Source: Bacteroidota bacterium
GTDB lineage: Bacteria; Bacteroidota; Ignavibacteria; Ignavibacteriales; SURF-24
Direction: 5' to 3'
NCBI GenBank assembly: GCA_030706145.1
Contig: JAUZPB010000008.1
Location: 1-64,000, forward strand
Length of the DNA: 64,000 bases
Notes under the pieces: generated by a model
What the model saw: the letters and a program-made list of their open reading frames with translations, nothing else
Told to the model about the DNA's origin: nothing
The model's database searches: none
Program-made: the position numbers and the translations under genes
Part shown: positions 1 to 64,000 of the stretch, one piece after another
Position numbering within the stretch: position 1 is the stretch's first letter
Layout: every line of letters begins with the position of its first letter

Positions 1-1443
1 AGAGAAGAAGTCGACAGAATGTCAGCAAACCTGGCACTTCTTGCAAAGGGTAATCTTGATTTCAATATGAAGATAAAAGATGCTGATCAGTATACAGGAC
101 AAGTAAAAGAAGAGTTTGTAAAGATAAATAGTAATCTTGAACTGGTTAAACAAGCAGTTGGAAGCCTGATCACTGATGCTGTTAACCTGTCAAAGGCTGC
201 TGTAGATGGTGAACTTAAAACGCGTGCAGATGCAACTAAACACCTTGGTGACTTTAGGAAAATTGTTCAGGGCGTAAATGATACGCTTGATGCAATAATA
301 AATCCTTTGAATATGGCTGCTGAATACATAGAAAGAATATCCAAGGGAGATTTACCTGAAAAGATTGTTGATAACTATAAAGGCGACTTTAATAAGATAA
401 AAAACAATCTGAACTTCCTTATAGAAGCAATGGATAATATAACAAATGTCGCAGAAGAGATAGCATCTGGAAATTTAATCGTAAAAGCTAAGGAAAGATC
501 AGAAAAAGATAAGCTCATGCAGGCCCTTGGAAAGATGATTGCTGGTCTGACAAGAATTGTTATAAACGTAAAGACAGCAGCCGATAATGTTTCTTCAGGC
601 AGTATGGAGATGAGCTCCGGAAGCCAGTTGATGAGCCAGGGTGCAACACAGCAGGCAGCTGCAGCTGAGGAAGCTTCAAGTTCAATGGAACAGATGGTAA
701 GCAATATTAAGCAGAATGCAGATAATGCAATGCAGACTGAGAAGATTGCTCTAAAGAGTAGCGAAGATGCAAAAGCAGGCGGCAAGGCTGTATCTGAAAC
801 GGTAGACGCAATGAAAGAAATAGCTTCTAAAATCTCAATAATTGAGGAAATAGCAAGGCAAACTAACTTACTTGCTCTTAATGCAGCAATTGAGGCAGCT
901 CGTGCTGGTGAGCACGGAAAGGGTTTTGCTGTTGTTGCAGCAGAGGTAAGAAAACTTGCAGAAAGAAGCCAGGTTTCAGCTGGAGAGATAAGTCAGCTAA
1001 GTAAATCAAGTGTTCAGGTAGCTGAAAAAGCTGGTGAGATGCTATCTAAGATAGTGCCGGACATTCAGAAAACAAGTGAGCTTGTTCAGGAAATTACACT
1101 GGCCTGCAACGAACAGAACACTGGTGCAGAACAGATTAACTCGGCTATTCAGCAGTTAAACCAGGTAATTCAGCAAAATGCATCTGCAAGTGAACAATCA
1201 GCTTCTATCGCAGAGGAACTCTCCGGACAGGCAGAACAGCTCATTACGACTATTGACTTCTTTAAGGTTGAAAACTCTGAGATAACAAAGAGTGCTGCAC
1301 CTATGAAGAAATTAAAGAAAGCTCCGGAAGGGAAGATCCTTCATCAGAATAACGTAAAGAATGATTTGCGTCCTGCTTCGAAAAATGGGATCATACTCGA
1401 TATGGACACTAATAAGTATGATAGCGATTTCGAGAGGTTCTAA
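1..1443 (+). CDS. Methyl-accepting chemotaxis protein, C-terminal part (cut by window start)
   Basis: Chemoreceptor that would signal to CheA/CheW. The reading frame is open to base 1 with no stop, so the true start lies outside the window. Counting from the first visible Met (base 19), the N-terminal half holds about four HAMP-like units, each marked by a G-(N/D/E)-L turn (GNLDF near 11, GELKT near 64, GDLPE near 110, GNLIV near 151), so this is a poly-HAMP array. The cytoplasmic four-helix signalling domain follows, with the highly conserved hairpin tip at about 274-317 ([21 protein letters not shown]). A flexible tail of about 50 residues ends in DFERF, matching the x-aromatic-x-x-aromatic pentapeptide that tethers CheR/CheB in some receptors. 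No transmembrane segment or ligand domain is visible here; either may lie upstream. The gene ends at a hairpin shared with the convergent MFS gene. Confidence 0.93.
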
Positions 1444-1481
1444 AACAAAAGGATAAAATTCTTATTACTTTAAAAAATGAA

Positions 1482-1513
1482 AAAGCACTGGGATCTTAAC
1501 TTCCCAGTGCTTT
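1482..1513. terminator. Bidirectional hairpin terminator between the MCP and MFS genes
   Basis: A perfect 12-bp inverted repeat (1482-1493 and 1502-1513) with an 8-nt loop, flanked by A-rich sequence on one side and TTTGATTTT on the other. It can end transcription from both convergent genes. The TAA stop of the minus-strand MFS gene (1496-1498) lies inside the loop. Confidence 0.8.
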
Positions 1514-2713
1514 GATTTTATGCTTTGCATTCATTGAGAATGAATATAAAATAAAGAGCAGAACTACCCACATTGTTGTTAGATATGGAATTACTTCAAG
1601 TGAAGTGCGCTGAGCCAGCACTCCGGTTAGCCCTGGTATTAATGCAATACCAAGTCCAGAGGTACTGATCTGCATGCCAATTGTGTTTGCTGTGTGTTTT
1701 GGACTTACTCGTCTGCTAGTTAATGAGACCATCCCTGGGAAGATAGGTGCAATGGCAAATCCAATAAGCGCAACACTCAAAAGACTGCTCATTTTAGTAG
1801 GATTCCAAATAAGCAGAACTGCTCCTGCAAAAGCTCCGAGTAGGCTGATTTTTATAAGTGAATCTATAGATATACGCTTTGTAAATAAACCCGCTAAAAT
1901 TCTTCCTATAGTAAAAGTTGCCCAGTAGCTTCCAACTAATAGACCAGCCATTTCGGATGAAATGCCGCGCGACTCAGTAAGCAGAGTATAACACCATGTG
2001 CCAAGAGAAGCTTCGATACCGGCATAAACAAAAAACATTAGAATGCTTACCCAGACATTTAATTCTCTTAATGTATCAAGTAAAGGTGTTTTGTAATCTG
2101 TCAGGTTTTCTTTTATCTCAGAAGATTCATCTAATTTCCTGCTTTGCCAAACCGAGTGAGTAAGTCCAAAACATAATGCAAGAGCTAGCTGTGCCGTCCC
2201 AACAAATATGTAACCCCACCTCCATGAGCTAAACAGGTTTAGTCCCATAGTCATGATTATTGGTCCTAAAGTAATTCCAATTCCATAACTTGCATGTAAC
2301 CACTGCATAAGTCTCTCTCCGAAATTAGAAGCCACATATGTGTTAATACCTGCATCTATAGCTCCTGCTCCTAAACCTGCTATAACAGCAAGTGGTATTA
2401 TAAGCCACCATGAGCCTATTAATGTGTATCCAAGTAGACCTGCACCTGTTGCTCCGCAGCTAAGCGATAAAAGCCATCCGATACCTAAGCGCGACATTAT
2501 ATGCCCACTGTAAAAGCTGGAGATCAAATATCCGGTTGTTGTTGCAAAAAGCATTAGTCCAAGAGAATCTAGTGACCTGGAAAAACTTAATCTCATTGTA
2601 GGCCATGCTACACCCAAAAGACCATCGGGCAACCCAAGTGAAATGAATGCAATATAGGCTAGTACTATAAGAGCTGTGGAAGATTTAACTTTGTTTTTTA
2701 GTTCTTGTTCCAA
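1496..2713 (-). CDS. MFS transporter, about 12 membrane segments
   Basis: Major facilitator superfamily permease of 405 residues, the usual size for the family, hydrophobic throughout with 12 likely helices and a polar central loop near residue 195. Early glycine-rich helices (ISLGLPDGLLGVAWPTMR) resemble the FucP/YbjJ-like branch; the substrate cannot be read from sequence. The start is a TTG codon at 2713, supported by an AGGAGA Shine-Dalgarno sequence 8 nt upstream. It overlaps the 3' end of the preceding Bcr/CflA remnant by 16 bp, so the two are probably co-transcribed. Its stop lies in the loop of the shared terminator. Family confident, function unknown. Confidence 0.85.
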   Translation of the reverse strand: MEQELKNKVKSSTALIVLAYIAFISLGLPDGLLGVAWPTMRLSFSRSLDSLGLMLFATTTGYLISSFYSGHIMSRLGIGWLLSLSCGATGAGLLGYTLIGSWWLIIPLAVIAGLGAGAIDAGINTYVASNFGERLMQWLHASYGIGITLGPIIMTMGLNLFSSWRWGYIFVGTAQLALALCFGLTHSVWQSRKLDESSEIKENLTDYKTPLLDTLRELNVWVSILMFFVYAGIEASLGTWCYTLLTESRGISSEMAGLLVGSYWATFTIGRILAGLFTKRISIDSLIKISLLGAFAGAVLLIWNPTKMSSLLSVALIGFAIAPIFPGMVSLTSRRVSPKHTANTIGMQISTSGLGIALIPGLTGVLAQRTSLEVIPYLTTMWVVLLFILYSFSMNAKHKIKALGS

Positions 2714-3150
2714 TTTAATTTTCTCCTGTCATATAAAATGGCTCCTAAACCAAATGCAGAAAAAGCCATCATAATTATACTCATCGGTAGTGCCGTCCCA
2801 TTATGAAACAGGCTTACAAGTGCCGATGCAGCTCCGCTTGCAAGAGCATAAACCAAAAATGTTCTGTTCCGAAATAATGAGAAATATGCTTTTACAATCT
2901 TTAACGGATGAAATGAGACCGAACTGTCAGCCTCCTTTGTCTCAGGAAGATATTTTGAAATAACAAAGGTAATCAAAGATGAAACAATAAGCAGCAGAAC
3001 AAAAATATAACGCCATCCAAATTCAATGTCTGTCTGAAGATCTTTTGCTATTGATGGAAATCCTGGAAGATATGCGTCTATTGAAAAAGGGCCTATTGCT
3101 GTCAAAAAACCTAAAATGTATATAATACTTTTGTACTCTTTATTATTCAT
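2698..3150 (-). pseudogene. Bcr/CflA-type multidrug MFS exporter with two internal in-frame deletions
   Basis: About 150 residues starting MNNKEYK. The pieces match separate parts of Bcr/CflA exporters, normally about 400 residues: helix 1 (FLTAIGPFSIDAYLPGFPSI), then directly helix 6 and the central loop (FGWRYIF ... LPETKE), start of helix 7, then directly the last helices (SLFHNGTALPM). Helices 2-5 and roughly 8-11 are missing, yet the frame is intact, so I read it as a deletion derivative unlikely to transport. The frame can be extended to 3258, but the MNNKEYK start fits the family. The reassignment of pieces rests on my memory of the family and was not aligned. It overlaps the downstream MFS gene and may survive mainly as a leader cistron. 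Confidence 0.7.
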
Positions 3151-3360
3151 GCAAATCTTTCTGATGAAAAGTATCAAAAAACAAAGATACAAAAAAAATT
3201 GATTCTGATAAAAATCTTCCCTGCCAAAAGTCTTCCCGGCTTGGTCCTTGAAATTCAATGTCCAATATTATATCTTAACCCCGACTTCTGAGCCTAGTTA
3301 CTTTTATATCTCAGAATCTTAGCACACAATATATTCTTAACTTTCTCCAGTGGACAAAAA

Positions 3361-5595
3361 ATGCTAAAAGAAAGAATATCTATAGTTTTGCTCGCCATTT
3401 TTATCATTTCATTTTCCAATAGTTCATCTGTTTATGCTTCCGGCAAAGGGAAGCTCCGTGGTTTTGTTACTGATTCAACAAATGGTGAACCTATCTCTTA
3501 TGCCAATCTTGCAATAAAAGGTACCACACTTGGCGCTCCGAGTGACAATAAAGGATACTACTATATCCCTTCGATCCCAGAGGGGGAACATACTGTTGTT
3601 GTCTCATTCCTTGGATATCAATCTCAGTCGATAAAGGTAATGATTAAAGCCGATGAGATTACTCAGGTTGATATTAAGCTTGTGCCATCAAATATAAGAC
3701 TACAGGAGATATCTGTTGTTGGTGAACGCTCTGTTAGGGAAAATGAGATCGATCTGGGTTTGCAGAAGATATCAAAAAATGAAATTGAAATGATTCCAAC
3801 AGGCTTTGAAAGTGACCTCTTCAAAACAATACAATCTTCTGCAGGAGTAAGTTCTACGGGAGATGTAACTGCAAGGTATTATGTAAGAGGGGGAAGTAGT
3901 AACCAAAACCTGGTTTTGCTTAATGGTGTTACTGTCTACAATCCTTTTCATGCCCTTGGAATTTATAGCGTCATTGATCCTGAAATGATCTCACTTGCAG
4001 AGTTCAACAAAGGAGGATTTGGTCCGGAGTATGGAGGAAGACTTTCTTCAGTGTTAAATATTATAACAAGAGATGGAAATAAATCTAACTTTCAGGCAAA
4101 TGCAACAGCTGGTATGCTCTCTGGAAAAGCATCTCTTGAAGGCCCCATTCCTGGCGGCTCATTTCTGCTTACAGGAAGAAAAAGTTATTATTCAAAAATG
4201 CTCTCTAAATTTCTTGACGGCAGGGATGCCCCATTTGATTTCTATGACTTCTCCTTTAAGATCAATGATCAGCAGCCCGATTGGCTAAAAAATGGGAAGT
4301 TTATTGTGCATGGATTTTTCTCAGGTGACAGAATTAATAATAACGACCAGCTTGTAGAAGACTACGATATCAAAAATAATATTTTAGGAATAAACTGGTA
4401 CCAGATATGGGCAAGTCCTCTTTATTCGTTTATTTCGCTTAGCTATAGCGGCTATAAAGCAGAGGTGCTTCCAAACCTAAGCGATTCAAAAGCCAGGCTA
4501 AATAAAATAAGGGATATTACGGCTAACTTTAATTTTACTTATATATATGACAGTAAAGATGAACTCGACTTTGGAGCAGAATATAAATCTCTAAATTCGG
4601 TCTTGCAGGAACAAAATCTTTATTACCAAAATATCAACTATGAAAAGAAATCAGATGCCCTTAGCGGTTTTGTTAAGTATAAATTTTACCGTTATGAGAA
4701 TTTTGGAATTGACCTTGGAATGCGCGTTAATTTCCTCTCTCTTACTGAAAAGATCCCTATGCTGCTTGAACCACGATTTAATTTTACCTGGAGAATACAT
4801 CCTCTTCTATCATTAAAGGCTGCTGTTTGCAGGTCATCGCAGACATTGACAACACTTTCTAACGACAAGGAGCTCATAGCAGTTTTCGAGCCATGGACAA
4901 TATTGCCTGATAATCTCTCTCCTGCCGAAGCAACACAATATATGCTTGGTATACAAGCTTATATGACTGAAAAATTAACTCTTGAGATTGAAAGCTACTA
5001 TAAATCACAAAAGCTTCTTTCTGTTCCAAACCGTCAAAAATACGATGCCCATGATGCTGATTATATAAATATTGACGGGGAATCTTATGGCCTTGAGTGT
5101 AGTTCAAAGTATCAGAATAATTTTCTTTTCTTTAAGACCGCTTATTCATTAAGCTGGAGCTATTTAATTAATGGAACAGAAAAATACTTCCCAAGATATG
5201 ACTATCGTCATTCTTTGAATATCTTTTCGGGATTTGACCTGGGTGAAGGTTTTTCTTTGTCTTTAACATGGGCCTTCAATTCCGGTATGCCATATAACCC
5301 TGTTGATGGCTCCTATTATAGACTACTTATAACAGACCCATGGGATGTCTCAGTTTTAACAGTTAAACCAACTCAAAACTGGAATATGAAGGAGGTCAAG
5401 CGCCTGCCATTTTATCATAGACTCGATATTGGGCTTTCAAAGAAATTTCACACCAGCTTTGCTGAATTTACTATAGATGCAAGCGTGCTAAATGTCTATA
5501 ATAGAAAAAATATTTTCTACTTTGATATCCAGACGGGTAAGCAGATCAATATGCTTCCTTTCCTGCCATCTATTTCTCTGAGGGCAGAGCTATGA
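3361..5595 (+). CDS. TonB-dependent outer-membrane receptor with carboxypeptidase-like N-terminal domain
   Basis: Outer-membrane transporter of 744 residues. Signal peptide at about 1-26 (ends VYASGK), a carboxypeptidase-D regulatory-like beta-sandwich at about 30-115 (GKLRGFVTDSTNGEPISYAN), a plug at about 120-235 with YYVRGGSSNQNLVLLNGV and FGPEYGGRLSSVLNI, then a beta-barrel to the C-terminal strand ending SLRAEL. The domain order is typical of Bacteroidota-type receptors. The last 4 bases (ATGA) overlap the start of a DUF4249 lipoprotein gene, a pairing common in this group, so the two probably form one uptake unit. Cargo unknown. No TonB box was assigned. Confidence 0.9.
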   Translation: MLKERISIVLLAIFIISFSNSSSVYASGKGKLRGFVTDSTNGEPISYANLAIKGTTLGAPSDNKGYYYIPSIPEGEHTVVVSFLGYQSQSIKVMIKADEITQVDIKLVPSNIRLQEISVVGERSVRENEIDLGLQKISKNEIEMIPTGFESDLFKTIQSSAGVSSTGDVTARYYVRGGSSNQNLVLLNGVTVYNPFHALGIYSVIDPEMISLAEFNKGGFGPEYGGRLSSVLNIITRDGNKSNFQANATAGMLSGKASLEGPIPGGSFLLTGRKSYYSKMLSKFLDGRDAPFDFYDFSFKINDQQPDWLKNGKFIVHGFFSGDRINNNDQLVEDYDIKNNILGINWYQIWASPLYSFISLSYSGYKAEVLPNLSDSKARLNKIRDITANFNFTYIYDSKDELDFGAEYKSLNSVLQEQNLYYQNINYEKKSDALSGFVKYKFYRYENFGIDLGMRVNFLSLTEKIPMLLEPRFNFTWRIHPLLSLKAAVCRSSQTLTTLSNDKELIAVFEPWTILPDNLSPAEATQYMLGIQAYMTEKLTLEIESYYKSQKLLSVPNRQKYDAHDADYINIDGESYGLECSSKYQNNFLFFKTAYSLSWSYLINGTEKYFPRYDYRHSLNIFSGFDLGEGFSLSLTWAFNSGMPYNPVDGSYYRLLITDPWDVSVLTVKPTQNWNMKEVKRLPFYHRLDIGLSKKFHTSFAEFTIDASVLNVYNRKNIFYFDIQTGKQINMLPFLPSISLRAEL

Positions 5596-6692
5596 AAAAC
5601 ATATTTAATAGAACCCCTTACAACATAAATATAATAATGACTGTGAAAAATATTTATATGAAAAATGCTGATATGAAAACAGCTTATATGAAAAATGTCT
5701 ATATTAAAATTGCCTGTATAATAGCTGCAATTATATTCCCATTATTTTTATCTTCTTGTCAGGAGGAATTCAACCCCGTTTCAAACTTTAAAGATCAGTA
5801 TGTAGTAAATGGCGTAATCAATTATGATTATGCATATAGTATTTTCCCAAAACCTTCAACTGAACAAAACTGCGAATGCCGTGTCTTTATTTCCAGATCT
5901 TTTAATTTAGTAAACAATATGGCAATGATTGATAGCGGCAATGTGCTAATAAGAGGGGCATCTGTTAGCCTCATGTTAAATAATGGAACCAGCTATACAC
6001 TTCAGGATAAAGATTCTAAAGGCAACCTTCTGAACTACTATTATTGCAAAATAAATCGGGATATTGTAGGACAACAGGTAAACCTCTCTGTAGTTACTTC
6101 TGATGAAACGTCTTTGGTATCAAAAACTATTCTTCCATATATAATTATTCCAACTTTGGAAACAGAAGGTCTTGAGGCTGGAATCAGAAATAGAACCGGC
6201 TTAAAAACCGTTACTTTTAGCTGGAATCCTAAGACAAATGTCCATCTCCTTTTTGCAAAGATGATAATACCTTATTATATAATAAGCCAAAATAAATATT
6301 CACAGATAGAGGTGCCGGCTGCAATTGCAAAAAGAGGGGATAAGATCGAATATGTCTATCCTTCTGCCTTTAGCAGTGATCATTATGATTTCCAGTTCCC
6401 TGCACTTGACTCAGCTTTAGCTAGCATCGGGCGTGGAATTAAAGATAAAACGGACATTGAAGTGGTTTTCTGCAAGTTATCACTTAGGGGATATGATGAA
6501 GAGCTTTCTGCTTACTACTCAACAACAAATGGATTTCTTGATCAATATTCCTTAAGGCTTGATGAAAATACTTATTCTAACATTACCGGGGGATTAGGTA
6601 TATTCGGATCATTTTCTACTAGTACAAATGAGTTTCCATTTGACCCACGATACATTAGATCATTTGGATATACATATAATTATCCGCATTAA
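5592..6692 (+). CDS. DUF4249-type outer-membrane lipoprotein, partner of the TonB receptor
   Basis: 366 residues. A hydrophobic signal (about residues 38-55) ends in a lipobox with lipid-attachment Cys56 (LFLSSC), followed by a beta-rich body with the N-terminal pattern of DUF4249 (FKDQYVVNGVIN). In Bacteroidota DUF4249 proteins are encoded directly after TonB receptors and are thought to be surface partners in uptake. Translation is coupled to the receptor by an ATGA overlap. Several in-frame ATGs precede the signal core; starting at Met33 (base 5688) would give a signal peptide of more usual length, so the true start is uncertain. The extra N-terminal residues come from a short tandem duplication (5655-5714). 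Confidence 0.75.
   Translation: MKNIFNRTPYNINIIMTVKNIYMKNADMKTAYMKNVYIKIACIIAAIIFPLFLSSCQEEFNPVSNFKDQYVVNGVINYDYAYSIFPKPSTEQNCECRVFISRSFNLVNNMAMIDSGNVLIRGASVSLMLNNGTSYTLQDKDSKGNLLNYYYCKINRDIVGQQVNLSVVTSDETSLVSKTILPYIIIPTLETEGLEAGIRNRTGLKTVTFSWNPKTNVHLLFAKMIIPYYIISQNKYSQIEVPAAIAKRGDKIEYVYPSAFSSDHYDFQFPALDSALASIGRGIKDKTDIEVVFCKLSLRGYDEELSAYYSTTNGFLDQYSLRLDENTYSNITGGLGIFGSFSTSTNEFPFDPRYIRSFGYTYNYPH
5655..5714 (+). repeat. Two 30-bp tandem units within the start region of the DUF4249 gene
   Basis: The units 5655-5684 and 5685-5714 both begin TATATGAAAAATG and then diverge. The length keeps the frame, and in-frame ATGs occur at 5658, 5673 and 5688, so the duplication multiplies possible start codons ahead of the lipoprotein signal. 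Confidence 0.6.
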
Positions 6693-6742
6693 AATGAAAT
6701 GGATTTTGTAAGTTGTTGGGTGAGGAAAAAAGAAGAGACAAA

Positions 6743-6773
6743 AAAAGAGGCAGAAAAAAATTCTGCCTCTTTT
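6743..6773. terminator. Bidirectional terminator between the DUF4249 and C39-like peptidase genes
   Basis: Perfect 13-bp inverted repeat (AAAAGAGGCAGAA and its complement) around a 5-nt A loop, A-rich before and T-rich after, lying between two convergent genes. Confidence 0.85.
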
Positions 6774-6780
6774 GAAGTTT

Positions 6781-9700
6781 TTACTTTAGAAGTAAGAGTT
6801 TCTTTGAGTCCCTGAACTGACCTGCCTTGATTGTATATATGTATACACCGCTTGGCAGTGCTGAGGCGTCAAATTGAACAGTATAATTACCAGCCGGCTT
6901 AACTTCATTTACCAGGCTTTTTACTTCTTTTCCCAAAATATCACTAATTATAAGTTTAACATGCCCTGTCTCTGGTATCGAATAGCTGATCCTTGTTGAA
7001 GGGTTAAATGGATTAGGATAGTTCTGTGATAATAGGTATTGAGTAGGACGCTGATTTGAAAGATTATTTTCAACTGAAGTAACTGTCCTTATTTGCATGT
7101 TGTCAAAATAAACAGCTCCGATCTGGTTTCCGCCAGCGTTTTGTCTTATTAGAAGGCTATGGAATTTTTTAGGACCGCTTCCTCCAATCTTTGAGACGGG
7201 GATCTGCTTAAATCTCCATCCTGTCCAATTCAGTGTATCTACAAAGACTGTCTGATTCTGATTTGCATTGTCATAGAACCAGTATTCTAATGTGTTAAAA
7301 CTTAAGTCACCAAAGACCCATATGCCAAATGTACTCTTTTCATCAGTACCTATCGATGGCTTTAAATCGTTATAGACTCTGCAGAGCCCGCCTTCTGTCT
7401 TTGTGAAACTATAAAATATTTTACCACAGTTTGCACCGCCAACTTTTTTCTCAGATAAAATTGAGAATTTGGAGACAAGCGTATCAAGCCCTGTTGTTGT
7501 ACCGCTGTAGCTTGGATTTTTCCAATGTCCTTCTGTTTCAAAGTCATCTATTACACTACCGTCAACTGGTGGCTGTGATTCTGTTCTGAAATTAACTTTT
7601 ACTGTATCTGTAAGCATATAACCGTTTACATCGACAAAAGTACCTAGAAGAGTTATCTTGTAGAGCGAGTTATAACTCAGTGGGTATTTAGGCTCGAAAG
7701 AAAATAATGTATTGTTAAGTCCCATAGTTGCAAGTTTTACATTTGCGGGTGCAATACTCTTGCCTAATGAATCGGTAAACTGCACATATTTTGCAAAGTT
7801 GATTACCTTTGAGTCAAAAAGGACATTTATCTGGACTGTTGTACTAACACTCTGCTGGTTTTTAGCAGGATATAGCCTTATAATATTAAGCCTTGTCCTG
7901 TCTTTTGCAATAACACTGAAACTATAAGCTTGCGGTAAAGCTTTACTCCAGAATGATTTTGCACTTGTATCAATCTTGAATGTATAAGTCGTTCCTCGTG
8001 TAAGAAGTGAATCTGGCTTAAATGTAAGTGTCTGTCCATAGTTTGACCAGGTATATGTACCCTTTATTGATGGTGTAATTGAGATTGCATTTTGTGTAGC
8101 AGTCTGATCCATCTTTTGTGAGAAATTTACTGAGATCGTAGCATTCAAATTAAGACTGTCGACGCCTGTTGTAGTATGTGATAAAACAGAAGGGATTGCA
8201 TCTGGTTCATATCTTGCTGCAACACCCCATGCTGCAGGAGTAATTTGAACACGTCCTGTGTTTCCATCAGACCAGTCATAGATTGCTTTTTCTCCATTAT
8301 TAATTGCGCCGTAGCTCCCAACATTCTTATCACCATAAGGGTCATTTACTACGACTGTATGTCCTGAACCATATTGACCTAAAACCAGTACAATATGTCC
8401 GGCAGTTAGACCTGTACTGCAGATGATATAAGGGAAACCTGCATTAAATTCAGCTGCCATATCGCCCCAAGATGGCTCATCTTTACGGTTTGTATTGAAT
8501 ATGCGGTTAATATGGAAGAAATTAATCATGTTCGAATAAGGAGATCCTCCATCGTTCCACATGAAGCCATGTGCACCTGTTGGCCAGGTAGTAAAGTTTT
8601 GAAAAGTGTAACCGTCAATTGTGTAAGCTTTTGATACATACTGTCCATAGTTAGAGGTATGTCCATAGGTTGAAAATGGCCATGGGGCAATAATGCCATA
8701 AGAAGCAAGTAGTTCAACTGCAGTTGTAGCACCACATGCTCTGTAGCCTTCACCTGAGTTGCCCCAGTTTCCTGAATCTTCTGTATCCCAAACCTGATGA
8801 ACATGTACCCAGTTGTAGCTTCCTGTGCTTTTCATCAGATCTTTACTACTTTTTTGTATCTGATAGGTCTTAACACTTAATGGTCCCTCACTCTTAAAGA
8901 GAAGAACTGGCTGTGCTACAGTCGCCTTTTTAAGTGAGCTTTCTACATCAAGGGTTTTTATCTCTCTTGCTAACTGTGTGTGGAAAAGGATATTCTTTGA
9001 ATTATCCGAAAACTTTGCATCCATCTCATTTATATTGGGAGTATTTGTTAAATTAACAACACTGCTGCCATTGTAATTTGACATATATATGTCTGAGTTG
9101 ATAAGCTTTACATTATTAAAGTCAATATCTCTTTTGTGGAATACAAGTGATTGACTGTCCTCTGACCATGAAGGATTTTCTCCTTCTGCAATTGAGTAAT
9201 TGCTATTCTGATCTACATCATAAACAAATATCTGTGTTCCTGTAGTAGTATAGGCGATAAATTTTCCGTTTGGCGACCAAACAGCATTGCCATAACCTGA
9301 TTTAGGATCGGAGATCTGGATTTTAGTATTATACTCAAGATTGAGTAGCCAAAGCTGGTCACTTTCGTCTTTAAATACAATTTTCTTTGCGTCGGGTGAA
9401 ATTGGTGTACGGTTTGAATAAACACCAATATTATAATTGCGGACTCCATCTTTCGTTTTAACAAAAATTTCTTTGCCAATTGAGAAAGCTATTGTGCCAT
9501 CCTGAGCGAAGCTGACTTGTCCGGCTTCAACTGCTGGTTCAGATAGTTTAATAACTTCTTTTGTAACAAGATCGTAGATAGCGGGCGCCTGTAGAGCGCT
9601 TCCGGCATCAATTAGCTTAAAGCCTATCTTATTGCCTTCCTTATTAAGAGTAAAGTATCTGCCGCATCCGGGAGCATTAACTAGCTCTTCTACCTTGTTG

Positions 9701-9873
9701 TCGTGTATCAGGTAAAGTGCAGACTGTAACTCATTGCTAGCGATTATTCCATAACTGGTTTTGACCGGGTTGGAAAAGAATCCATCCTGAGTGGAATTTG
9801 GATTTCCTGAGCTTGCAAAGATGTTCGATAGTAAACTAAAAGAAATGAACGAGAACAGGATCAGTTTTTTCAA
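6781..9873 (-). CDS. Secreted C39-like cysteine peptidase with beta-propeller, Ig-like domains and T9SS sorting domain
   Basis: 1030 residues. Signal peptide 1-20; WD40/PD40-like propeller repeats at about 40-310 (NAVWSPNGKFIAYTT, NPSWSEDSQSLVFH); a papain-fold C39-like peptidase at about 350-555 with nucleophile Cys380 (GYRACGATTA), His493 (AGHIVLVLG) and Asp511 (VNDPYG); two Big_5-like Ig domains at about 560-765 (ISVNFSQKMD; INVLFDSKV); a jelly-roll, carbohydrate-binding-like segment at about 772-930; and a T9SS type A sorting domain at about 945-1030 (NYPNPFNPSTRISYSIP, ending KKLLLLK). The order implies export through Sec, the outer membrane via T9SS and surface attachment or release. 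Substrate unknown; the peptidase fold is assigned from the Cys/His/Asp spacing, so another C39-like hydrolase activity is possible. Single-gene unit with its own terminator. Confidence 0.85.
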   Translation of the reverse strand: MKKLILFSFISFSLLSNIFASSGNPNSTQDGFFSNPVKTSYGIIASNELQSALYLIHDNKVEELVNAPGCGRYFTLNKEGNKIGFKLIDAGSALQAPAIYDLVTKEVIKLSEPAVEAGQVSFAQDGTIAFSIGKEIFVKTKDGVRNYNIGVYSNRTPISPDAKKIVFKDESDQLWLLNLEYNTKIQISDPKSGYGNAVWSPNGKFIAYTTTGTQIFVYDVDQNSNYSIAEGENPSWSEDSQSLVFHKRDIDFNNVKLINSDIYMSNYNGSSVVNLTNTPNINEMDAKFSDNSKNILFHTQLAREIKTLDVESSLKKATVAQPVLLFKSEGPLSVKTYQIQKSSKDLMKSTGSYNWVHVHQVWDTEDSGNWGNSGEGYRACGATTAVELLASYGIIAPWPFSTYGHTSNYGQYVSKAYTIDGYTFQNFTTWPTGAHGFMWNDGGSPYSNMINFFHINRIFNTNRKDEPSWGDMAAEFNAGFPYIICSTGLTAGHIVLVLGQYGSGHTVVVNDPYGDKNVGSYGAINNGEKAIYDWSDGNTGRVQITPAAWGVAARYEPDAIPSVLSHTTTGVDSLNLNATISVNFSQKMDQTATQNAISITPSIKGTYTWSNYGQTLTFKPDSLLTRGTTYTFKIDTSAKSFWSKALPQAYSFSVIAKDRTRLNIIRLYPAKNQQSVSTTVQINVLFDSKVINFAKYVQFTDSLGKSIAPANVKLATMGLNNTLFSFEPKYPLSYNSLYKITLLGTFVDVNGYMLTDTVKVNFRTESQPPVDGSVIDDFETEGHWKNPSYSGTTTGLDTLVSKFSILSEKKVGGANCGKIFYSFTKTEGGLCRVYNDLKPSIGTDEKSTFGIWVFGDLSFNTLEYWFYDNANQNQTVFVDTLNWTGWRFKQIPVSKIGGSGPKKFHSLLIRQNAGGNQIGAVYFDNMQIRTVTSVENNLSNQRPTQYLLSQNYPNPFNPSTRISYSIPETGHVKLIISDILGKEVKSLVNEVKPAGNYTVQFDASALPSGVYIYTIKAGQFRDSKKLLLLK

Positions 9874-10068
9874 AGTGTTTCAACTCCTCTAATTGTTCGA
9901 CCTATTAAAAACAGAACTAAATAACTTTATATTTAGTTGAAATAAACTAGTAATAAAATACCTCTAGTCCAAAAATTTTTTTATCTGTTTTTTCTCTTGC
10001 ATTTTACTTAATTGATTTAAAAATGTTAAAAATTACTCCTTTAAGTAATTTTACATTTTTACTAACTC

Positions 10069-10926
10069 TTATCCCTCTATTAGCTGTTTTTTTTGAGGAT
10101 ATAAGTGTAAAACGGCAATCTCTGGTGAACAATTAAATCTGATGGGAACCACTGCCCAGCCAATGCCTTTGCTTATAAAAACTGATGTCCTTTTGGTATG
10201 AATAAGTCCGCTTGTAAATCTTTTATTTTGTACGGGTAGCAAGATAGGCCCCATCAGTGGTAAATTTACCTGTCCACCATGGGTGTGTCCTGAGATGAAT
10301 AGATTGATCTTTGTTTTATATTCTCTGTCAGCAGTATCTGGATTGTGGGCAAGCAAGATCTTGAAGTCACTTGGGTTTACTCCCGAAAAGGTCTCGTCTA
10401 TAATTAAGTCATCTTCCCATATATCTCCACAGCCCCCTAGCCAGATCCTTTTCCCATTTCGCTCGATACTAGTAACCTTATTTCTTAGGCTTTGCCCACT
10501 CTTTTCTAACCAGTATAGTGAGTGCTCTGAATCAACCCAATGATCATGATTGCCTAAAACAGAGTAGACACCCATTGGTGCATTTAACCTTTTTAGCAAT
10601 GGCCAGACTGTATCTATTTCTTTAGTACTTCTTTTTTTATGCACATAGTCGCCCGTGCAGACTATAACGTCCTTTTCAATTGAATTTGACCTGTTTATCA
10701 CATATTCCATTAGTATTCGCGGAGCTAAGAAACCATAGTGCAGATCTGTAAGCTGAAGTATTCTGAAACCTGTAAATTCTCTTGGTAAATCTTTTAGAAC
10801 AATCTTGTAATGATTTTCCCTTATTAAATATCTTTCAAAGACTAGGGGATAAGATGCTATCAAGGTTGCACCAATACCTGCATATAAAAACTTTTTTATA
10901 AATAATCTTCTATCCATTAAATCCAT
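10069..10926 (-). CDS. Tat-exported metallophosphoesterase, YkuE/YaeI type
   Basis: 285-residue calcineurin-like phosphoesterase with the full metal-site set: DxH at Asp61/His63 (LTDLHYG), GD at Asp93 (TGDYV), GNHD at Asn126/His127, His194 (LLAHNPD) and GHTHGG at His214/His216. The N-terminus carries a twin-arginine motif (DRRLFIKKF) before a hydrophobic stretch, so it is likely exported folded and anchored or released outside the cytoplasmic membrane; B. subtilis YkuE, of this family, is a known Tat substrate. Activity on phospholipid or UDP-diacylglucosamine-like phosphodiesters is possible but unproven. Monocistronic. Start at 10926, with an alternative Met three codons later. Confidence 0.88.
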   Translation of the reverse strand: MDLMDRRLFIKKFLYAGIGATLIASYPLVFERYLIRENHYKIVLKDLPREFTGFRILQLTDLHYGFLAPRILMEYVINRSNSIEKDVIVCTGDYVHKKRSTKEIDTVWPLLKRLNAPMGVYSVLGNHDHWVDSEHSLYWLEKSGQSLRNKVTSIERNGKRIWLGGCGDIWEDDLIIDETFSGVNPSDFKILLAHNPDTADREYKTKINLFISGHTHGGQVNLPLMGPILLPVQNKRFTSGLIHTKRTSVFISKGIGWAVVPIRFNCSPEIAVLHLYPQKKQLIEG

Positions 10927-11076
10927 TTAGAGAGTAATATTTGGGAGAATTCTCACCTGTATTTACATATGGAATTATCCCAAAGTTTCAGAAAATAATA
11001 TTTTTGCACAAAATATTAACATAGATCCAAAATAATTCAATAATTATTTATTCTAAAGAGCAGAAGTTACAAAAAA

Positions 11077-11094
11077 AACTTATTTTAATAAGTT
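11077..11094. promoter_or_regulatory. Palindrome upstream of pafA, possible operator
   Basis: AACTTATT-TT-AATAAGTT, 8-bp perfect arms with a 2-bp spacer, about 32 bp before the pafA start. Position and symmetry suit a regulator site, but the sequence is AT-only at its core and chance is not excluded. Confidence 0.4.
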
Positions 11095-11126
11095 AAACTT
11101 AATATTAATAACTTTAGTGTCATAAA

Positions 11127-12755
11127 ATGTTGAAAACTAAAATTCTCAGTCTGCAGGTACTCGCATTGCTTTTTCTTTCTATAGAAATATTTTCACAACC
11201 TATGCAAAAACCCAAACTTGTCGTTGGAATTATTGTTGATCAGATGAGATTTGAATATTTGTATCGTTATGAGGCTTATTATGGAAAGGGAGGATTTAAT
11301 CGTCTGAAAAACGAGGGCTCTAATTTTACTTTTGCCCATTATAATTATGTACCAACCTATACCGCTCCGGGACATACATCTGTCTACACTGGAACAACTC
11401 CATACTACCATGGAATAATTGCTAATGATATATATGACAAATTTACAAAGAAAAAAGTCTATTGCGTTAGTGATTCTTCTGTTGTCAGTATTGGTAGTAA
11501 AGATGATGAAGGACAAATGTCACCTAGAAGAGAGCTCTCTACTACAATTACTGATCAGTTAAAACTTGCTACAAACGGCAAGTCAAAGGTCATTAGTATT
11601 TCCTTAAAAGACCGTGCTGCTATCCTCCCGGGAGGACATTGGGCAGATGCTGCATACTGGTATGATTATGAAACAGGTGACTTTATTTCTTCTTCGTATT
11701 ATTTAAAATCACTTCCTGAATGGGTAAGTAATTTTAATAAAAGCAAATTTGCCGATAAATATCTCTCTGGAGAGTGGAGTTTAGCAAAACCTGAAAAAGA
11801 TTATTCTATAAATGCTCCAGATAAGTCAGATTATGAGAATGATGTATTCTCTGAAGGAAAAACTACTTTTCCTCATTCCTTTTCAAAGATTCCTGCTGAT
11901 AAAAAATATGGAGCTCTTGAATCAACTCCTGGCGGAAATGAAATTGTTAAGGAACTAGCAAAAGCTGCCCTTATAAACGAGAATCTTGGAAAGGGAAACT
12001 TTACCGATTTCCTTGCAATTAGCTTCTCATCGACTGACTATGTCGGCCATTCATTTGGCACATATTCTTATGAACTGGAAGATACTTATATTAGACTAGA
12101 TGAACAAATAGCTGATCTGCTTAATACGCTAGATAAACAGGTCGGAAAAGGTAATTATGTCTTGTTCTTAACTGCAGATCATGCGGGCCTTGAAACTCCC
12201 CATTATCTTAAAGACAGAAATTTGCCTACTGGCGAACTTAATAGTAAATTTAAGGACTCACTTAAGGCTTTTTCAGCTAGAAATTTCAACAATACCAATA
12301 TCGTTGAGTATTACATAAACAGTCAGATATACCTAAACCATGAGGAGATTAGAAAAAGCAATTTGGATTACCACGCCGTTTTGCAGTCCTTTAGTGACTA
12401 TCTAAGGAATACCTTCCCTCAGATATCTTCTATCTTTACAAAGGATGAACTGGAGAAAAAAGTTGCACAGCGCGAAAGTGATAACCTCATCTTAAATGGC
12501 TTTAATAAAGTCCGCTCGGGTGATATTGCTTTTACTCTGCAACCTGGATACCTTGGAAGTTTTCTGAATATGGGAACCACTCATGGAGCACCATATGCAT
12601 ATGATACTCATGTGCCTGTATTGTTCTATGGCTGGCATATTCCAAAGCAGACCGTAAATACTCCGGTTTACACTGTAGACATTGCAGCAACTATAGCTAA
12701 TCTTCTTAATATTACAGAACCTAGCGCTTCTATGGGAATTCCTTTAATTAAGTAA
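11127..12755 (+). CDS. pafA: Alkaline phosphatase PafA (phosphate monoesterase)
   Basis: Secreted phosphatase of 542 residues releasing phosphate from phosphomonoesters. Signal peptide about 1-23. All hallmark PafA residues are in place: Asp38 (IIVDQMRFE), nucleophile Thr79 (YTAPGHTS), Asn100, Lys161 and Arg163 (SLKDRAAILPGGH), Asp304/His308 (STDYVGHSFG), Asp351/His352 (TADHAG) and His486 (GTTHGAPY). The numbering is within one of that known for Elizabethkingia PafA (T79, N100, K162, R164, D305, H309, D352, H353, H486). The Asn/Lys/Arg set separates phosphate monoesterases from related NPP diesterases. In Bacteroidota PafA gives phosphate from organic sources irrespective of phosphate status. 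Monocistronic, with a terminator at 12879 and a palindrome upstream at 11077. Confidence 0.93.
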   Translation: MLKTKILSLQVLALLFLSIEIFSQPMQKPKLVVGIIVDQMRFEYLYRYEAYYGKGGFNRLKNEGSNFTFAHYNYVPTYTAPGHTSVYTGTTPYYHGIIANDIYDKFTKKKVYCVSDSSVVSIGSKDDEGQMSPRRELSTTITDQLKLATNGKSKVISISLKDRAAILPGGHWADAAYWYDYETGDFISSSYYLKSLPEWVSNFNKSKFADKYLSGEWSLAKPEKDYSINAPDKSDYENDVFSEGKTTFPHSFSKIPADKKYGALESTPGGNEIVKELAKAALINENLGKGNFTDFLAISFSSTDYVGHSFGTYSYELEDTYIRLDEQIADLLNTLDKQVGKGNYVLFLTADHAGLETPHYLKDRNLPTGELNSKFKDSLKAFSARNFNNTNIVEYYINSQIYLNHEEIRKSNLDYHAVLQSFSDYLRNTFPQISSIFTKDELEKKVAQRESDNLILNGFNKVRSGDIAFTLQPGYLGSFLNMGTTHGAPYAYDTHVPVLFYGWHIPKQTVNTPVYTVDIAATIANLLNITEPSASMGIPLIK

Positions 12756-12878
12756 TTATTTTACAAATAAAAAAGAATTAAGTCTTAAAGAGTTGATTAA
12801 AGAATTGAATATAAAAGAAATGAATACTAAAGTTCTTAAAGGAACCCACTGGAAGAGCAATTTATAGACAAGGATTTA

Positions 12879-12919
12879 AAAAAGTAAAAGGGGCTATTAT
12901 ATAGTCCCTTTTTACTTTT
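12879..12919. terminator. Bidirectional terminator between pafA and the small T9SS protein gene
   Basis: Long near-perfect inverted repeat: AAAAAGTAAAAGGGG paired with CCCTTTTTACTTTTT (one bulge) around CTATTATATAG. The pafA stop is about 120 bp upstream; the minus-strand gene ends at 12961. Confidence 0.8.
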
Positions 12920-12960
12920 TAAATACTGTTTGTATTTCAAAATACTATTTATTTTTCAAA

Positions 12961-13377
12961 TTATTTCAGCAAATTCATTTTGCGAATTTCTACATAACTG
13001 CCGGCTATTAATTTATAAAGATATACTCCGCTTGCTAAGCTCATTCCATTACTATCCTTGCCATTCCAATATACAACGTGTGTGCCTGCAGCTCTTTCTT
13101 CATTTACTAATGTTGCTACCTCGCGCCCAATAAGGTTATAAACCTTTAAGGTGACATATGTATTTTGTGGCAGCTGAAATTTAATAGCAGTTGTCGGATT
13201 AAAAGGATTAGGGCTGTTCTGCATTAGTTTGTAGTCCTTGGGATCGCCAAGAAAAAATGCCGCAGCATTATTATTTAGAAACTTGCTGTTGTTATTATCC
13301 GGCATAGAATAGACTTTTGCAAACGACAAAATCAAAAGAACAAAGATTAGTTTCTTAGTGGAATTCATATTTTTCAT
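12961..13377 (-). CDS. Small secreted protein consisting mostly of a T9SS sorting domain
   Basis: 138 residues: a signal peptide (about 1-25, ending KVYSM), a short Asn-rich spacer (DNNNSKFLNNNAAA), then a T9SS type A C-terminal domain from about 52 (LMQNSPNPFNPTTAIKFQLP ... GVYLYKLIAGSY ... RKMNLLK). There is essentially no cargo. It could be a remnant of a larger secreted protein whose middle was deleted, or a true small surface protein. The sequence has no frameshift and keeps its own terminator, so I annotate it as a gene. Confidence 0.8.
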   Translation of the reverse strand: MKNMNSTKKLIFVLLILSFAKVYSMPDNNNSKFLNNNAAAFFLGDPKDYKLMQNSPNPFNPTTAIKFQLPQNTYVTLKVYNLIGREVATLVNEERAAGTHVVYWNGKDSNGMSLASGVYLYKLIAGSYVEIRKMNLLK

Positions 13378-13529
13378 GGCTTACCTTCAATAATTTTTAC
13401 AGTATAAGAAACAAATTCTCTGCTGTAGACAAAATCTGCAACATATTTCAAAAACACTTATTACAAATATAAAAATTTCGTTGTATTTGGAAAGCCTTTC
13501 CAATGATAATTTTTATTTAAATCCGCAAA

Positions 13530-14261
13530 TTAAGCCTCTTTTATTACTTCCAGGAGAGAATCTCTTATGTTTTTGTTAAATTCACCCCCATGATAGCATA
13601 TAATTCTCTGAATCTCGTAATCAAGAAGCTTTTTGACTGATCTTTTGGCTTCAGAAATATCAAGTGTGTAATTTGGATTAGCAATGGCAAGTTTGCCTTC
13701 TTCTATTACAAGAGCATCTCCGGCAATTAAGGTCTTATAATTCTTAATATATAAAGATATGTGACCAGGCATATGACCTGGAGTAGCAATTATCTCTGTT
13801 CCGCCGGCCCATGGCATTATATCATGGTCGTTTAATTTAAGGTCTACTTTTGCAGTCCTAAGGGACTTGAGCGTATTTTGAAACCATTCAGCATGTGCTC
13901 TCTTTTCAAAAGGTAAAGTATCATATAATGCTTCTGCCTGCTGAAGTCTTAAGGATTTTTCTTTCCCGCTTATATATTTCTCATCCAGCAGGGAGGAAGC
14001 TATAGTAACTTTGGGATATTCTTCCTTAATTTCAGCCAGAGCTCCCATGTGGTCATAATCATGATGAGTAATAACAATAGTTGAAAGATTATTTAAGTCA
14101 ATATCATTCTTTTCTGCCTCTTCTTTTATCAAAGGAAGAAAACCAGGATAACCGCAATCGACTAATATCACCTCGTCTTTGTTTGTTAACAGAACAGGAT
14201 ATATACGCCTGCGTGAGTCCTGATATGTAAAATTAATCTCAAGTGGAATAATTTGTTTCAT
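13530..14261 (-). CDS. MBL-fold metallo-hydrolase with variant HxDxDH metal motif
   Basis: Cytosolic metallo-beta-lactamase-fold protein of 243 residues. Motifs: Asp near 35 (VDCGYPG), the main metal motif THHDYDHMGAL, the next ligand His in TPGHMPGHIS, Asp in AGDALV, and a late His (ICYHGGEF). In the usual THxHxDH motif the second His is replaced by Asp (T-H-H-D-Y-D-H), a variant seen in a subgroup of MBL hydrolases of unclear substrate. Lactonase, thioesterase or glyoxalase-like reactions are all possible. Monocistronic, divergent from the AraC gene, which may respond to the same compound (inference from position only). Confidence 0.82.
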   Translation of the reverse strand: MKQIIPLEINFTYQDSRRRIYPVLLTNKDEVILVDCGYPGFLPLIKEEAEKNDIDLNNLSTIVITHHDYDHMGALAEIKEEYPKVTIASSLLDEKYISGKEKSLRLQQAEALYDTLPFEKRAHAEWFQNTLKSLRTAKVDLKLNDHDIMPWAGGTEIIATPGHMPGHISLYIKNYKTLIAGDALVIEEGKLAIANPNYTLDISEAKRSVKKLLDYEIQRIICYHGGEFNKNIRDSLLEVIKEA

Positions 14262-14530
14262 TTGAATCCTTTGTTTTATCTAATATATAAAGAATAATCC
14301 TTATTATTTATAGTAGACTTATCCTTCAATTCTTTTAGGAGTATCCAAAGTACAAATAAAGACCAAAGCAGCATTTGCGCTGTTACTCCCAAAGATAGCC
14401 CCTCTCATATAAGAAAATTTGCAGGATTAAAAAGTTAATCTTTAACTATTTCTTTAAAAGAAAGGGAATATAATTAGTTCATTAAATGTCTAAGGTATTT
14501 AGCGATATTATAATTAACTGAGTAACAAAG

Positions 14531-15418
14531 ATGAGTAATGAAAATTCCAAATTCATTCCTGAAATTCAGATCTCACATTTTATTGAAAATAATTTCTCTT
14601 TAGTGATACTTAGTTTAGAGGAATTATATGGTAGATACTACTCTATAATTTCAAACCCTCACAGGATAACATATTACCAACTATTGCTTGTATGCCAGGG
14701 AAAGGGAACTGTTTGTATAGATTCAAGCAATTTTAATCTTGAATCAAAGTCCCTTATTGCAGTTTCAAATGGACAGGTGCTAAGACTTCAGATTGATGAG
14801 AATTCAAAGGGTTATGCAGTCTTTTTCTCCGAAGAATATATAAATAAGTATCCCGAGGATGTGCAGTGGTTGCATAGTCTTAAAATATTCGACCCTATGA
14901 GCTATCCTTCTTTAATTAACCTGCCGGAAGAAGAATACAGATTAATGACAGGAATAATAAGGCAAATGGAAATTGAATTTAATATGGTAAATGAATTTGC
15001 AAGGGAAGAATGCCTGCTGAATCTGTTAAAAACAATAATCATAATGTCAGAACGTGAAAAAAGAATTGAAAGTTATAACTGCAGGTTAGAGGATTATGAG
15101 TCAAGCTATCTTACGGAATTCAAGAAGAAACTTGAAGAGAATTATTATACAAAGAAAATGGTACGTGATTATGCCGAAAGCTTAAATATTACAACAAAGA
15201 AACTGAATCAGATTACGAATAGATTGTGTAAAAAATCTGCTAAGCATATTATCGAAGAAAGAGTGCTTATGGAAATAAAAAGATTACTAATATATACTGA
15301 CTGGCCTGTAAAACAAATCGGGCATTTGCTCGGCTTTAATGATTCGACTAATTTTAACAGATTTTTTAAAAAGTTTACAAAAGTTACTCCAATTGATTTC
15401 AGGTCTACATACAGATAG
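14531..15418 (+). CDS. AraC-family transcriptional regulator
   Basis: 295 residues. N-terminal cupin-like sensing half (about 25-140) and a C-terminal AraC DNA-binding domain (about 195-293) with two helix-turn-helix units, the second in VKQIGHLLGFNDSTNFNRFF followed by the family PxxFR-like end (TPIDFRSTYR). It binds DNA in response to an unknown small molecule. Neighbours are the divergent MBL hydrolase and a small acidic protein gene downstream; either could be a target, but nothing in the sequence proves it. Confidence 0.88.
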   Translation: MSNENSKFIPEIQISHFIENNFSLVILSLEELYGRYYSIISNPHRITYYQLLLVCQGKGTVCIDSSNFNLESKSLIAVSNGQVLRLQIDENSKGYAVFFSEEYINKYPEDVQWLHSLKIFDPMSYPSLINLPEEEYRLMTGIIRQMEIEFNMVNEFAREECLLNLLKTIIIMSEREKRIESYNCRLEDYESSYLTEFKKKLEENYYTKKMVRDYAESLNITTKKLNQITNRLCKKSAKHIIEERVLMEIKRLLIYTDWPVKQIGHLLGFNDSTNFNRFFKKFTKVTPIDFRSTYR

Positions 15419-15550
15419 TCATATTTGAACTATTAAAACGGCATTTTCTGACCGTTATAAATTGAAATCAAAGGACGATTATACTACTTGAAAGCGGAAA
15501 TATTTCCCGGTTTTAATTGGTATAACAAAAAAAATAAAAGGAGAAAAGGA

Positions 15551-15976
15551 ATGTCGAGTATCAGCAGCATTGGGTCTTCGCAATATAGACCCCAAATGGA
15601 GCAGAGTGCTAAAATGACTGATGATGAAAAAAAGAAACTTCAGGATATATTATCCAAGTATGATGCATCATCAATTACTCAAGAACAGCAAAAGACAATG
15701 ATGGATGAAATTAAGTCTGCAGGAATTAAGCCAAGTAAAGAACTTGGTGAGACATTGAACGAGGCTGGTTTTAAGAGACCTGAAAAACCAAAAGATGCTC
15801 CTGATTCACAACAAAGCTCTTCCTCTGTATCACAGGATGGACTAAAAAGCTTGTTGGATCTTTTAAGCAATAAAGATACATCTGATGTAGATCAGAGCGA
15901 GATTGATAGCTTTATCCAAAACTTAAAAAATCTGACCGACAGTAATGAAGGTACTCTGATTGATCAGAAAGCTTAA
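15551..15976 (+). CDS. Small polar protein of unknown function
   Basis: About 141 residues starting MSSISSIGSSQY at ATG 15551, which is preceded by a purine-rich Shine-Dalgarno region (AGGAGAAAAGGA). The frame is open from a TTG at 15488, but this start is better supported. The protein is hydrophilic and rich in Ser, Gln, Asp and Lys, with predicted helices (MTDDEKKKLQDILSKYDA; TMMDEIKSAGIK) separated by a Ser/Gln linker and a second helical part (DQSEIDSFIQNLKNL). No signal peptide or membrane segment. The acidic D-x-D-rich helices faintly recall EF-hand-like proteins but no full calcium loop is visible. Function unrecognised. Followed by a strong terminator. Confidence 0.7.
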   Translation: MSSISSIGSSQYRPQMEQSAKMTDDEKKKLQDILSKYDASSITQEQQKTMMDEIKSAGIKPSKELGETLNEAGFKRPEKPKDAPDSQQSSSSVSQDGLKSLLDLLSNKDTSDVDQSEIDSFIQNLKNLTDSNEGTLIDQKA

Positions 15977-16004
15977 AGCCCTTTGAATAATAAATAAGTT
16001 TATA

Positions 16005-16060
16005 AAAAAAGGAGTCAAATAATATAGGAATAAGTTTCCTGTAAAATTGACTCCTTTTTT
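16005..16060. terminator. Bidirectional terminator at the end of the RND efflux operon
   Basis: Perfect 14-bp inverted repeat AAAAAAGGAGTCAA / TTGACTCCTTTTTT (16005-16018 and 16047-16060) with an inner AGGAA/TTCCT stem in the 28-nt loop. It lies between the plus-strand small gene and the end of the minus-strand efflux operon. Confidence 0.85.
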
Positions 16061-16092
16061 AATGTCTGGCTGTTAAGCCAAATATTTCTTAA

Positions 16093-19000
16093 TTAAGCTT
16101 CTGCAACAGGTTCTGCAACAACAGCTTTCTTCTTGAATTTCTTCATAACTCTTACCTTCAAATTTTCAGCTAACATGTAAACTGAAGGTACAAGTATTAA
16201 AGTCAGCATTAATGAACTTGTCAGACCACCTATAATAACCCATGCAAGACCATTTTTGCTTTCCGAGGAAGCACCAGAGGCAATTGCAAGAGGAATCATG
16301 CCAAATACCATTGCTATTGTAGTCATTAGTATTGGCCTTAATCTTTCTTTACCTGCTTCTACAAGTGCTTCAAGAACAGTTGCTCCTTCTTCTTTTAACT
16401 TGTTTGTAAAGTCAACAATTAAAATTGCGTTCTTTGCAACAAGTCCCATGAGCATGATCAAACCTATAAGTACATAGATTGAAATATTCTGCCCTGCAAG
16501 TGCTAGCGCAAGTAATGCACCAATGATTGCAACCGGGAGTGAGAACAGTACAACAAACGGATACAGGTAAGAATTATACAATGCAACCATTACAAAGTAT
16601 ACAAGAAGAATTGCAGCAAACAAAGCAAAGAACAAGCTGCTGAATGCTTCAGCCTGTCGTTGCATCTGCCCAATATATTCTATTGTTACTTTATCTGAAT
16701 GTATGTTCTGAGCAATAAGTTTCTTTATATCATCACCAACTGTTCCAACTGGCCTTCCAAATACCTGGGCTTTTACTGTAAGTGAAGACATTCTGCCATA
16801 ACGCTCTAGTTTATTTGGACCAAGTGACTGATAGATATTTGCAAACTGGCGAAGCTCAATTACCTCTCCCTTTGAATTTACAAATGTAATAGACCCCATA
16901 TCGTCAATCTTTGTCCTGTCGAACTTATCAAGCATAATGTTGATGTCATAGTCAGTTCCTTCTTCAGAATACTGAAGATTTGTGTTTCCTGCAAAGGCAA
17001 GCTGAAGTGTATTACCAACATCTGCTACTGAAAGTCCAAGCATTGACATTTTATCACGGTCAAGTGAGACGTGTATCTCGGGTTTACTGTTTTCAACTGA
17101 AAGTCTGATATCATTAAGACCAGGGACATTTTTAATAAGACTCTGCACTTTATCGGCTACTTTATAGATCTCATTCATATCCGAGCTTCTTAAAAGTATC
17201 TGGATTGGTGCTTCAGCTGTACCAAACATACTTGCAGCAGCAGCTGTTACTTTTAAACCAGGTATCTTTGTTAAGATTTCCAGCTTTGTCTTCTCTGCGT
17301 ACTGCTGAATTGTCATGTTTCTTTGCTTCTTGTCAACTATTGTTACAGTGAGTTCTGCTTTATGTTGTTCGGCGCTTCCACTCATACCTGAGCTGGAGTA
17401 ACCTATATTTGAAAACACCTTGATTACTTCTGGCTTCGAATACAAAAGTTTTTCAACTTTCTCTGTAAGCATATTTGTCTGGTGAAGACTGTTCTGAGGC
17501 TCTCCTTCGAGCTGAATTGTAAATTCACCACGATCAGTATTTGGCATGAATTCAGAACCTATGAAACCAAATCCAACAAGTGAAAATGATGAAACAAACA
17601 AAAATAATACAGTTATAAACACAGTCTTTCTATGAGCTAAACCCCAGCGTAATGTCTTTTCATATAGAGCTACGAGCCCCTTATAAAGGTCTTCAAACCC
17701 TAGTGCAATCTTACCCATAAGTGTACCTCTGGTCAGTTTTTCAATTTTACTGAACCTTGAGGCAAGTAGCGGTGTAACTGTAAAGGATACGAAAAGACTC
17801 ATAAGCGTAGAGAAAACTACGACAAGTGAGAACTCTCTTAACATGTTACCTATCATACCTGAAATAAGCGCCATAGGAACAAATACCACAACGTCTACCA
17901 TTGTGATTGCAACAGCAGTAAAACCTATCTCATTTCTTCCATCTAAGGCAGCAGTCTTTTTGTCTTTTCCCATTGAAAGATGCCTGTAGATGTTTTCAAG
18001 TACCACTATCGAGTCATCAACCAAAATACCGATTACAAGGGAAAGTGCCATTAAAGACATGATATTCAGCGAAAAATTAAAGATATACATTCCTGTAAAT
18101 ACTGAGATCAGTGATGTTGGGATCGACACTAGTACAATTAGAGAATTTCTGAATGAATGCAAAAACAAAAACATTACTATTGCAACAAGTATTATTGCGA
18201 GGCCTAGATCTTCCATTACAGCATCAGCTGAAGCAAGCGTATAAATGGAATTATCTGATGCAATGTCAAACCTGATACCGCTAGAAGAATATTGTTTTTC
18301 TATGTTCTTAAGTTCTTGTTTAACTAATTTACATACTTCAACTGAATTTGCATCTGACTGCTTTTGTATCTGAATACCAATTGAATTTTCACCATTAATT
18401 CTGCTAAGATTTGTATACTCGGCAACACCATCAACTATTTCAGCTACATCTGAAAGAACAATATTGCTTCCGCTGGAGGTGTGAGAGACAATAAGATTCT
18501 TTAGTTGTTCAAGTGATGTTATCTTTCCAGATAAACGAACTGTATACTGGCTGCTGTTACCTTCTATCTTCCCCGTAGCAAATTGCATATTGGAATTACT
18601 TACAGATCCATAGACCTGGCTGATTGACATCTTGTATGCGGCAAGTTTGTCTCTGTTTACGTTTATTCTTATTTCACGCTCATCACCGCCAAGTAAAGTT
18701 ACCTGGCCAACACCTGTGACCTTTGCAAGCTGTGCCTTTATCTGATCTTTTGTGATCTGATAAAGTTTAGTTGGCGCAATCTTTCCATATACACCCAGCT
18801 TCAAAACAGGGATCTCATCTGTGGAGAATTTAAGAAGCGAAGGAGTCTTTGCATCTGTCGGAAGTTGATATAATACTGCATTTACTTTTCTTTGCGCATC
18901 CTGCAGGGCAAGATCTGTACTGGCATTTGGAACCAGTTCCATAATTATGGTCGAATACCCTTCCTGTGAAGAAGCGCTCATTGTCTTTACATTTTCTAAG

Positions 19001-19218
19001 GCTGAGAGTGCATCTTCTAGCTTCTTTGTTACGGAGTTCTCAACCTCACTGGCTGATGCTCCAGGATATTGTGTCAGAACGGCTACTATAGGTACATCTA
19101 TCTTTGGAATTAACTCATAGTTAAGTTTTGAATAACACAAAATTCCAAGTAAAGAAAGAGCAGTAAACACAATGACTACTAATGTAGATCTTTTTATTGC
19201 TAATTCGGTTATACTCAT
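16093..19218 (-). CDS. RND multidrug efflux permease (AcrB/HAE1 type)
   Basis: Inner-membrane proton-driven exporter of 1041 residues, the normal size for the family. Twelve membrane helices with two large periplasmic loops; first helix at about 11-29 (TLVVIVFTALSLLGILCY). The proton-relay Asp pair is present in helix 4 (Asp401/Asp402 in LVIGILVDDSIVVLENIYRH). The second half repeats the fold (IMLMGLVAKNAILIVDF). It would act with the adaptor and the TolC-like protein encoded upstream in the same operon to pump drugs or lipophilic compounds across both membranes. Gap to the adaptor gene 7 bp. The Lys-rich C-terminus ends before the terminator. Confidence 0.95.
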   Translation of the reverse strand: MSITELAIKRSTLVVIVFTALSLLGILCYSKLNYELIPKIDVPIVAVLTQYPGASASEVENSVTKKLEDALSALENVKTMSASSQEGYSTIIMELVPNASTDLALQDAQRKVNAVLYQLPTDAKTPSLLKFSTDEIPVLKLGVYGKIAPTKLYQITKDQIKAQLAKVTGVGQVTLLGGDEREIRINVNRDKLAAYKMSISQVYGSVSNSNMQFATGKIEGNSSQYTVRLSGKITSLEQLKNLIVSHTSSGSNIVLSDVAEIVDGVAEYTNLSRINGENSIGIQIQKQSDANSVEVCKLVKQELKNIEKQYSSSGIRFDIASDNSIYTLASADAVMEDLGLAIILVAIVMFLFLHSFRNSLIVLVSIPTSLISVFTGMYIFNFSLNIMSLMALSLVIGILVDDSIVVLENIYRHLSMGKDKKTAALDGRNEIGFTAVAITMVDVVVFVPMALISGMIGNMLREFSLVVVFSTLMSLFVSFTVTPLLASRFSKIEKLTRGTLMGKIALGFEDLYKGLVALYEKTLRWGLAHRKTVFITVLFLFVSSFSLVGFGFIGSEFMPNTDRGEFTIQLEGEPQNSLHQTNMLTEKVEKLLYSKPEVIKVFSNIGYSSSGMSGSAEQHKAELTVTIVDKKQRNMTIQQYAEKTKLEILTKIPGLKVTAAAASMFGTAEAPIQILLRSSDMNEIYKVADKVQSLIKNVPGLNDIRLSVENSKPEIHVSLDRDKMSMLGLSVADVGNTLQLAFAGNTNLQYSEEGTDYDINIMLDKFDRTKIDDMGSITFVNSKGEVIELRQFANIYQSLGPNKLERYGRMSSLTVKAQVFGRPVGTVGDDIKKLIAQNIHSDKVTIEYIGQMQRQAEAFSSLFFALFAAILLVYFVMVALYNSYLYPFVVLFSLPVAIIGALLALALAGQNISIYVLIGLIMLMGLVAKNAILIVDFTNKLKEEGATVLEALVEAGKERLRPILMTTIAMVFGMIPLAIASGASSESKNGLAWVIIGGLTSSLMLTLILVPSVYMLAENLKVRVMKKFKKKAVVAEPVAEA

Positions 19219-19225
19219 GGCTCTC

Positions 19226-20281
19226 TTAAATATTATTGATGATTTTTATTAACTTGTTGTCTGTCAGGTTTACCTGCCCACTTACAACTACTTTATCGCT
19301 TTCATTTAATCCCGAACGTACTTCAAGAAAATCATTGTTCTGTCGTCCTATTTCAATATTCTTGAGGACTGCTCTTCCATTTGATGCAACATATACTTTT
19401 GCATCTTTTATACTTCCCTGAAGCGCTTCTCTTGGAATAAATAATCCTGAAGCAGATGATTTGATTGAGACTTCAATGTTGACAAATGTGCCGCCTTTAA
19501 GCGGATTTTTTGCATTGTTTGGAATTTCAATCTCTACAGGAAAATTATGGGCATTATCTCCTTGAGGACTCACAAAGCTTATTTTTCCTTCAAATGTCAC
19601 TCCTGGATATATTGCTGTTGTGATCTTTACTCTGTCTCCAAGATGCATGTAATAGATGTTTGATTCAGAGACATTTACTTTTACTTTTAATTTTGATATG
19701 TCTACAAATGATGCTATCGGACTGCCTGCATTTACATATGCTCCTTCTTCAACTATCTTTTTTGTGATCACTCCATTATAAGGTGCAATTATCTTTGTGT
19801 ATGATAGTTGCCTTTCTGCTTCGTCCATCTTGTTTTTAGCTGTTTCATAAGAGATCTTTGCATTGTCATAAGCCTGTTCGGAGGAAATATCCTTCTTGTA
19901 TAGGTTTTCAATACGAGTAAGATCTTTCTTCAGTCTTTCTGCCTCTATTTTTGCAGACTCATAGGTGAGTTTCTTGATCTTATCGTCTATTGTTGCAATC
20001 ACACTTCCCTTTGAAAAGTGCTGACCAAGCTGGTATTTCAAAGATGTGATCTTCCCAGAGGTCTCTGCAGCAATATCAACTTCTTTATATGGATATAATG
20101 TACCTGTAAGATTGAGTGAAAAAGAATCAGATTTCTTTTCTACATTGGCAATACTTACTGTAACTGCTTCAGTTGCTATATTTTGTTTTTGAGATATAAT
20201 ATTATCACGATTTGCTTTTAATCTCATAGAAGCCAGAATAATTATGATCAGTACTATTACGATAGATATTATTTTTTTCAT
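19226..20281 (-). CDS. RND efflux periplasmic adaptor (membrane fusion protein)
   Basis: 351-residue HlyD/AcrA-type adaptor. N-terminal membrane anchor (about 5-20, IVIVLIIIILASM) without a lipobox; barrel-sandwich hybrid halves around a helical hairpin (about 60-165; ETSGKITSLKYQLGQHFSKG and APYNGVITKKIVEEGAYVN); beta-barrel and membrane-proximal domains to the end. It links the permease to the TolC-like channel. Flanked by both partners with gaps of 6-7 bp, so clearly one operon. Confidence 0.94.
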   Translation of the reverse strand: MKKIISIVIVLIIIILASMRLKANRDNIISQKQNIATEAVTVSIANVEKKSDSFSLNLTGTLYPYKEVDIAAETSGKITSLKYQLGQHFSKGSVIATIDDKIKKLTYESAKIEAERLKKDLTRIENLYKKDISSEQAYDNAKISYETAKNKMDEAERQLSYTKIIAPYNGVITKKIVEEGAYVNAGSPIASFVDISKLKVKVNVSESNIYYMHLGDRVKITTAIYPGVTFEGKISFVSPQGDNAHNFPVEIEIPNNAKNPLKGGTFVNIEVSIKSSASGLFIPREALQGSIKDAKVYVASNGRAVLKNIEIGRQNNDFLEVRSGLNESDKVVVSGQVNLTDNKLIKIINNI

Positions 20282-20287
20282 ATTACA

Positions 20288-21640
20288 TCACTTTATGTTA
20301 TTTATAAAATTGATAAGGTTACCTCTGGATTTCTCAAGATCCAGTTTTGCTATATATAAGGTCAGAAGCTTTGTATAATAATTGTTTTGAGTCTCACGCA
20401 GTGTGCTCTCACTTTGTATTAGGTCCAGTGATGAACTTACTCCTTGTGAAAATTCAATCTGTGTGTTTTTGTAAACATTCTCAGCTAGTTCAAGATTTTC
20501 TTTTTCTCTCTGAATATTATCAACTGCATTCCTGAACTGAATATAGTAGTTTGATAACTCAACTTTTATTGATTGTTCGGTTAACTTAAGATTCTCTTGT
20601 GCCTTAAGTACATTTAAGCCGGATTCTTCGACTTTTGCATACCTCTTGAAGCCTGAAAAGACAGGAATAGATATTTGTAGTCCAATTGAGGCACTATTGT
20701 ACCAGCTCTTTTGAAAATTGAAAATATCAAATTGCTGCCTCATTGCCTGATAACTATAATTTGCTGTAAATGATAAGCTTGGATAGTAGGCTGCTATGTT
20801 ATTTTCTCTGTCAGCTTCATAAAGCGCCAGACTTGATTTTTGTATCTGATAGTCAATCCTGTTCTCAATGTAATTTTGACCGGTTTGCTCTTCAGTTGTA
20901 GTTATAAGATTGTCGGACAATTCATCAGGCAGATCAATAGAACTTTCCACTGGCATACCCATATAAAACTTCAGGTTGTTTAATGCCTGTTTATAACTCA
21001 ACTCGATTTGCTGAACCTGAGAGTTTGTATTGTTGAATGTGACCTTTATCTTATCAACATCAATTTTCTTCGATAATCCATTTTGGAACTTTTGTTCTGT
21101 GGCATCTAAATTCTTCTGTGATACAGAAAGAATTACTTTTAGGTTTTCTAATTGTTTCTTAATAACCATAGCTCTGTAATAAGCAGAACCAACATTATAT
21201 GTCGTCTGCTCATCTGTCTTTTGAATCGTTTGATTTGACAACTCCTGACTTAACTTGGCAGCCTTGAGTGCAACCCAAATAGATGGGTCAAAGACTTTTT
21301 GCGTTAATGTGATACCTGCACTTGCATTATATTTAGTCCCCATCTTTACTGGAATGAAGACTCCTGGCTTTCCCATCAACTCTCCAGGAAGCAGCTGAGT
21401 TGTTATATTCAGCTTGTCATCCATAGATCCACTTATATCAACCTGTGGTAATGACCTGCCGATTTGTTCATCGACTACTTTATCACTGACCTGTGCATCA
21501 AGGTAAGCCATTTTAATATTGCTGTTATTCTGCTTGGCATATTCTATACATTCCTTCAGCGAATACTTCTGTCCAAATACCGACGTATACACAATAAATA
21601 ATAGAGGTACAATTCTTTTGAACTTTTTCATAATTCTCAT
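20288..21640 (-). CDS. TolC-family outer-membrane efflux channel
   Basis: 450 residues with a signal peptide (ending SVFGQ) and two repeats of the TolC fold: long helical stretches (YSLKECIEYAKQNNSNIKMA; QKNLDATEQKFQNGLSKKID; ENVYKNTQIEFSQGVSSSLD) and beta-strand segments (AGITLTQKVFD; ASIGLQISIPVFSGFKR). It forms the outer-membrane duct for the RND pump encoded next. Translation may start at the first Met or three codons later (MKKFKR). Confidence 0.93.
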   Translation of the reverse strand: MRIMKKFKRIVPLLFIVYTSVFGQKYSLKECIEYAKQNNSNIKMAYLDAQVSDKVVDEQIGRSLPQVDISGSMDDKLNITTQLLPGELMGKPGVFIPVKMGTKYNASAGITLTQKVFDPSIWVALKAAKLSQELSNQTIQKTDEQTTYNVGSAYYRAMVIKKQLENLKVILSVSQKNLDATEQKFQNGLSKKIDVDKIKVTFNNTNSQVQQIELSYKQALNNLKFYMGMPVESSIDLPDELSDNLITTTEEQTGQNYIENRIDYQIQKSSLALYEADRENNIAAYYPSLSFTANYSYQAMRQQFDIFNFQKSWYNSASIGLQISIPVFSGFKRYAKVEESGLNVLKAQENLKLTEQSIKVELSNYYIQFRNAVDNIQREKENLELAENVYKNTQIEFSQGVSSSLDLIQSESTLRETQNNYYTKLLTLYIAKLDLEKSRGNLINFINNIK

Positions 21641-21694
21641 AATTAGTTTGTAACTGTTAACGGATCTTACTTAATTAAAATCATGCAAAAAAAA

Positions 21695-22276
21695 TCAAAT
21701 GCTGTTAATAAATCTTTCCATAACCCTTATGAACAACTTACGGGCATCTTTTTCGCTAAGCTTATGCGGCAATTTATCCATCTGCATCATAAAGGTAATA
21801 GCTCCCTGCTTTAAGCAAAAGAAACTAAAAACAAGATCCCTGACTATTTCCTTTTCGCCTTTACTGATCTGTGTCATCGTCTTTTCAATTAGTGTCATAT
21901 TATAGATCATCGCTTCGTTGGGAGTAGGGCGTTCAAGGTTAAACATCAGTTGAAATAGTTCCTTGTTTTGCAGAGAAAAATCCCAGTGGATTATGGCAAG
22001 TTTAAGTAACAACTTTTTAGGGTCAGATTCGGTTTGACTTGCCTCTACAAATTGCTTGTGAAGAATATCAAATCCGAAATAGACTAATTCTTTAAAGAGA
22101 TCTTCCTTACTTTCAAAGTATTCATAGACAATTGGAGGCGTATACTCAATTCTATCGGCAATTCTGCGTATAGTTACAGCCTGCCATCCCTCTTTTGCTG
22201 CAATCTCCCTTGCGGCATCAATTATCCTTTGTCTGATCTCTTCCTTATCTCTTTGTCTTCTTTCAATATGGCTCAT
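21695..22276 (-). CDS. TetR-family repressor of the efflux operon
   Basis: About 193 residues from ATG 22276 (MSHIERRQRDKEE). The N-terminal helix-turn-helix at about 15-60 (RIIDAAREIAAKEGW ... TPPIVYEYFESKEDLFKELV) is typical TetR; the C-terminal half binds an unknown ligand. The frame stays open to an ATG at 22363, but the promoter and palindromic operator lie between 22284 and 22339, inside that extension, so 22276 is the right start. First gene of the tetR-tolC-adaptor-RND operon, so it should repress both itself and the pump until an effluxed compound binds. Confidence 0.92.
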   Translation of the reverse strand: MSHIERRQRDKEEIRQRIIDAAREIAAKEGWQAVTIRRIADRIEYTPPIVYEYFESKEDLFKELVYFGFDILHKQFVEASQTESDPKKLLLKLAIIHWDFSLQNKELFQLMFNLERPTPNEAMIYNMTLIEKTMTQISKGEKEIVRDLVFSFFCLKQGAITFMMQMDKLPHKLSEKDARKLFIRVMERFINSI

Positions 22277-22283
22277 ATTAACT

Positions 22284-22320
22284 TCGTTAAATAATCTAAC
22301 AATGTTAGGAAACTTAACGA
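22284..22320. promoter_or_regulatory. TetR operator: 37-bp nested palindrome
   Basis: Outer arms TCGTTAA (22284-22290) and TTAACGA (22314-22320) and inner palindrome CTAAC-AAT-GTTAG (22296-22308) share exactly the same centre (22302). Fourteen of 18 positions per half match. It sits 8-44 bp before the tetR start and covers the predicted -10 box and transcription start. Confidence 0.75.
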
Positions 22321-22339
22321 ATGTAGATCCACATTTCAA
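22311..22339 (-). promoter_or_regulatory. Promoter of the tetR-efflux operon
   Basis: On the minus strand, -35 TTGAAA (22339-22334), a 17-nt spacer and -10 TAAGTT (22316-22311). The -10 overlaps the outer arm of the palindrome; the expected start site near 22304 is its centre, leaving a leader of about 28 nt. Confidence 0.55.
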
Positions 22340-22687
22340 GTTCTTTTTTAAAAAATGTTGCACCTTTTAAATTATCTTATGATAGAAATCCTAAAAGAAT
22401 GAATTTTTATTCACTCTTTTGTGAAAGTAAAATATCTGTCTGTGTTTTTCACCCTTAAGTATGCTTTTGTTCCCGATACAATAAATATTATTGAATAGTT
22501 TTCTAAAAACGTGAGTTATCTGCTTATTATTTTTACATTCTTTTGAATTATTCAAATGAATATTCATTCATTAAATATTCATCTGTAATTGCCGATAATA
22601 GAGCACTTCAGTCTACTTAATCCCGATTTTCTTAAACCATTTATTTTTAAGTATTAAAAGTCATTAGATAAGATTAAAAGATATTAA

Positions 22688-24442
22688 ATGAGATTAAAAG
22701 ATATTTCAATAGAGAAAAAACTGTCGGCAGGATTCGTTTTCTCGATAATCCTCATGATTATGTTCAGCTTTTTCCTTTATAGATCAAAAGTCCTGGTGCA
22801 CCAACACATCAGGAATGTTAATACAGTCGCTGAGTTGAGGATTCAGGTTAAAAGCCTGCTTATTGCTCTAAACAGACTTGAAATCGACAGGAAACGTTAC
22901 TTGCTGGCAAATGGTAGAGTGGATTCTTTAGATTATAAAAATAATGTTTCACAATTTAGCGCTGAGTTCAATAAATTCAGGAAATTTATAAAACGGGCTG
23001 ACATACATAACCGCTACATTGATTCTGTTGAAGTAAATACATTGAATGAACTCTCAAAATTTAAGTGCCATTATCATTTGTCTTTTGATTTGCAGAAAGA
23101 TCTTTCAGAGATTCTGAAAACTGAAGAAAACCGATTCGATAAGATCAGCAATTACCTGCATCTTATTGATGATGAATATGAGCATAAAAGTCAAAAAGAT
23201 TTCGAAGAATATATGGAAAAATCTATTGAGGGTAATATACACATTCTTCTGCTTTTAATGTCTTCGGTAATTATAACAGTTCTCTATTTTTCGGCAATGA
23301 TGCGCGATGTAAAAAAGAAGAAAAACCTGGCTCAGGAACTTGAACAAAGCAGAAATGACCTCTATACAATTATTGATACTGTCCCTGCCCTTGTGTTTGT
23401 TAAGGATAAGAAAAAGAAATTTGCCCTGGTTAATAAATATTTTCTGGACTTTTTTAATACAACACAGGAAAAAATTCTTCATAAAGGAAGTTCAGACCTG
23501 GTAAAAAATCAGGACCAGTGGATTACAGACGAAGAAGATGAAGCAATAATTACTAATAAAATTCCTATTAATAATATTGAAAGAGAAATTCAGCGCAAAG
23601 ATGGAAAAAGTTCGTGGCTTGCTGTAAATAAAGCTCCATTATTTAACAATAATGGTGAGGTCTCTGGTCTTGTTGGCGTAATGAATGATATTACGAAAGT
23701 TGTCGAATTTCAGAATTCGCTTATTGAAGCCCGGAAAGAACTTGAAGAACTCAATAAACAAAAAAATAAATTTTTCTCAATTATTGCTCATGACCTAAGA
23801 GGGCCATTTTCGGGCTTATTAGGTGTTGCAGAATATCTGGCAAGTGATTTTGATACGCTTTCTGCTACGGAAAAAAATGAAATTTTGTGTGAAATTAATT
23901 TTACAATAAAAAATCTCTGGGAATTAGTTAATAATCTGCTTGCCTGGTCAAGAATTCAATTCGAAAGGGTAATCTTTTCCCCTGACTTTTTCTACCTTGA
24001 GCCTGTCGTTAGCTCTGTCTTTAAGGCTTTAAGCATTTCCTCTGACAACAAGAAGATTGCACTGAAAGCTGACTTTTTACAAGACCTTAAAGTCTATGCT
24101 GATATTAATATGATTGAAACCGTTATAAGAAACCTGGTCAATAATGCTATTAAATATACAAACCCTGGCGGGTGTGTTACAGTTAGCGCAAATGAATGCG
24201 AAAAAGGCATTCAGTTAAGTATCGCTGATAATGGTATTGGTATGAGTAAAGAAATGTCTGATAATCTTTTTAGAATGGATGTAAAAGTCTCAAGAACGGG
24301 TACCGCCAATGAAAAGGGGACAGGCTTGGGACTCCTGATCTGTGAAGAATTTGTAAGAAAACATAGAAGTACAATTACGGTTAAAAGTGAAGTGGATAAG
24401 GGTACAACAATGTCTTTTATGTTAAGTAATCCTGAGCATTAA
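22688..24442 (+). CDS. Membrane sensor histidine kinase with periplasmic domain and PAS domain
   Basis: 584 residues. Helix 1 at about 13-31, a mostly helical periplasmic sensor at about 32-182 of CHASE3-like character (IRNVNTVAELRIQVKSLLIA), helix 2 at about 184-204, a PAS domain at about 222-340 (IIDTVPALVFVKDKKKKFALVNK), a HisKA domain with phospho-acceptor His368 (FFSIIAHDLRGP), and a HATPase domain with N-box (NLVNNAIKYTN, about 482-492), G1 box Asp514 (ADNGIGMS) and G2 box (GTGLGL, 544-549). All catalytic boxes are intact. No receiver domain and no response regulator gene alongside, so it is an orphan kinase. Signal unknown. Confidence 0.92.
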   Translation: MRLKDISIEKKLSAGFVFSIILMIMFSFFLYRSKVLVHQHIRNVNTVAELRIQVKSLLIALNRLEIDRKRYLLANGRVDSLDYKNNVSQFSAEFNKFRKFIKRADIHNRYIDSVEVNTLNELSKFKCHYHLSFDLQKDLSEILKTEENRFDKISNYLHLIDDEYEHKSQKDFEEYMEKSIEGNIHILLLLMSSVIITVLYFSAMMRDVKKKKNLAQELEQSRNDLYTIIDTVPALVFVKDKKKKFALVNKYFLDFFNTTQEKILHKGSSDLVKNQDQWITDEEDEAIITNKIPINNIEREIQRKDGKSSWLAVNKAPLFNNNGEVSGLVGVMNDITKVVEFQNSLIEARKELEELNKQKNKFFSIIAHDLRGPFSGLLGVAEYLASDFDTLSATEKNEILCEINFTIKNLWELVNNLLAWSRIQFERVIFSPDFFYLEPVVSSVFKALSISSDNKKIALKADFLQDLKVYADINMIETVIRNLVNNAIKYTNPGGCVTVSANECEKGIQLSIADNGIGMSKEMSDNLFRMDVKVSRTGTANEKGTGLGLLICEEFVRKHRSTITVKSEVDKGTTMSFMLSNPEH

Positions 24443-24517
24443 TTACTTCTTTTGAGTGTCCCAATTCTTTTTTGTATATATGACAACATAATTATTATAA
24501 AATTGAGGCAATAATAG

Positions 24518-24745
24518 GTGAAAAAACCAAATAAACTTCTCGCATTGGGTGTATTTATAGTAGGTATGAGCTTTTCATTAAAGCATTTTGGAATTCATTT
24601 ATCAGAATTTGTTGAAAGTGTTATTTTAGGTCTTGGAATTGGACTTGAATTGTTAGGGCTCTATTCTGCAAAACATGATATTTCAAAACTAAGAGAACGT
24701 AAAATTAAGTTCATAAAGAAATTGCTTGGTCATCAAGCTGCCTGA
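24518..24745 (+). CDS. Small membrane protein, unknown function
   Basis: 75 residues starting at GTG 24518, with a GAGG stretch about 12 nt upstream. It has two likely helices (LLALGVFIVGMSFSLKHFGI and VESVILGLGIGLELLGLYSA) and a basic C-terminal tail (KLRERKIKFIKKLLGH) that would face the cytoplasm. It lies 75 bp after the kinase gene on the same strand and before a good terminator, so co-transcription with the kinase is possible. No family recognised. Confidence 0.65.
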   Translation: MKKPNKLLALGVFIVGMSFSLKHFGIHLSEFVESVILGLGIGLELLGLYSAKHDISKLRERKIKFIKKLLGHQAA

Positions 24746-25077
24746 TTCTAATTTGCTAAGCAAATCTTCATTTGGGCAGGCTAGTTTTTTTTAGCCTGCT
24801 AGGATTTTTTCTCCCCTAATATTTCCTTTCCCAACTTTTTCTCATCCAGACTTTTAAGATTAGATATTAGCTTAAATCGTGATTTTAATGCATTAGACTT
24901 TCAAAACAAAACACAAATGAATTATATAATGAAAGTAGATGTAAAACCAGACCTATATTATTACTTAATTTGAATCCCATGGAATAAAGTTATACTTATG
25001 GTGGTCTAAAGTATATAGATTAACATTTTATACAGAACTAATAATAAAAGATCCTCTACAAATATTTGGAATTCTCT
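24746..25077. other. Intergenic region, 332 bp
   Basis: Apart from the terminator at its left end, it is AT-rich DNA leading to the beta-helix lipoprotein gene. No gene, repeat or convincing promoter was identified. Confidence 0.6.
24776..24810 (+). terminator. Rho-independent terminator after the small membrane protein gene
   Basis: GCAGGCTA (24776-24783) and TAGCCTGC (24792-24799) form an 8-bp stem around a T-rich loop, followed by TAGGATTTTTT. Confidence 0.8.
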
Positions 25078-26811
25078 ATGAAGGTAAGATATTTTATCAT
25101 GCTAGTATTATTTACAGCTCTTATAATGATCTTTGAAGCTTGCAACAAGTCTACTGAACCAGAATCTAACACTCAGACTGTCACTAATGCGGCATTAGAT
25201 ACTTCAACGGTAAATAGCAAGGACCATGAGGATGCAAATGACTATCTGTGGAACACATCAAATGTAATTCCAATAGTATTAAATGGAACTTCAATAACTG
25301 CAAGTACTTCCGGTGCTGCTGTAAATGGAAGTATACTTACCATAACCTCTTCAGGTACCTATAGCATAAGCGGAACACTAAATAATGGACAAATTATTGT
25401 AAATACAGAAGATAAAGCCATAGTAAGGCTTATCTTAAATGGAGTAAATATTAGCTGCAGTGCAAGTGCCCCAATTTATGTAAAAAAGGCTGAAAAGGTA
25501 ATTCTATGCCTTTCAGATAATACTACTAATACTTTGGTAGATGGAAGTATATATATTTTGGAGAATGCGGCTATAGATGAGCCTAATGCAGCATTATATT
25601 GCAAATCCAATCTGACCATCTTTGGCAATGGAACGCTTAAGGTCTCAGGAAATTATAACGATGCGATCGCTTCGACAGACGGGCTAATAATCAAAAGTGG
25701 GAATATAAACGTTAGCTCTAAAGATGATGGAATAAGAGGGAAGGATTATCTTATTGTTAGAGATGGTAATGTGACTGTAAATGCAAAGGGAGATGGGTTA
25801 AAGTCAGATAACAGTGAAGATGCAACAAAAGGGTATATTCAAATTGAAAATGGCACTTTCGATATTACTTCTACAGGTGATGCAATTGCAGCAGAGACAG
25901 ATGTTATTATCAAAAAAGCAAACATAAGCATCACTTCAGGCGGGGGAAGCAGTAAAACAGTTTCATCGACCGAATCTGCAAAGGCCATTAAAGGCATTGT
26001 ATATGTACTGATAGAAGGCGGGAGTTTTAATATTAGTTCGGCCGATGATGCCCTTCATTCGAATGGATACATAACACTTAACAATGGTACATTTATTATT
26101 TCCTCCGGAGATGATGGACTGCATGCAGATAAGGCTATTAAGATTAATAACGGAAATATAAAAATTACAAAGTCAGTCGAAGGCATTGAAAGTGGTAACA
26201 TTACAGTTAATAATGGCCAGTTAAATATCACAGCTTCAGATGATGGCTTTAATAGTACGTATGGCAGCGGCGGCGAAAATAATGACGGGAGTTGCCTGAC
26301 ACTTAATGGCGGCAATATATCTGTAAATACTTCTCGGGGCGATGGTCTAGATAGTAATGGCAGCATTGTTATGACTGGCGGAACTGTAGTTGTTCATGGC
26401 CCTGCCTCAAATCCTGAGGTAGGAGCAGATTATAATGGTACTTTTAACATCTCCGGTGGACTTCTTATCTTTACAGGACCAAATTCGGGGAATATGATTG
26501 AGGCTACAAGTGCAAGCTCTGGTCAATATACAGTAAAAGCAACAGCCAGCTCTCAGGTAGCAGCGTCTACTTTATTTCATGTCCAGGATGAGTCAGGCAA
26601 TGATGTTATTACCTTTCAACCGGTAAGAAACTTCTATTATATAGTATTTTCATCTCCAGTCTTAAAAAGTGGTGCAGCTTATTATATTTATACCGGGGGA
26701 ACATCAACCGGTACAAATTCAAATGGATTATATACAGGCGGAACATATTCCGGCGGAACTCAAAGAAAGAGTTTTACAATCTCTGGGAAAGTAACGAGTG
26801 TATCTTTCTAA
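25078..26811 (+). CDS. Cthe_2159-like beta-helix lipoprotein, probable carbohydrate-binding protein
   Basis: About 577 residues from ATG 25078 (MKVRYFIM); the frame is also open from a TTG 12 bp earlier. A lipoprotein signal ends at FEAC. The body matches the carbohydrate-binding domain family founded by Clostridium thermocellum Cthe_2159: LNGTSITASTSGAAVNGS, LNGVNISCSASAPI, then many short right-handed beta-helix rungs with the repeated pattern N-G-x-(I/F)-x-I-(T/S)-S-x-D-D-G (SSGDDGLHADKAIKINNG). Cthe_2159 binds cellulose and acidic sugars and uses calcium; the Asp-rich turns here would fit calcium binding. Likely anchored in the envelope. No enzyme motif seen. The tail is Gly/Thr-rich (YTGGTYSGGTQ). 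Monocistronic. Confidence 0.82.
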   Translation: MKVRYFIMLVLFTALIMIFEACNKSTEPESNTQTVTNAALDTSTVNSKDHEDANDYLWNTSNVIPIVLNGTSITASTSGAAVNGSILTITSSGTYSISGTLNNGQIIVNTEDKAIVRLILNGVNISCSASAPIYVKKAEKVILCLSDNTTNTLVDGSIYILENAAIDEPNAALYCKSNLTIFGNGTLKVSGNYNDAIASTDGLIIKSGNINVSSKDDGIRGKDYLIVRDGNVTVNAKGDGLKSDNSEDATKGYIQIENGTFDITSTGDAIAAETDVIIKKANISITSGGGSSKTVSSTESAKAIKGIVYVLIEGGSFNISSADDALHSNGYITLNNGTFIISSGDDGLHADKAIKINNGNIKITKSVEGIESGNITVNNGQLNITASDDGFNSTYGSGGENNDGSCLTLNGGNISVNTSRGDGLDSNGSIVMTGGTVVVHGPASNPEVGADYNGTFNISGGLLIFTGPNSGNMIEATSASSGQYTVKATASSQVAASTLFHVQDESGNDVITFQPVRNFYYIVFSSPVLKSGAAYYIYTGGTSTGTNSNGLYTGGTYSGGTQRKSFTISGKVTSVSF

Positions 26812-26911
26812 GTATAATAAGCCCGGTGATTATGCTACATAATATTTCCTGATAAGTTGGCAGTATTTTCGTTTTCTGTCTTTGTTACTCTCTTGTGGCT
26901 TAAAGCTCAGC

Positions 26912-27370
26912 TTATGGCTTCTTATGTGAAACATAACTGCCAACTTCAGACCTGAAGCCAACGGCAAAACGGTTCCAGCCATTGATTACAACTATGGCAA
27001 ACGTTAATTCTACAATTTCTTCCTGTGTGAATAACTGCTCTACTTCATTGTATATTTCATCCGGAGCCTCACTATCTGCTATTAGTGTAAGAGCCTCGCA
27101 CCATGCAAGGGCCGCTCTTTCACGCGGAGAGTAAAATGGAGCTTCGCGCCATGCGGCAAGTACATTTATTCTTTGTTCGGTCTCTCCAATTGCTTTTGCA
27201 TCCTTTGTATGCATATCTAAACAATGAGCACAATGGTTTATTTGTGAAGCGCGAATTTTTATAAGTTCTTTAAGTTTTGGCTCTAGACTGCTTTGTTCTG
27301 CAAAACTCTCCATCTCCATCATTGTCCTGTAAGCCTTTGGCATAACTTTAGACCAACTAAGTCTTGTCAT
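26912..27370 (-). CDS. AhpD/carboxymuconolactone decarboxylase-family protein
   Basis: 152 residues, the usual size of AhpD-like alkylhydroperoxidases. The redox motif is intact: Cys47 and Cys50 with His54 (NHCAHCLDMH), which in AhpD forms the peroxidatic/disulfide site. The second half carries the paired family features (ERAALAWCEAL; FAIVVINGWNRFAV). Likely cytosolic antioxidant or general redox role. GAGAGG lies 6 nt before the ATG. Monocistronic. Confidence 0.88.
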   Translation of the reverse strand: MTRLSWSKVMPKAYRTMMEMESFAEQSSLEPKLKELIKIRASQINHCAHCLDMHTKDAKAIGETEQRINVLAAWREAPFYSPRERAALAWCEALTLIADSEAPDEIYNEVEQLFTQEEIVELTFAIVVINGWNRFAVGFRSEVGSYVSHKKP

Positions 27371-27578
27371 ATTATCCTCTCATTTAACTTATATGTTATA
27401 CATCCTTTTGAAAATTTAATGTAAGACCTTTCTGTAAATGCTCTAAAAGTACATTTAACCGTCAGTTTTATATCATATAAATTTTCTGAGCGCAATTCAA
27501 TTAAATATATCACTCATGCTTAGAATATATTACTTAATGAATAGCAGGAAGAAATTATATCACTGCCTGCCTAAATTA

Positions 27579-28583
27579 CTATATTGCCAGGTTTATGAAA
27601 TATTCTCTATTTTCTTTTATTATCGTGCTTATTATCTGTGCCGGCCAAGCAAGGCTTAAGCCAGAATTATTTATTTCATTTTTGTAGTGGAAATAGGCTG
27701 AAGCTATTCCCATTAGTAAGATCCTATTACTTTTTTTTAGAAACACTGGACTTCCGCTTTGTCCAGGATAAATGAAAAGCTCATTTATAAGAGCATTCCT
27801 GCCAAGAACATTTTCCTTCTGAAATGTGCAGACAATCTCTTTGGGTTTTGCTGAAACATGACCAGATCTGAAAACTGCTTCGTAATCACTTGCATAGTTC
27901 TGAAAATTTCTGCGGCTATCTTTTATGTCGTTAAACGTGCCGGCAATTTCCGGGTATCCCATTGTAAATATTTCATCGCCAATGTTTATCCTGTTATAAT
28001 CAATGATCTGCGATAATTTTAATGGCATATGCTCGGTATATCCGGCCTTCTTTCTAAGGAAAAATCTTTCAGGATTTATCTTTGCAACTATTAAATCTGA
28101 AAAACCTGTTGTATCATGGCGCCAAAGTATTTCTTTATCATCGGAAACGTTCATATATTCGGCTTCTGAAGTAATTAAAGGTTGACCATTTTTCCCCCGG
28201 ATAAGAGGTATTATCCTGCGGGCAGCAAGATGATTCCAGCGGTTTTTAGGTGTGTTTAGTTTAAGTTTTTCTGCAACTTCAAGCTGATTTAAAAACAACT
28301 TCAATGAGTCATGAACGGCAAAATGCATGCTTGTGACTAAATAATAGCTCTTTGTGCCCCAAAGATCGTCATATATGAAAACTCCTGTCCCATACATCAT
28401 TGACTTTGGCGCAGAAGTGGTCTTTTCTGAACCTTCTTTTTCTGGATTTTGCTCCTTAACATTCTGAATTAATAATACTGTACACCTTTCATAAGCTTGA
28501 ATATTGTAAGTAAAATTTGGCTGACAAAGTAGTACTATTGAAAGCATAAAATGAAGAATAAGCAGTTTTAGAAAAAACCTCAT
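27579..28583 (-). CDS. Secreted trypsin-like serine protease
   Basis: 334 residues from ATG 28583 (MRFFLKL; the frame also opens at GTG 28592). Signal peptide ends near LLCQPN. Counting from the GTG, the triad fits His90 (YLVTSMHFAV), Asp166 (GFSDLIVAKI) and Ser279 (YPGQSGSPVFL), with the typical late strand LLMGIASAYFHY. No PDZ domain, so not DegP-like. Probably periplasmic or secreted; substrate unknown. The identification rests on motif spacing and order. Confidence 0.75.
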   Translation of the reverse strand: MRFFLKLLILHFMLSIVLLCQPNFTYNIQAYERCTVLLIQNVKEQNPEKEGSEKTTSAPKSMMYGTGVFIYDDLWGTKSYYLVTSMHFAVHDSLKLFLNQLEVAEKLKLNTPKNRWNHLAARRIIPLIRGKNGQPLITSEAEYMNVSDDKEILWRHDTTGFSDLIVAKINPERFFLRKKAGYTEHMPLKLSQIIDYNRINIGDEIFTMGYPEIAGTFNDIKDSRRNFQNYASDYEAVFRSGHVSAKPKEIVCTFQKENVLGRNALINELFIYPGQSGSPVFLKKSNRILLMGIASAYFHYKNEINNSGLSLAWPAQIISTIIKENREYFINLAI

Positions 28584-28756
28584 GGCTAACACCCTGATTT
28601 GTATGTTAAATTTTTATACAAATTAAACCTTGAATAAGCTCTTTGGTAAAGCAAAATAATACCAATATAATAGTATTAAAATTAGTTTTCCCGGAAAAAT
28701 AATTATTGTTTTTTTTAAGAAATCAATAGACGTTGTGAAGTAGGAGACAAAAAGGC

Positions 28757-28795
28757 AAAAAAACCCGGAAACAGCTTGCCTTTGCTACTTCCGGG
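28757..28795 (-). terminator. Terminator of the TonB receptor gene
   Basis: On the minus strand, CCCGGAA (28795-28789) pairs with TTCCGGG (28770-28764) and is followed at once by seven T (28763-28757). Confidence 0.88.
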
Positions 28796-28819
28796 CCATA
28801 TAGAGGAAAAAGAATTTAT

Positions 28820-31270
28820 TTATTCATAACTTTCGTTATTGTCATCACCACCATTTGAATTGCGGTTACTATCCTGCTTGAAATTATTAAGTGAATAACG
28901 CAAATTCAGCATTAGTACCGGAGCTTCCCGCTTTGCACTCATATAGGAATACAAACTTTCATTCTGTGTTGTTGTCTGCCATCTGGCTGTGTTTAATATG
29001 TTTTTTGCCTGCAGTGTAAGCGAAAGCTGCTTATTCATGAACTCTTTTTTTACTGCCATATCCAGTGAAAAAGAATCGTCTGTCTTACTCTGATAAGCAA
29101 CCGTTGGACTGTTATAATCAGCATTTAACTGCAAGCTAAGTGTGCTTGTCAGCTTCAGGGAGTTACTCATCTTTCCATGCCAATTAAAACTTTCTTTTGT
29201 CGTAGACTCACCGTTGACGTCTGTCTTAAGAAGATAGTTATAAAGATTTCCCATGAGATCAATGTCCCAAAGTTTGAAAAGTTCAACACTCGCCATTATC
29301 TCAGCTCCTGTCGAGTAATCCTTTCCAATGTTGGCAAAAGTCTGAAGAGTAACATTATCAGAATATACTGATTTTACTCCATCTATTTTACTATTGTTTA
29401 CCCTGTGATATAATTCAGTGGAGAGTGAAACAAGATTACCCAGCAAGGTTTGGAAACCAAATTCATAAGAGTCTACTAGCTCAGGTTCCAGTCCTGGATT
29501 TCCACGATGTACCGTGTTTGCATCTACCCATGTATCAAAAGGCTCTAATTGCCAGCCGTTTGGTCTTTGTATACGTTTTGAATAACTTGCCATAAACTGC
29601 TGACCCGATGAAAGTTTATATGAGAAATGAAACGTAGGGAAGTAATCCCACCTGTCTATATTAAAGATCGCATCTTTTGATGGGATCTCTACTTTTCTGT
29701 ATGTATACTCTCCTCTTAGACCAACCTGATAGCCAAGTTCTTCAAATATTCCTGAATATACAGAATAAACCGAATATCCATCATTTCTTGATTTTGTAGA
29801 AAAGCTGTAATCAAAGTTCTGCATGTATTGACTAGATGGAATATTGTATTCATAGTACTTTGTGGACTCATCTTCGAATTCAGATTTTCCCTCAAGACCA
29901 GCTTCAAATTTGTCGAAGTCACCAAATGGCAGTGTGTAATCAATTTTTGTATGTAACTCATGTCCCGGGCCGCCTTCAGTGGTTTTCTTTCCGCTGCTGA
30001 TTATTTTATTGCTAAGCATTTCACTTATATTTTCATCATCACCATTTTGTTTTTCATATGTTACATCGGCTGAAATTTCATGCCCCTTTAGAGGAAATTT
30101 ATGCTGAAAATTCAAATCAAAGTTAACATTATCTCCATTTCTTTTACCTTCGCTGGTATTCATATAATATGTAGGCTGCAGCTGACTTAAACTCTGCAAT
30201 TCAGTATAGTTAGAACTTGAGGTGCGTTTCATGTTTCTGTTGTGATAATTGGCCCCTATACCAAGAACATCATTATCTCCTAAATTAAAGTTAATAGCTC
30301 CTCTTATGCCGCCGCCGCCTCTCATCCAGCTTCCACTTCCTGAAGAAGTGATCTCAGAGGTATTATTCTCGTAATCATATCTCCTTATTTCGTCTCTGTC
30401 ATCTGTCATATTTCTATGTCTTAAGTCCATTCCAAATGAAGCACTATATAGAGGCGTCTTATATTCAAATGACAGGTCGCTTCCGTATTTATCTTTTAGT
30501 CCGCCATTAAGGTTTATAACTCCGCTTAAGCCATTGTTCTCATTTTTCTTCATGACTAAATTTATTATGCCAGCAACTCCCTCGGGGTCATATTTTACGG
30601 ATGGATTAGTGATAATTTCTATGTTTTCAATTGCACTTGCCGGAACCTGCTGCAAAAGATCCTGTGCGTCAATTATCGATGGCCTTCCGTCAACAAGTAC
30701 CTTGAAACTCCCACTTCCTCTTAAACTTACATTGCCATCTACATCTACCGATATTGATGGGACATTCTCCAGTACATCTACAGCCGTTCCGGAAACAGCC
30801 GTTGCAAACTTATCGACATTTATAACCTTTTTGTCTACCTGGTAGGTAAAGGGGACCCTCTGACCTTCTACAACAACATTTTTAAGGCTTACAGCTTTCT
30901 GATCTAATTTGATTACGCCAAGATCCAAATTTGCTGTGGAACTCATTAATTCAAAAGGTATTGTCTGTTTTTCATATCCAATGAAGGATACTTCCAGATA
31001 ATACTTGTCAGCTTTAAGCTCAGGGACTTCAAAACTGCCGTCTGTTTTTGTAATTGACCCGGTTACCTGGGTTTTATTTTCTTCCTTAAAAACTACAACT
31101 GTAGCGTAATCAACAGGTTTTCCAGTTTGTGCATCTATAACTTTCCCGGATATCCGAAGGCTTCCTCCTCCAGATGCTCCAATGCGGCCTTTCTGTCTGC
31201 CCGATTGTCCGTAAGTGCTTATAGAACAAATAATTAACATGAATACTATTAAATTAGAACAAAATCTCAT
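28820..31270 (-). CDS. TonB-dependent receptor / outer-membrane beta-barrel protein
   Basis: 816 residues from ATG 31270 (MRFCSNLI), preceded by AAGGAC; the frame opens earlier at 31336 but those residues are not signal-like. Signal peptide, then a carboxypeptidase-regulatory-like domain (GKVIDAQTGKPVDYATVVV), a plug (GTAVDVLENVPSISVDVDG, VLVDGRPSII, IENIEIITNPSVKYDPEGVA) and a barrel of the OMP_b-brl_3 type. The Gly-rich linker after the signal (GRIGASGGGSLRISG) and the short Asp/Asn-rich tail (GGDDNNESYE) are odd details. Cargo unknown. Single gene with its own terminator. Confidence 0.9.
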   Translation of the reverse strand: MRFCSNLIVFMLIICSISTYGQSGRQKGRIGASGGGSLRISGKVIDAQTGKPVDYATVVVFKEENKTQVTGSITKTDGSFEVPELKADKYYLEVSFIGYEKQTIPFELMSSTANLDLGVIKLDQKAVSLKNVVVEGQRVPFTYQVDKKVINVDKFATAVSGTAVDVLENVPSISVDVDGNVSLRGSGSFKVLVDGRPSIIDAQDLLQQVPASAIENIEIITNPSVKYDPEGVAGIINLVMKKNENNGLSGVINLNGGLKDKYGSDLSFEYKTPLYSASFGMDLRHRNMTDDRDEIRRYDYENNTSEITSSGSGSWMRGGGGIRGAINFNLGDNDVLGIGANYHNRNMKRTSSSNYTELQSLSQLQPTYYMNTSEGKRNGDNVNFDLNFQHKFPLKGHEISADVTYEKQNGDDENISEMLSNKIISSGKKTTEGGPGHELHTKIDYTLPFGDFDKFEAGLEGKSEFEDESTKYYEYNIPSSQYMQNFDYSFSTKSRNDGYSVYSVYSGIFEELGYQVGLRGEYTYRKVEIPSKDAIFNIDRWDYFPTFHFSYKLSSGQQFMASYSKRIQRPNGWQLEPFDTWVDANTVHRGNPGLEPELVDSYEFGFQTLLGNLVSLSTELYHRVNNSKIDGVKSVYSDNVTLQTFANIGKDYSTGAEIMASVELFKLWDIDLMGNLYNYLLKTDVNGESTTKESFNWHGKMSNSLKLTSTLSLQLNADYNSPTVAYQSKTDDSFSLDMAVKKEFMNKQLSLTLQAKNILNTARWQTTTQNESLYSYMSAKREAPVLMLNLRYSLNNFKQDSNRNSNGGDDNNESYE

Positions 31271-31416
31271 TATAGTCCTTCCAAATGCGTAATTAATAAA
31301 AATATATATCTGCTTATTTCGACACGAACTTAGCACGATTAGTTTAAAATAAAAACGCTATTTTTTATCAAATAGTCATTTAGAAGGTGGAAAAGCTCAA
31401 AAAATATTATTTTTTT

Positions 31417-32262
31417 CTAATAAAAAATGCTCTTAAGAAATTCCATTACACAACTATTATAATACTCGGGATTACCTGTATGCATTGAGTGAGATGCATT
31501 AGGTATGCTAAGACTTTTCTTTTTAGGAAGATGTTCTGCCAATTTGTCTATAATAAGGTGAAACATCTTTGGACTTTTTTCACCTTTTAGAAGCAAAACA
31601 GGAGAATCTACTTTTTCAAGGTCCTTATATGTAATGGGGGAGAAATAATCCTTTGAAGTGGTTTCGGCTTTCATCTCCTCGGCATTCTCCAGCATCTGAG
31701 CTTTTACACTTTGAGGCAAGCGCCCATATGCTCCTTTCCCAAGTACACCGTCAATAAAGAAATTTACTCCTTCTTCCATTTTCCCTTCATGAAATGCCTT
31801 TTTTGCCGGTTCAAAAGCATTGTTAATAAACTCCTTCATCAGTTCTTTTCCTTCCTTAGTGTCTTCGAGCCATGGTAATATAGGAGGCTCGCCAAGAACA
31901 AGACTTCTTACAAGCTTTGGATTTTCACTTGCAAGATATAGCGAGACGTAAGCTCCAAAGGAATTGCCTACTAAATGTACGGGAGCAATTCCAAGGTTTT
32001 CTATAAATGACGAAAGATCTCTAGAGTGAAGGGCTACAGAATAATCCGAGCCATCACTAGTCCATTTATTTGGGAAGTGATACCTGCGGCTGTATGAAAT
32101 AAAATGAAAAGCTTTGGAAAAATAGTCCTTTTGAAAATTCCATGTGCGGAAATCTCCAAGACTTCCGTGAACGAATATGATGGGAATACCTTTACCCTGT
32201 TCTATATAATGTAACTGCGTATTGTTAACAGAGATGGCCTTTAGATCTTGTTCATTATTCAT
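31417..32262 (-). CDS. Alpha/beta hydrolase
   Basis: 281 residues, full-length alpha/beta-hydrolase fold. Oxyanion region FVHGSLGD (about 30-37), nucleophile elbow with Ser101 (LVGNSFGAY), catalytic His258 (IPNASHSMH), and a candidate acid in LLLKGEKSP (Glu228), where Asp is usual. A helical cap lies at about 130-205. No signal peptide, so cytosolic. Substrate not predictable. Confidence 0.88.
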   Translation of the reverse strand: MNNEQDLKAISVNNTQLHYIEQGKGIPIIFVHGSLGDFRTWNFQKDYFSKAFHFISYSRRYHFPNKWTSDGSDYSVALHSRDLSSFIENLGIAPVHLVGNSFGAYVSLYLASENPKLVRSLVLGEPPILPWLEDTKEGKELMKEFINNAFEPAKKAFHEGKMEEGVNFFIDGVLGKGAYGRLPQSVKAQMLENAEEMKAETTSKDYFSPITYKDLEKVDSPVLLLKGEKSPKMFHLIIDKLAEHLPKKKSLSIPNASHSMHTGNPEYYNSCVMEFLKSIFY

Positions 32263-32525
32263 AGTTCCATACCTCTCTGAGCATAGACTTAATCTTCTTA
32301 TATAGTAGAATTGAAAAATATTAAGAAATAAAGCAAACCATTTGTATTGGTATTATTTCTCTGAATGATGCAGGACAAAAGTAGTTAAATCGGGGGGGCG
32401 GCGTTTTCTTTTTGCCGGGCGTAATGGATAACTCTCTTAAAAAACAAACTCCTTACTGTTGCTATTGGACTCTGTTTTGTTCATTAGGTCCCTCTTTCAT
32501 TTTGAGGGATCTGTAAAATAAATAT

Positions 32526-33311
32526 TTATAATTCTTCTCCTTTTTCTATGTTATTTACAAGATCATTTATAAATCTTATCATTGGCGCTCCGTCAATAAC
32601 ATCATGGTCAATTAATACTGTTAAATTTAGTATTTCTCGAATCAAAATATCGTTATTTACTACAACAGGCTTTTTTATTACTGACCCTACACCAAATGAG
32701 ATCGGATGAATTGTTGTATGGATAAACCAGCCTTTTATTTGTCCAAACATTCCAACTGAAGTAACAGCAACATTGCCCATCTTATTATAAGCTATTTGGG
32801 GATGCTTTAATATTATTTTCCAGAACATTCGCCTTATATAACTTGGAAGATGATAATATAATCTTTCAGATCTACTTGACTTTCTATTTAATACAACTGA
32901 TTTATCTGAGAGTACTTCCTTCTTTGCTTGTTCAATTTCCCTGGTTATATCTTCGGCATTTTTTTTATCCGCCTTTTCTATTACAAGTGGCATAGGAACT
33001 TTTTTACCATCCAGGGACTTTTCAACTAATAGTGAAATATTAATATCATCAAAGACAATTACCTCTTTTTTACTAAGAAGAAAAGCAGCAGCTTCATCAT
33101 GTTCTTTTAGTGTCTTACTTATCACTTTAAGCAGCCATGCTGTAAAGGAGATCTTACAGCCTTCAGATTTCCTTCTTCTGATCTTAAACCTGCTTTCTGT
33201 AACATCACATTCTAATAAAATACATATGTGATGCCTTTGCTTTCCAATTGCACAGACGTCAATGGTTGCAATTCTTGAAGAAGGGAAACTATGAGTGCTG
33301 TAATTTGCCAT
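32526..33311 (-). CDS. Stand-alone 2-oxo acid dehydrogenase E2-type acyltransferase domain
   Basis: 261 residues matching the E2 catalytic (CAT-like) domain with the active-site motif HxxxDG at His236-Gly241 (IDHDVIDGAPM). There is no lipoyl domain, no subunit-binding domain and no E1/E3 gene nearby, so it is unlikely to act in a classic dehydrogenase complex. Such single-domain proteins occur in several phyla and their acyl acceptor is unknown. A basic insert (RSERLYYHLPSYIRRMFWKI) lies in the middle. Cytosolic, monocistronic. Confidence 0.82.
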   Translation of the reverse strand: MANYSTHSFPSSRIATIDVCAIGKQRHHICILLECDVTESRFKIRRRKSEGCKISFTAWLLKVISKTLKEHDEAAAFLLSKKEVIVFDDINISLLVEKSLDGKKVPMPLVIEKADKKNAEDITREIEQAKKEVLSDKSVVLNRKSSRSERLYYHLPSYIRRMFWKIILKHPQIAYNKMGNVAVTSVGMFGQIKGWFIHTTIHPISFGVGSVIKKPVVVNNDILIREILNLTVLIDHDVIDGAPMIRFINDLVNNIEKGEEL

Positions 33312-33646
33312 CGGCTTAAGATCCTGACTTTGTTAAGCTAATAAATTTATTAAGATAATGAATGAGATAATAAGATGAGAAGACTTGTAGAGTATGCATT
33401 TTTATTAAACTATTTTTATAAAAGCTTACAGATACTAAAATAGACAAAATTCATAAAAATTGCTTCTCTATGTTTCGTGCCTCCTATATGTGTGCTTCTT
33501 ATCTTAGGTAATATTGGGCACAATAATGCGGTCAGGAAAAGTGTAATTAACTATTATTTTTGGGGACAAGGAATACTTTGACAAATTTGCCAAGCCAAGC
33601 TATATTTCGATTGTAATTATACTTTGAATAATTAGGCAAGAATTAA
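33312..33646. other. Divergent intergenic region, 335 bp
   Basis: Holds the sigma70-like promoter of the sialidase-like gene at its right end. The rest is AT-rich without a recognisable gene or repeat. Confidence 0.6.
33578..33606 (+). promoter_or_regulatory. Consensus-like promoter of the sialidase-like gene
   Basis: -35 TTGACA (33578-33583), exactly 17 nt, -10 TATATT (33601-33606); expected start site near 33613, about 34 nt before the ATG at 33647. Confidence 0.75.
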
Positions 33647-34741
33647 ATGCAGAAAAACACTTATGGAGGGCGATCAGCCGAAAGATACTTTGTAATTTAT
33701 TCTATTGTGATACTGTCACTGTTTATAGGAAACAATATGAGACTGTACTCACAATCATTAAAAGATTATAAAGTTACTTTGGTAAAAGATACAACAATAT
33801 TTCCTCTTGGAACCTTTAAGGCCTGTCATGCAAGCACAATTGTTGAACTTAGCCCAGGAAAGTTTATCTCATCTTGGTTTGCCGGATCATATGAAGGGGC
33901 AAAGGATGTTGCAATCTGGACTTCAGTTTTCGAAAATGGGAATTGGAGCCTGCCTGTAAAAGTTGCCTCGGGAAGTGATTCCTTGGGTGATCCAATGCCG
34001 TGCTGGAATCCGGTACTGTATAAAACAAAAAGAAATACATTATTGCTTTTCTATAAAGTGGGCCCCAACCCTCGTGAATGGTGGGGAATGGTAATTAAAT
34101 CTTTTGATGACGGGAAAAACTGGACTAAACCTCAGATGCTGCCAAAAGGGTTCTTAGGTCCAATTAAGAATAAACCGCTTCAATTATCAAATGGAAATAT
34201 TCTCTGCCCGTCAAGTGTTGAAAGTATGGATACAAAAAAATGGACAGCGCATCTTGAGATCACTAACGAAGATGTTTCTTCATGGAAGAAGGTCAGTATT
34301 CAGGCAGATAGCATGGTCGGTGTAATTCAGCCGAGCATTCTGCAGCATCCTGATGGAAAACTTCAGATGTTATGCCGCAGCCGCCAGAATGTTATTTATC
34401 AGACATGGTCAACTGATAATGGCCAAAGCTGGAGTAAGCTAGATAGCACTTCTGTCCCTAATCCTAATTCGGGTATTGATGCAGCCAGGCTCGATAATGA
34501 TAAGTTTGTTTTAGTATATAACCCTTTGCTCCAGGGAAAGGATTGGTTTTATGGAAGAAACGTTCTTAATGTAGCAGTTTCAAACAACGGAGTGGACTGG
34601 ATGGATGTTTATCAGCTTGAAAATCAAAAGGAGGGTGAATTTAGCTACCCGGCTGTTATTCAGGCATCCGATGGATCAATACATATTACTTATACATATA
34701 ACAGAAAAAATATCAAATACGTTGTACTAAAGCAGGAGTAA
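33647..34741 (+). CDS. Secreted BNR-repeat sialidase-like protein
   Basis: 364 residues. N-terminal signal (hydrophobic core at about 15-30, ending LYSQS) and a six-bladed propeller of the predicted-neuraminidase group (COG4692/BNR_2). Asp-boxes are visible: SFDDGKNWTKP, STDNGQSWSKL and a weaker SNNGVDWMDV. The early ACHASTIVELSPG and ISSWFAGSYEGAKD blocks are typical of this group. The FRIP arginine motif of true GH33 sialidases is not seen, so sialic acid cleavage is doubtful; it may act on another glycan. Strong promoter and terminator, single gene. Confidence 0.82.
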   Translation: MQKNTYGGRSAERYFVIYSIVILSLFIGNNMRLYSQSLKDYKVTLVKDTTIFPLGTFKACHASTIVELSPGKFISSWFAGSYEGAKDVAIWTSVFENGNWSLPVKVASGSDSLGDPMPCWNPVLYKTKRNTLLLFYKVGPNPREWWGMVIKSFDDGKNWTKPQMLPKGFLGPIKNKPLQLSNGNILCPSSVESMDTKKWTAHLEITNEDVSSWKKVSIQADSMVGVIQPSILQHPDGKLQMLCRSRQNVIYQTWSTDNGQSWSKLDSTSVPNPNSGIDAARLDNDKFVLVYNPLLQGKDWFYGRNVLNVAVSNNGVDWMDVYQLENQKEGEFSYPAVIQASDGSIHITYTYNRKNIKYVVLKQE

Positions 34742-34761
34742 ATAGTAAATCTTTAGAATGG

Positions 34762-34803
34762 GGGAATGGAACTGTTTTTTTTATCTGAACCATTCCCTTT
34801 TTC
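34762..34803 (+). terminator. Terminator of the sialidase-like gene
   Basis: GGGAATGG (34762-34769) and CCATTCCC (34790-34797) with a T-rich loop, followed by TTTTTCTTTTC. Confidence 0.75.
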
Positions 34804-34831
34804 TTTTCTTCTATGCGGATTGTGTGTTAAT

Positions 34832-36472
34832 TTATTTAGCTAATACAAGCTTCCTTGACTGACTGAAAACCCTCTTTTTATCACCTGATAAAACTAAGAT
34901 CCTGTAGATATAAATTCCGCTGGCAAGTGATCCTGAATTCCAGCTATAGCTATGGTTTCCGGCAGCTAACTCATCGTTAACCAATATAGCAACTTCCTTT
35001 CCTGTAATATCATATATTTTTAACATTGCTAAACCAGGTTCAGGCATGCTAAAGCTTATTGTTGTAGATGGATTAAATGGATTTGGGTAGTTCTGCTCTA
35101 GCGACCAGTTTGCAGGCAGAGAGGATGATGACTCATCAACTGCACTGGTTCCTTTTGGCATAAGTGAGCCGCCATTTACAAGTGAGTATGTTTTCCCGCC
35201 CAGGGCACTATTTGCTGCAAGGCTAGCGTCATAGTAAACATTAAATCCATTGCCTGTTATATTTGTAACTGAACTGCCGGAGATTCCAGATCCGTCACTT
35301 AGTATGCTAAGGTTTGAATTAGCAGTAAGTATCCATTTGCTTGTGGCATCTAATGTAAGTGAAACTGAGCTGGCAGTATTGGAATTATTTATTGCTCCTG
35401 TCAGTGATGAACTGTCCTTGAGTTCACCTGTAAAAGTACTTAATGCGTCAACCGTTATATCTCCGCTAAGCTTCTGCTTATTTGCAGTAAGATTAGCATA
35501 CCCTCCGTTTTTACCTGTTGTTCCCCAATTCCCGGCTGCGGCCTTAAGCAGCATGCCCGAAGCAGCTGAAACATTAGTATTGTTCAGAGTAATTATTGCC
35601 GTTGTATTTGTAATGTAGAATAGTGGGCCTGTAGTTGCAGTATTTGATAGTGTTCCGCCTGTTGTTGTAAATATACCTCTTGCTCCTTCGGCATCACCTG
35701 ACATACTCTGGTAGATCATTACTCCCCATTTGTTTGCTTTACTTGAAGTAAGTGATGTTTTATTGAGTGTTATTGAGTTGGCTCCTTCAATTACAGCAGC
35801 TTCAGCGCCGGTTGCAGAAATGTCAGCTCCAGTTACAGTTATGTTTCCTGTCGAATAGATGCCAGGCGAATCCTGTCCGGATGCAATTACCTTTCCTCCT
35901 GTCACTGTTATTGTCCCGCCTCCACGGTCAGTTGCAATTGCTCCTGAATTAGCTCCTGCCGTAGTCATATCTACATCTGTTGCAGTCATAATCCCGCCGC
36001 CTGTTGCCATTATGGCATGCCCACCTTGGGCTGTGCATTTAATGGTGAGCCTTGTCATATTGACTGTTGTTCCCGAACCATAAGAGAAAACACCATTTGC
36101 GCCTGTTCCAGTGGTATTAACAGTGCAGTCACTAAGGTTTATTGTGCTTCCTGAAGTTGCCAGGATACCAGCATTCAAACCTTGAAAACTGCTGTTATCT
36201 AAAGATGATGAATTGCCGCTTGTTGTAACTGATGAATTTGATAGTGTTAAGACTCCGCTATTTGTAACCTTTATGCCTGATTCATCAGTGCTGCTTGCAG
36301 TATATGCCTGATTTGTTTTTGTTACATTTCCTCCACTCTGTGAGTATGATTGAGCTTTTGGAGCTGAAAAGGAGATTAAAAATATTATTATCACAAAGAA
36401 AAAGTAAATCGAATTAACTGAAATAGTTTTTCCTAAACCCATCCTTTCGCATTTCTTTAATATACTTTTCAT
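34832..36472 (-). CDS. Surface beta-helix protein with T9SS sorting domain
   Basis: 546 residues from ATG 36472 (MKSILKK), preceded by GGGGGAAAA; the frame also opens at 36499. A long signal/anchor (about 20-38 of this start) ends SAPKAQ. The body is very rich in Ser, Thr, Gly and Ala with many short beta-helix rungs (GTTVNMTRLTI, GNITVTGADISATGAEA, GTITVTGGKVIASGQDS) and resembles the passenger repeats of autotransporter-like adhesins. A T9SS type A domain fills the last 85 or so residues (NYPNPFNPSTTISFSMP ... KLVLAK). Likely secreted and surface-held, possibly an adhesin or glycan binder; no enzyme motif seen. Confidence 0.85.
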   Translation of the reverse strand: MKSILKKCERMGLGKTISVNSIYFFFVIIIFLISFSAPKAQSYSQSGGNVTKTNQAYTASSTDESGIKVTNSGVLTLSNSSVTTSGNSSSLDNSSFQGLNAGILATSGSTINLSDCTVNTTGTGANGVFSYGSGTTVNMTRLTIKCTAQGGHAIMATGGGIMTATDVDMTTAGANSGAIATDRGGGTITVTGGKVIASGQDSPGIYSTGNITVTGADISATGAEAAVIEGANSITLNKTSLTSSKANKWGVMIYQSMSGDAEGARGIFTTTGGTLSNTATTGPLFYITNTTAIITLNNTNVSAASGMLLKAAAGNWGTTGKNGGYANLTANKQKLSGDITVDALSTFTGELKDSSSLTGAINNSNTASSVSLTLDATSKWILTANSNLSILSDGSGISGSSVTNITGNGFNVYYDASLAANSALGGKTYSLVNGGSLMPKGTSAVDESSSSLPANWSLEQNYPNPFNPSTTISFSMPEPGLAMLKIYDITGKEVAILVNDELAAGNHSYSWNSGSLASGIYIYRILVLSGDKKRVFSQSRKLVLAK

Positions 36473-36724
36473 TTTTCCCCCGTTTTTATTATAAGCCATT
36501 ATTTTATAGCTTTTGGTGGTATTGAACCTTTTTCTTCTTTGACAACTTAACTATACCATTTATTCCATTTGAGTTTAGATGATACATTTCAAAATGCTGC
36601 TGAAAGGTTATCTGCTTAAAGATTGTCAATTAGTATGGAGAAAAAGGCTTTTATGAAGATGTGGATTTGGTGTTTAAATAGAGTAGATTTGCCGCAGGGA
36701 AAAGCGGTTAAGGAATTTTTATTA

Positions 36725-36755
36725 AAAGCAGGGACGAATAAATTGTCCCTGCTTT
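36725..36755 (-). terminator. Terminator after the DUF2723 gene
   Basis: Perfect 11-bp inverted repeat AAAGCAGGGAC / GTCCCTGCTTT around a 9-nt loop; on the minus strand it continues TTAATAAAAATT, so the T tract is weak. Confidence 0.65.
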
Positions 36756-36770
36756 GTTATTATATCATCT

Positions 36771-39662
36771 TTACTTTTTAATCTCGTTACTTTTTTGATT
36801 AGTATTACTCATCTCGTTTAACTTGTCAATTTCAGCCTTTATTCCTGGGTCATCAGGATATGCTGCCTGAAGTTTTGATAACAAGTTTACTGCTTTATTA
36901 TACTCTTTCAGGTTGATATAAATATCCTCAAGTATCCTGTATGAATTGTAAGGAGATTTTAGCGAAGTTGCATCTGTGCTCAGATTTTTAAGTGCAATAG
37001 GTTCAACTTCTTTTGCTATCTGGGCAAACTTGTCATAGGCTCCGGCTGAATAATAAATATTGCCGATATTATATAACTGCCTGTAATCAGCTTCAATGTG
37101 ACTTCTCGGAATTTTCTTCTCCATCATGTCGAGTGTCTTGATGCACATATCTTTATTGTTTGCTTCGTTCAGATAATAAATAGCAAGTGACATAAAAGCA
37201 CCTCTATAGCCCTGTGCCATTCTTTCATGAGTATCTTTATCGAAGAAGACACTCGGATCATTTAAGCCTCTGAACTTAAAGCCAGGCTGATAAGTCTTTG
37301 AATATGATGGATTTTCATCAAAGAGCTGTTTGCGGACTATTGGCTCATTTACATATTCAGAACTCCTGGGCTTTCTCTCTGGTACCAGCCTGTAGGCCAA
37401 TCCTTCCATCTGCAGATAATCATCAAGTCCAATCCTTGCATCATATGGACAAGTAGAAGCAAAATATACAGGACGGTCCCATGTATTGTTGACTACAATC
37501 TCACGGACAACGATATCCTGCGCCCTAATAGCCTTTACATCACCATATTGCATAGTATTTGGCATCCTGAAGGTAAGCTTGCCTGTCTTTAGTATGCTTG
37601 TATCTGTAACGCCGAACTTCTGAATTATATCCTTGCCAACAGGGATCGAAATATTTTGTGGATCCCAGCGCTCTGGCTGAAGCTCATTTATTTGATCGTC
37701 TGATAAGTCGAACTTAACTTTAGCTACGCCATAAGGCTCTGTGTTTTTTAACTGTCTTACATACCAATCAGTATTAGCAAGACTTAAGCAGACTACCCTT
37801 ATATCGCGCCTTATTCCTTCAACATACTGCAAATACCACAGAGGGAATGTATCGTTATCTCCATTTGTAAATAAAATTGCATTTGGAGCACAGCTCTGTA
37901 GCAAGTTGTATGAAAGATCCCATGGCATCCAGTCCTTTGAACGGTCATGCGAGTGATAATTAACGCTAAGCATTCTTCCCGGGATCAGTAGTAATCCAAG
38001 AGCAAGACATGCAAAAGCCATTCCTTTGCCAGCAGATGGCGACTTGATTTTTTCACGGATCACTTCAATAAGCTCTCTTAATCCAGTTGCAATCCAGATG
38101 CAGAAAACGAAAAGTGCGCCGTCATAGAAATAATCCCTTTCTCTTGGCTGAGGCTCCTGCTGATTCTGGTAAAAAGCTATTAGATAACCCATAAAAACAA
38201 ACAGTACCAGAAAAGCCGAGGCCATTTTCCAATCCTTCCTGAAATGGAAATATAGTCCAAGCAGTCCAATTAGAAGCGGAATAGCAAAGTAATCCTTAAA
38301 GTTAACTCCAGCATCCTGAACCGTAGAATCTCTTCCTACAAAATTCCAGAGAATGTATCTGTTAAACATGTGATTTATCTGGTATCTCCAGAGGAAATCC
38401 AGGTCACTGCTATATTCTGTATAGACCCCTTGCTGAGCAGGATCTGGCGAAAATCTTCTCTTAAATACAGGAAAATCTCCATATTGCTCACGACCCAAAT
38501 AATAAACCAATTTTGTAAAGTCTTTTGGCTCATTTTCATTCATTGGAGTTTGCTGATTTGCTCTTATAATGATCATTGCATATGAAGTAAAACCTATCAA
38601 AGCAAAGAGCAGACACAATGCAGAAAGATTCAAAATAGGTTTGTTCTTCTGCTTTGCCCAATATGATAGGTAAAGGAGTCCTGCCAGTAGTATGAAGAAT
38701 ATAATTAAGTTGGTCCCTGGTGTTGGTCCCCCTACGTATAAAAGCAATTGAGGAAATATTTTTACAATTCCCGGATATGCAATGGGCAGAATAAGACCAC
38801 CAATTAAAAGTGGTATATAAAATGAACTTCTTGCAAATATCTTCTTACGGAAAATTGCCATGAAAGCTACAGATAAGCCGACCATTATCCACTTGAATTT
38901 TGAATCGAAATCCTTGTATTCTTCAGGCGATGGGGCTGTAGCTGAAGTCTGTGATGCCCATAGTCCTATTGCTACTATTGCCAGAATCCCTATATGAATT
39001 AAAAATATGTAACCTGTTTTCTTATATGTCTCATCATCATTTACATACTTCCTCATTACTACGATCCATATAAATGTAAGTATCGCAAGTACACTCATAA
39101 GATGAACACCGGCAGAAAGACCAATTACATAGGCCATCAGAATTATATATTTTTCGTTGCCCGGCTTGTCAAACCTTTCATTCCAGACCATCATAAGCCA
39201 TACAACAAGAGAATAAAGAAGAGTGCTGACGGCAAAATAGTTGGATTCAACTGCATTAAACCAGAAAGTATCACAAAAAGCAAAGGCCAGAGCCCCAATT
39301 GCAGCTGAAATGTAAGTTATTACATTACCTGTAGTATCCTGATCTTCCTTTTTTCTGTAATTCTCTATTAGTTTTATGGCTATCAAGTATAACAGTAAAA
39401 CTGAAAAGCAGCTTGCTGTAACTGAAAGCAGGTTAATCCTTAAACCGATATTCTGTGCAATGGGCAGCATCGAAAACAATCTGCCGAATATTAACCAGAG
39501 TGGACCTCCAGGTGGATGGGGGACCATCAGAGAATAAGATGCTGCTGAGATCTCTCCCGGATCCCAGAATGATACGGAAGGCTGTACGGTCATTACCAGT
39601 ACTACTGCACTAATAAGAAAGACAGCTAGCCCTATAATTTGTTTTAATTTTCCAAACGCCAT
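36771..39662 (-). CDS. DUF2723 multi-pass membrane protein, GT117-like protein O-mannosyltransferase candidate
   Basis: 963 residues. The N-terminal half has about 11-13 membrane helices with an acidic motif after the first helix (VSFWDPGEISAASY) as in GT-C glycosyltransferases; then a soluble part (about 575-800; LFTNGDNDTFPLWYLQYV) and C-terminal TPR-like helices (about 860-950; YNKAVNLLSKLQAAYPDDP). This is the DUF2723 family, related to eukaryotic TMEM260 and classed as GT117, so transfer of a lipid-linked sugar onto exported proteins is a reasonable guess. AGAGGA precedes the start. Monocistronic, divergent from nfeD. Confidence 0.85.
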   Translation of the reverse strand: MAFGKLKQIIGLAVFLISAVVLVMTVQPSVSFWDPGEISAASYSLMVPHPPGGPLWLIFGRLFSMLPIAQNIGLRINLLSVTASCFSVLLLYLIAIKLIENYRKKEDQDTTGNVITYISAAIGALAFAFCDTFWFNAVESNYFAVSTLLYSLVVWLMMVWNERFDKPGNEKYIILMAYVIGLSAGVHLMSVLAILTFIWIVVMRKYVNDDETYKKTGYIFLIHIGILAIVAIGLWASQTSATAPSPEEYKDFDSKFKWIMVGLSVAFMAIFRKKIFARSSFYIPLLIGGLILPIAYPGIVKIFPQLLLYVGGPTPGTNLIIFFILLAGLLYLSYWAKQKNKPILNLSALCLLFALIGFTSYAMIIIRANQQTPMNENEPKDFTKLVYYLGREQYGDFPVFKRRFSPDPAQQGVYTEYSSDLDFLWRYQINHMFNRYILWNFVGRDSTVQDAGVNFKDYFAIPLLIGLLGLYFHFRKDWKMASAFLVLFVFMGYLIAFYQNQQEPQPRERDYFYDGALFVFCIWIATGLRELIEVIREKIKSPSAGKGMAFACLALGLLLIPGRMLSVNYHSHDRSKDWMPWDLSYNLLQSCAPNAILFTNGDNDTFPLWYLQYVEGIRRDIRVVCLSLANTDWYVRQLKNTEPYGVAKVKFDLSDDQINELQPERWDPQNISIPVGKDIIQKFGVTDTSILKTGKLTFRMPNTMQYGDVKAIRAQDIVVREIVVNNTWDRPVYFASTCPYDARIGLDDYLQMEGLAYRLVPERKPRSSEYVNEPIVRKQLFDENPSYSKTYQPGFKFRGLNDPSVFFDKDTHERMAQGYRGAFMSLAIYYLNEANNKDMCIKTLDMMEKKIPRSHIEADYRQLYNIGNIYYSAGAYDKFAQIAKEVEPIALKNLSTDATSLKSPYNSYRILEDIYINLKEYNKAVNLLSKLQAAYPDDPGIKAEIDKLNEMSNTNQKSNEIKK

Positions 39663-39980
39663 GATTCCTCTGTTAATTATTTTAATCTAAAAATAGCCAT
39701 CCTAAAATTAAGGAAAAATTCCTGAGACTTATATGGCTAAATAATATATTCTGTGCTTTTTTACAATTTTTTGGTCATTAGGTTTCTGAATATTATCATT
39801 TATTTCTCATAACCACTGAAGTGCCTTGATATTTTATTAAAGAATTCATAAAAATTATGGGGTATCTGACAAAAATACCTCCTACTTTGTATTTAAATAT
39901 GATATGCCTCTGCTTTCAGAGCCGTGGAGGTAAAAACATTGGAATAAATAAAACAAAAGCTCAAGGCTTTTGATTTTGCA
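39663..39980. other. Divergent intergenic region between the DUF2723 gene and nfeD, 318 bp
   Basis: AT-rich. It holds a candidate nfeD promoter. A GGAGG stretch at about 39926 is not followed by a convincing start codon. No gene seen. Confidence 0.55.
39866..39895 (+). promoter_or_regulatory. Candidate promoter of the nfeD-slipin operon
   Basis: CTGACA (39866-39871), 18-nt spacer, TATTTA (39890-39895), about 85 bp before the nfeD ATG. Moderate match only. Confidence 0.4.
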
Positions 39981-41264
39981 ATGTTACTATTACTTTTTTT
40001 ATTAGTTGTTTTGCTTCCTTTGCCATCTCCGGCTAAGACGATCTATATACTTTCTACAAATGGTACCATTAATCCTGTCTCTGAAAGCTATTTGGTAAAT
40101 AATATTGGAAAAGCATCAGAAAACAGGGCAGAATGTGTAATAATAAAATTGAATACTCCGGGAGGTTTACTCTCTTCAACTAGGAATATTGTTTCGGCTA
40201 TACTAAGAAGCCCGGTCCCAATTATCGTTTATGTTTCTCCTGAAGGAGCTCAAGCGGCATCTGCAGGAGTATTTATTACCTTATCTGCTCACGTTGCGGC
40301 CATGGCGCAGAGTACAAACATAGGCGCAGCTCACCCGGTCTCTCTTCAAGGAAGTATGGATTCAATAATGTTCCAGAAATCAACAAATGATGCTGCCGCA
40401 TTTATAAGGACAATTAGCAAAAAAAGAAACAGAAACGTACAGTGGGCTGAAGATGCTGTTCGTAAAAGCTTGTCAATTACAGAAAATGAAGCCCTGAAAA
40501 TGAATGTAATTAACATTATTTCTAAGGACTTAAATGAGCTGCTAAGGCAGATAAATGGAGTTGAGGTTGAAACAACCTCAGGTAAAAGGAAAATTGATAC
40601 TGAAAAAGCACAACTGGTTTATATCGATATGAATTTCAGGCAAAAGTTTCTAGATATTATCTGTGACCCTAACATCGCATACATTTTCCTTATGCTGGGT
40701 TTTTATGGACTAATTTTCGAACTTTATAATCCGGGAGCAATTTTCCCAGGCGTAATAGGAGCTATTTCCTTAATTCTTGCTTTCTATTCGCTGAACACGC
40801 TTCCAGTTAATTATGCAGCACTGCTTCTTATTATCCTTTCTATTGTACTATTTATACTAGAAATAAAGATCGTAAGTCATGGGCTATTGACTATAGGAGG
40901 AGTCATTATGCTTGCCCTTGGGTCAATAATGCTTTTTGATACTGGCCCAATTCCAGAATCCTTGTCCATCTCAAAGGAGATCATCTTCGGTGTAGTTGGT
41001 TTTACAACAGTTTTCTTTTTATTCGTTATAACTCTTGGCATTAAGGCTCAGCATCTTAGAACTTCAACCGGCCCTTCAAGCATTATTGGAGAAATAGCAA
41101 TTGCTCTTTCGGATTTAAACCCTTTTGGACAAGTAAGTCTTCATGGCGAAATTTGGTCGGCTGAAAACCTTGGCAGTGACATTATAAGTAAAGGTGAGAA
41201 TGTAGAAATAGTTAATGTAAGAGATCTGGATCTTATGGTAAGAAAATGTAACCATGCTTCATAG
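39981..41264 (+). CDS. nfeD: NfeD-family membrane serine protease (long form)
   Basis: 427 residues. Signal peptide 1-18; ClpP/S49-like periplasmic protease domain at about 20-195 with nucleophile Ser94 (AQAASAGVFIT) and general-base Lys133 (MFQKSTNDAAAF), matching the Ser-Lys dyad of Pyrococcus 1510-N; membrane helices at about 225-360; C-terminal NfeD OB-fold domain from about 365 (LHGEIWSAENLG). It is followed 55 bp later by a slipin gene, the conserved nfeD-stomatin arrangement in which the protease cleaves the hydrophobic tail of the partner slipin and the pair acts in membrane quality control. Confidence 0.92.
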   Translation: MLLLLFLLVVLLPLPSPAKTIYILSTNGTINPVSESYLVNNIGKASENRAECVIIKLNTPGGLLSSTRNIVSAILRSPVPIIVYVSPEGAQAASAGVFITLSAHVAAMAQSTNIGAAHPVSLQGSMDSIMFQKSTNDAAAFIRTISKKRNRNVQWAEDAVRKSLSITENEALKMNVINIISKDLNELLRQINGVEVETTSGKRKIDTEKAQLVYIDMNFRQKFLDIICDPNIAYIFLMLGFYGLIFELYNPGAIFPGVIGAISLILAFYSLNTLPVNYAALLLIILSIVLFILEIKIVSHGLLTIGGVIMLALGSIMLFDTGPIPESLSISKEIIFGVVGFTTVFFLFVITLGIKAQHLRTSTGPSSIIGEIAIALSDLNPFGQVSLHGEIWSAENLGSDIISKGENVEIVNVRDLDLMVRKCNHAS

Positions 41265-41319
41265 TGATCTGTAAAATTAGATCAGCTAATAAATAGAAAT
41301 AATTATGTGAGAGGAAAAT

Positions 41320-42099
41320 ATGGAACCCTATCAGGCTTTAATTGTAATATTGATATTCTTTGTTGTAATTATCCTTTTTAGCGCAATCAGGATACTTAGG
41401 GAATATGAAAGAGCTGTCATATTCCGCTTAGGAAGGCTAATTGGAGCAAAAGGACCAGGACTTATATTCTTAATTCCAATAGTTGACCGTATGGTCAGAG
41501 TAAGCTTAAGAACAGTTGTATTTGATGTCCCTTCGCAGGATGTAATAACAAAAGATAATGTATCTTTGCAGGTAAATGCAGTGGTTTATTTCAGAGTTTT
41601 TCACCCTGAAAAGGCTATAGTTGAAGTTGAAAATTATATCCAGGCTACTTCTCAGCTTTCACAGACAACTCTGCGAAGTATCATGGGACAGTCAATGCTT
41701 GATGAAATATTGGCTGAACGGGATAAGATTAATATGTCACTACAGAGAATAATCGATGCCCAGGCATCACCATGGGGAATTAAAGTCTCTAATGTAGAAA
41801 TAAAACATGTCGATCTCCCGATTGAAATGAAACGCGCTATGGCAAAGCAGGCAGAAGCCGAAAGAGAGAGAAGGGCAAAAGTTATTCATGCCGACGGCGA
41901 ATTCCAGGCTAGCCAGAAACTTTATGACGCTGCTGCAATTATGGGTAATAGTCCCGTTGCTATTCAGCTTAGGTTCCTGCAAACATTGACAGAAGTTGCA
42001 ACTGAAAAGAACTCAACGACCATCTTTCCTTTACCAATTGATCTTATTTCACCATTTATTCATAATAGCAAGGATCATGAGAAGGAACTGCTTAAGTAA
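41320..42099 (+). CDS. Slipin (stomatin/SPFH family), NfeD partner
   Basis: 259 residues. Membrane hairpin at about 8-28, then an SPFH domain ([20 protein letters not shown] ... [20 protein letters not shown] ... [20 protein letters not shown]) and a coiled-coil ([22 protein letters not shown]) that drives oligomers. A hydrophobic-proline tail ([12 protein letters not shown]) is present, like the region cut by NfeD proteases. GAGAGG sits before the ATG. Second gene of the nfeD operon. Confidence 0.93.
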
Positions 42100-42180
42100 T
42101 TGAATGTCACTTCTTTGTGTGCAGAAAGAAAGTATAAGGCTGTATGAGTTTTGTTCAGAAAGCGCTGAAGATAATTTCAG

Positions 42181-42233
42181 TTGAAAAGGAGAGATCAAAT
42201 CCCTTGCATATCTGGTTGAAGTCTCCTTTTCAA
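42181..42233. terminator. Inverted repeat between slipin and EEP-hydrolase genes, possible bidirectional terminator
   Basis: Perfect 12-bp arms TTGAAAAGGAGA (42181-42192) and TCTCCTTTTCAA (42222-42233), loop 29 nt. Placed between convergent genes; no long T tract follows. Confidence 0.5.
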
Positions 42234-42245
42234 GAACAATATATT

Positions 42246-43133
42246 TTAAGGAATTATATCTGCTACTACAGGCATGTGGTCAGATGGATAGCGGCCATTA
42301 AGCTTTTCTGCTATTATTCCATGATCAATGACCTTTACCTGATTTTTTACAAAGATATAATCTATCTTATTGTTTGGATCTGTATTCCGTCCAAAGTCAT
42401 TAAAGGATACATGCCCTCCATAGTGCGGGTAAAGTGAGATATTTTGCGCGTCTTTCAGAACCTCAAGCTCCGGGTTAGCTTTGCTCTCTGTTAATATCTT
42501 ATAGTATTTCGAATCAGCAGTAAAATTAAAATCTCCAGTGACGATCACAGGAAAGTTTCCTGCTATTTCTTTTACTTTGTTAAGAAGTAGAAATGCGCTG
42601 TTATTTCTTGCTGCTTCGCCTATATGGTCAAAATGTGTGTTGAAGTGGAAAAAGACTTTGCCGGTTATCTTGTCCTTAAATTTAGCCCAGGTAACAACCC
42701 TGTTGCAAGCAGCATCCCAACCCTTTGATACTTTCCCAGGAGTTTCTGAAAGCCAGAATGTAGCACTCTTTAGAACGGATAATCTGTTTTTGCGATAAAA
42801 AATGGCAGAATACTCTCCTGCTTCTTTACCATCGTCGCGTCCAAGGCCAATTGCATCAAATTCAGGAAGCATTTTCTTTAAGTCATCAAGCTGAAGCTTT
42901 AGGACTTCCTGCATTCCTGTTATATCCGCCCTGTTGAATCTTACCATGCTTGCTACTTGCTCTTTTCTATTTTCCCAGGCAAAAGCGCTGTCTGAGGCTA
43001 CAGTTCCGGCATAGCGAATATTGTATGTCATAACTCTCAGAGGATTATCTTTTGCTGCTTTCTGTGGCAGAAGAGCTAAGCATGGGATAAACATGAAAAT
43101 TGTAAAAAAACACGAAAAGGAAAATGTCTTCAT
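42246..43133 (-). CDS. Exported endonuclease/exonuclease/phosphatase-family hydrolase
   Basis: 295 residues from ATG 43133 (MKTFSFS), which gives a proper signal peptide ending CLALLPQKA; the frame opens at 43229 but that extension is not signal-like. All EEP motifs are present: RVMTYNIRYAG (Asn), GMQEVLK (Glu), HFNTHFDHIG (His), VTGDFNFTADS (Asp, Asn), KIDYIFVK (Asp) and PSDHMPVVADI (catalytic His). Members act on DNA, phospholipids, inositol phosphates or other phosphodiesters; the secreted form here suggests nutrient phosphate release or lipid hydrolysis. Monocistronic. Confidence 0.87.
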   Translation of the reverse strand: MKTFSFSCFFTIFMFIPCLALLPQKAAKDNPLRVMTYNIRYAGTVASDSAFAWENRKEQVASMVRFNRADITGMQEVLKLQLDDLKKMLPEFDAIGLGRDDGKEAGEYSAIFYRKNRLSVLKSATFWLSETPGKVSKGWDAACNRVVTWAKFKDKITGKVFFHFNTHFDHIGEAARNNSAFLLLNKVKEIAGNFPVIVTGDFNFTADSKYYKILTESKANPELEVLKDAQNISLYPHYGGHVSFNDFGRNTDPNNKIDYIFVKNQVKVIDHGIIAEKLNGRYPSDHMPVVADIIP

Positions 43134-43260
43134 ATATCTCACCATTGGTAAAAATATTACTAAATAGTATTGCGCCAAATTTAGGGATTTTTTAGCCGTT
43201 TCTCTATTTATTTTTATATTTTTGACCATGTAGTTATAAAGCCTTAGTAGTTCTTAAAAA

Positions 43261-43296
43261 AATTATTTACAAAGCATTCTCTATTTGTAAATAATT
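43261..43296. promoter_or_regulatory. Long inverted repeat between divergent hydrolase and reductase genes
   Basis: Perfect 13-bp arms AATTATTTACAAA (43261-43273) and TTTGTAAATAATT (43284-43296) with a 10-nt centre, 53 bp before the aldo/keto reductase start. No T tract and no upstream gene to terminate, so an operator is more likely than a terminator. Confidence 0.5.
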
Positions 43297-43349
43297 CAAA
43301 TCAAATGAGAATTGTAATATTTATCTAACAAAAATATTGGTATAAGAAA

Positions 43350-44348
43350 ATGATCTATCAGCCATCTGAACTTAGATACACCAGCATGCCATATAAGTAC
43401 TGCGGTAAAAGCGGGCTGAAGCTTCCGACAATTTCACTCGGCCTTTGGCATAATTTCGGGGGAGTGGATGTCTTTGGTAACAGCCGCGCTATGCTTCTCA
43501 GGGCCTTTGACCTTGGAATTACTCACTTCGACCTTGCAAACAACTATGGACCTCCTCCAGGATCTGCTGAGGAGACTATGGGAAAAGTCCTTAAAACTGA
43601 CCTTAAAGTCTTTAGAGACGAACTTGTAATCTCTTCAAAGGCCGGTTATACAATGTGGGATGGACCATATGGCGACTGGGGATCAAGGAAGTATCTTATT
43701 GCAAGCCTTGACCAGAGCTTAAAAAGAATGGGACTGGATTATGTCGATATTTTCTACCATCATAGACCTGACCCTAATACTCCGCTAGAAGAAACTATGG
43801 GAGCTCTCGATCATATTGTAAGCTCTGGAAAAGCCCTTTATGCAGGTATTTCAAACTATAAACCCGACCAGGCTTCTAAAGCCATAAAGATACTAAATTC
43901 ACTTGGTACACCATGCATAATTCACCAGGCAAAGTATAATATGTTCAACCGCTGGATTGAGGATGGACTTCTTAAGGTTTTGAAGGAAAATGGCATGGGA
44001 TGCATTGTCTTCTCACCCCTTGCTCAAGGACTATTAACTGATAAGTATCTTCACGGAATTCCTGAAGGCTCCCGCGCTGCAAAATCGCACGGTGCCCTGA
44101 AGAAAAAAGATATTACTGAAGATAAACTTCTTAAGATAGAAAAGCTCAACAAACTTGCCCAAAAACGCAACCAGTCTCTGGCTCAGCTTGCTCTTAGCTG
44201 GACACTTCGCCATGAGGAAGTAACATCGGTTCTTATTGGCGCAAGCCGCGTTGAACAGATAAATGATGCTGTCGAGCTGCTTAAAAATCCTAAACTAGAT
44301 GAAAACGAACTAAATAAGATCGAGAATATATTAAGCGAGAGTAACTAG
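43350..44348 (+). CDS. yghZ: Aldo/keto reductase of the YghZ type (L-glyceraldehyde-3-phosphate reductase)
   Basis: 332 residues, TIM-barrel NADPH-dependent reductase. Catalytic tetrad Asp61 and Tyr66 (ITHFDLANNYGPPPGSAEE), Lys97 (ISSKAGYTMW) and His138 (YVDIFYHHRPD). The sequence follows E. coli YghZ closely by memory (YCGKSGLKLP, SLGLWHNFG, SRKYLIASLDQSLKRMG, CIVFSPLAQGLLT, SVLIGASRVEQ), an enzyme that reduces L-glyceraldehyde 3-phosphate and methylglyoxal, hence a detoxifying role. Separate transcription unit with its own terminator; the mannose operon begins 250 bp later. Confidence 0.9.
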   Translation: MIYQPSELRYTSMPYKYCGKSGLKLPTISLGLWHNFGGVDVFGNSRAMLLRAFDLGITHFDLANNYGPPPGSAEETMGKVLKTDLKVFRDELVISSKAGYTMWDGPYGDWGSRKYLIASLDQSLKRMGLDYVDIFYHHRPDPNTPLEETMGALDHIVSSGKALYAGISNYKPDQASKAIKILNSLGTPCIIHQAKYNMFNRWIEDGLLKVLKENGMGCIVFSPLAQGLLTDKYLHGIPEGSRAAKSHGALKKKDITEDKLLKIEKLNKLAQKRNQSLAQLALSWTLRHEEVTSVLIGASRVEQINDAVELLKNPKLDENELNKIENILSESN

Positions 44349-44391
44349 CACCTAATATAAACATTTAGTTATTTTACAAAAGATTTCACAC

Positions 44392-44430
44392 AAAGAGGGC
44401 CACTTTTTTTATCATGGCCCTCTTTTTTTA
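44392..44430 (+). terminator. Terminator of the aldo/keto reductase gene
   Basis: Perfect 11-bp stem AAAGAGGGCCA / TGGCCCTCTTT with a 12-nt loop followed by TTTTT. Confidence 0.88.
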
Positions 44431-44509
44431 TGTGTCTTTCCTTCCTTTGCACTCCTTTTCTTTAAGTCCTCCTCTTTTCTTTAGATCCCCCACTTCTTTA
44501 TTTGCCTGT

Positions 44510-44538
44510 TTGCTTTTGTGAAAATGCCGAGTTATATT
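44510..44538 (+). promoter_or_regulatory. Promoter of the mannose operon
   Basis: -35 TTGCTT (44510-44515), 17-nt spacer, -10 TATATT (44533-44538). The start site, expected near 44545, falls in the inverted repeat 44541-44572. Confidence 0.6.
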
Positions 44539-44540
44539 TC

Positions 44541-44572
44541 ATATGTTCATATGTATGGACATATGGACATAT
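44541..44572. promoter_or_regulatory. Inverted-repeat operator candidate for the GntR regulator
   Basis: ATATGTTCATATGT (44541-44554), ATGG, ACATATGGACATAT (44559-44572): 14-bp arms with one mismatch and a 4-bp centre. Each arm itself is a direct repeat of ATATGT(T/C)C, so up to four half-sites. It lies directly after the -10 box and 29 bp before the first gene. Confidence 0.65.
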
Positions 44573-44601
44573 TCGGTACTCATTAAAACGAAGGTAGATA
44601 T

Positions 44602-46017
44602 ATGAAAGATAGTAGTGCAAATCAGAATTCCGGAAAAGGGGACAGCTTTTTCCTTATAAGGACTTGTATAACTATTGCACTGGGAGGATTTTTATTTGGC
44701 TTTGATACAGCCGTAATTTCAGGCGTTATTGTTTTTCTAAAAAACAAATTTGTTCTTGACGCTTTTATGGAAGGCTGGCTCGTTAGTTCGGCTTTAATTG
44801 GCTGCCTGATTGGAGTGAGCTTTTCAGGAAAATTAAGTGACAAGTTTGGCCCAAGGAAAATATTGTTTCTGTCTGCCCTGTTCTTCCTTTTTTCAGCAAT
44901 TATTACGGCTTTATCGGACTCCTATATGGCTATAATCTGTGGAAGAATAATTGGAGGACTTGGCATCGGGGCTGCATCTATGCTTTCACCACTATTTATT
45001 TCTGAATTTTCTCCAAAATACCTTCGCGGAAGAATGGTCTCTCTATATCAGTTTGCAATTACTATTGGAATAGTTGCTGCTTATTTTTCCAATTCTTTTC
45101 TTCTTAATTTTTCACTCTCAGAAAATCACCTGGTAAATGGATTTGCAAGGCGATTGCTTGTCGATGAGGTCTGGCGCGGAATGTTTGGTACATTGATAAT
45201 TCCAGCTGCTTTATTTATACTTCTGCTTATCTTTATCTCTGAAAGTCCAAGGTGGCTTGCAAAAAAAGGAAAAGATAAACATGCCCTAGAAATTCTTAGC
45301 AGAGTTAACGGCAGAACTAATGCTGAAGAAGAAATATCTGTAATAAAAGAGTCAATTAAAAGTGAGAATGAATCTTTAAGACAGCTTCTTAAACCTGGCT
45401 TAAGAAAAGCTCTATTAATAGGACTTATTCTGCCATTTGCTTCACAGGCCTGCGGAATTAATGCAATTATATACTATGGCCCAAAAATATTCAAAGATGC
45501 CGGCTACGCCTTAAACGATGCATTTGGAACACAGGTTACAATTGGTTTAATGAACGTTTTCTTTACAACTTTGGCTATTTGGAAAGTAGATAAATTTGGA
45601 CGTAAACCGCTTCTTCTTTCTGGTATGGTGGGTGTATTTGTATCACTTGTCTTTATAGCTATAGCTTTCAACTTTTCAATATCAAACGGTATTTTACTTT
45701 TATCTTTCTTCCTCCTTTTTATAGCATGCTTTGCCTTCTCTTATGGACCTGTTGTCTGGATAATTATTGCAGAGATATTTCCAAATAGAATTAGAGGCCG
45801 GGCAATGTCAATTTCAACTTTCTCTCTTTGGTTTGCAAATATCATAATCGGCCAGTCTTTCCCATGGCTGCTGGAGAATCTTGGGCCAGCTGGTACATTT
45901 GCACTGTTTGCTCTGATCACTCTTCCAGCTACTATATTTGTATGGAAGGTTATTCCGGAGACCAAAGGAAAAACTCTTGAGGAGATTGAGATCTTTTTTT
46001 CTAAAAGCGCTATTTAA
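44602..46017 (+). CDS. Sugar porter (MFS), probable mannose/hexose importer
   Basis: 471 residues, 12 helices. Sugar-porter signatures are all there: GGFLFGFDTAVISG in helix 1, SDKFGPRK and VDKFGRKP loops, ISESPRWLAKKGK after helix 6, SQACGINAIIYYGP in helix 7 (substrate-binding QxxxxN region), GPVVWIIIAEIFPNRIRG and the C-terminal PETKGKTLEEIE. Sugar:H+ symport is typical. First gene of the operon with GntR, ROK kinase, mannose-6-phosphate isomerase and alpha-mannosidase, so mannose is the likely substrate (inference). Confidence 0.92.
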   Translation: MKDSSANQNSGKGDSFFLIRTCITIALGGFLFGFDTAVISGVIVFLKNKFVLDAFMEGWLVSSALIGCLIGVSFSGKLSDKFGPRKILFLSALFFLFSAIITALSDSYMAIICGRIIGGLGIGAASMLSPLFISEFSPKYLRGRMVSLYQFAITIGIVAAYFSNSFLLNFSLSENHLVNGFARRLLVDEVWRGMFGTLIIPAALFILLLIFISESPRWLAKKGKDKHALEILSRVNGRTNAEEEISVIKESIKSENESLRQLLKPGLRKALLIGLILPFASQACGINAIIYYGPKIFKDAGYALNDAFGTQVTIGLMNVFFTTLAIWKVDKFGRKPLLLSGMVGVFVSLVFIAIAFNFSISNGILLLSFFLLFIACFAFSYGPVVWIIIAEIFPNRIRGRAMSISTFSLWFANIIIGQSFPWLLENLGPAGTFALFALITLPATIFVWKVIPETKGKTLEEIEIFFSKSAI

Positions 46018-46056
46018 CAACTATATACAGTCAGAATAATAACTAGGCAAATAAAA

Positions 46057-46794
46057 ATGAAATTGGAATTAAATCATGACAGCGAAATACCTCTGCATAT
46101 TCAGGTAGAGAATATAATTCGTGATCTGATAAAAAAGGATAATTATAAAAATGGAGAAATGCTTCCAAAAGAAGAGGACCTGGCAAAAAGATTTGCAGTC
46201 TCAAGAAACACTGTACGCCATGCCTTCGATAAATTGGTCTATGAAGGACTTTTAGTTAGAAAAAAAGGAAAAGGAACGACTGTTGCCTTGCAGACTGTTT
46301 CAACTAGACTTGATAGCTGGCTTAGCTTTACAAATGAAATGAAACTAAAGGGCATTGAAGTTAAAAACTATGAAATATCAACATCTTTAATTAAATGTAA
46401 TAGTGAGCTTGCTAAGACCTTTGATATACCAGAAGGAAAAGAAATACTTAAGCTAGTTCGCCTTCGTGGCACAGTTGAACGCCCAATTGTCTATTTTATA
46501 TCCTATTTCCATCCGCGCGTTGGACTAAAGGGGACAGAGGATTTTTCAGTTCCTCTATATCAGCTTCTTGAAAAAGAATGTTCTGTCGTTGCCTCTTTAT
46601 CCAGAGAAGAAATATCGGCCCAGAAAGCTGATAAGGAAATTGCAGCCAAACTTCTGCTAAAGCCTGGTGAGCCGGTGCTATTTAGAAAAAGACATGTCTA
46701 TGATCCAGGCAAAAGAATAATTGAATATAATCTTGGCTATTACAGGGCCGACAGTTTTACTTATTCAATAGACATTAAAAGAGAAAATATATGA
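46057..46794 (+). CDS. GntR/HutC-family regulator of the mannose operon
   Basis: 245 residues. N-terminal winged helix (about 10-75; PLHIQVENIIRDLIKKDNY, PKEEDLAKRFAVSRNTVRHA) and a UTRA ligand-binding domain (about 92-240; LVRLRGTVERPIVYFISYFH). HutC-type repressors usually bind a sugar phosphate or amino sugar derivative. Its ATGA overlap with the ROK kinase gene couples the two, and the strong inverted repeat over the operon promoter is its natural target, giving autoregulation. Confidence 0.92.
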   Translation: MKLELNHDSEIPLHIQVENIIRDLIKKDNYKNGEMLPKEEDLAKRFAVSRNTVRHAFDKLVYEGLLVRKKGKGTTVALQTVSTRLDSWLSFTNEMKLKGIEVKNYEISTSLIKCNSELAKTFDIPEGKEILKLVRLRGTVERPIVYFISYFHPRVGLKGTEDFSVPLYQLLEKECSVVASLSREEISAQKADKEIAAKLLLKPGEPVLFRKRHVYDPGKRIIEYNLGYYRADSFTYSIDIKRENI

Positions 46795-47747
46795 CCTCTG
46801 CAGCAGTAGACCTTGGTGGAACCAGGATAAAGCTAGGTCTTATTGAAGGCAGTAGCTTACAATATTTTAAGATAATTCCAGCCTCTCCGGAAAATGGACT
46901 TAAAGATCTTTTGCCTGAAATCAAAGGCCAAATATCTGAAGCTGTAGAGACTCTTGCACTAGACATTAAAGACTTATCTGGAATAGGAATCTCTTTCCCA
47001 GGTCTGGTTAATTCAAAAGAGAATAGAATACTTTCAGCCCCGGTTGCAAAATATTCAGATGCTGCTTCGCTTGACCTGAAAAAGTGGGCCTTAAAGAGTT
47101 TTGCTTTACCTATAGTAGTTGAAAATGATGCAAATATGGCACTATTAGGTGAGTGGAAATATGGCGCTGGAAAAGACTGTGATAATTTGGTGATGGTTAC
47201 TTTGGGAACAGGTATTGGCACATCTGTGATAATAAATGGGGAGCCGCTGCGCGGAGTGCATTTTCAGGCAGGATGTCTGGGTGGTCACTTTACTCTAGAT
47301 GCAAATGGTGATAAATGTATTTGTGGCAATTATGGATGTATTGAAATGCAGACCTCTAAAGGTGCACTTTTGAAGATGCTGAAATCTGAAAGAGAGATTA
47401 CAAATAGCAGCCTTTTCAATGAGAAAAAACCTGACTTTAAGAAGTTATTTGAGCATGCAAAACAAAAAGATGCACTGGCAAAGAAAATCCTTGGACATAT
47501 CTTAAAGATCTGGGGAATTGCACTTGTTAACCTTATTCATGCTTATGATCCTGAGAAAATAATTATTAGTGGTGGAATAATAGGAGCAGATTATCCCATT
47601 GTCCAAAAGTTACAGGAATTTGTCAATAAGCATGCGTGGACTCCCTGGGGAGAAGTTAAGATCGTAAAAGCTCTCAATCCTGATTCAGCTGCATTATTTG
47701 GAGCACATTTTAAGCTAAATGAGTTAATAATTAAAAAATCTTTATGA
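46791..47747 (+). CDS. ROK-family sugar kinase, probable mannokinase
   Basis: 318 residues. ATP-binding motif VDLGGTRIKLG at about 6-16, catalytic Asp113 (VENDANMALLGE), phosphate-2 region TLGTGIGTSVI at about 137-147, and the ROK zinc site His166, Cys176, Cys178, Cys183 (GHFTLD...CICGNYGC). It lacks a helix-turn-helix, so it is a kinase rather than a NagC-type repressor. Next to mannose-6-phosphate isomerase it most likely makes mannose-6-phosphate; glucose or fructose may also be accepted. Overlaps both neighbours by 4 bp. Confidence 0.9.
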   Translation: MTSAAVDLGGTRIKLGLIEGSSLQYFKIIPASPENGLKDLLPEIKGQISEAVETLALDIKDLSGIGISFPGLVNSKENRILSAPVAKYSDAASLDLKKWALKSFALPIVVENDANMALLGEWKYGAGKDCDNLVMVTLGTGIGTSVIINGEPLRGVHFQAGCLGGHFTLDANGDKCICGNYGCIEMQTSKGALLKMLKSEREITNSSLFNEKKPDFKKLFEHAKQKDALAKKILGHILKIWGIALVNLIHAYDPEKIIISGGIIGADYPIVQKLQEFVNKHAWTPWGEVKIVKALNPDSAALFGAHFKLNELIIKKSL

Positions 47748-49498
47748 ACACATCGTTTAATAAATATCCTTTCGTTTCTGTTAAGGGCTATGAGCATAGC
47801 TGCAAGGCAGGTTGGACTAATATACTTCTGGAACTAAGCTTGGCCCTTAATAACATTTCAAAAAGTAAAAAGATAATAACAATTGAATGCTATACGGGGG
47901 TCTATGAAAGTAAACTTCTTGAAGCAATTTCCGAAAATCTTAAACCTGCACTAACAATACTTAGCAAAGATGCCTTTAAGTCCGAAATGGAGATACGTCA
48001 AATAGTATCAAAGGATCTCTCAGATGATCCGGTCTTCGGTAAACTGACTTCACTTACCTTTGATGACTATTTCGACAAAGAAAAATTTCAGGCTTTAAGA
48101 CGAAAGATCTTAAATGTACAAGAAGGAATAATCTTGGTCTTGGGTACGGGAGCTTCCTTATTAGCAGAAGATAGCGACATTCTCATATATGCAGATATGC
48201 CCAGATGGGAAATACAGCAAAGGTTCAGAAAAAACCTTGCAGGGAATTTAGGCGTTTGCAATAATAGTGATCAGCCTGCATTAAAGTATAAATGGGCTTT
48301 TTTTATTGACTGGCGCCTATGTGATACTCTGAAGAAAAATGTATTTCTTAAAGCGGATTATTTCCTTGATACTACACTTTCTGAAGTGCCTAAAATTTTG
48401 GATGCAGAAGCTCTAAAAGATGCACTTCATCAGACATCTAAAGGTCCATTTTCAGTAGTGCCTTTTTTTGACCCTGGACCATGGGGTGGGCAATGGATGA
48501 AGAAGGTTTGTGACCTTGATAAAAATGTGCCGAACTTTGCTTGGTGTTTTAATTGTGTCCCTGAAGAAAATAGCCTGCTCTTAAAATTCGGAAATGAGCT
48601 TTTTGAAACTCCCTCAATTAATCTGGTATTCTTTAAGCCAAAAGAGCTGCTTGGTGATTTTATATACAACAAATTTGGAGCAGAATTCCCTATCCGTTTT
48701 GATTACCTCGATACAATTGATGGTGGTAACCTTAGCCTTCAGGTTCATCCTCTTACAGAATATATAAAAGAAAAATTCAACTGGCCTTACACTCAGGATG
48801 AAAGTTATTATATCATGGATGCAAAACCAGGGGCAAGTGTTTATCTTGGACTAAAAGACAATATAAACAAAGACTCTATGAGGGCTGCCCTTTTAAGGGC
48901 TGAAAAGGGCAAGAATGAATTTCAAGCAGATAAATATGTCGAAAAATGGCAGGCTAAAAAACACGACCATTTCCTGATACCTGCAGGTACAGTTCACTGT
49001 TCTGGAAAAGATTCACTTGTACTTGAAATAAGTTCGACTCCATACATCTTTACCTTTAAGCTTTGGGACTGGGCTAGAAATGGACTTGATGGCAAACCTA
49101 GGCCTACACATATTGAACATGGCCTGAATGTAATACAGTTTAACAGAACTGCAAAATGGACAAAGGAAAATCTAATTAACCGCTTTGTAACCCTATCTGA
49201 ATCTAGTGGATGCAAAGAAGAAAAGACAGGTCTTCATGAACTTGAGTTCATAGAGACCAGAAGACATACATTTTCAAATAAAGTCCTGCATAATACTCAT
49301 GGCACTGTAAACGTACTTACACTTGTTGATGGTGCAGAAGCCATTGTAGAAAGCCCTGACTTATTTTTTGAACCCTTCATTGTAAGATATGGCGAAACAT
49401 TTATTGTTCCGGCTTCTGTGGGAGAATATACAATATCACCCTATGGAATTTCAGAAGGTAAAATCTGTATGACTATGAAAGCTTTTGTAAGAGAATAA
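47744..49498 (+). CDS. manA: Long-form class I mannose-6-phosphate isomerase with N-terminal kinase-like domain
   Basis: 584 residues, against about 310-400 for ordinary type I enzymes. The C-terminal part (from about 232) is the cupin isomerase: zinc ligands Gln333 and His335 (LSLQVHPLTEY), Glu353 (QDESYYIM) and His418 (IPAGTVHCSG). It interconverts mannose-6-phosphate and fructose-6-phosphate. The N-terminal ~225 residues look like a degenerate nucleoside/uridine-kinase-like P-loop protein: strands IITIECYTG and IILVLGTGASLL, then IYADMPRWEIQQRFRKN, but no GxxxxGK(S/T) Walker A is seen, so ATP binding is doubtful. It may be structural or regulatory. Overlaps the ROK kinase gene by 4 bp (ATGA), so strictly co-translated. 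Confidence 0.85.
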   Translation: MNTSFNKYPFVSVKGYEHSCKAGWTNILLELSLALNNISKSKKIITIECYTGVYESKLLEAISENLKPALTILSKDAFKSEMEIRQIVSKDLSDDPVFGKLTSLTFDDYFDKEKFQALRRKILNVQEGIILVLGTGASLLAEDSDILIYADMPRWEIQQRFRKNLAGNLGVCNNSDQPALKYKWAFFIDWRLCDTLKKNVFLKADYFLDTTLSEVPKILDAEALKDALHQTSKGPFSVVPFFDPGPWGGQWMKKVCDLDKNVPNFAWCFNCVPEENSLLLKFGNELFETPSINLVFFKPKELLGDFIYNKFGAEFPIRFDYLDTIDGGNLSLQVHPLTEYIKEKFNWPYTQDESYYIMDAKPGASVYLGLKDNINKDSMRAALLRAEKGKNEFQADKYVEKWQAKKHDHFLIPAGTVHCSGKDSLVLEISSTPYIFTFKLWDWARNGLDGKPRPTHIEHGLNVIQFNRTAKWTKENLINRFVTLSESSGCKEEKTGLHELEFIETRRHTFSNKVLHNTHGTVNVLTLVDGAEAIVESPDLFFEPFIVRYGETFIVPASVGEYTISPYGISEGKICMTMKAFVRE

Positions 49499-49522
49499 TA
49501 TTTAATCAATAGGTAAATAAAT

Positions 49523-52500
49523 ATGAAAAAGATCTTCTGTACATCTTTCATCTTGCTATCGGTTTTGTCTTTCTGTGGCTATTCGGCGGCCGTCCCGAAA
49601 AGCTCAAAGAAAGTTAAGTATCTGCAGGGCTATTCCCGCGCTATCATAGGTGGGGGATTTTCATATCACTCACCAAATCCTTCTATTAATGATGCCCTTC
49701 TTGTAAGGGCAAATAAACTGCTTAATAAGATCGAATGGGAAAGTGAAATAGTCCCAAATGATTACAAAGGGAAAACCATTAGCTTCATCTGGCTATTTGC
49801 AATATCAAGGGATAATATTGACCGTAAGTTTCATATGAAAATAGGTGATAAATTCTCTTTTGACTTTAAAAATGACCTTGGAAGAAAACTAGGGCAGTGG
49901 AGCATTAAGGGAGTAAATGGTTCAAAGCTGACATTTAAGGCAACTATGGCAGACCAAAATGATGACCTTATGGGTATAGCTATAGTTGAACTTCCGGCTA
50001 AAGAAGTGGAAAAGGGAAAACCTTTAAGCTTTACTGTTGAGGGTGAAGATGCACAGAGCCAGGAATGGTATATGACTTTCCAGGGAGAGGTAAAAGAAAA
50101 AGTAGATCTTTACCAGACTGATTGTGTTTCTAAAGAAGGCAACAAAGAATTTCAGAGCATAGGCCTGGAAGTTTTCCATATTGGCAGTAAGGAAAAATTA
50201 GCTGTATCGTTAGATGATGGATCTATCTTAAATGATTATCTTCAGGAAGGCAATAACAGATTTAATATAAATATCCCAAGGCTATTCAAAGATAAAGATC
50301 TTAAAGCAAAGGTAAAGATAGGGAAAGATATTGTAGAAAAAACTATTCATATTAGACCCGTCAAAGAAATGACAGTTTTCATTCTTCCTCATTCACATAC
50401 TGATATTGGTTATACAGCCATACAGACAGAAATTGAAGAAAAACAGATGCAGAACCTAAAAAAGGGTATTGAGTTTGCAAAAAAAACAGCAAACTACCCT
50501 GAAGGCTCCAGGTTTGTCTGGAATGTAGAGGTATTGTGGGCTGCTGACCTCTATTTAAAGAGAATGAGTGAAAAAGACAAAGAGGATTTTTTTGATGCTG
50601 TAAAAAAAGGTTATGTGGCATTAAATGGAATGTATCTTAACGTTTTGACTGGACTGTGCCGCCCTGAAGAGCTATTAAGACTATTTAAATATTCTACTGA
50701 ACTTGAGAATAAATGCAATACAAAGATCGATGCTGCCATGACAAGCGATATCCCTGGAAATACATGGGGCAGCGTTACGGCTATGGCAGAGGCAGGTATT
50801 AAATATTTTTCGACTGCACCAAACAGTTTTGACCGCATAGGAGATATTCTGGTTAAATGGGAAAATAAACCTTTTTACTGGTCCTCTCCTTCAGGAAAAG
50901 AAAAAGTCTTGGTCTGGATACCTTATAAAGGCTACGCACTGTCTCATGCAATGAAGGGGCTCAATGATTCATTTATCTCCGAATATATGAACATTCTGGC
51001 AAATGAAAATTATCCCTATGATATTTCTTATATTCGCTGGAGCGGACATGGTGATAATGCAGTTCCGGAGATTGAAGTTTCTGATTTTGTTAAACAATGG
51101 AACTCGAAATATATCTGGCCCAGACTTGTCATCTCATCTGCAAGCAATGCATTTAAGAGCTTTGAAAATAAATACGGCGATAAACTACCTGTAATAAAGG
51201 GGGACTGGACACCTTACTGGGAAGATGGAGCAGGATCCTCAGCCCTGGAAACTGCAATGAATAGAGCTAGTTCTGATAGGCTCACTCAAGCTGAAGCCTT
51301 ATGGGCAATGTTAAATCCAAAGGATTATCCGGCAAATGAATTTGATGAGGCTTGGAAAAAGGTTCTGCTTTACTCAGAGCATACCTGGGGAGCATGGTGC
51401 AGCGTCTCTGATCCAGAGAGTAAAATGACAAAAGAGCAGTGGGATATAAAGCAGTCTTATGCTCTTCAGGCTGATAAACAATCCCACATGCTTCTGCAAA
51501 AATCCTTTGATCATTTGGAAAATAATAATTCTTTTATTGACGTCTTTAATACAGCATCATGGACACGCTCAGAAATTGTCGTGGTCTCAAAAGAGCTCTC
51601 CTCAATAGGCGACAAGGTAACAAACCTTGATGGTACACCTGTTGCTTCGCAAAGACTTTCTGATGGAACTCTCGCTGTTATGATAAAGGATATACCTCCA
51701 TTTTCATCAAGAAGAATTAAGATCGAAAAGGGGGATGCTTTTTCTGAAGGTCAAGTTTCAGTAAATGGTAATATAATTGATAATGGAATTGTCAGGGTAA
51801 AAGTTGACAAAACTAATGGTACAATAACTGAACTTAATTATAATGGTGTTGATGGAAACTTTGCTGATAATAAGAATGGTTATGGCCTTAATTGTTTTCT
51901 TTATCTGCCGGGAGAAAAACTTTCAGATGTAAAACAGGATAGTAATATAAAAATTTCAATAGGGGAGAAAGGACCACTTGTAGCATCTCTTATTGTTGAG
52001 TCTGAAGCTCCATCTTGTAATAAGCTTACCCGCGAAGTCAAACTTACGGCCGGCCAGGACAGAATTGATATAATAAATACGATCGACAAAAAAAGAGCTG
52101 AGATTAGTCCTATTGCAGGTGACGGTGCTTTTGCTCAGAAAGGCGGAAAGGAAAGCCTGAATTTTGCATTCCCATTTAATGTAATTGATGGGAAAATAAA
52201 AATGGATATTCCTCTTGGCATAATGCAACCGGAAAAGGATCAGATGCCAAGCGCATGCAAAAATTGGCTTACAGTTAGTAGATGGGTGGATGTATCAAAT
52301 GATAACTCTGGAATTATCTGGGCTACACCTGATGCTCCGCTTCTGCAGATTGGTGAGCTATCTGCAAACCTTACAGGCTCGCAGACCAATCCGGATGTTT
52401 GGAGAAAGACAATTAAGCCAAGTCAGAGCATTTTCTCCTGGGTGATGAATAATCACTGGAGTACTAACTACAGGGCTTACCAGGAAGGAATTGTCACCTT

Positions 52501-52870
52501 TCGTTATGCACTAAAACCCCATAAGGAGTTCTCTGGGGCAGAAGCCTCAAAGCTTGCTATATCTGTAAGTCAACCTCTGATTGCTCTTCAGGCAAAGAAA
52601 CAAAAAACCGACCTGCCTTTACTAAAGGTTGGACCTGAAGATCTAATTGTTACTTCACTAAAGCCAAGTGATGATAAAAGGGCAGTAATGATCAGTATTT
52701 TTAATTGCTCTGACAAAAAAGAAAAAGTTCAGATTAACTGGCCCAATGAAGGCGTAAAACCCAAATCGATTTGGTTAAGTAATACATCAGAAGAACAGTT
52801 ATCTCCCATTGCAGATCCCGAAATTTCACCAATGGACCTGCTTATTCTGAGAGCTGAGCTTTACAATTGA
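49523..52870 (+). CDS. Exported GH38 alpha-mannosidase
   Basis: 1115 residues. Signal peptide about 1-22 (LSVLSFCGYSAA; the lipobox is poor). The first ~280 residues are a beta-rich domain I cannot name. The GH38 catalytic core then starts: metal ligands His292 and Asp294 (PHSHTDIGYT), nucleophile and ligand Asp409 (MTSDIPGNTWG), late His620 (YSEHTWGAW); the C-terminal third is the beta-sandwich region of the family. It would release mannose from alpha-mannosides outside the cytoplasmic membrane. Last gene of the mannose operon, 24 bp after the isomerase, ended by a shared terminator. Confidence 0.92.
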   Translation: MKKIFCTSFILLSVLSFCGYSAAVPKSSKKVKYLQGYSRAIIGGGFSYHSPNPSINDALLVRANKLLNKIEWESEIVPNDYKGKTISFIWLFAISRDNIDRKFHMKIGDKFSFDFKNDLGRKLGQWSIKGVNGSKLTFKATMADQNDDLMGIAIVELPAKEVEKGKPLSFTVEGEDAQSQEWYMTFQGEVKEKVDLYQTDCVSKEGNKEFQSIGLEVFHIGSKEKLAVSLDDGSILNDYLQEGNNRFNINIPRLFKDKDLKAKVKIGKDIVEKTIHIRPVKEMTVFILPHSHTDIGYTAIQTEIEEKQMQNLKKGIEFAKKTANYPEGSRFVWNVEVLWAADLYLKRMSEKDKEDFFDAVKKGYVALNGMYLNVLTGLCRPEELLRLFKYSTELENKCNTKIDAAMTSDIPGNTWGSVTAMAEAGIKYFSTAPNSFDRIGDILVKWENKPFYWSSPSGKEKVLVWIPYKGYALSHAMKGLNDSFISEYMNILANENYPYDISYIRWSGHGDNAVPEIEVSDFVKQWNSKYIWPRLVISSASNAFKSFENKYGDKLPVIKGDWTPYWEDGAGSSALETAMNRASSDRLTQAEALWAMLNPKDYPANEFDEAWKKVLLYSEHTWGAWCSVSDPESKMTKEQWDIKQSYALQADKQSHMLLQKSFDHLENNNSFIDVFNTASWTRSEIVVVSKELSSIGDKVTNLDGTPVASQRLSDGTLAVMIKDIPPFSSRRIKIEKGDAFSEGQVSVNGNIIDNGIVRVKVDKTNGTITELNYNGVDGNFADNKNGYGLNCFLYLPGEKLSDVKQDSNIKISIGEKGPLVASLIVESEAPSCNKLTREVKLTAGQDRIDIINTIDKKRAEISPIAGDGAFAQKGGKESLNFAFPFNVIDGKIKMDIPLGIMQPEKDQMPSACKNWLTVSRWVDVSNDNSGIIWATPDAPLLQIGELSANLTGSQTNPDVWRKTIKPSQSIFSWVMNNHWSTNYRAYQEGIVTFRYALKPHKEFSGAEASKLAISVSQPLIALQAKKQKTDLPLLKVGPEDLIVTSLKPSDDKRAVMISIFNCSDKKEKVQINWPNEGVKPKSIWLSNTSEEQLSPIADPEISPMDLLILRAELYN

Positions 52871-52947
52871 TTTGCAATTAAAGACAGATGAAGGGAAAAG
52901 CTATTCCCAAAATAAAAGTTGGATTAAGATAAAACGTGTAATAAAAT

Positions 52948-52980
52948 AAAAAGGCCGGAGCGGGACACTCCGGTCTTTTT
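52948..52980. terminator. Bidirectional terminator after the mannosidase gene
   Basis: AAAAAGGCCGGAG (52948-52960) and CTCCGGTCTTTTT (52968-52980), 13 bp with one G-T pair, 7-nt loop. Shared by the convergent histidine kinase gene. Confidence 0.85.
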
Positions 52981-52991
52981 ATTTAGTTAAT

Positions 52992-54911
52992 TTAAACTTT
53001 AGTGGTTTCATGCTGTGATTGATCATTATTTACTATTTCTTTAAACTTAACTGAAAATGTGCTTCCAGCGTTCTTTTCGCTTCTTACCATAATAACTGCA
53101 TTATTGAATTCACAGTACTTTTTTACCAGTGCAAGACCTAAGCCATTACCTTCAAATTTGCGCCTGTATCCCTGTTCTTCCTGTGAAAATGGTGTAAAAA
53201 GTTTTTCTAAAAACTCCTTGGACATGCCTATACCAGTATCACTTACATCCACACAAAGTGATCCATTATCCGTTTTGTAAAGCTGGATATTAATCTCACC
53301 ATGATTTGTATATTTTATTGCGTTATCGACAAGATTAACAAATATTTGATTTACTGTGTAAAGATCTCCTATTATTAAGGGGATTTCAGTATTGCTGATA
53401 ACACTCAATTTTAGCTGTTTTAGCGCCGCTAACGAGGAAAATTCATTTATTAAATTATTTAGTACTTCTTTTTCAATATTAATTTTCTTGTAGTTGCATT
53501 CGAAGGACCCTGTCTTTATCTCGGACATACTCAATATCATGTCAATTGTTCTTATGATCCTTCTTGAGCTGCTGTCAATTGCATTAAAGCTGAACTTCAT
53601 ATCTTCATTAAGTGGACTGTGAAATTCCTCTTTTATCAGTGATATGAAGTTAAGCATAGTATTAATAGGAGATCTTATCTCGTGAGACATCTGCTCAAGA
53701 AATTCAGTTTTAAGCCTGCTGGATTCTTCTGCTTTTTCCTTTGCAATTCTTAACTCATCTTCAACTGCCTTTATCTTAACTATCTCATTTTTTAATCTTT
53801 CATTGGCCTTGTTTAAGTCAATTGTCCTTTCATCTACCAGAGTTTCAAGATTGCCCTTAATTTCACGCAGCTCATTTTCTATCCTGGTTCTTTCAGTGAT
53901 TTCATCTAGAAGCTCTTTTTTCTGTTTGAAAAACTGGACAATTAGTAAGGAAAGTTGACCGAATTCATCCTTTTTCTTAAGTAGTTTTGACATATATTGC
54001 GGCAGTTCTGATCGCAGACTCTTTGAAATTAGTCGCAAAGGATAGTTTACAGTAAAATAAAGGAAGATAGAACTAAACAGTAATAATAAAATTGTAAATA
54101 TGAGAATAGAATAAAACTGCAGCTTTGCAAAGTAATCAAGCTTACTGTGAATTGGATCGTCTTTCTTTGACTTTACAGTAGAGATAACTTTCCCATCAAA
54201 ACTGCAAAGTTTAGTATAACTCGTTACAGAGCCCTCCGTGCTTGCTTTGTCACCTCGCCTTGGATTTAGCTCTACTTCTGATCGTATTAAATTCGAAATT
54301 CTTTTAAGATATTCTTTTGACCAAATTCTGCCTGTAAAAAGATAACCTGAAGGAGCTTGCAGTCTTAAGGTATCCATTGAGGGGTGTATTGATGCCCCGT
54401 AGACTTCCATGACCAAATTTCCCTGAAAAGGAATAAAGAAGTGGTAGAACTTATTTTTATTTAATAGGTCAATAAACTTCTTGTCGCTGACTGGCAAATT
54501 ATAAAGTGAGTCTTTCATTGCCCTTGTTTTTAAAGATACCAGCCTTAAAGATGGGGAGAAGATCCAGATGGCATTTGCATTAAAGGTTGCTAATGCAGGC
54601 GTTATATTCTCTGATTCCCACCTTGAATTCGGTCTTTTTACATAACTGACCATTTCATCCCAAAGTGAGTAGTCACTTGTAAATGCTTCAAGATTATTTC
54701 CCATAAGCCCAATCGAGATCGCTAATAGATCCGATTGTTCTGCTTTCTGACCTTTCAGAAGCACCGTAATTCTGTTATTCTCAAAAGCCTTGAGTATAAT
54801 AAGTCCTGTTGAAAATATAATCCCCATGCAGAGCAACAAAACTAACATCTTAATCTGTATGCTGGATCTCATTGTCCTTACTTTTCCTGGTAGATAGTTA
54901 AAGAGAGTCAT
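52992..54911 (-). CDS. CHASE4 sensor histidine kinase
   Basis: 639 residues. Helix 1 at about 21-41, a CHASE4-type periplasmic sensor at about 60-250 (TSDYSLWDEMVSYV is typical), helix 2 at about 266-288, a HAMP-like segment and a long coiled coil at about 330-400, HisKA with phospho-acceptor His410 (LEQMSHEIRSP), HATPase with N-box (NLVDNAIKYTN at about 526), Asp558 (SDTGIGMS) and GNGLGLAL at about 588-595. All boxes intact. Start may be the second Met (MRSSIQIKM). No response regulator nearby, so its partner is elsewhere. Signal unknown. Confidence 0.92.
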   Translation of the reverse strand: MTLFNYLPGKVRTMRSSIQIKMLVLLLCMGIIFSTGLIILKAFENNRITVLLKGQKAEQSDLLAISIGLMGNNLEAFTSDYSLWDEMVSYVKRPNSRWESENITPALATFNANAIWIFSPSLRLVSLKTRAMKDSLYNLPVSDKKFIDLLNKNKFYHFFIPFQGNLVMEVYGASIHPSMDTLRLQAPSGYLFTGRIWSKEYLKRISNLIRSEVELNPRRGDKASTEGSVTSYTKLCSFDGKVISTVKSKKDDPIHSKLDYFAKLQFYSILIFTILLLLFSSIFLYFTVNYPLRLISKSLRSELPQYMSKLLKKKDEFGQLSLLIVQFFKQKKELLDEITERTRIENELREIKGNLETLVDERTIDLNKANERLKNEIVKIKAVEDELRIAKEKAEESSRLKTEFLEQMSHEIRSPINTMLNFISLIKEEFHSPLNEDMKFSFNAIDSSSRRIIRTIDMILSMSEIKTGSFECNYKKINIEKEVLNNLINEFSSLAALKQLKLSVISNTEIPLIIGDLYTVNQIFVNLVDNAIKYTNHGEINIQLYKTDNGSLCVDVSDTGIGMSKEFLEKLFTPFSQEEQGYRRKFEGNGLGLALVKKYCEFNNAVIMVRSEKNAGSTFSVKFKEIVNNDQSQHETTKV

Positions 54912-55062
54912 TAATTAGAAAAAATTTTAAAAATCTTTGGCGCAAAAAGCCTGATAATATAAAAAATTAGTTTAACTTTAAAGAACTATTTTCAAATACA
55001 GTAATGCCTGGTATTTCAATATTGATTATTTAGTATTTTTTAATACGAAGATTAAGTTTTAG

Positions 55063-56094
55063 CTATTGGGAATTGTTAATAGAACTGCGGCTTAAAAAAG
55101 CGAGAAGTTTCGCGATAGAATCAAACATCCTTTCCTGGTTGCCAAGCTTGAGGAGCCATTCTTTCTCATGGTTATTTGCTGTTATAATAAGTTCACCATC
55201 ATAGTTGTTTTCATAAGTAACCGTTATGCCTATTCGTTCAAGAGCTTTTTCGGTCCAGAAGACAACAAGTTCATTTCCTGTAACCTTAAGCTTCAGCATG
55301 CCCGTATAGCTCATCTTAAAAATGCCCTTCCCAGGCAAAAATTCGACGTCACCAGTATTAAAGGTCCTTTCAAAATATCCATTTAATGCAAGATCTTCAG
55401 GCGTATCACTAACAATACTGTCCTTTGTAATAAGCCATATTTTATCTGCCGACTGCAGTGCCATCTCGAGGTCATGTGTTGAAAGTATTACGGACTTTTC
55501 AGATTCTCTGACAAGAGTCCTTAACATATGCATTATCTCAAGCTTTGCCGGTATATCTAGAAATGCTGTAGGCTCATCTAGCAGAATTACTGGAGTATCC
55601 TGCGCCAGAACGCGCGCTATCATGACCTTTTGCCTTATGCCATCACTTAGCTCTGACATATTTTTATTTCTGTATTTTTCGAGTCCAGTTATATTTAATA
55701 CTTCATCGACCTTCTTTAGATCTTCCTGGCGCATCATACCAAGCCAGTTATTGTAGGGGAATCTTCCCATACTGACAATAGAATTAACTGGAATGTTAGC
55801 TGTATCGGCATTACCTGTTAGTACTACACCTAATTTCTGCGCAAGCAATTTTCTGTCTAAAGTAAAAATATCCTTTCCATCAATTAAAACATTTCCCTTT
55901 AGCGGCCTCTGTATTCCTGCAATTGTCCTTAGTAGCGTAGATTTACCTGAGCCATTTGGCCCAAGAAGACAAATAAGGTCACCCTTGTCTACAGGAAGCT
56001 CCAGGTCCTTAAGCAGAATGTTCTTTAAAGACTTTTTACCTTTGTAGCCAATAGTTAAATTATTTACTTTAAGTACTTCGTTTTGGCTGTTCAT
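55063..56094 (-). CDS. btuD: ABC transporter ATPase for vitamin B12 (BtuD/FecE type) with extra C-terminal domain
   Basis: 343 residues. Walker A at about 45-52 (GPNGSGKST), C-loop in ELSDGIRQKVMIARVLA (LSDGI rather than the usual LSGGQ), Walker B VILLDEPTAFLD, H-loop STHDLEM. The ATPase part ends near 250; about 90 residues follow (LKLKVTGNELVVFWTEKALE ... DGELIITANNHEKEWLLKLG) that are not part of the normal fold and look like a small alpha/beta domain. Last gene of the riboswitch-led btuF-btuC-btuD operon; cobalamin as substrate is inferred from that riboswitch. Confidence 0.88.
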   Translation of the reverse strand: MNSQNEVLKVNNLTIGYKGKKSLKNILLKDLELPVDKGDLICLLGPNGSGKSTLLRTIAGIQRPLKGNVLIDGKDIFTLDRKLLAQKLGVVLTGNADTANIPVNSIVSMGRFPYNNWLGMMRQEDLKKVDEVLNITGLEKYRNKNMSELSDGIRQKVMIARVLAQDTPVILLDEPTAFLDIPAKLEIMHMLRTLVRESEKSVILSTHDLEMALQSADKIWLITKDSIVSDTPEDLALNGYFERTFNTGDVEFLPGKGIFKMSYTGMLKLKVTGNELVVFWTEKALERIGITVTYENNYDGELIITANNHEKEWLLKLGNQERMFDSIAKLLAFLSRSSINNSQ

Positions 56095-56132
56095 CTTTTC
56101 GGTTGTTTATCTAAAATTCTATGCTATTTAAT

Positions 56133-57179
56133 TTATTCCATAAAAGAAGAATGCTTTATCTTTTTCTGCTGTAAAATGATCCATATTACTACAGGTGCTC
56201 CTACAAGTGAGGTGACAACGTTTATCGGGATTACCTGATCACTTCCTGGCAGTTGTGAGATTATATCACAAATAAGAGCAAGCCCACTGCCTACAAGAGC
56301 AACAAAGGGAATAAGAAGAAGATGATCATACTTGTTAAATATACTTTTTGTCAGGTGCGGTACGGCAATTCCTATAAATGCAATTGGCCCGCAAAAAGCT
56401 GTTATTATTCCGCCAAGTATACCTGCAATAATAATTATCAGTAGCCTTGTAAGTTTTATATTTGCTCCCATACTTGAGGCATAACTTTCTCCAAGAAGAA
56501 GCAAATTAAGCTGTTTTGAAAGGAGAAATGCCGATAAAAGCCCAACTAATACCACCGGAATAAGTAATACCAGATCCTGCCAAATAACATTACCGAAATT
56601 TCCCATACCCCATACAATATAACCCTGCAGGTTTTCAGGTGCACTGAAGTATTTAAGTACGCTTTCAATTGAACTTATAATATAGCCTAGCATTAGTCCA
56701 AGTATAAGAAGAGTAACGTTACTGCTTATCCTTTTAGAGAAAGCTGTTATTATAAACAAGACAGCTGCGGCTCCTATTCCTGCTGCTACTGTTATGCTTA
56801 TTCTGCCAATTATACTGCCAATTATAAAAAGTTTCCCACCTATTGTTCCTGTTGTAAGTATGACTAAAGCAACACCAAGACTTGCACCGGAGCTGATTCC
56901 AAGAACATAAGGATCTGCAAGTGGATTCCTGAAAAACGTCTGCATCAAAAGTCCGCATACAGAAAGAGCGCTGCCTGCAAGAATTGCTGTAATTGCCTTT
57001 GGTATTCTGAACTCTGTTATGATTGTAACCCATGTCGGATTAGCTTTTGTTGAGCCTGTGGCTATCTTTAGAGCTTCTCCTATTGGTATGCTGACAGAGC
57101 CTAAAAGTATATCAAAACAGAAGGCAATGACAGTTATTAATAACAGTATAAATATTATATATTTATTTTTCCGCAGCAT
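56133..57179 (-). CDS. btuC: ABC transporter permease, FecCD/BtuC family
   Basis: 348 residues, about 10 helices. Family motifs: TEFRIPKAITAILAGSALSV, MQTFFRNPLADPYVLGISSG, LLLLGESYASSMG and GPIAFIGIAVPHL (coupling helix region). It forms the homodimeric channel for cobalamin or siderophore import. It sits 8 bp after the binding-protein gene and 38 bp before the ATPase gene. Substrate assigned as B12 from the operon riboswitch. Confidence 0.92.
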   Translation of the reverse strand: MLRKNKYIIFILLLITVIAFCFDILLGSVSIPIGEALKIATGSTKANPTWVTIITEFRIPKAITAILAGSALSVCGLLMQTFFRNPLADPYVLGISSGASLGVALVILTTGTIGGKLFIIGSIIGRISITVAAGIGAAAVLFIITAFSKRISSNVTLLILGLMLGYIISSIESVLKYFSAPENLQGYIVWGMGNFGNVIWQDLVLLIPVVLVGLLSAFLLSKQLNLLLLGESYASSMGANIKLTRLLIIIIAGILGGIITAFCGPIAFIGIAVPHLTKSIFNKYDHLLLIPFVALVGSGLALICDIISQLPGSDQVIPINVVTSLVGAPVVIWIILQQKKIKHSSFME

Positions 57180-57187
57180 TTATTTTG

Positions 57188-58378
57188 TCAATCACTTAGT
57201 TCTTTATAATATCTGAAACTGTGAGACTGCATTATTTCAGGATGGAATATTTTTATCATATCTGCTAAAACTATATCACAATTAATAACGCCATCTTCCC
57301 AGTATTCATAGTATCCATAACTATTGATCGAAGCATTATAATTAAAAATATTCTTCGTACGGAATGCCTTGAACTTTGAATTACGGGGGTCATTTTTAAG
57401 GGCATCACCTGTTTTATTCCAGAAATGTACGTTAATCCAATAGTCTGCATCATGGGCCTTTTCATAGACCTGCTCAAAACTTAGTGTAAGGCTTCCAGAG
57501 GAAGGATCATCTTTCCAGATGTAATTTGCACCTGCATCCTTAAGCAGTTTTGCCAGATAGCTTTCACCACCCGGCTCATACCACATGCCCCCTAGAAGAG
57601 CTTCAGTAAAAACACTGGGCCTTTCCTTTAAGTCCTTTGTAAGAAGAGTAAGTTTATTATACTCTTTTTGAAGATTATCAAATATTTCGTTGGCCTTTTT
57701 TTCACTGTCAAAAAAAGCTGCAATGAATTTGATCCATTCGGCTCTAGCAAGTGGACTGTTCTCAAGGTGCAGCGTAGTCGATGCAAAATGAATACCATTT
57801 GCGATAAGCTTATTATTGGCATCTGCTTTAACGTCCCCATTACCATAGGTAAGTACCAGATCTGGTTTTAATGAAAATATCTTCTCAACATTGACATTAA
57901 AAGCATCTCCTGCCTCGGCAACTTTCTTTGCATCTATCATTGCCCTTAATTTGGGGGAGTATACATACTGGAAATTATCTACGGCGATTATCTTATCTGT
58001 AAGTCCAAGTTTGTCCAAAAACCCTGTATAAATGGAGGTTAGTGCTATTACAGACTTTACAGGAATTCTAACTACATATGAGTCTTCATATCCCTTTGGA
58101 ATTCTTACGCCATGAGGAAGAAGAAGATACTCAGAAACAACTTTTTTCTTGCCCTTTTCTGGAGAAAAAACTCTTATTACTTTAGCGCTATCTAGATATT
58201 CTATCTCAAAACTTTTAGAATACTGTACCTGCATCTTCTCTGTATAAATAGATTTTCCTCCTTTTACCTTTCCAGATGAGTCTTCTGAAGAATATCTCTT
58301 TGAACATTGTGAAAGGCAAAGAAGAACAATAAAAAGAGCAATAAGTTTAAGTGCCTGGAATTTTTTCATTTTGGCCAT
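57188..58378 (-). CDS. btuF: Cobalamin ABC transporter substrate-binding lipoprotein (BtuF-like)
   Basis: 396 residues. Lipoprotein signal ending LLCLSQC. A class III periplasmic-binding fold with two lobes joined by a helix: VIALTSIYTGFLDKLGLTDK, VNVEKIFSLKPDLVLTYGNG, and DADYWINVHFWNKTGD in the second lobe. The long N-terminal segment (about 25-100) before the fold is more than BtuF of E. coli has. First gene behind a cobalamin riboswitch, so it should bind corrinoids. Start at 58378 or Met4 (58369). Confidence 0.88.
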   Translation of the reverse strand: MAKMKKFQALKLIALFIVLLCLSQCSKRYSSEDSSGKVKGGKSIYTEKMQVQYSKSFEIEYLDSAKVIRVFSPEKGKKKVVSEYLLLPHGVRIPKGYEDSYVVRIPVKSVIALTSIYTGFLDKLGLTDKIIAVDNFQYVYSPKLRAMIDAKKVAEAGDAFNVNVEKIFSLKPDLVLTYGNGDVKADANNKLIANGIHFASTTLHLENSPLARAEWIKFIAAFFDSEKKANEIFDNLQKEYNKLTLLTKDLKERPSVFTEALLGGMWYEPGGESYLAKLLKDAGANYIWKDDPSSGSLTLSFEQVYEKAHDADYWINVHFWNKTGDALKNDPRNSKFKAFRTKNIFNYNASINSYGYYEYWEDGVINCDIVLADMIKIFHPEIMQSHSFRYYKELSD

Positions 58379-58401
58379 CCATATTATAAAAACATTATAT
58401 A

Positions 58402-58421
58402 CCGGAATAGAAATATTCCGG
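58402..58421 (-). promoter_or_regulatory. Hairpin between the B12 riboswitch and btuF, possible expression platform
   Basis: Perfect 8-bp stem (CCGGAATA / TATTCCGG) with a 4-nt loop, ending about 24 nt before the btuF start. A short T5 run follows about 10 nt later. It could be the terminator or ribosome-access hairpin controlled by the riboswitch. Confidence 0.45.
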
Positions 58422-58530
58422 ATAAATAAAGCCTAAGGCCAATCAGATAACGGATTTAAGAAAGATTTAAGGGTGCCAAAGAGTGCTTAAGTCATTCTTA
58501 GCTTTTTACCTGAAAGCATCGAATAGGCAG

Positions 58531-58714
58531 TAATGGCAGGTCTTCTGACTCGCTTCCTTTTTTACCGGCCTTCACATTCCATTTTTTTTGGAATATTGAC
58601 CATTGGAGTGGCAAAAAGTTTTTTTGTGAAGCTTACAGCAGCGGGTACTGTTAAGGATTTTCACCTTATTCCCTTTTAACACGGCCCCAGGTGAGCTGGG
58701 ACCGGTGACCATTA
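58531..58714 (-). ncRNA. Cobalamin (B12) riboswitch
   Basis: On the minus strand the conserved elements occur in the right order: GTTAAAAGGGAAT, GGTGAAAATCC, CAGTACCCGCTGCTGT, TGCCACT, then the B12 box AGTCAGAAGACCTGCC at the 3' end. A closing P1 helix is visible: TAATGG (58714-58709) pairs with CCATTA (58536-58531). Adenosylcobalamin binding would lower expression of the btuF-btuC-btuD genes that follow about 150 nt downstream. This is the clearest RNA element of the window. Confidence 0.95.
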
Positions 58715-58725
58715 TTGATATAGTA

Positions 58726-58755
58726 AATATATGATTATCTTTTTCTTTTGACAAG
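58726..58755 (-). promoter_or_regulatory. Promoter of the riboswitch-btuFCD operon
   Basis: On the minus strand, -35 TTGTCA (58755-58750), an 18-nt spacer, -10 TATATT (58731-58726). The expected start near 58719 is just before the P1 helix of the riboswitch, which supports the assignment. Confidence 0.65.
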
Positions 58756-58833
58756 AAGATTTTCTTTTGCAGAAAAGGCCTTCTCTTTTAGAAAGGGGAT
58801 TTTTTGATGGCGTACTTATATTAGCTTTTGCCC

Positions 58834-59652
58834 TTAAATCAGCTCTATTGTTCTTTTTATAAGGTTTTCAAAGCTTGTCTTAATTAGTTCACCAGTTTCT
58901 ATTACTTCCAAATGTGAAAGCTTTTTTGAGGTTAGCCCGGCTGCATAATTTGAAATGCAGGAGATTGAAGCTGTTTTAAGTCCTGCTAATGATGCATAAA
59001 TAGCTTCGTGGACTGTAGACATTCCAACTGCATCTCCTCCAAAGTTAATTCCCATCTTTATTTCAGCAGGCGTTTCATAGCTTGGCCCTGTGGTATACCA
59101 GTAAACACCTTCTCTGAGTGATATTCCTTCAAGTTTTGCTGCACAGTTAACTATATCATTTAACTCCTTTGATGGCCTTACCTTATAGGCCTCCTCCTGA
59201 TTTGTAGCTATGCCAGGTATTTCATTTAAGCGGCCTCGTAGATTAAAACCGTTTAACATTGTAGCAAGCATAAGATCGCCCGGCTTAAAGTTTTTATTCA
59301 TTCCACCTGCGGCATTTGTAAGTAGTATGTTTCTGCAATTTAAGCATTTAGCAATATAGACAGGCAGGATACATTGCTTAAGTGAGTAGCCTTCATATAA
59401 GTGGATCCTTCCCTGAACAATTAGGAGCTTTTTCCCTGAATAGTTCGAAAAATGGAGAAATCCACTATGCCCTACAACAGTTGAAGCAGGATATCCGGGT
59501 AGTGATCCTGTTGAGATAGATTTAATTGTCTTAACCTTTTCTGCAAAATCACCCAGTCCACTTCCAAGTATTATGCATATCTCGGGCTCAAAAGGAATCT
59601 GCTTTTTCAGCAGACTAATAATTTCAGCATATTCTGAATTCATATCTGTCAT
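58834..59652 (-). CDS. Purine nucleoside phosphorylase (trimeric PNP-I type)
   Basis: 272 residues. Phosphate-site Ser31 (IILGSGLGDFAEKV) and His62-type region (VVGHSGFLHF), LLTNAAGGMN, Glu193 (TTGPSYETPAEIK), Met211 (GDAVGMSTVHEAIYA) and Asn235 (SCISNYAAGL). The Glu/Asn pair is typical of 6-oxopurine (inosine, guanosine) phosphorylases rather than methylthioadenosine phosphorylases. It would split inosine into hypoxanthine and ribose-1-phosphate. It directly follows the adenosine deaminase gene (34 bp) in a likely operon with ahcY. Confidence 0.92.
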   Translation of the reverse strand: MTDMNSEYAEIISLLKKQIPFEPEICIILGSGLGDFAEKVKTIKSISTGSLPGYPASTVVGHSGFLHFSNYSGKKLLIVQGRIHLYEGYSLKQCILPVYIAKCLNCRNILLTNAAGGMNKNFKPGDLMLATMLNGFNLRGRLNEIPGIATNQEEAYKVRPSKELNDIVNCAAKLEGISLREGVYWYTTGPSYETPAEIKMGINFGGDAVGMSTVHEAIYASLAGLKTASISCISNYAAGLTSKKLSHLEVIETGELIKTSFENLIKRTIELI

Positions 59653-59686
59653 TTTATAATAATTCCAAATTTTTGTAATATTTTTC

Positions 59687-60718
59687 TTATGCTTTACCTG
59701 TTTCAGAAATAAAATTCTTTAGAGTAGCCTTAATTTCATTTTTGCCACAATTATCAAGAAAACTTGAACTAATGGCATTCTCCGTTAAAGAAAAGAGATC
59801 TTTAGCAGAATAACCAAGCTGATCTGCCAAGAGTTCAAATTCACTTGTTATATCAGAACCGAACATTGTAGGATCATCTGAGTTTATTGTGACCATTAAA
59901 CCTTTTTTGTAAAACTTATCAAAAGGATGTTCTTCTAATGAAGAAAATATTCTTGTCTTAATGTTGCTTGTTATGCATACCTCAAGCGGGATCTGCTTTT
60001 CTCTTAAGTAATCAACAAGAGCGTTATCTTCAATAGCCCTTACACCGTGACCAATTCTTTCAGCTTTGAGGTCTATGAGAGCTGACCAAACAGATTCAGC
60101 CCCATCTGCTTCTCCGGCATGTGCTACTGTCCTAAAGCCCCTTCTTTTTGCCTGAAGAAAGACATCCTTAAATGGCTTTGCAGGGAAATCTTTCTCGCTG
60201 CCTCCAAGACCAACGCCAATTATTCCTTTGTTAAGGTAAGGCGTTACTTCATCAAGCCTTTTTACTGCTGCCTCATGCCCTAGATTTCTTATAAGATCGG
60301 CTATAAGCCCGCACTTTATATTAAAGTCTCTCTCGGCTTTGTGTATTGCCGAGAGAGTTGCTTCTGTGATCTGTTCAACTTTTAGTGGCCCAGGAATAAA
60401 ATCCCAGGGGGAAAAATATACTTCAGAATATACTACGTTCTGTCTGGCTAGTTCCTTTAATGTCTGATAGGCAGATTCTTCAAAGTCTTCTTCGCTACGG
60501 AAGTAACGGTTCTTCCAGAACCATGTTTCAATAAAATGATTAAAATCACTGAAAACAAATCTGGATTTGAGTTCGTCGATTGTTTTTATTTTTCTATCAT
60601 CTCCATACTTCTGAAGCTGCCCGAAAAGGAAATCAAACGTAAAGGCACCTTCAAGGTGAAGGTGTAACTCAACCTTGGGCATATCGTGTATTATCTGCTT
60701 AAGATTATTGTCTGTCAT
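59687..60718 (-). CDS. add: Adenosine deaminase
   Basis: 343 residues, TIM-barrel amidohydrolase. Metal and catalytic motifs: His19 and His21 (KVELHLHLEGAF), His200 and Glu203 (TVAHAGEADG), His224 (RIGHGVRA) and Asp281 (TINSDDPTMFG). Length and motifs are those of the adenosine deaminase family; closely related members act on aminodeoxyfutalosine or adenine. With AhcY before it and PNP after it, deamination of adenosine to inosine is the best reading. Confidence 0.9.
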   Translation of the reverse strand: MTDNNLKQIIHDMPKVELHLHLEGAFTFDFLFGQLQKYGDDRKIKTIDELKSRFVFSDFNHFIETWFWKNRYFRSEEDFEESAYQTLKELARQNVVYSEVYFSPWDFIPGPLKVEQITEATLSAIHKAERDFNIKCGLIADLIRNLGHEAAVKRLDEVTPYLNKGIIGVGLGGSEKDFPAKPFKDVFLQAKRRGFRTVAHAGEADGAESVWSALIDLKAERIGHGVRAIEDNALVDYLREKQIPLEVCITSNIKTRIFSSLEEHPFDKFYKKGLMVTINSDDPTMFGSDITSEFELLADQLGYSAKDLFSLTENAISSSFLDNCGKNEIKATLKNFISETGKA

Positions 60719-60789
60719 TTAGTAGTTTTTCCTCCCGTTATAATTACAAAAGATCAAATAACTATCTCTGGATCAAATAGCTATTCTGA

Positions 60790-61995
60790 TCATTTATCGA
60801 TTGTTATTCCAGCAATACGAAGTTTTTCTTCTGCTACAAGCCTGTCGATTTCCTCTGGTACGTTATATAGACCTGCCTTAAGATCCTCGTGAGAAAGAAA
60901 ATAATGAAGGCATCCAAGCTGGACGGAAAAAGACATATCCATTATATCTGCCGGGTGACCTAAGCCTCCTGCAATATTTATTATTCCGCCCTGAGCAAGC
61001 AGATATACCTTATTGCCGTTCTTAAGAATGTATTCATCTATTTCGTTGCGTACACAGCTAGATGAAACTGCATTTGCTCTTAAAGAAGGGACATCAATTT
61101 CAAAATCAAAATGACCGGCATTTGCAAGGAATGCGCCATGCTTCATCTTGTTGATGTGTTCCATCTTTATTATACCACTGCAGCCTGTAGTTGTAACAAA
61201 ATAGTCACCAAGAGGTGCTGCATCTTCCATCTTCATAACCCTGTGCCCATCCATGCGTGCCTCCAGAGCTTTCCATGGATCTATTTCAGTTACAACTACC
61301 TCAGCACCCATTCCATCGGCTCTTGCTGCAACACCTTTACCTACCCAACCATAACCTGCAACTACAACTACCTTGCCTGCAACATTCATATTTGTAAGAT
61401 GAGTTATTGCAGTCCATGTCGATTGTCCGGTGCCATAACGGTTATCAAAAAGATGTTTTGACTTTGCATCGTTTACCGCAATGGCAGGGTAGATAAGCTT
61501 GCCTTCGCTGTTTAACTCCTTTAGTCTTTTTACACCTGTTGTTGTTTCTTCACAAATACCTTTTATGTTCTCACCATATGTAGGAGATTTATGCAGAAAT
61601 TCACAGATATCACCTCCATCGTCAACCGTGACATCCATCTTGTTCTTTAGTATTTCTTCTAAGAAACAGTTATACTCTTCATGTGTAGCTCCATGCTTTG
61701 CATAAACATGTACTCCGTTTTTTGCAAGTGCTGCCGCTACTTCGTTTTTTGTTGACAGGGGATTGCTGCTGGTTACCCAAACCTCTGCTCCTAGTTTTTT
61801 GATCGTTAGGGCTAGGTAAGCCGTTTTTGCTTCAAGGTGTATGCAAAGGGCGACTTTTTTCCCCTTGAAGGCTCCCGTCACCTTAAACTTTTCGTACAAA
61901 CCATCCATAACGGGCATCCAGTTCGTTACCCATTTTATTAACTTTTCACCTTCTTCTGCCTGATTTATATCTTTTACAGAATAACCATTATTCAT
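60790..61995 (-). CDS. ahcY: S-adenosylhomocysteine hydrolase (short form)
   Basis: 401 residues. It reversibly splits S-adenosylhomocysteine to adenosine and homocysteine with tightly bound NAD. Substrate site: His53 (CIHLEAKTAYL), Asp125 (VTVDDGGD), Glu150 (CEETTTGVKRL), and Lys178/Asp in AVNDAKSKHLFDNRYG; NAD site GYGWVGKG at 214-221. It is the short type found in Thermotoga and archaea, lacking the ~40-residue insert of many bacterial enzymes and the C-terminal Lys/Tyr tail seen in the animal enzyme. In a methanogen a short homologue prefers S-inosylhomocysteine, so this alternative is possible. 24 bp after the receptor gene and 71 bp before add. Confidence 0.94.
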   Translation of the reverse strand: MNNGYSVKDINQAEEGEKLIKWVTNWMPVMDGLYEKFKVTGAFKGKKVALCIHLEAKTAYLALTIKKLGAEVWVTSSNPLSTKNEVAAALAKNGVHVYAKHGATHEEYNCFLEEILKNKMDVTVDDGGDICEFLHKSPTYGENIKGICEETTTGVKRLKELNSEGKLIYPAIAVNDAKSKHLFDNRYGTGQSTWTAITHLTNMNVAGKVVVVAGYGWVGKGVAARADGMGAEVVVTEIDPWKALEARMDGHRVMKMEDAAPLGDYFVTTTGCSGIIKMEHINKMKHGAFLANAGHFDFEIDVPSLRANAVSSSCVRNEIDEYILKNGNKVYLLAQGGIINIAGGLGHPADIMDMSFSVQLGCLHYFLSHEDLKAGLYNVPEEIDRLVAEEKLRIAGITIDK

Positions 61996-62019
61996 TATGT
62001 TTTACTCCTGTTGTTTCTA

Positions 62020-64000
62020 TTATTTAATTACTGGAACTGAACCATTTAGCCCAATAGAGAAGCGTATCTCCCTGCCTGGCAAAGGTGATCCCTTTGTAGC
62101 CTGTATCTCTTTATCTGTAATGTTGTTCATCTCTAACTTAAGATCACATACAACACCAAAAAGTTTTGGCGAAACGCCAACATTTGCACTTAACAGGCTA
62201 TAGTCATCCATCTCAACTTTATTACTTTCATCATGAAAACGTTTACCAACATAATTATAATAAAAATTAAATGAAGCAAATGAATAATTAAGATTTAATA
62301 TAAGATCAAATTTATCCTTTGGACGGTATATTAGGAATTTATCCTTTGTAAGGGGGTTGTCTCCTTTGTCTTTGGCTTCCATATATGTGTACGAGGTTTG
62401 TAGTCCAAGTATGTTATCAATCCCTTTCCATGCTAGCTTTGTCTCTATACCATTTACACTGGCTTTTGCAATATTCTTTGGCAGCCATTTGCCTCCGTCT
62501 GAAGCCCAGAGTATAAGGTCATCTAGATTGCTTCCAAAATAAGTGGCTTCAAGACTCCAACTGCTCTCTAAGGCAGGGAACTGAATTATAAAGCCTGCAT
62601 CATATGTTGTGCCTTTTTCAGGCTTTAGATCGGGATTGCCTTTTGTCCAGGAATCTTCAGGCCAGTAGAGGTCATTGTATGTTGGAGCTCTGAATACTTT
62701 GCCATAGTTGCCACGCAAAGACCCAATCCAGAGGTCATTATGGCTAAAGGAAACTCCAACCTTTGGAGAGACCTGAGAACCAATCGATTCTTCAGGATAC
62801 TTGTCAAGCCTTAGAGCCGGAACTACAGAAATTTTCCATGAAGGATCAATATCATATTTCCAGTCATCTTGTAAATAAATGCTGTTTACATTTCTTGTAT
62901 GATTGCCAATGAAGGGCTGACTTAACCCTGACTTGAGGTTGTCGCTTTCAAGTTTATCCTCTCTGAATTCATATCCATAAGAAATAAGCCCAAGATTTGT
63001 CAGATCTATGAACCCTTGCATAATTAAACCCGTGCCAGTTGTCTTATAAATACTTTCTTCTTTTCCACCCCATGCTTCAGGATTAATGTATCGGTAATCC
63101 TGTCTCATAAAGTATGTATTAAAGTTAAATGCAAATGGCCCGAAGCAAAGGCCATCATAGGAAAGGCTAACATGGTTATTTTCGGTTTTTGTTCTTGCTG
63201 AAAAATTTGGATAGTCAATCGATCCTGGTGACCCATTATCTGATTTACGATACTTATAAAAAGCTGAAAAACGCGAGTGATCATCAAATAAATATCCACT
63301 CTTGAAGAAAATGTTGTCAGATTTCGTATCTGCATTTTTCATTTCAACTGATTTTCCAGTAAGGTCTGTATAATCGTAATTACCTGTCGATTGTGTCCTG
63401 TTATAAGATAAGAAATAGTCAAAACCGTTAATTCCCTGACCTAAAGAGGCGTTGTATACCTTGGTCCCGTATGTCCCGAATAAACCTTTTAACGAATAGT
63501 CGATGCTGCTTTTTCTTGCCGGGGCTTTTGTTATTATGTTAATGACTCCGCCAACAGCATCGCTTCCATACATGGCTGAGTTGCCGCCTTTTACTACTTC
63601 GACTCTTTCAACGGCATCAAGTGGAATTGAGCTTAGATCTACAGAGCCTTGCTGAGCATTGTTTAGCTTTTGCCCGTCAACTAATATGAGTACTTGTGAA
63701 TCTGTCGAACCACGAAGAGATACAGATTCAAGTGAACCAACTGTGCCATAGCTTTTTATTAGTGATGCTCCAACTGATCTTAATGCTTCTCCTACATCCT
63801 TTGCATTTGATGAGTGAATATCTTTTGTATCAAGCACCTCTGTTGCAACAGGAATTGTAGTTGCCAGCTCTTCTGTGCGTGTAGCTGTAACAACGACTTC
63901 AGAAAAGTTAAGTGCATCTTCTCTTAGGCTAAAGTCTACTTTAATACTTTGACCTGCTTCGACTGTTATTTCCTTTTCAGACTTTAGATAACTCAGGACG
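62020..64000 (-). CDS. TonB-dependent receptor, BtuB-like (cut by window end)
   Basis: Outer-membrane receptor; the frame runs open to base 64000, so the signal peptide and start are outside. Visible from the N-terminal side: the end of a carboxypeptidase-like domain (EITVEAGQSIKVDFSLRED), the plug start VVVTATRTEELATTIPVATE, plug motifs (SLRGSTDSQVLILVDGQKLN, GGNSAMYGSDAVGGVINIIT), then a 22-strand-type barrel ending FSIGLNGSVPVIK. The plug is close to the BtuB/colicin-receptor class. Location in front of ahcY and near riboswitch-controlled btuFCD suggests B12 uptake; any riboswitch of its own would lie beyond the window. Confidence 0.88.
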   Translation of the reverse strand, partial: VLSYLKSEKEITVEAGQSIKVDFSLREDALNFSEVVVTATRTEELATTIPVATEVLDTKDIHSSNAKDVGEALRSVGASLIKSYGTVGSLESVSLRGSTDSQVLILVDGQKLNNAQQGSVDLSSIPLDAVERVEVVKGGNSAMYGSDAVGGVINIITKAPARKSSIDYSLKGLFGTYGTKVYNASLGQGINGFDYFLSYNRTQSTGNYDYTDLTGKSVEMKNADTKSDNIFFKSGYLFDDHSRFSAFYKYRKSDNGSPGSIDYPNFSARTKTENNHVSLSYDGLCFGPFAFNFNTYFMRQDYRYINPEAWGGKEESIYKTTGTGLIMQGFIDLTNLGLISYGYEFREDKLESDNLKSGLSQPFIGNHTRNVNSIYLQDDWKYDIDPSWKISVVPALRLDKYPEESIGSQVSPKVGVSFSHNDLWIGSLRGNYGKVFRAPTYNDLYWPEDSWTKGNPDLKPEKGTTYDAGFIIQFPALESSWSLEATYFGSNLDDLILWASDGGKWLPKNIAKASVNGIETKLAWKGIDNILGLQTSYTYMEAKDKGDNPLTKDKFLIYRPKDKFDLILNLNYSFASFNFYYNYVGKRFHDESNKVEMDDYSLLSANVGVSPKLFGVVCDLKLEMNNITDKEIQATKGSPLPGREIRFSIGLNGSVPVIK

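Follow-up and report, generated by a model that had tools for sequence, protein, structure and literature searches.

The inverted repeat at positions 44541–44572 of the window (the whole 64,000-nucleotide stretch of DNA analysed here) is very probably the operator of the GntR regulator encoded by the second gene of the operon behind it, a prediction drawn from the comparison of related loci. Sequence comparison establishes the motif, its position, and its linkage to the orthologous regulator; from these we infer that the regulator binds and represses, that it uses the outer half-sites, and what the inducer is. Taken as a whole, we hold with considerable confidence that the best explanation is a GntR operator at which the repressor would sterically block transcription, with help from outer half-sites and with release by a sugar phosphate. 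The promoter elements, half-sites, and operon genes are as follows.

44510–44512, + strand: TTG of the promoter −33 element, placed by its fixed distance to the outer half-site
44533–44540, + strand: −7 element TAtaTTTc, one mismatch to TAnnTTTG, from the sequence and the 12-locus alignment
44541–44546, + strand: left outer half-site ATATGT, from the sequence, arm pairing, and offset-8 enrichment in related sites
44549–44564, no strand: core operator ATATGT-ATGG-ACATAT (GT-N4-AC), from the sequence and from 146-genome and 93-locus conservation
44567–44572, − strand: right outer half-site, ACATAT on the + strand, from the sequence, arm pairing, and offset-8 enrichment
44602–46017, + strand: MFS sugar porter, first operon gene (Pfam PF00083, E 2.4e-117)
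46057–46794, + strand: GntR/HutC regulator, the proposed binder, second gene (PF00392, E 4.1e-18; UTRA, PF07702, E 3.9e-28; NagR/YvoA structure match, E 7.1e-26)
46791–47747, + strand: ROK sugar kinase (PF00480, E 1.9e-53)
47744–49498, + strand: mannose-6-phosphate isomerase-like protein (residues 233–465 match PDB 1qwr, E 1.1e-8)
49523–52870, + strand: GH38 alpha-mannosidase-like protein (PF01074, E 1.1e-14)

The repeat reads ATATGTTC ATATGT ATGG ACATAT GGACATAT, and its letters contain four half-sites (ATATGT/ACATAT) that start at 44541, 44549, 44559, and 44567. The two arms (44541–44554 and 44559–44572) are 14 nt long, enclose a 4-nt spacer and are complementary at 13 of 14 positions, so that the 14-4-14 inverted repeat with one mismatch described in an earlier note on this DNA is real. 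That note had given the feature the span 44510–44572, of which the repeat itself occupies 44541–44572 and the promoter stretch 44510–44540. It had also placed two copies of ATATGT(T/C)C in each arm; ATATGT does occur four times, but the longer form is present in only three of the copies, the inner left one being ATATGTAT. The GT-ATGG-AC at 44553–44560 follows the GT-N4-AC operator rule of HutC regulators, for which the published norm, in the parts of the sources available to us, is this spacing and usually one palindrome. The region is best read as a core palindrome with one further half-site 8 bp outward on each side.

The palindrome alone is not decisive, since its rarity in 64 kb is only moderate. 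With 14-nt arms, one mismatch or none and loops of 0–10, the window has inverted repeats at four places (seven listed entries), compared with between 0 and 3 entries apiece for 12 Markov sequences of window length. The complete four-half-site pattern is far more specific to this locus. A search for further repeats in the 5.34-Mb genome, which the earlier note had suggested, returned this single place at up to three mismatches, with none for the reversed control. Two other measures were discarded as uninformative, namely the genome-wide count of the 14-mer at 2 mismatches (128 forward matches vs 92 in the control) and the bare core at 1 mismatch, which is present in 145 of 146 genomes and does not serve as a marker.

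The main support for a GntR operator comes from the linkage of the site to the regulator. We searched 146 genomes, the window's own included, for the GntR protein and found a close orthologue (E ≤ 2.4e-84) in 13. In a set of 146 genomes selected likewise, the core plus one outer half-site, a pattern composed post hoc after an earlier result, was found at ≤1 mismatch in 15 genomes, comprising all 13 with the close orthologue and 2 of the 133 without it (G034, G053); the reversed pattern was found in 2 of 146 (G098, G139). Ten of the 13 orthologue genomes have the site ≤80 bp upstream of gntR, and two (the window and G138) have it at the MFS promoter with gntR next; in the remaining one (G109) it is on contigs other than that of gntR. 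We then had 93 loci in total with 80 further orthologue loci from named Bacteroidota, the best 80 of 197. Of these 93, 44 have a strict site (core ≥11/12 together with an outer ACAT or ATGT free of mismatches) vs none for the reversed pattern, and 85 have a loose site vs 7. Counting against the operator reading, 49 of the 93 loci lack a strict site and 8 lack even a loose one, and several Dyadobacter loci have the site roughly 190 to 350 bp past the end of gntR and not upstream of it. The best site per locus was picked by core score, ties being settled by the outer score, which carries a slight bias toward offset 8; this bias is absent from the four-half-site genome search, the 146-genome search, and the 93-locus strict and loose counts. 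The claim of the earlier note that the repeat is a GntR operator is strongly supported by conservation of the site beside GntR orthologues, the comparison by which it had proposed to refute the claim. A quick-method tree joins the window to locus L151, but with two branches this long we place no weight on the grouping.

Bacteroidota promoters are of a type with a TTG −33 element and a TAnnTTTG −7 element. The stretch 44510–44540 fits this type as TTG-N20-TAtaTTTc, and a sigma-70 promoter scan called none there at its threshold. Across 12 aligned loci (11 same-order relatives and the window), a TAnnTTTG-like box ends 0–1 nt before the outer half-site in 7, window included, a count reached by none of 20000 random placements. 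Likewise, 7 of the 12, again with the window, have a TTG 31–33 nt ahead of the outer half-site, and none of 20000 random offsets reached 7; L149 was left out of the TTG scoring because it meets a contig end, though the box alignment shows a TTG there. A both-strand TAnnTTTG tally over 42 sites was set aside because it is contaminated by the motif's own TATGTTTG, and the 12-locus comparison, which lies outside the motif, was used instead. The promoter proposed in the earlier note fits Bacteroidota-type elements at a conserved distance. With the operator placed directly after the −7 element, steric block is a fitting mode of repression.

The assignment of the regulator to the HutC type holds, as both the GntR winged-helix and UTRA domains were found. 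In alignment with NagR, the equivalent of Arg48, which contacts the G of GT in NagR (PMC4333415), is Arg in 93 of 93 orthologues. The position of NagR Arg38 is Val in 79 of the 93 and Glu in the window protein alone; that the window operator nevertheless matches those of its relatives counts against the operator reading. The genome encodes only two UTRA regulators, and the second, at C324:73055, lies outside the window. From reading the ORFs, we take its neighbors to be ECF-transporter-like genes. Upstream of this second regulator and 10 other paralogues, none of the 11 regions reaches a core score of 10.

The outer half-sites were examined in 42 non-redundant sites, obtained from the 93 loci by dropping 39 with a core below 11 and then 12 of the remaining 54 that were >75% identical to a kept site; the core columns of this set are conserved through selection (≥11/12), and only the outer columns count as evidence. 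Of the 42 sites, 28 have an exact additional half-site at offset 8 (22 right, 10 left, 4 both), whereas any other offset from 5 to 24 is occupied in at most 4, and that maximum falls at 16, another multiple of 8. This enrichment among related sites argues that the outer half-sites in the window are not due to chance. It also weighs against the possibility, which we rate as appreciable though not the favored one, that the core dimer alone matters, the outer half-sites being relics or weak auxiliary boxes. Such a reading is in keeping with the usual single palindrome of HutC regulators and with the 14 of 42 sites that have no exact outer half-site; most related sites keep just one, and only four keep both. 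It fits poorly with the preference for offsets 8 and 16 and with the third repeat at 16, in the same 8-bp phase, in five loci (L081, L083, L087, L109, and L137). The 32 bp offer a single GT-N4-AC pair, which rules out the same mode of binding for a second dimer. Two dimers binding cooperatively on the four half-sites, as the earlier note had proposed, are possible. More broadly, we put forward only tentatively, and with some doubt, that a HutC clade of Bacteroidota may read 8-bp-stepped arrays of three, four or more half-sites per operator and may assemble several dimers without a NanR-like extension, the array having stayed with the regulator while the pathway under it changed, being mannose use at some loci and an ABC importer with sugar-acid breakdown at others.

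The repeat could instead work in the transcript, as a hairpin in the 5' leader affecting mRNA stability, translation or termination, and 44541–44601 does fold into a 13-pair stem (−16.1 kcal/mol, z −3.4, none of 200 shuffles as good). Any near-perfect palindrome is expected to fold, however, a requirement for a long stem would not leave most relatives with only one outer half-site, the Rfam search gave no match, and the motif tracks the regulator orthologue and not a leader; we regard this role as highly improbable. Nearly as improbable is binding by a different regulator, either a Crp-like protein or the genome's other HutC regulator. The Crp-like motif predicted in Bacteroides (TATGTTnTAnAACATA, from a source available in part) has similar half-sites, but it spaces TATGT and ACATA by 6 nt, compared with 4 here, and the loci of the second UTRA regulator and the 10 other paralogues are without such an upstream motif. 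The site goes together with orthologues of the GntR encoded in the operon itself, which is the binder we favor.

In the mechanism we propose, the GntR/HutC repressor made from the second operon gene would occupy the repeat as its operator. One dimer on the core ATATGT-N4-ACATAT would block RNA polymerase, since the expected start site falls within the operator, which immediately follows the −7 element. DNA-binding domains of further repressor subunits would dock on the outer half-sites, set at a constant distance of 8 bp, and thereby strengthen binding. A phosphorylated sugar derived from the imported substrate, probably mannose-6-phosphate, would bind the UTRA domain and release the repressor, and the release would induce the whole operon, the regulator gene included.

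The predicted binding pocket bears on the identity of this inducer. NagR holds phosphate with Thr90, Arg133, Arg135, and Tyr167 and contacts the sugar with Glu145 (PMC4333415). The phosphate residues correspond to T92, R135, R137, and Y168 of the window protein, and among the 93 orthologues Arg133 is kept in 91, Arg135 in 89, Tyr167 in 93, and Thr or Ser at 90 in 92. Glu145 is not kept, being Phe in 93 of 93, which makes GlcNAc-6-phosphate unlikely as the effector. The residue pattern favors a phosphorylated sugar other than GlcNAc-6-phosphate, and mannose-6-phosphate is the natural candidate for the predicted inducer.

Mannose, the sugar named in the earlier note, fits the predicted families of the operon (porter, ROK kinase, isomerase-like protein, and GH38), but same-order orthologues with the same operator adjoin another sugar pathway. 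Pathway labels rest on the stretch fetched per locus and are lower bounds: an isomerase homologue lies within it at at least 52 of 93 loci, and at least 11 loci instead have relatives of an ABC importer and/or a set of enolase-superfamily, FAH-hydrolase, and lactonase genes. The NagR phosphate residues are nearly unchanged at the 11 alternative loci. In L143 (1202–6815 and 6997–14090), and likewise in L144, the orthologous gntR heads an operon with an ABC importer and a TonB receptor, divergent from SDR, enolase-superfamily, lactonase-like, and FAH genes. We presume that the enolase-superfamily, FAH, and lactonase genes together look like a pathway that oxidizes a deoxy sugar, for example L-fucose. 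Judged by predicted gene content, this is a pathway swap under one regulator in same-order relatives, and the operator has followed the regulator, not the pathway. The inducer claim is weakened by the occurrence of the same operator, within the same order, beside an ABC importer and often with a sugar-acid pathway. The isomerase-like protein of the window gave no match in the Pfam and NCBIfam searches; about 230 N-terminal residues precede the part that matches 1qwr, and homologues of similar length are widespread among the orthologue loci.

A GntR mannose regulator and extra half-sites beside GntR sites are both already in print; the sources below were available in part, and the comparisons apply to those parts. 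ManR (BT2103) of Bacteroides thetaiotaomicron is a GntR mannose regulator predicted by comparative genomics (PMC3878776), the sole pertinent title in our literature search on such regulators. Its regulon covers mannose uptake, conversion to fructose-6-phosphate, and alpha-mannosidases, and the matching porter, kinase, and isomerase families are all present here by prediction. Unlike that regulon, ours is one operon with GH38, and the likeness is one of description. Additional weaker half-sites 7–12 nt from the center, on one or both sides, were described for 23 orthologous groups, 4 of them HutC (PMC4494728), whereas in the present site the spacing is exactly 8 bp and the outer copies match the half-site as fully as the core does. 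The SdhR operator (HutC subfamily; PMC4494728) is likewise a palindrome with nested symmetry, but of other sequence and for another pathway. NagR/YvoA of Bacillus subtilis (PMC4333415) shares the domain make-up, the Arg for the G of GT, and the phosphate pocket residues; it differs in its single palindromic sites and in Arg38 and Glu145, which are not kept here. NanR of Escherichia coli is a GntR-type repressor of which several dimers bind cooperatively on stepped repeats, but it is a FadR-type relative that uses direct repeats only and has a 32-residue N-terminal extension (PMC8012715). The window GntR domain is matched from residue 16, which leaves no such extension. A search on GntR operators with two dimers gave no pertinent GntR case among the matches listed. 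The survey in PMC4494728 includes one Bacteroidetes HutC regulator and, in the part available, leaves the function of extra half-sites open. Our analysis thus predicts a regulator–operator pair for a mannose operon in a phylum with a single HutC regulator in that survey, and offers an unusually clean four-half-site case for the question of what extra half-sites do beside GntR operators.

Other inverted repeats lie around the operon. In the gap that separates the operator from the aldo/keto reductase gene, 44392–44431 holds an 11-nt inverted repeat without mismatch (AAAGAGGGCCA / TGGCCCTCTTT) and, after it, a T run; together they look like an intrinsic terminator beyond the loop limit of the search tool. 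The other near-perfect 14-nt inverted repeats of the window are at 6742, 43260, and 52946; the last, 3' of the GH38 gene, is a possible terminator.
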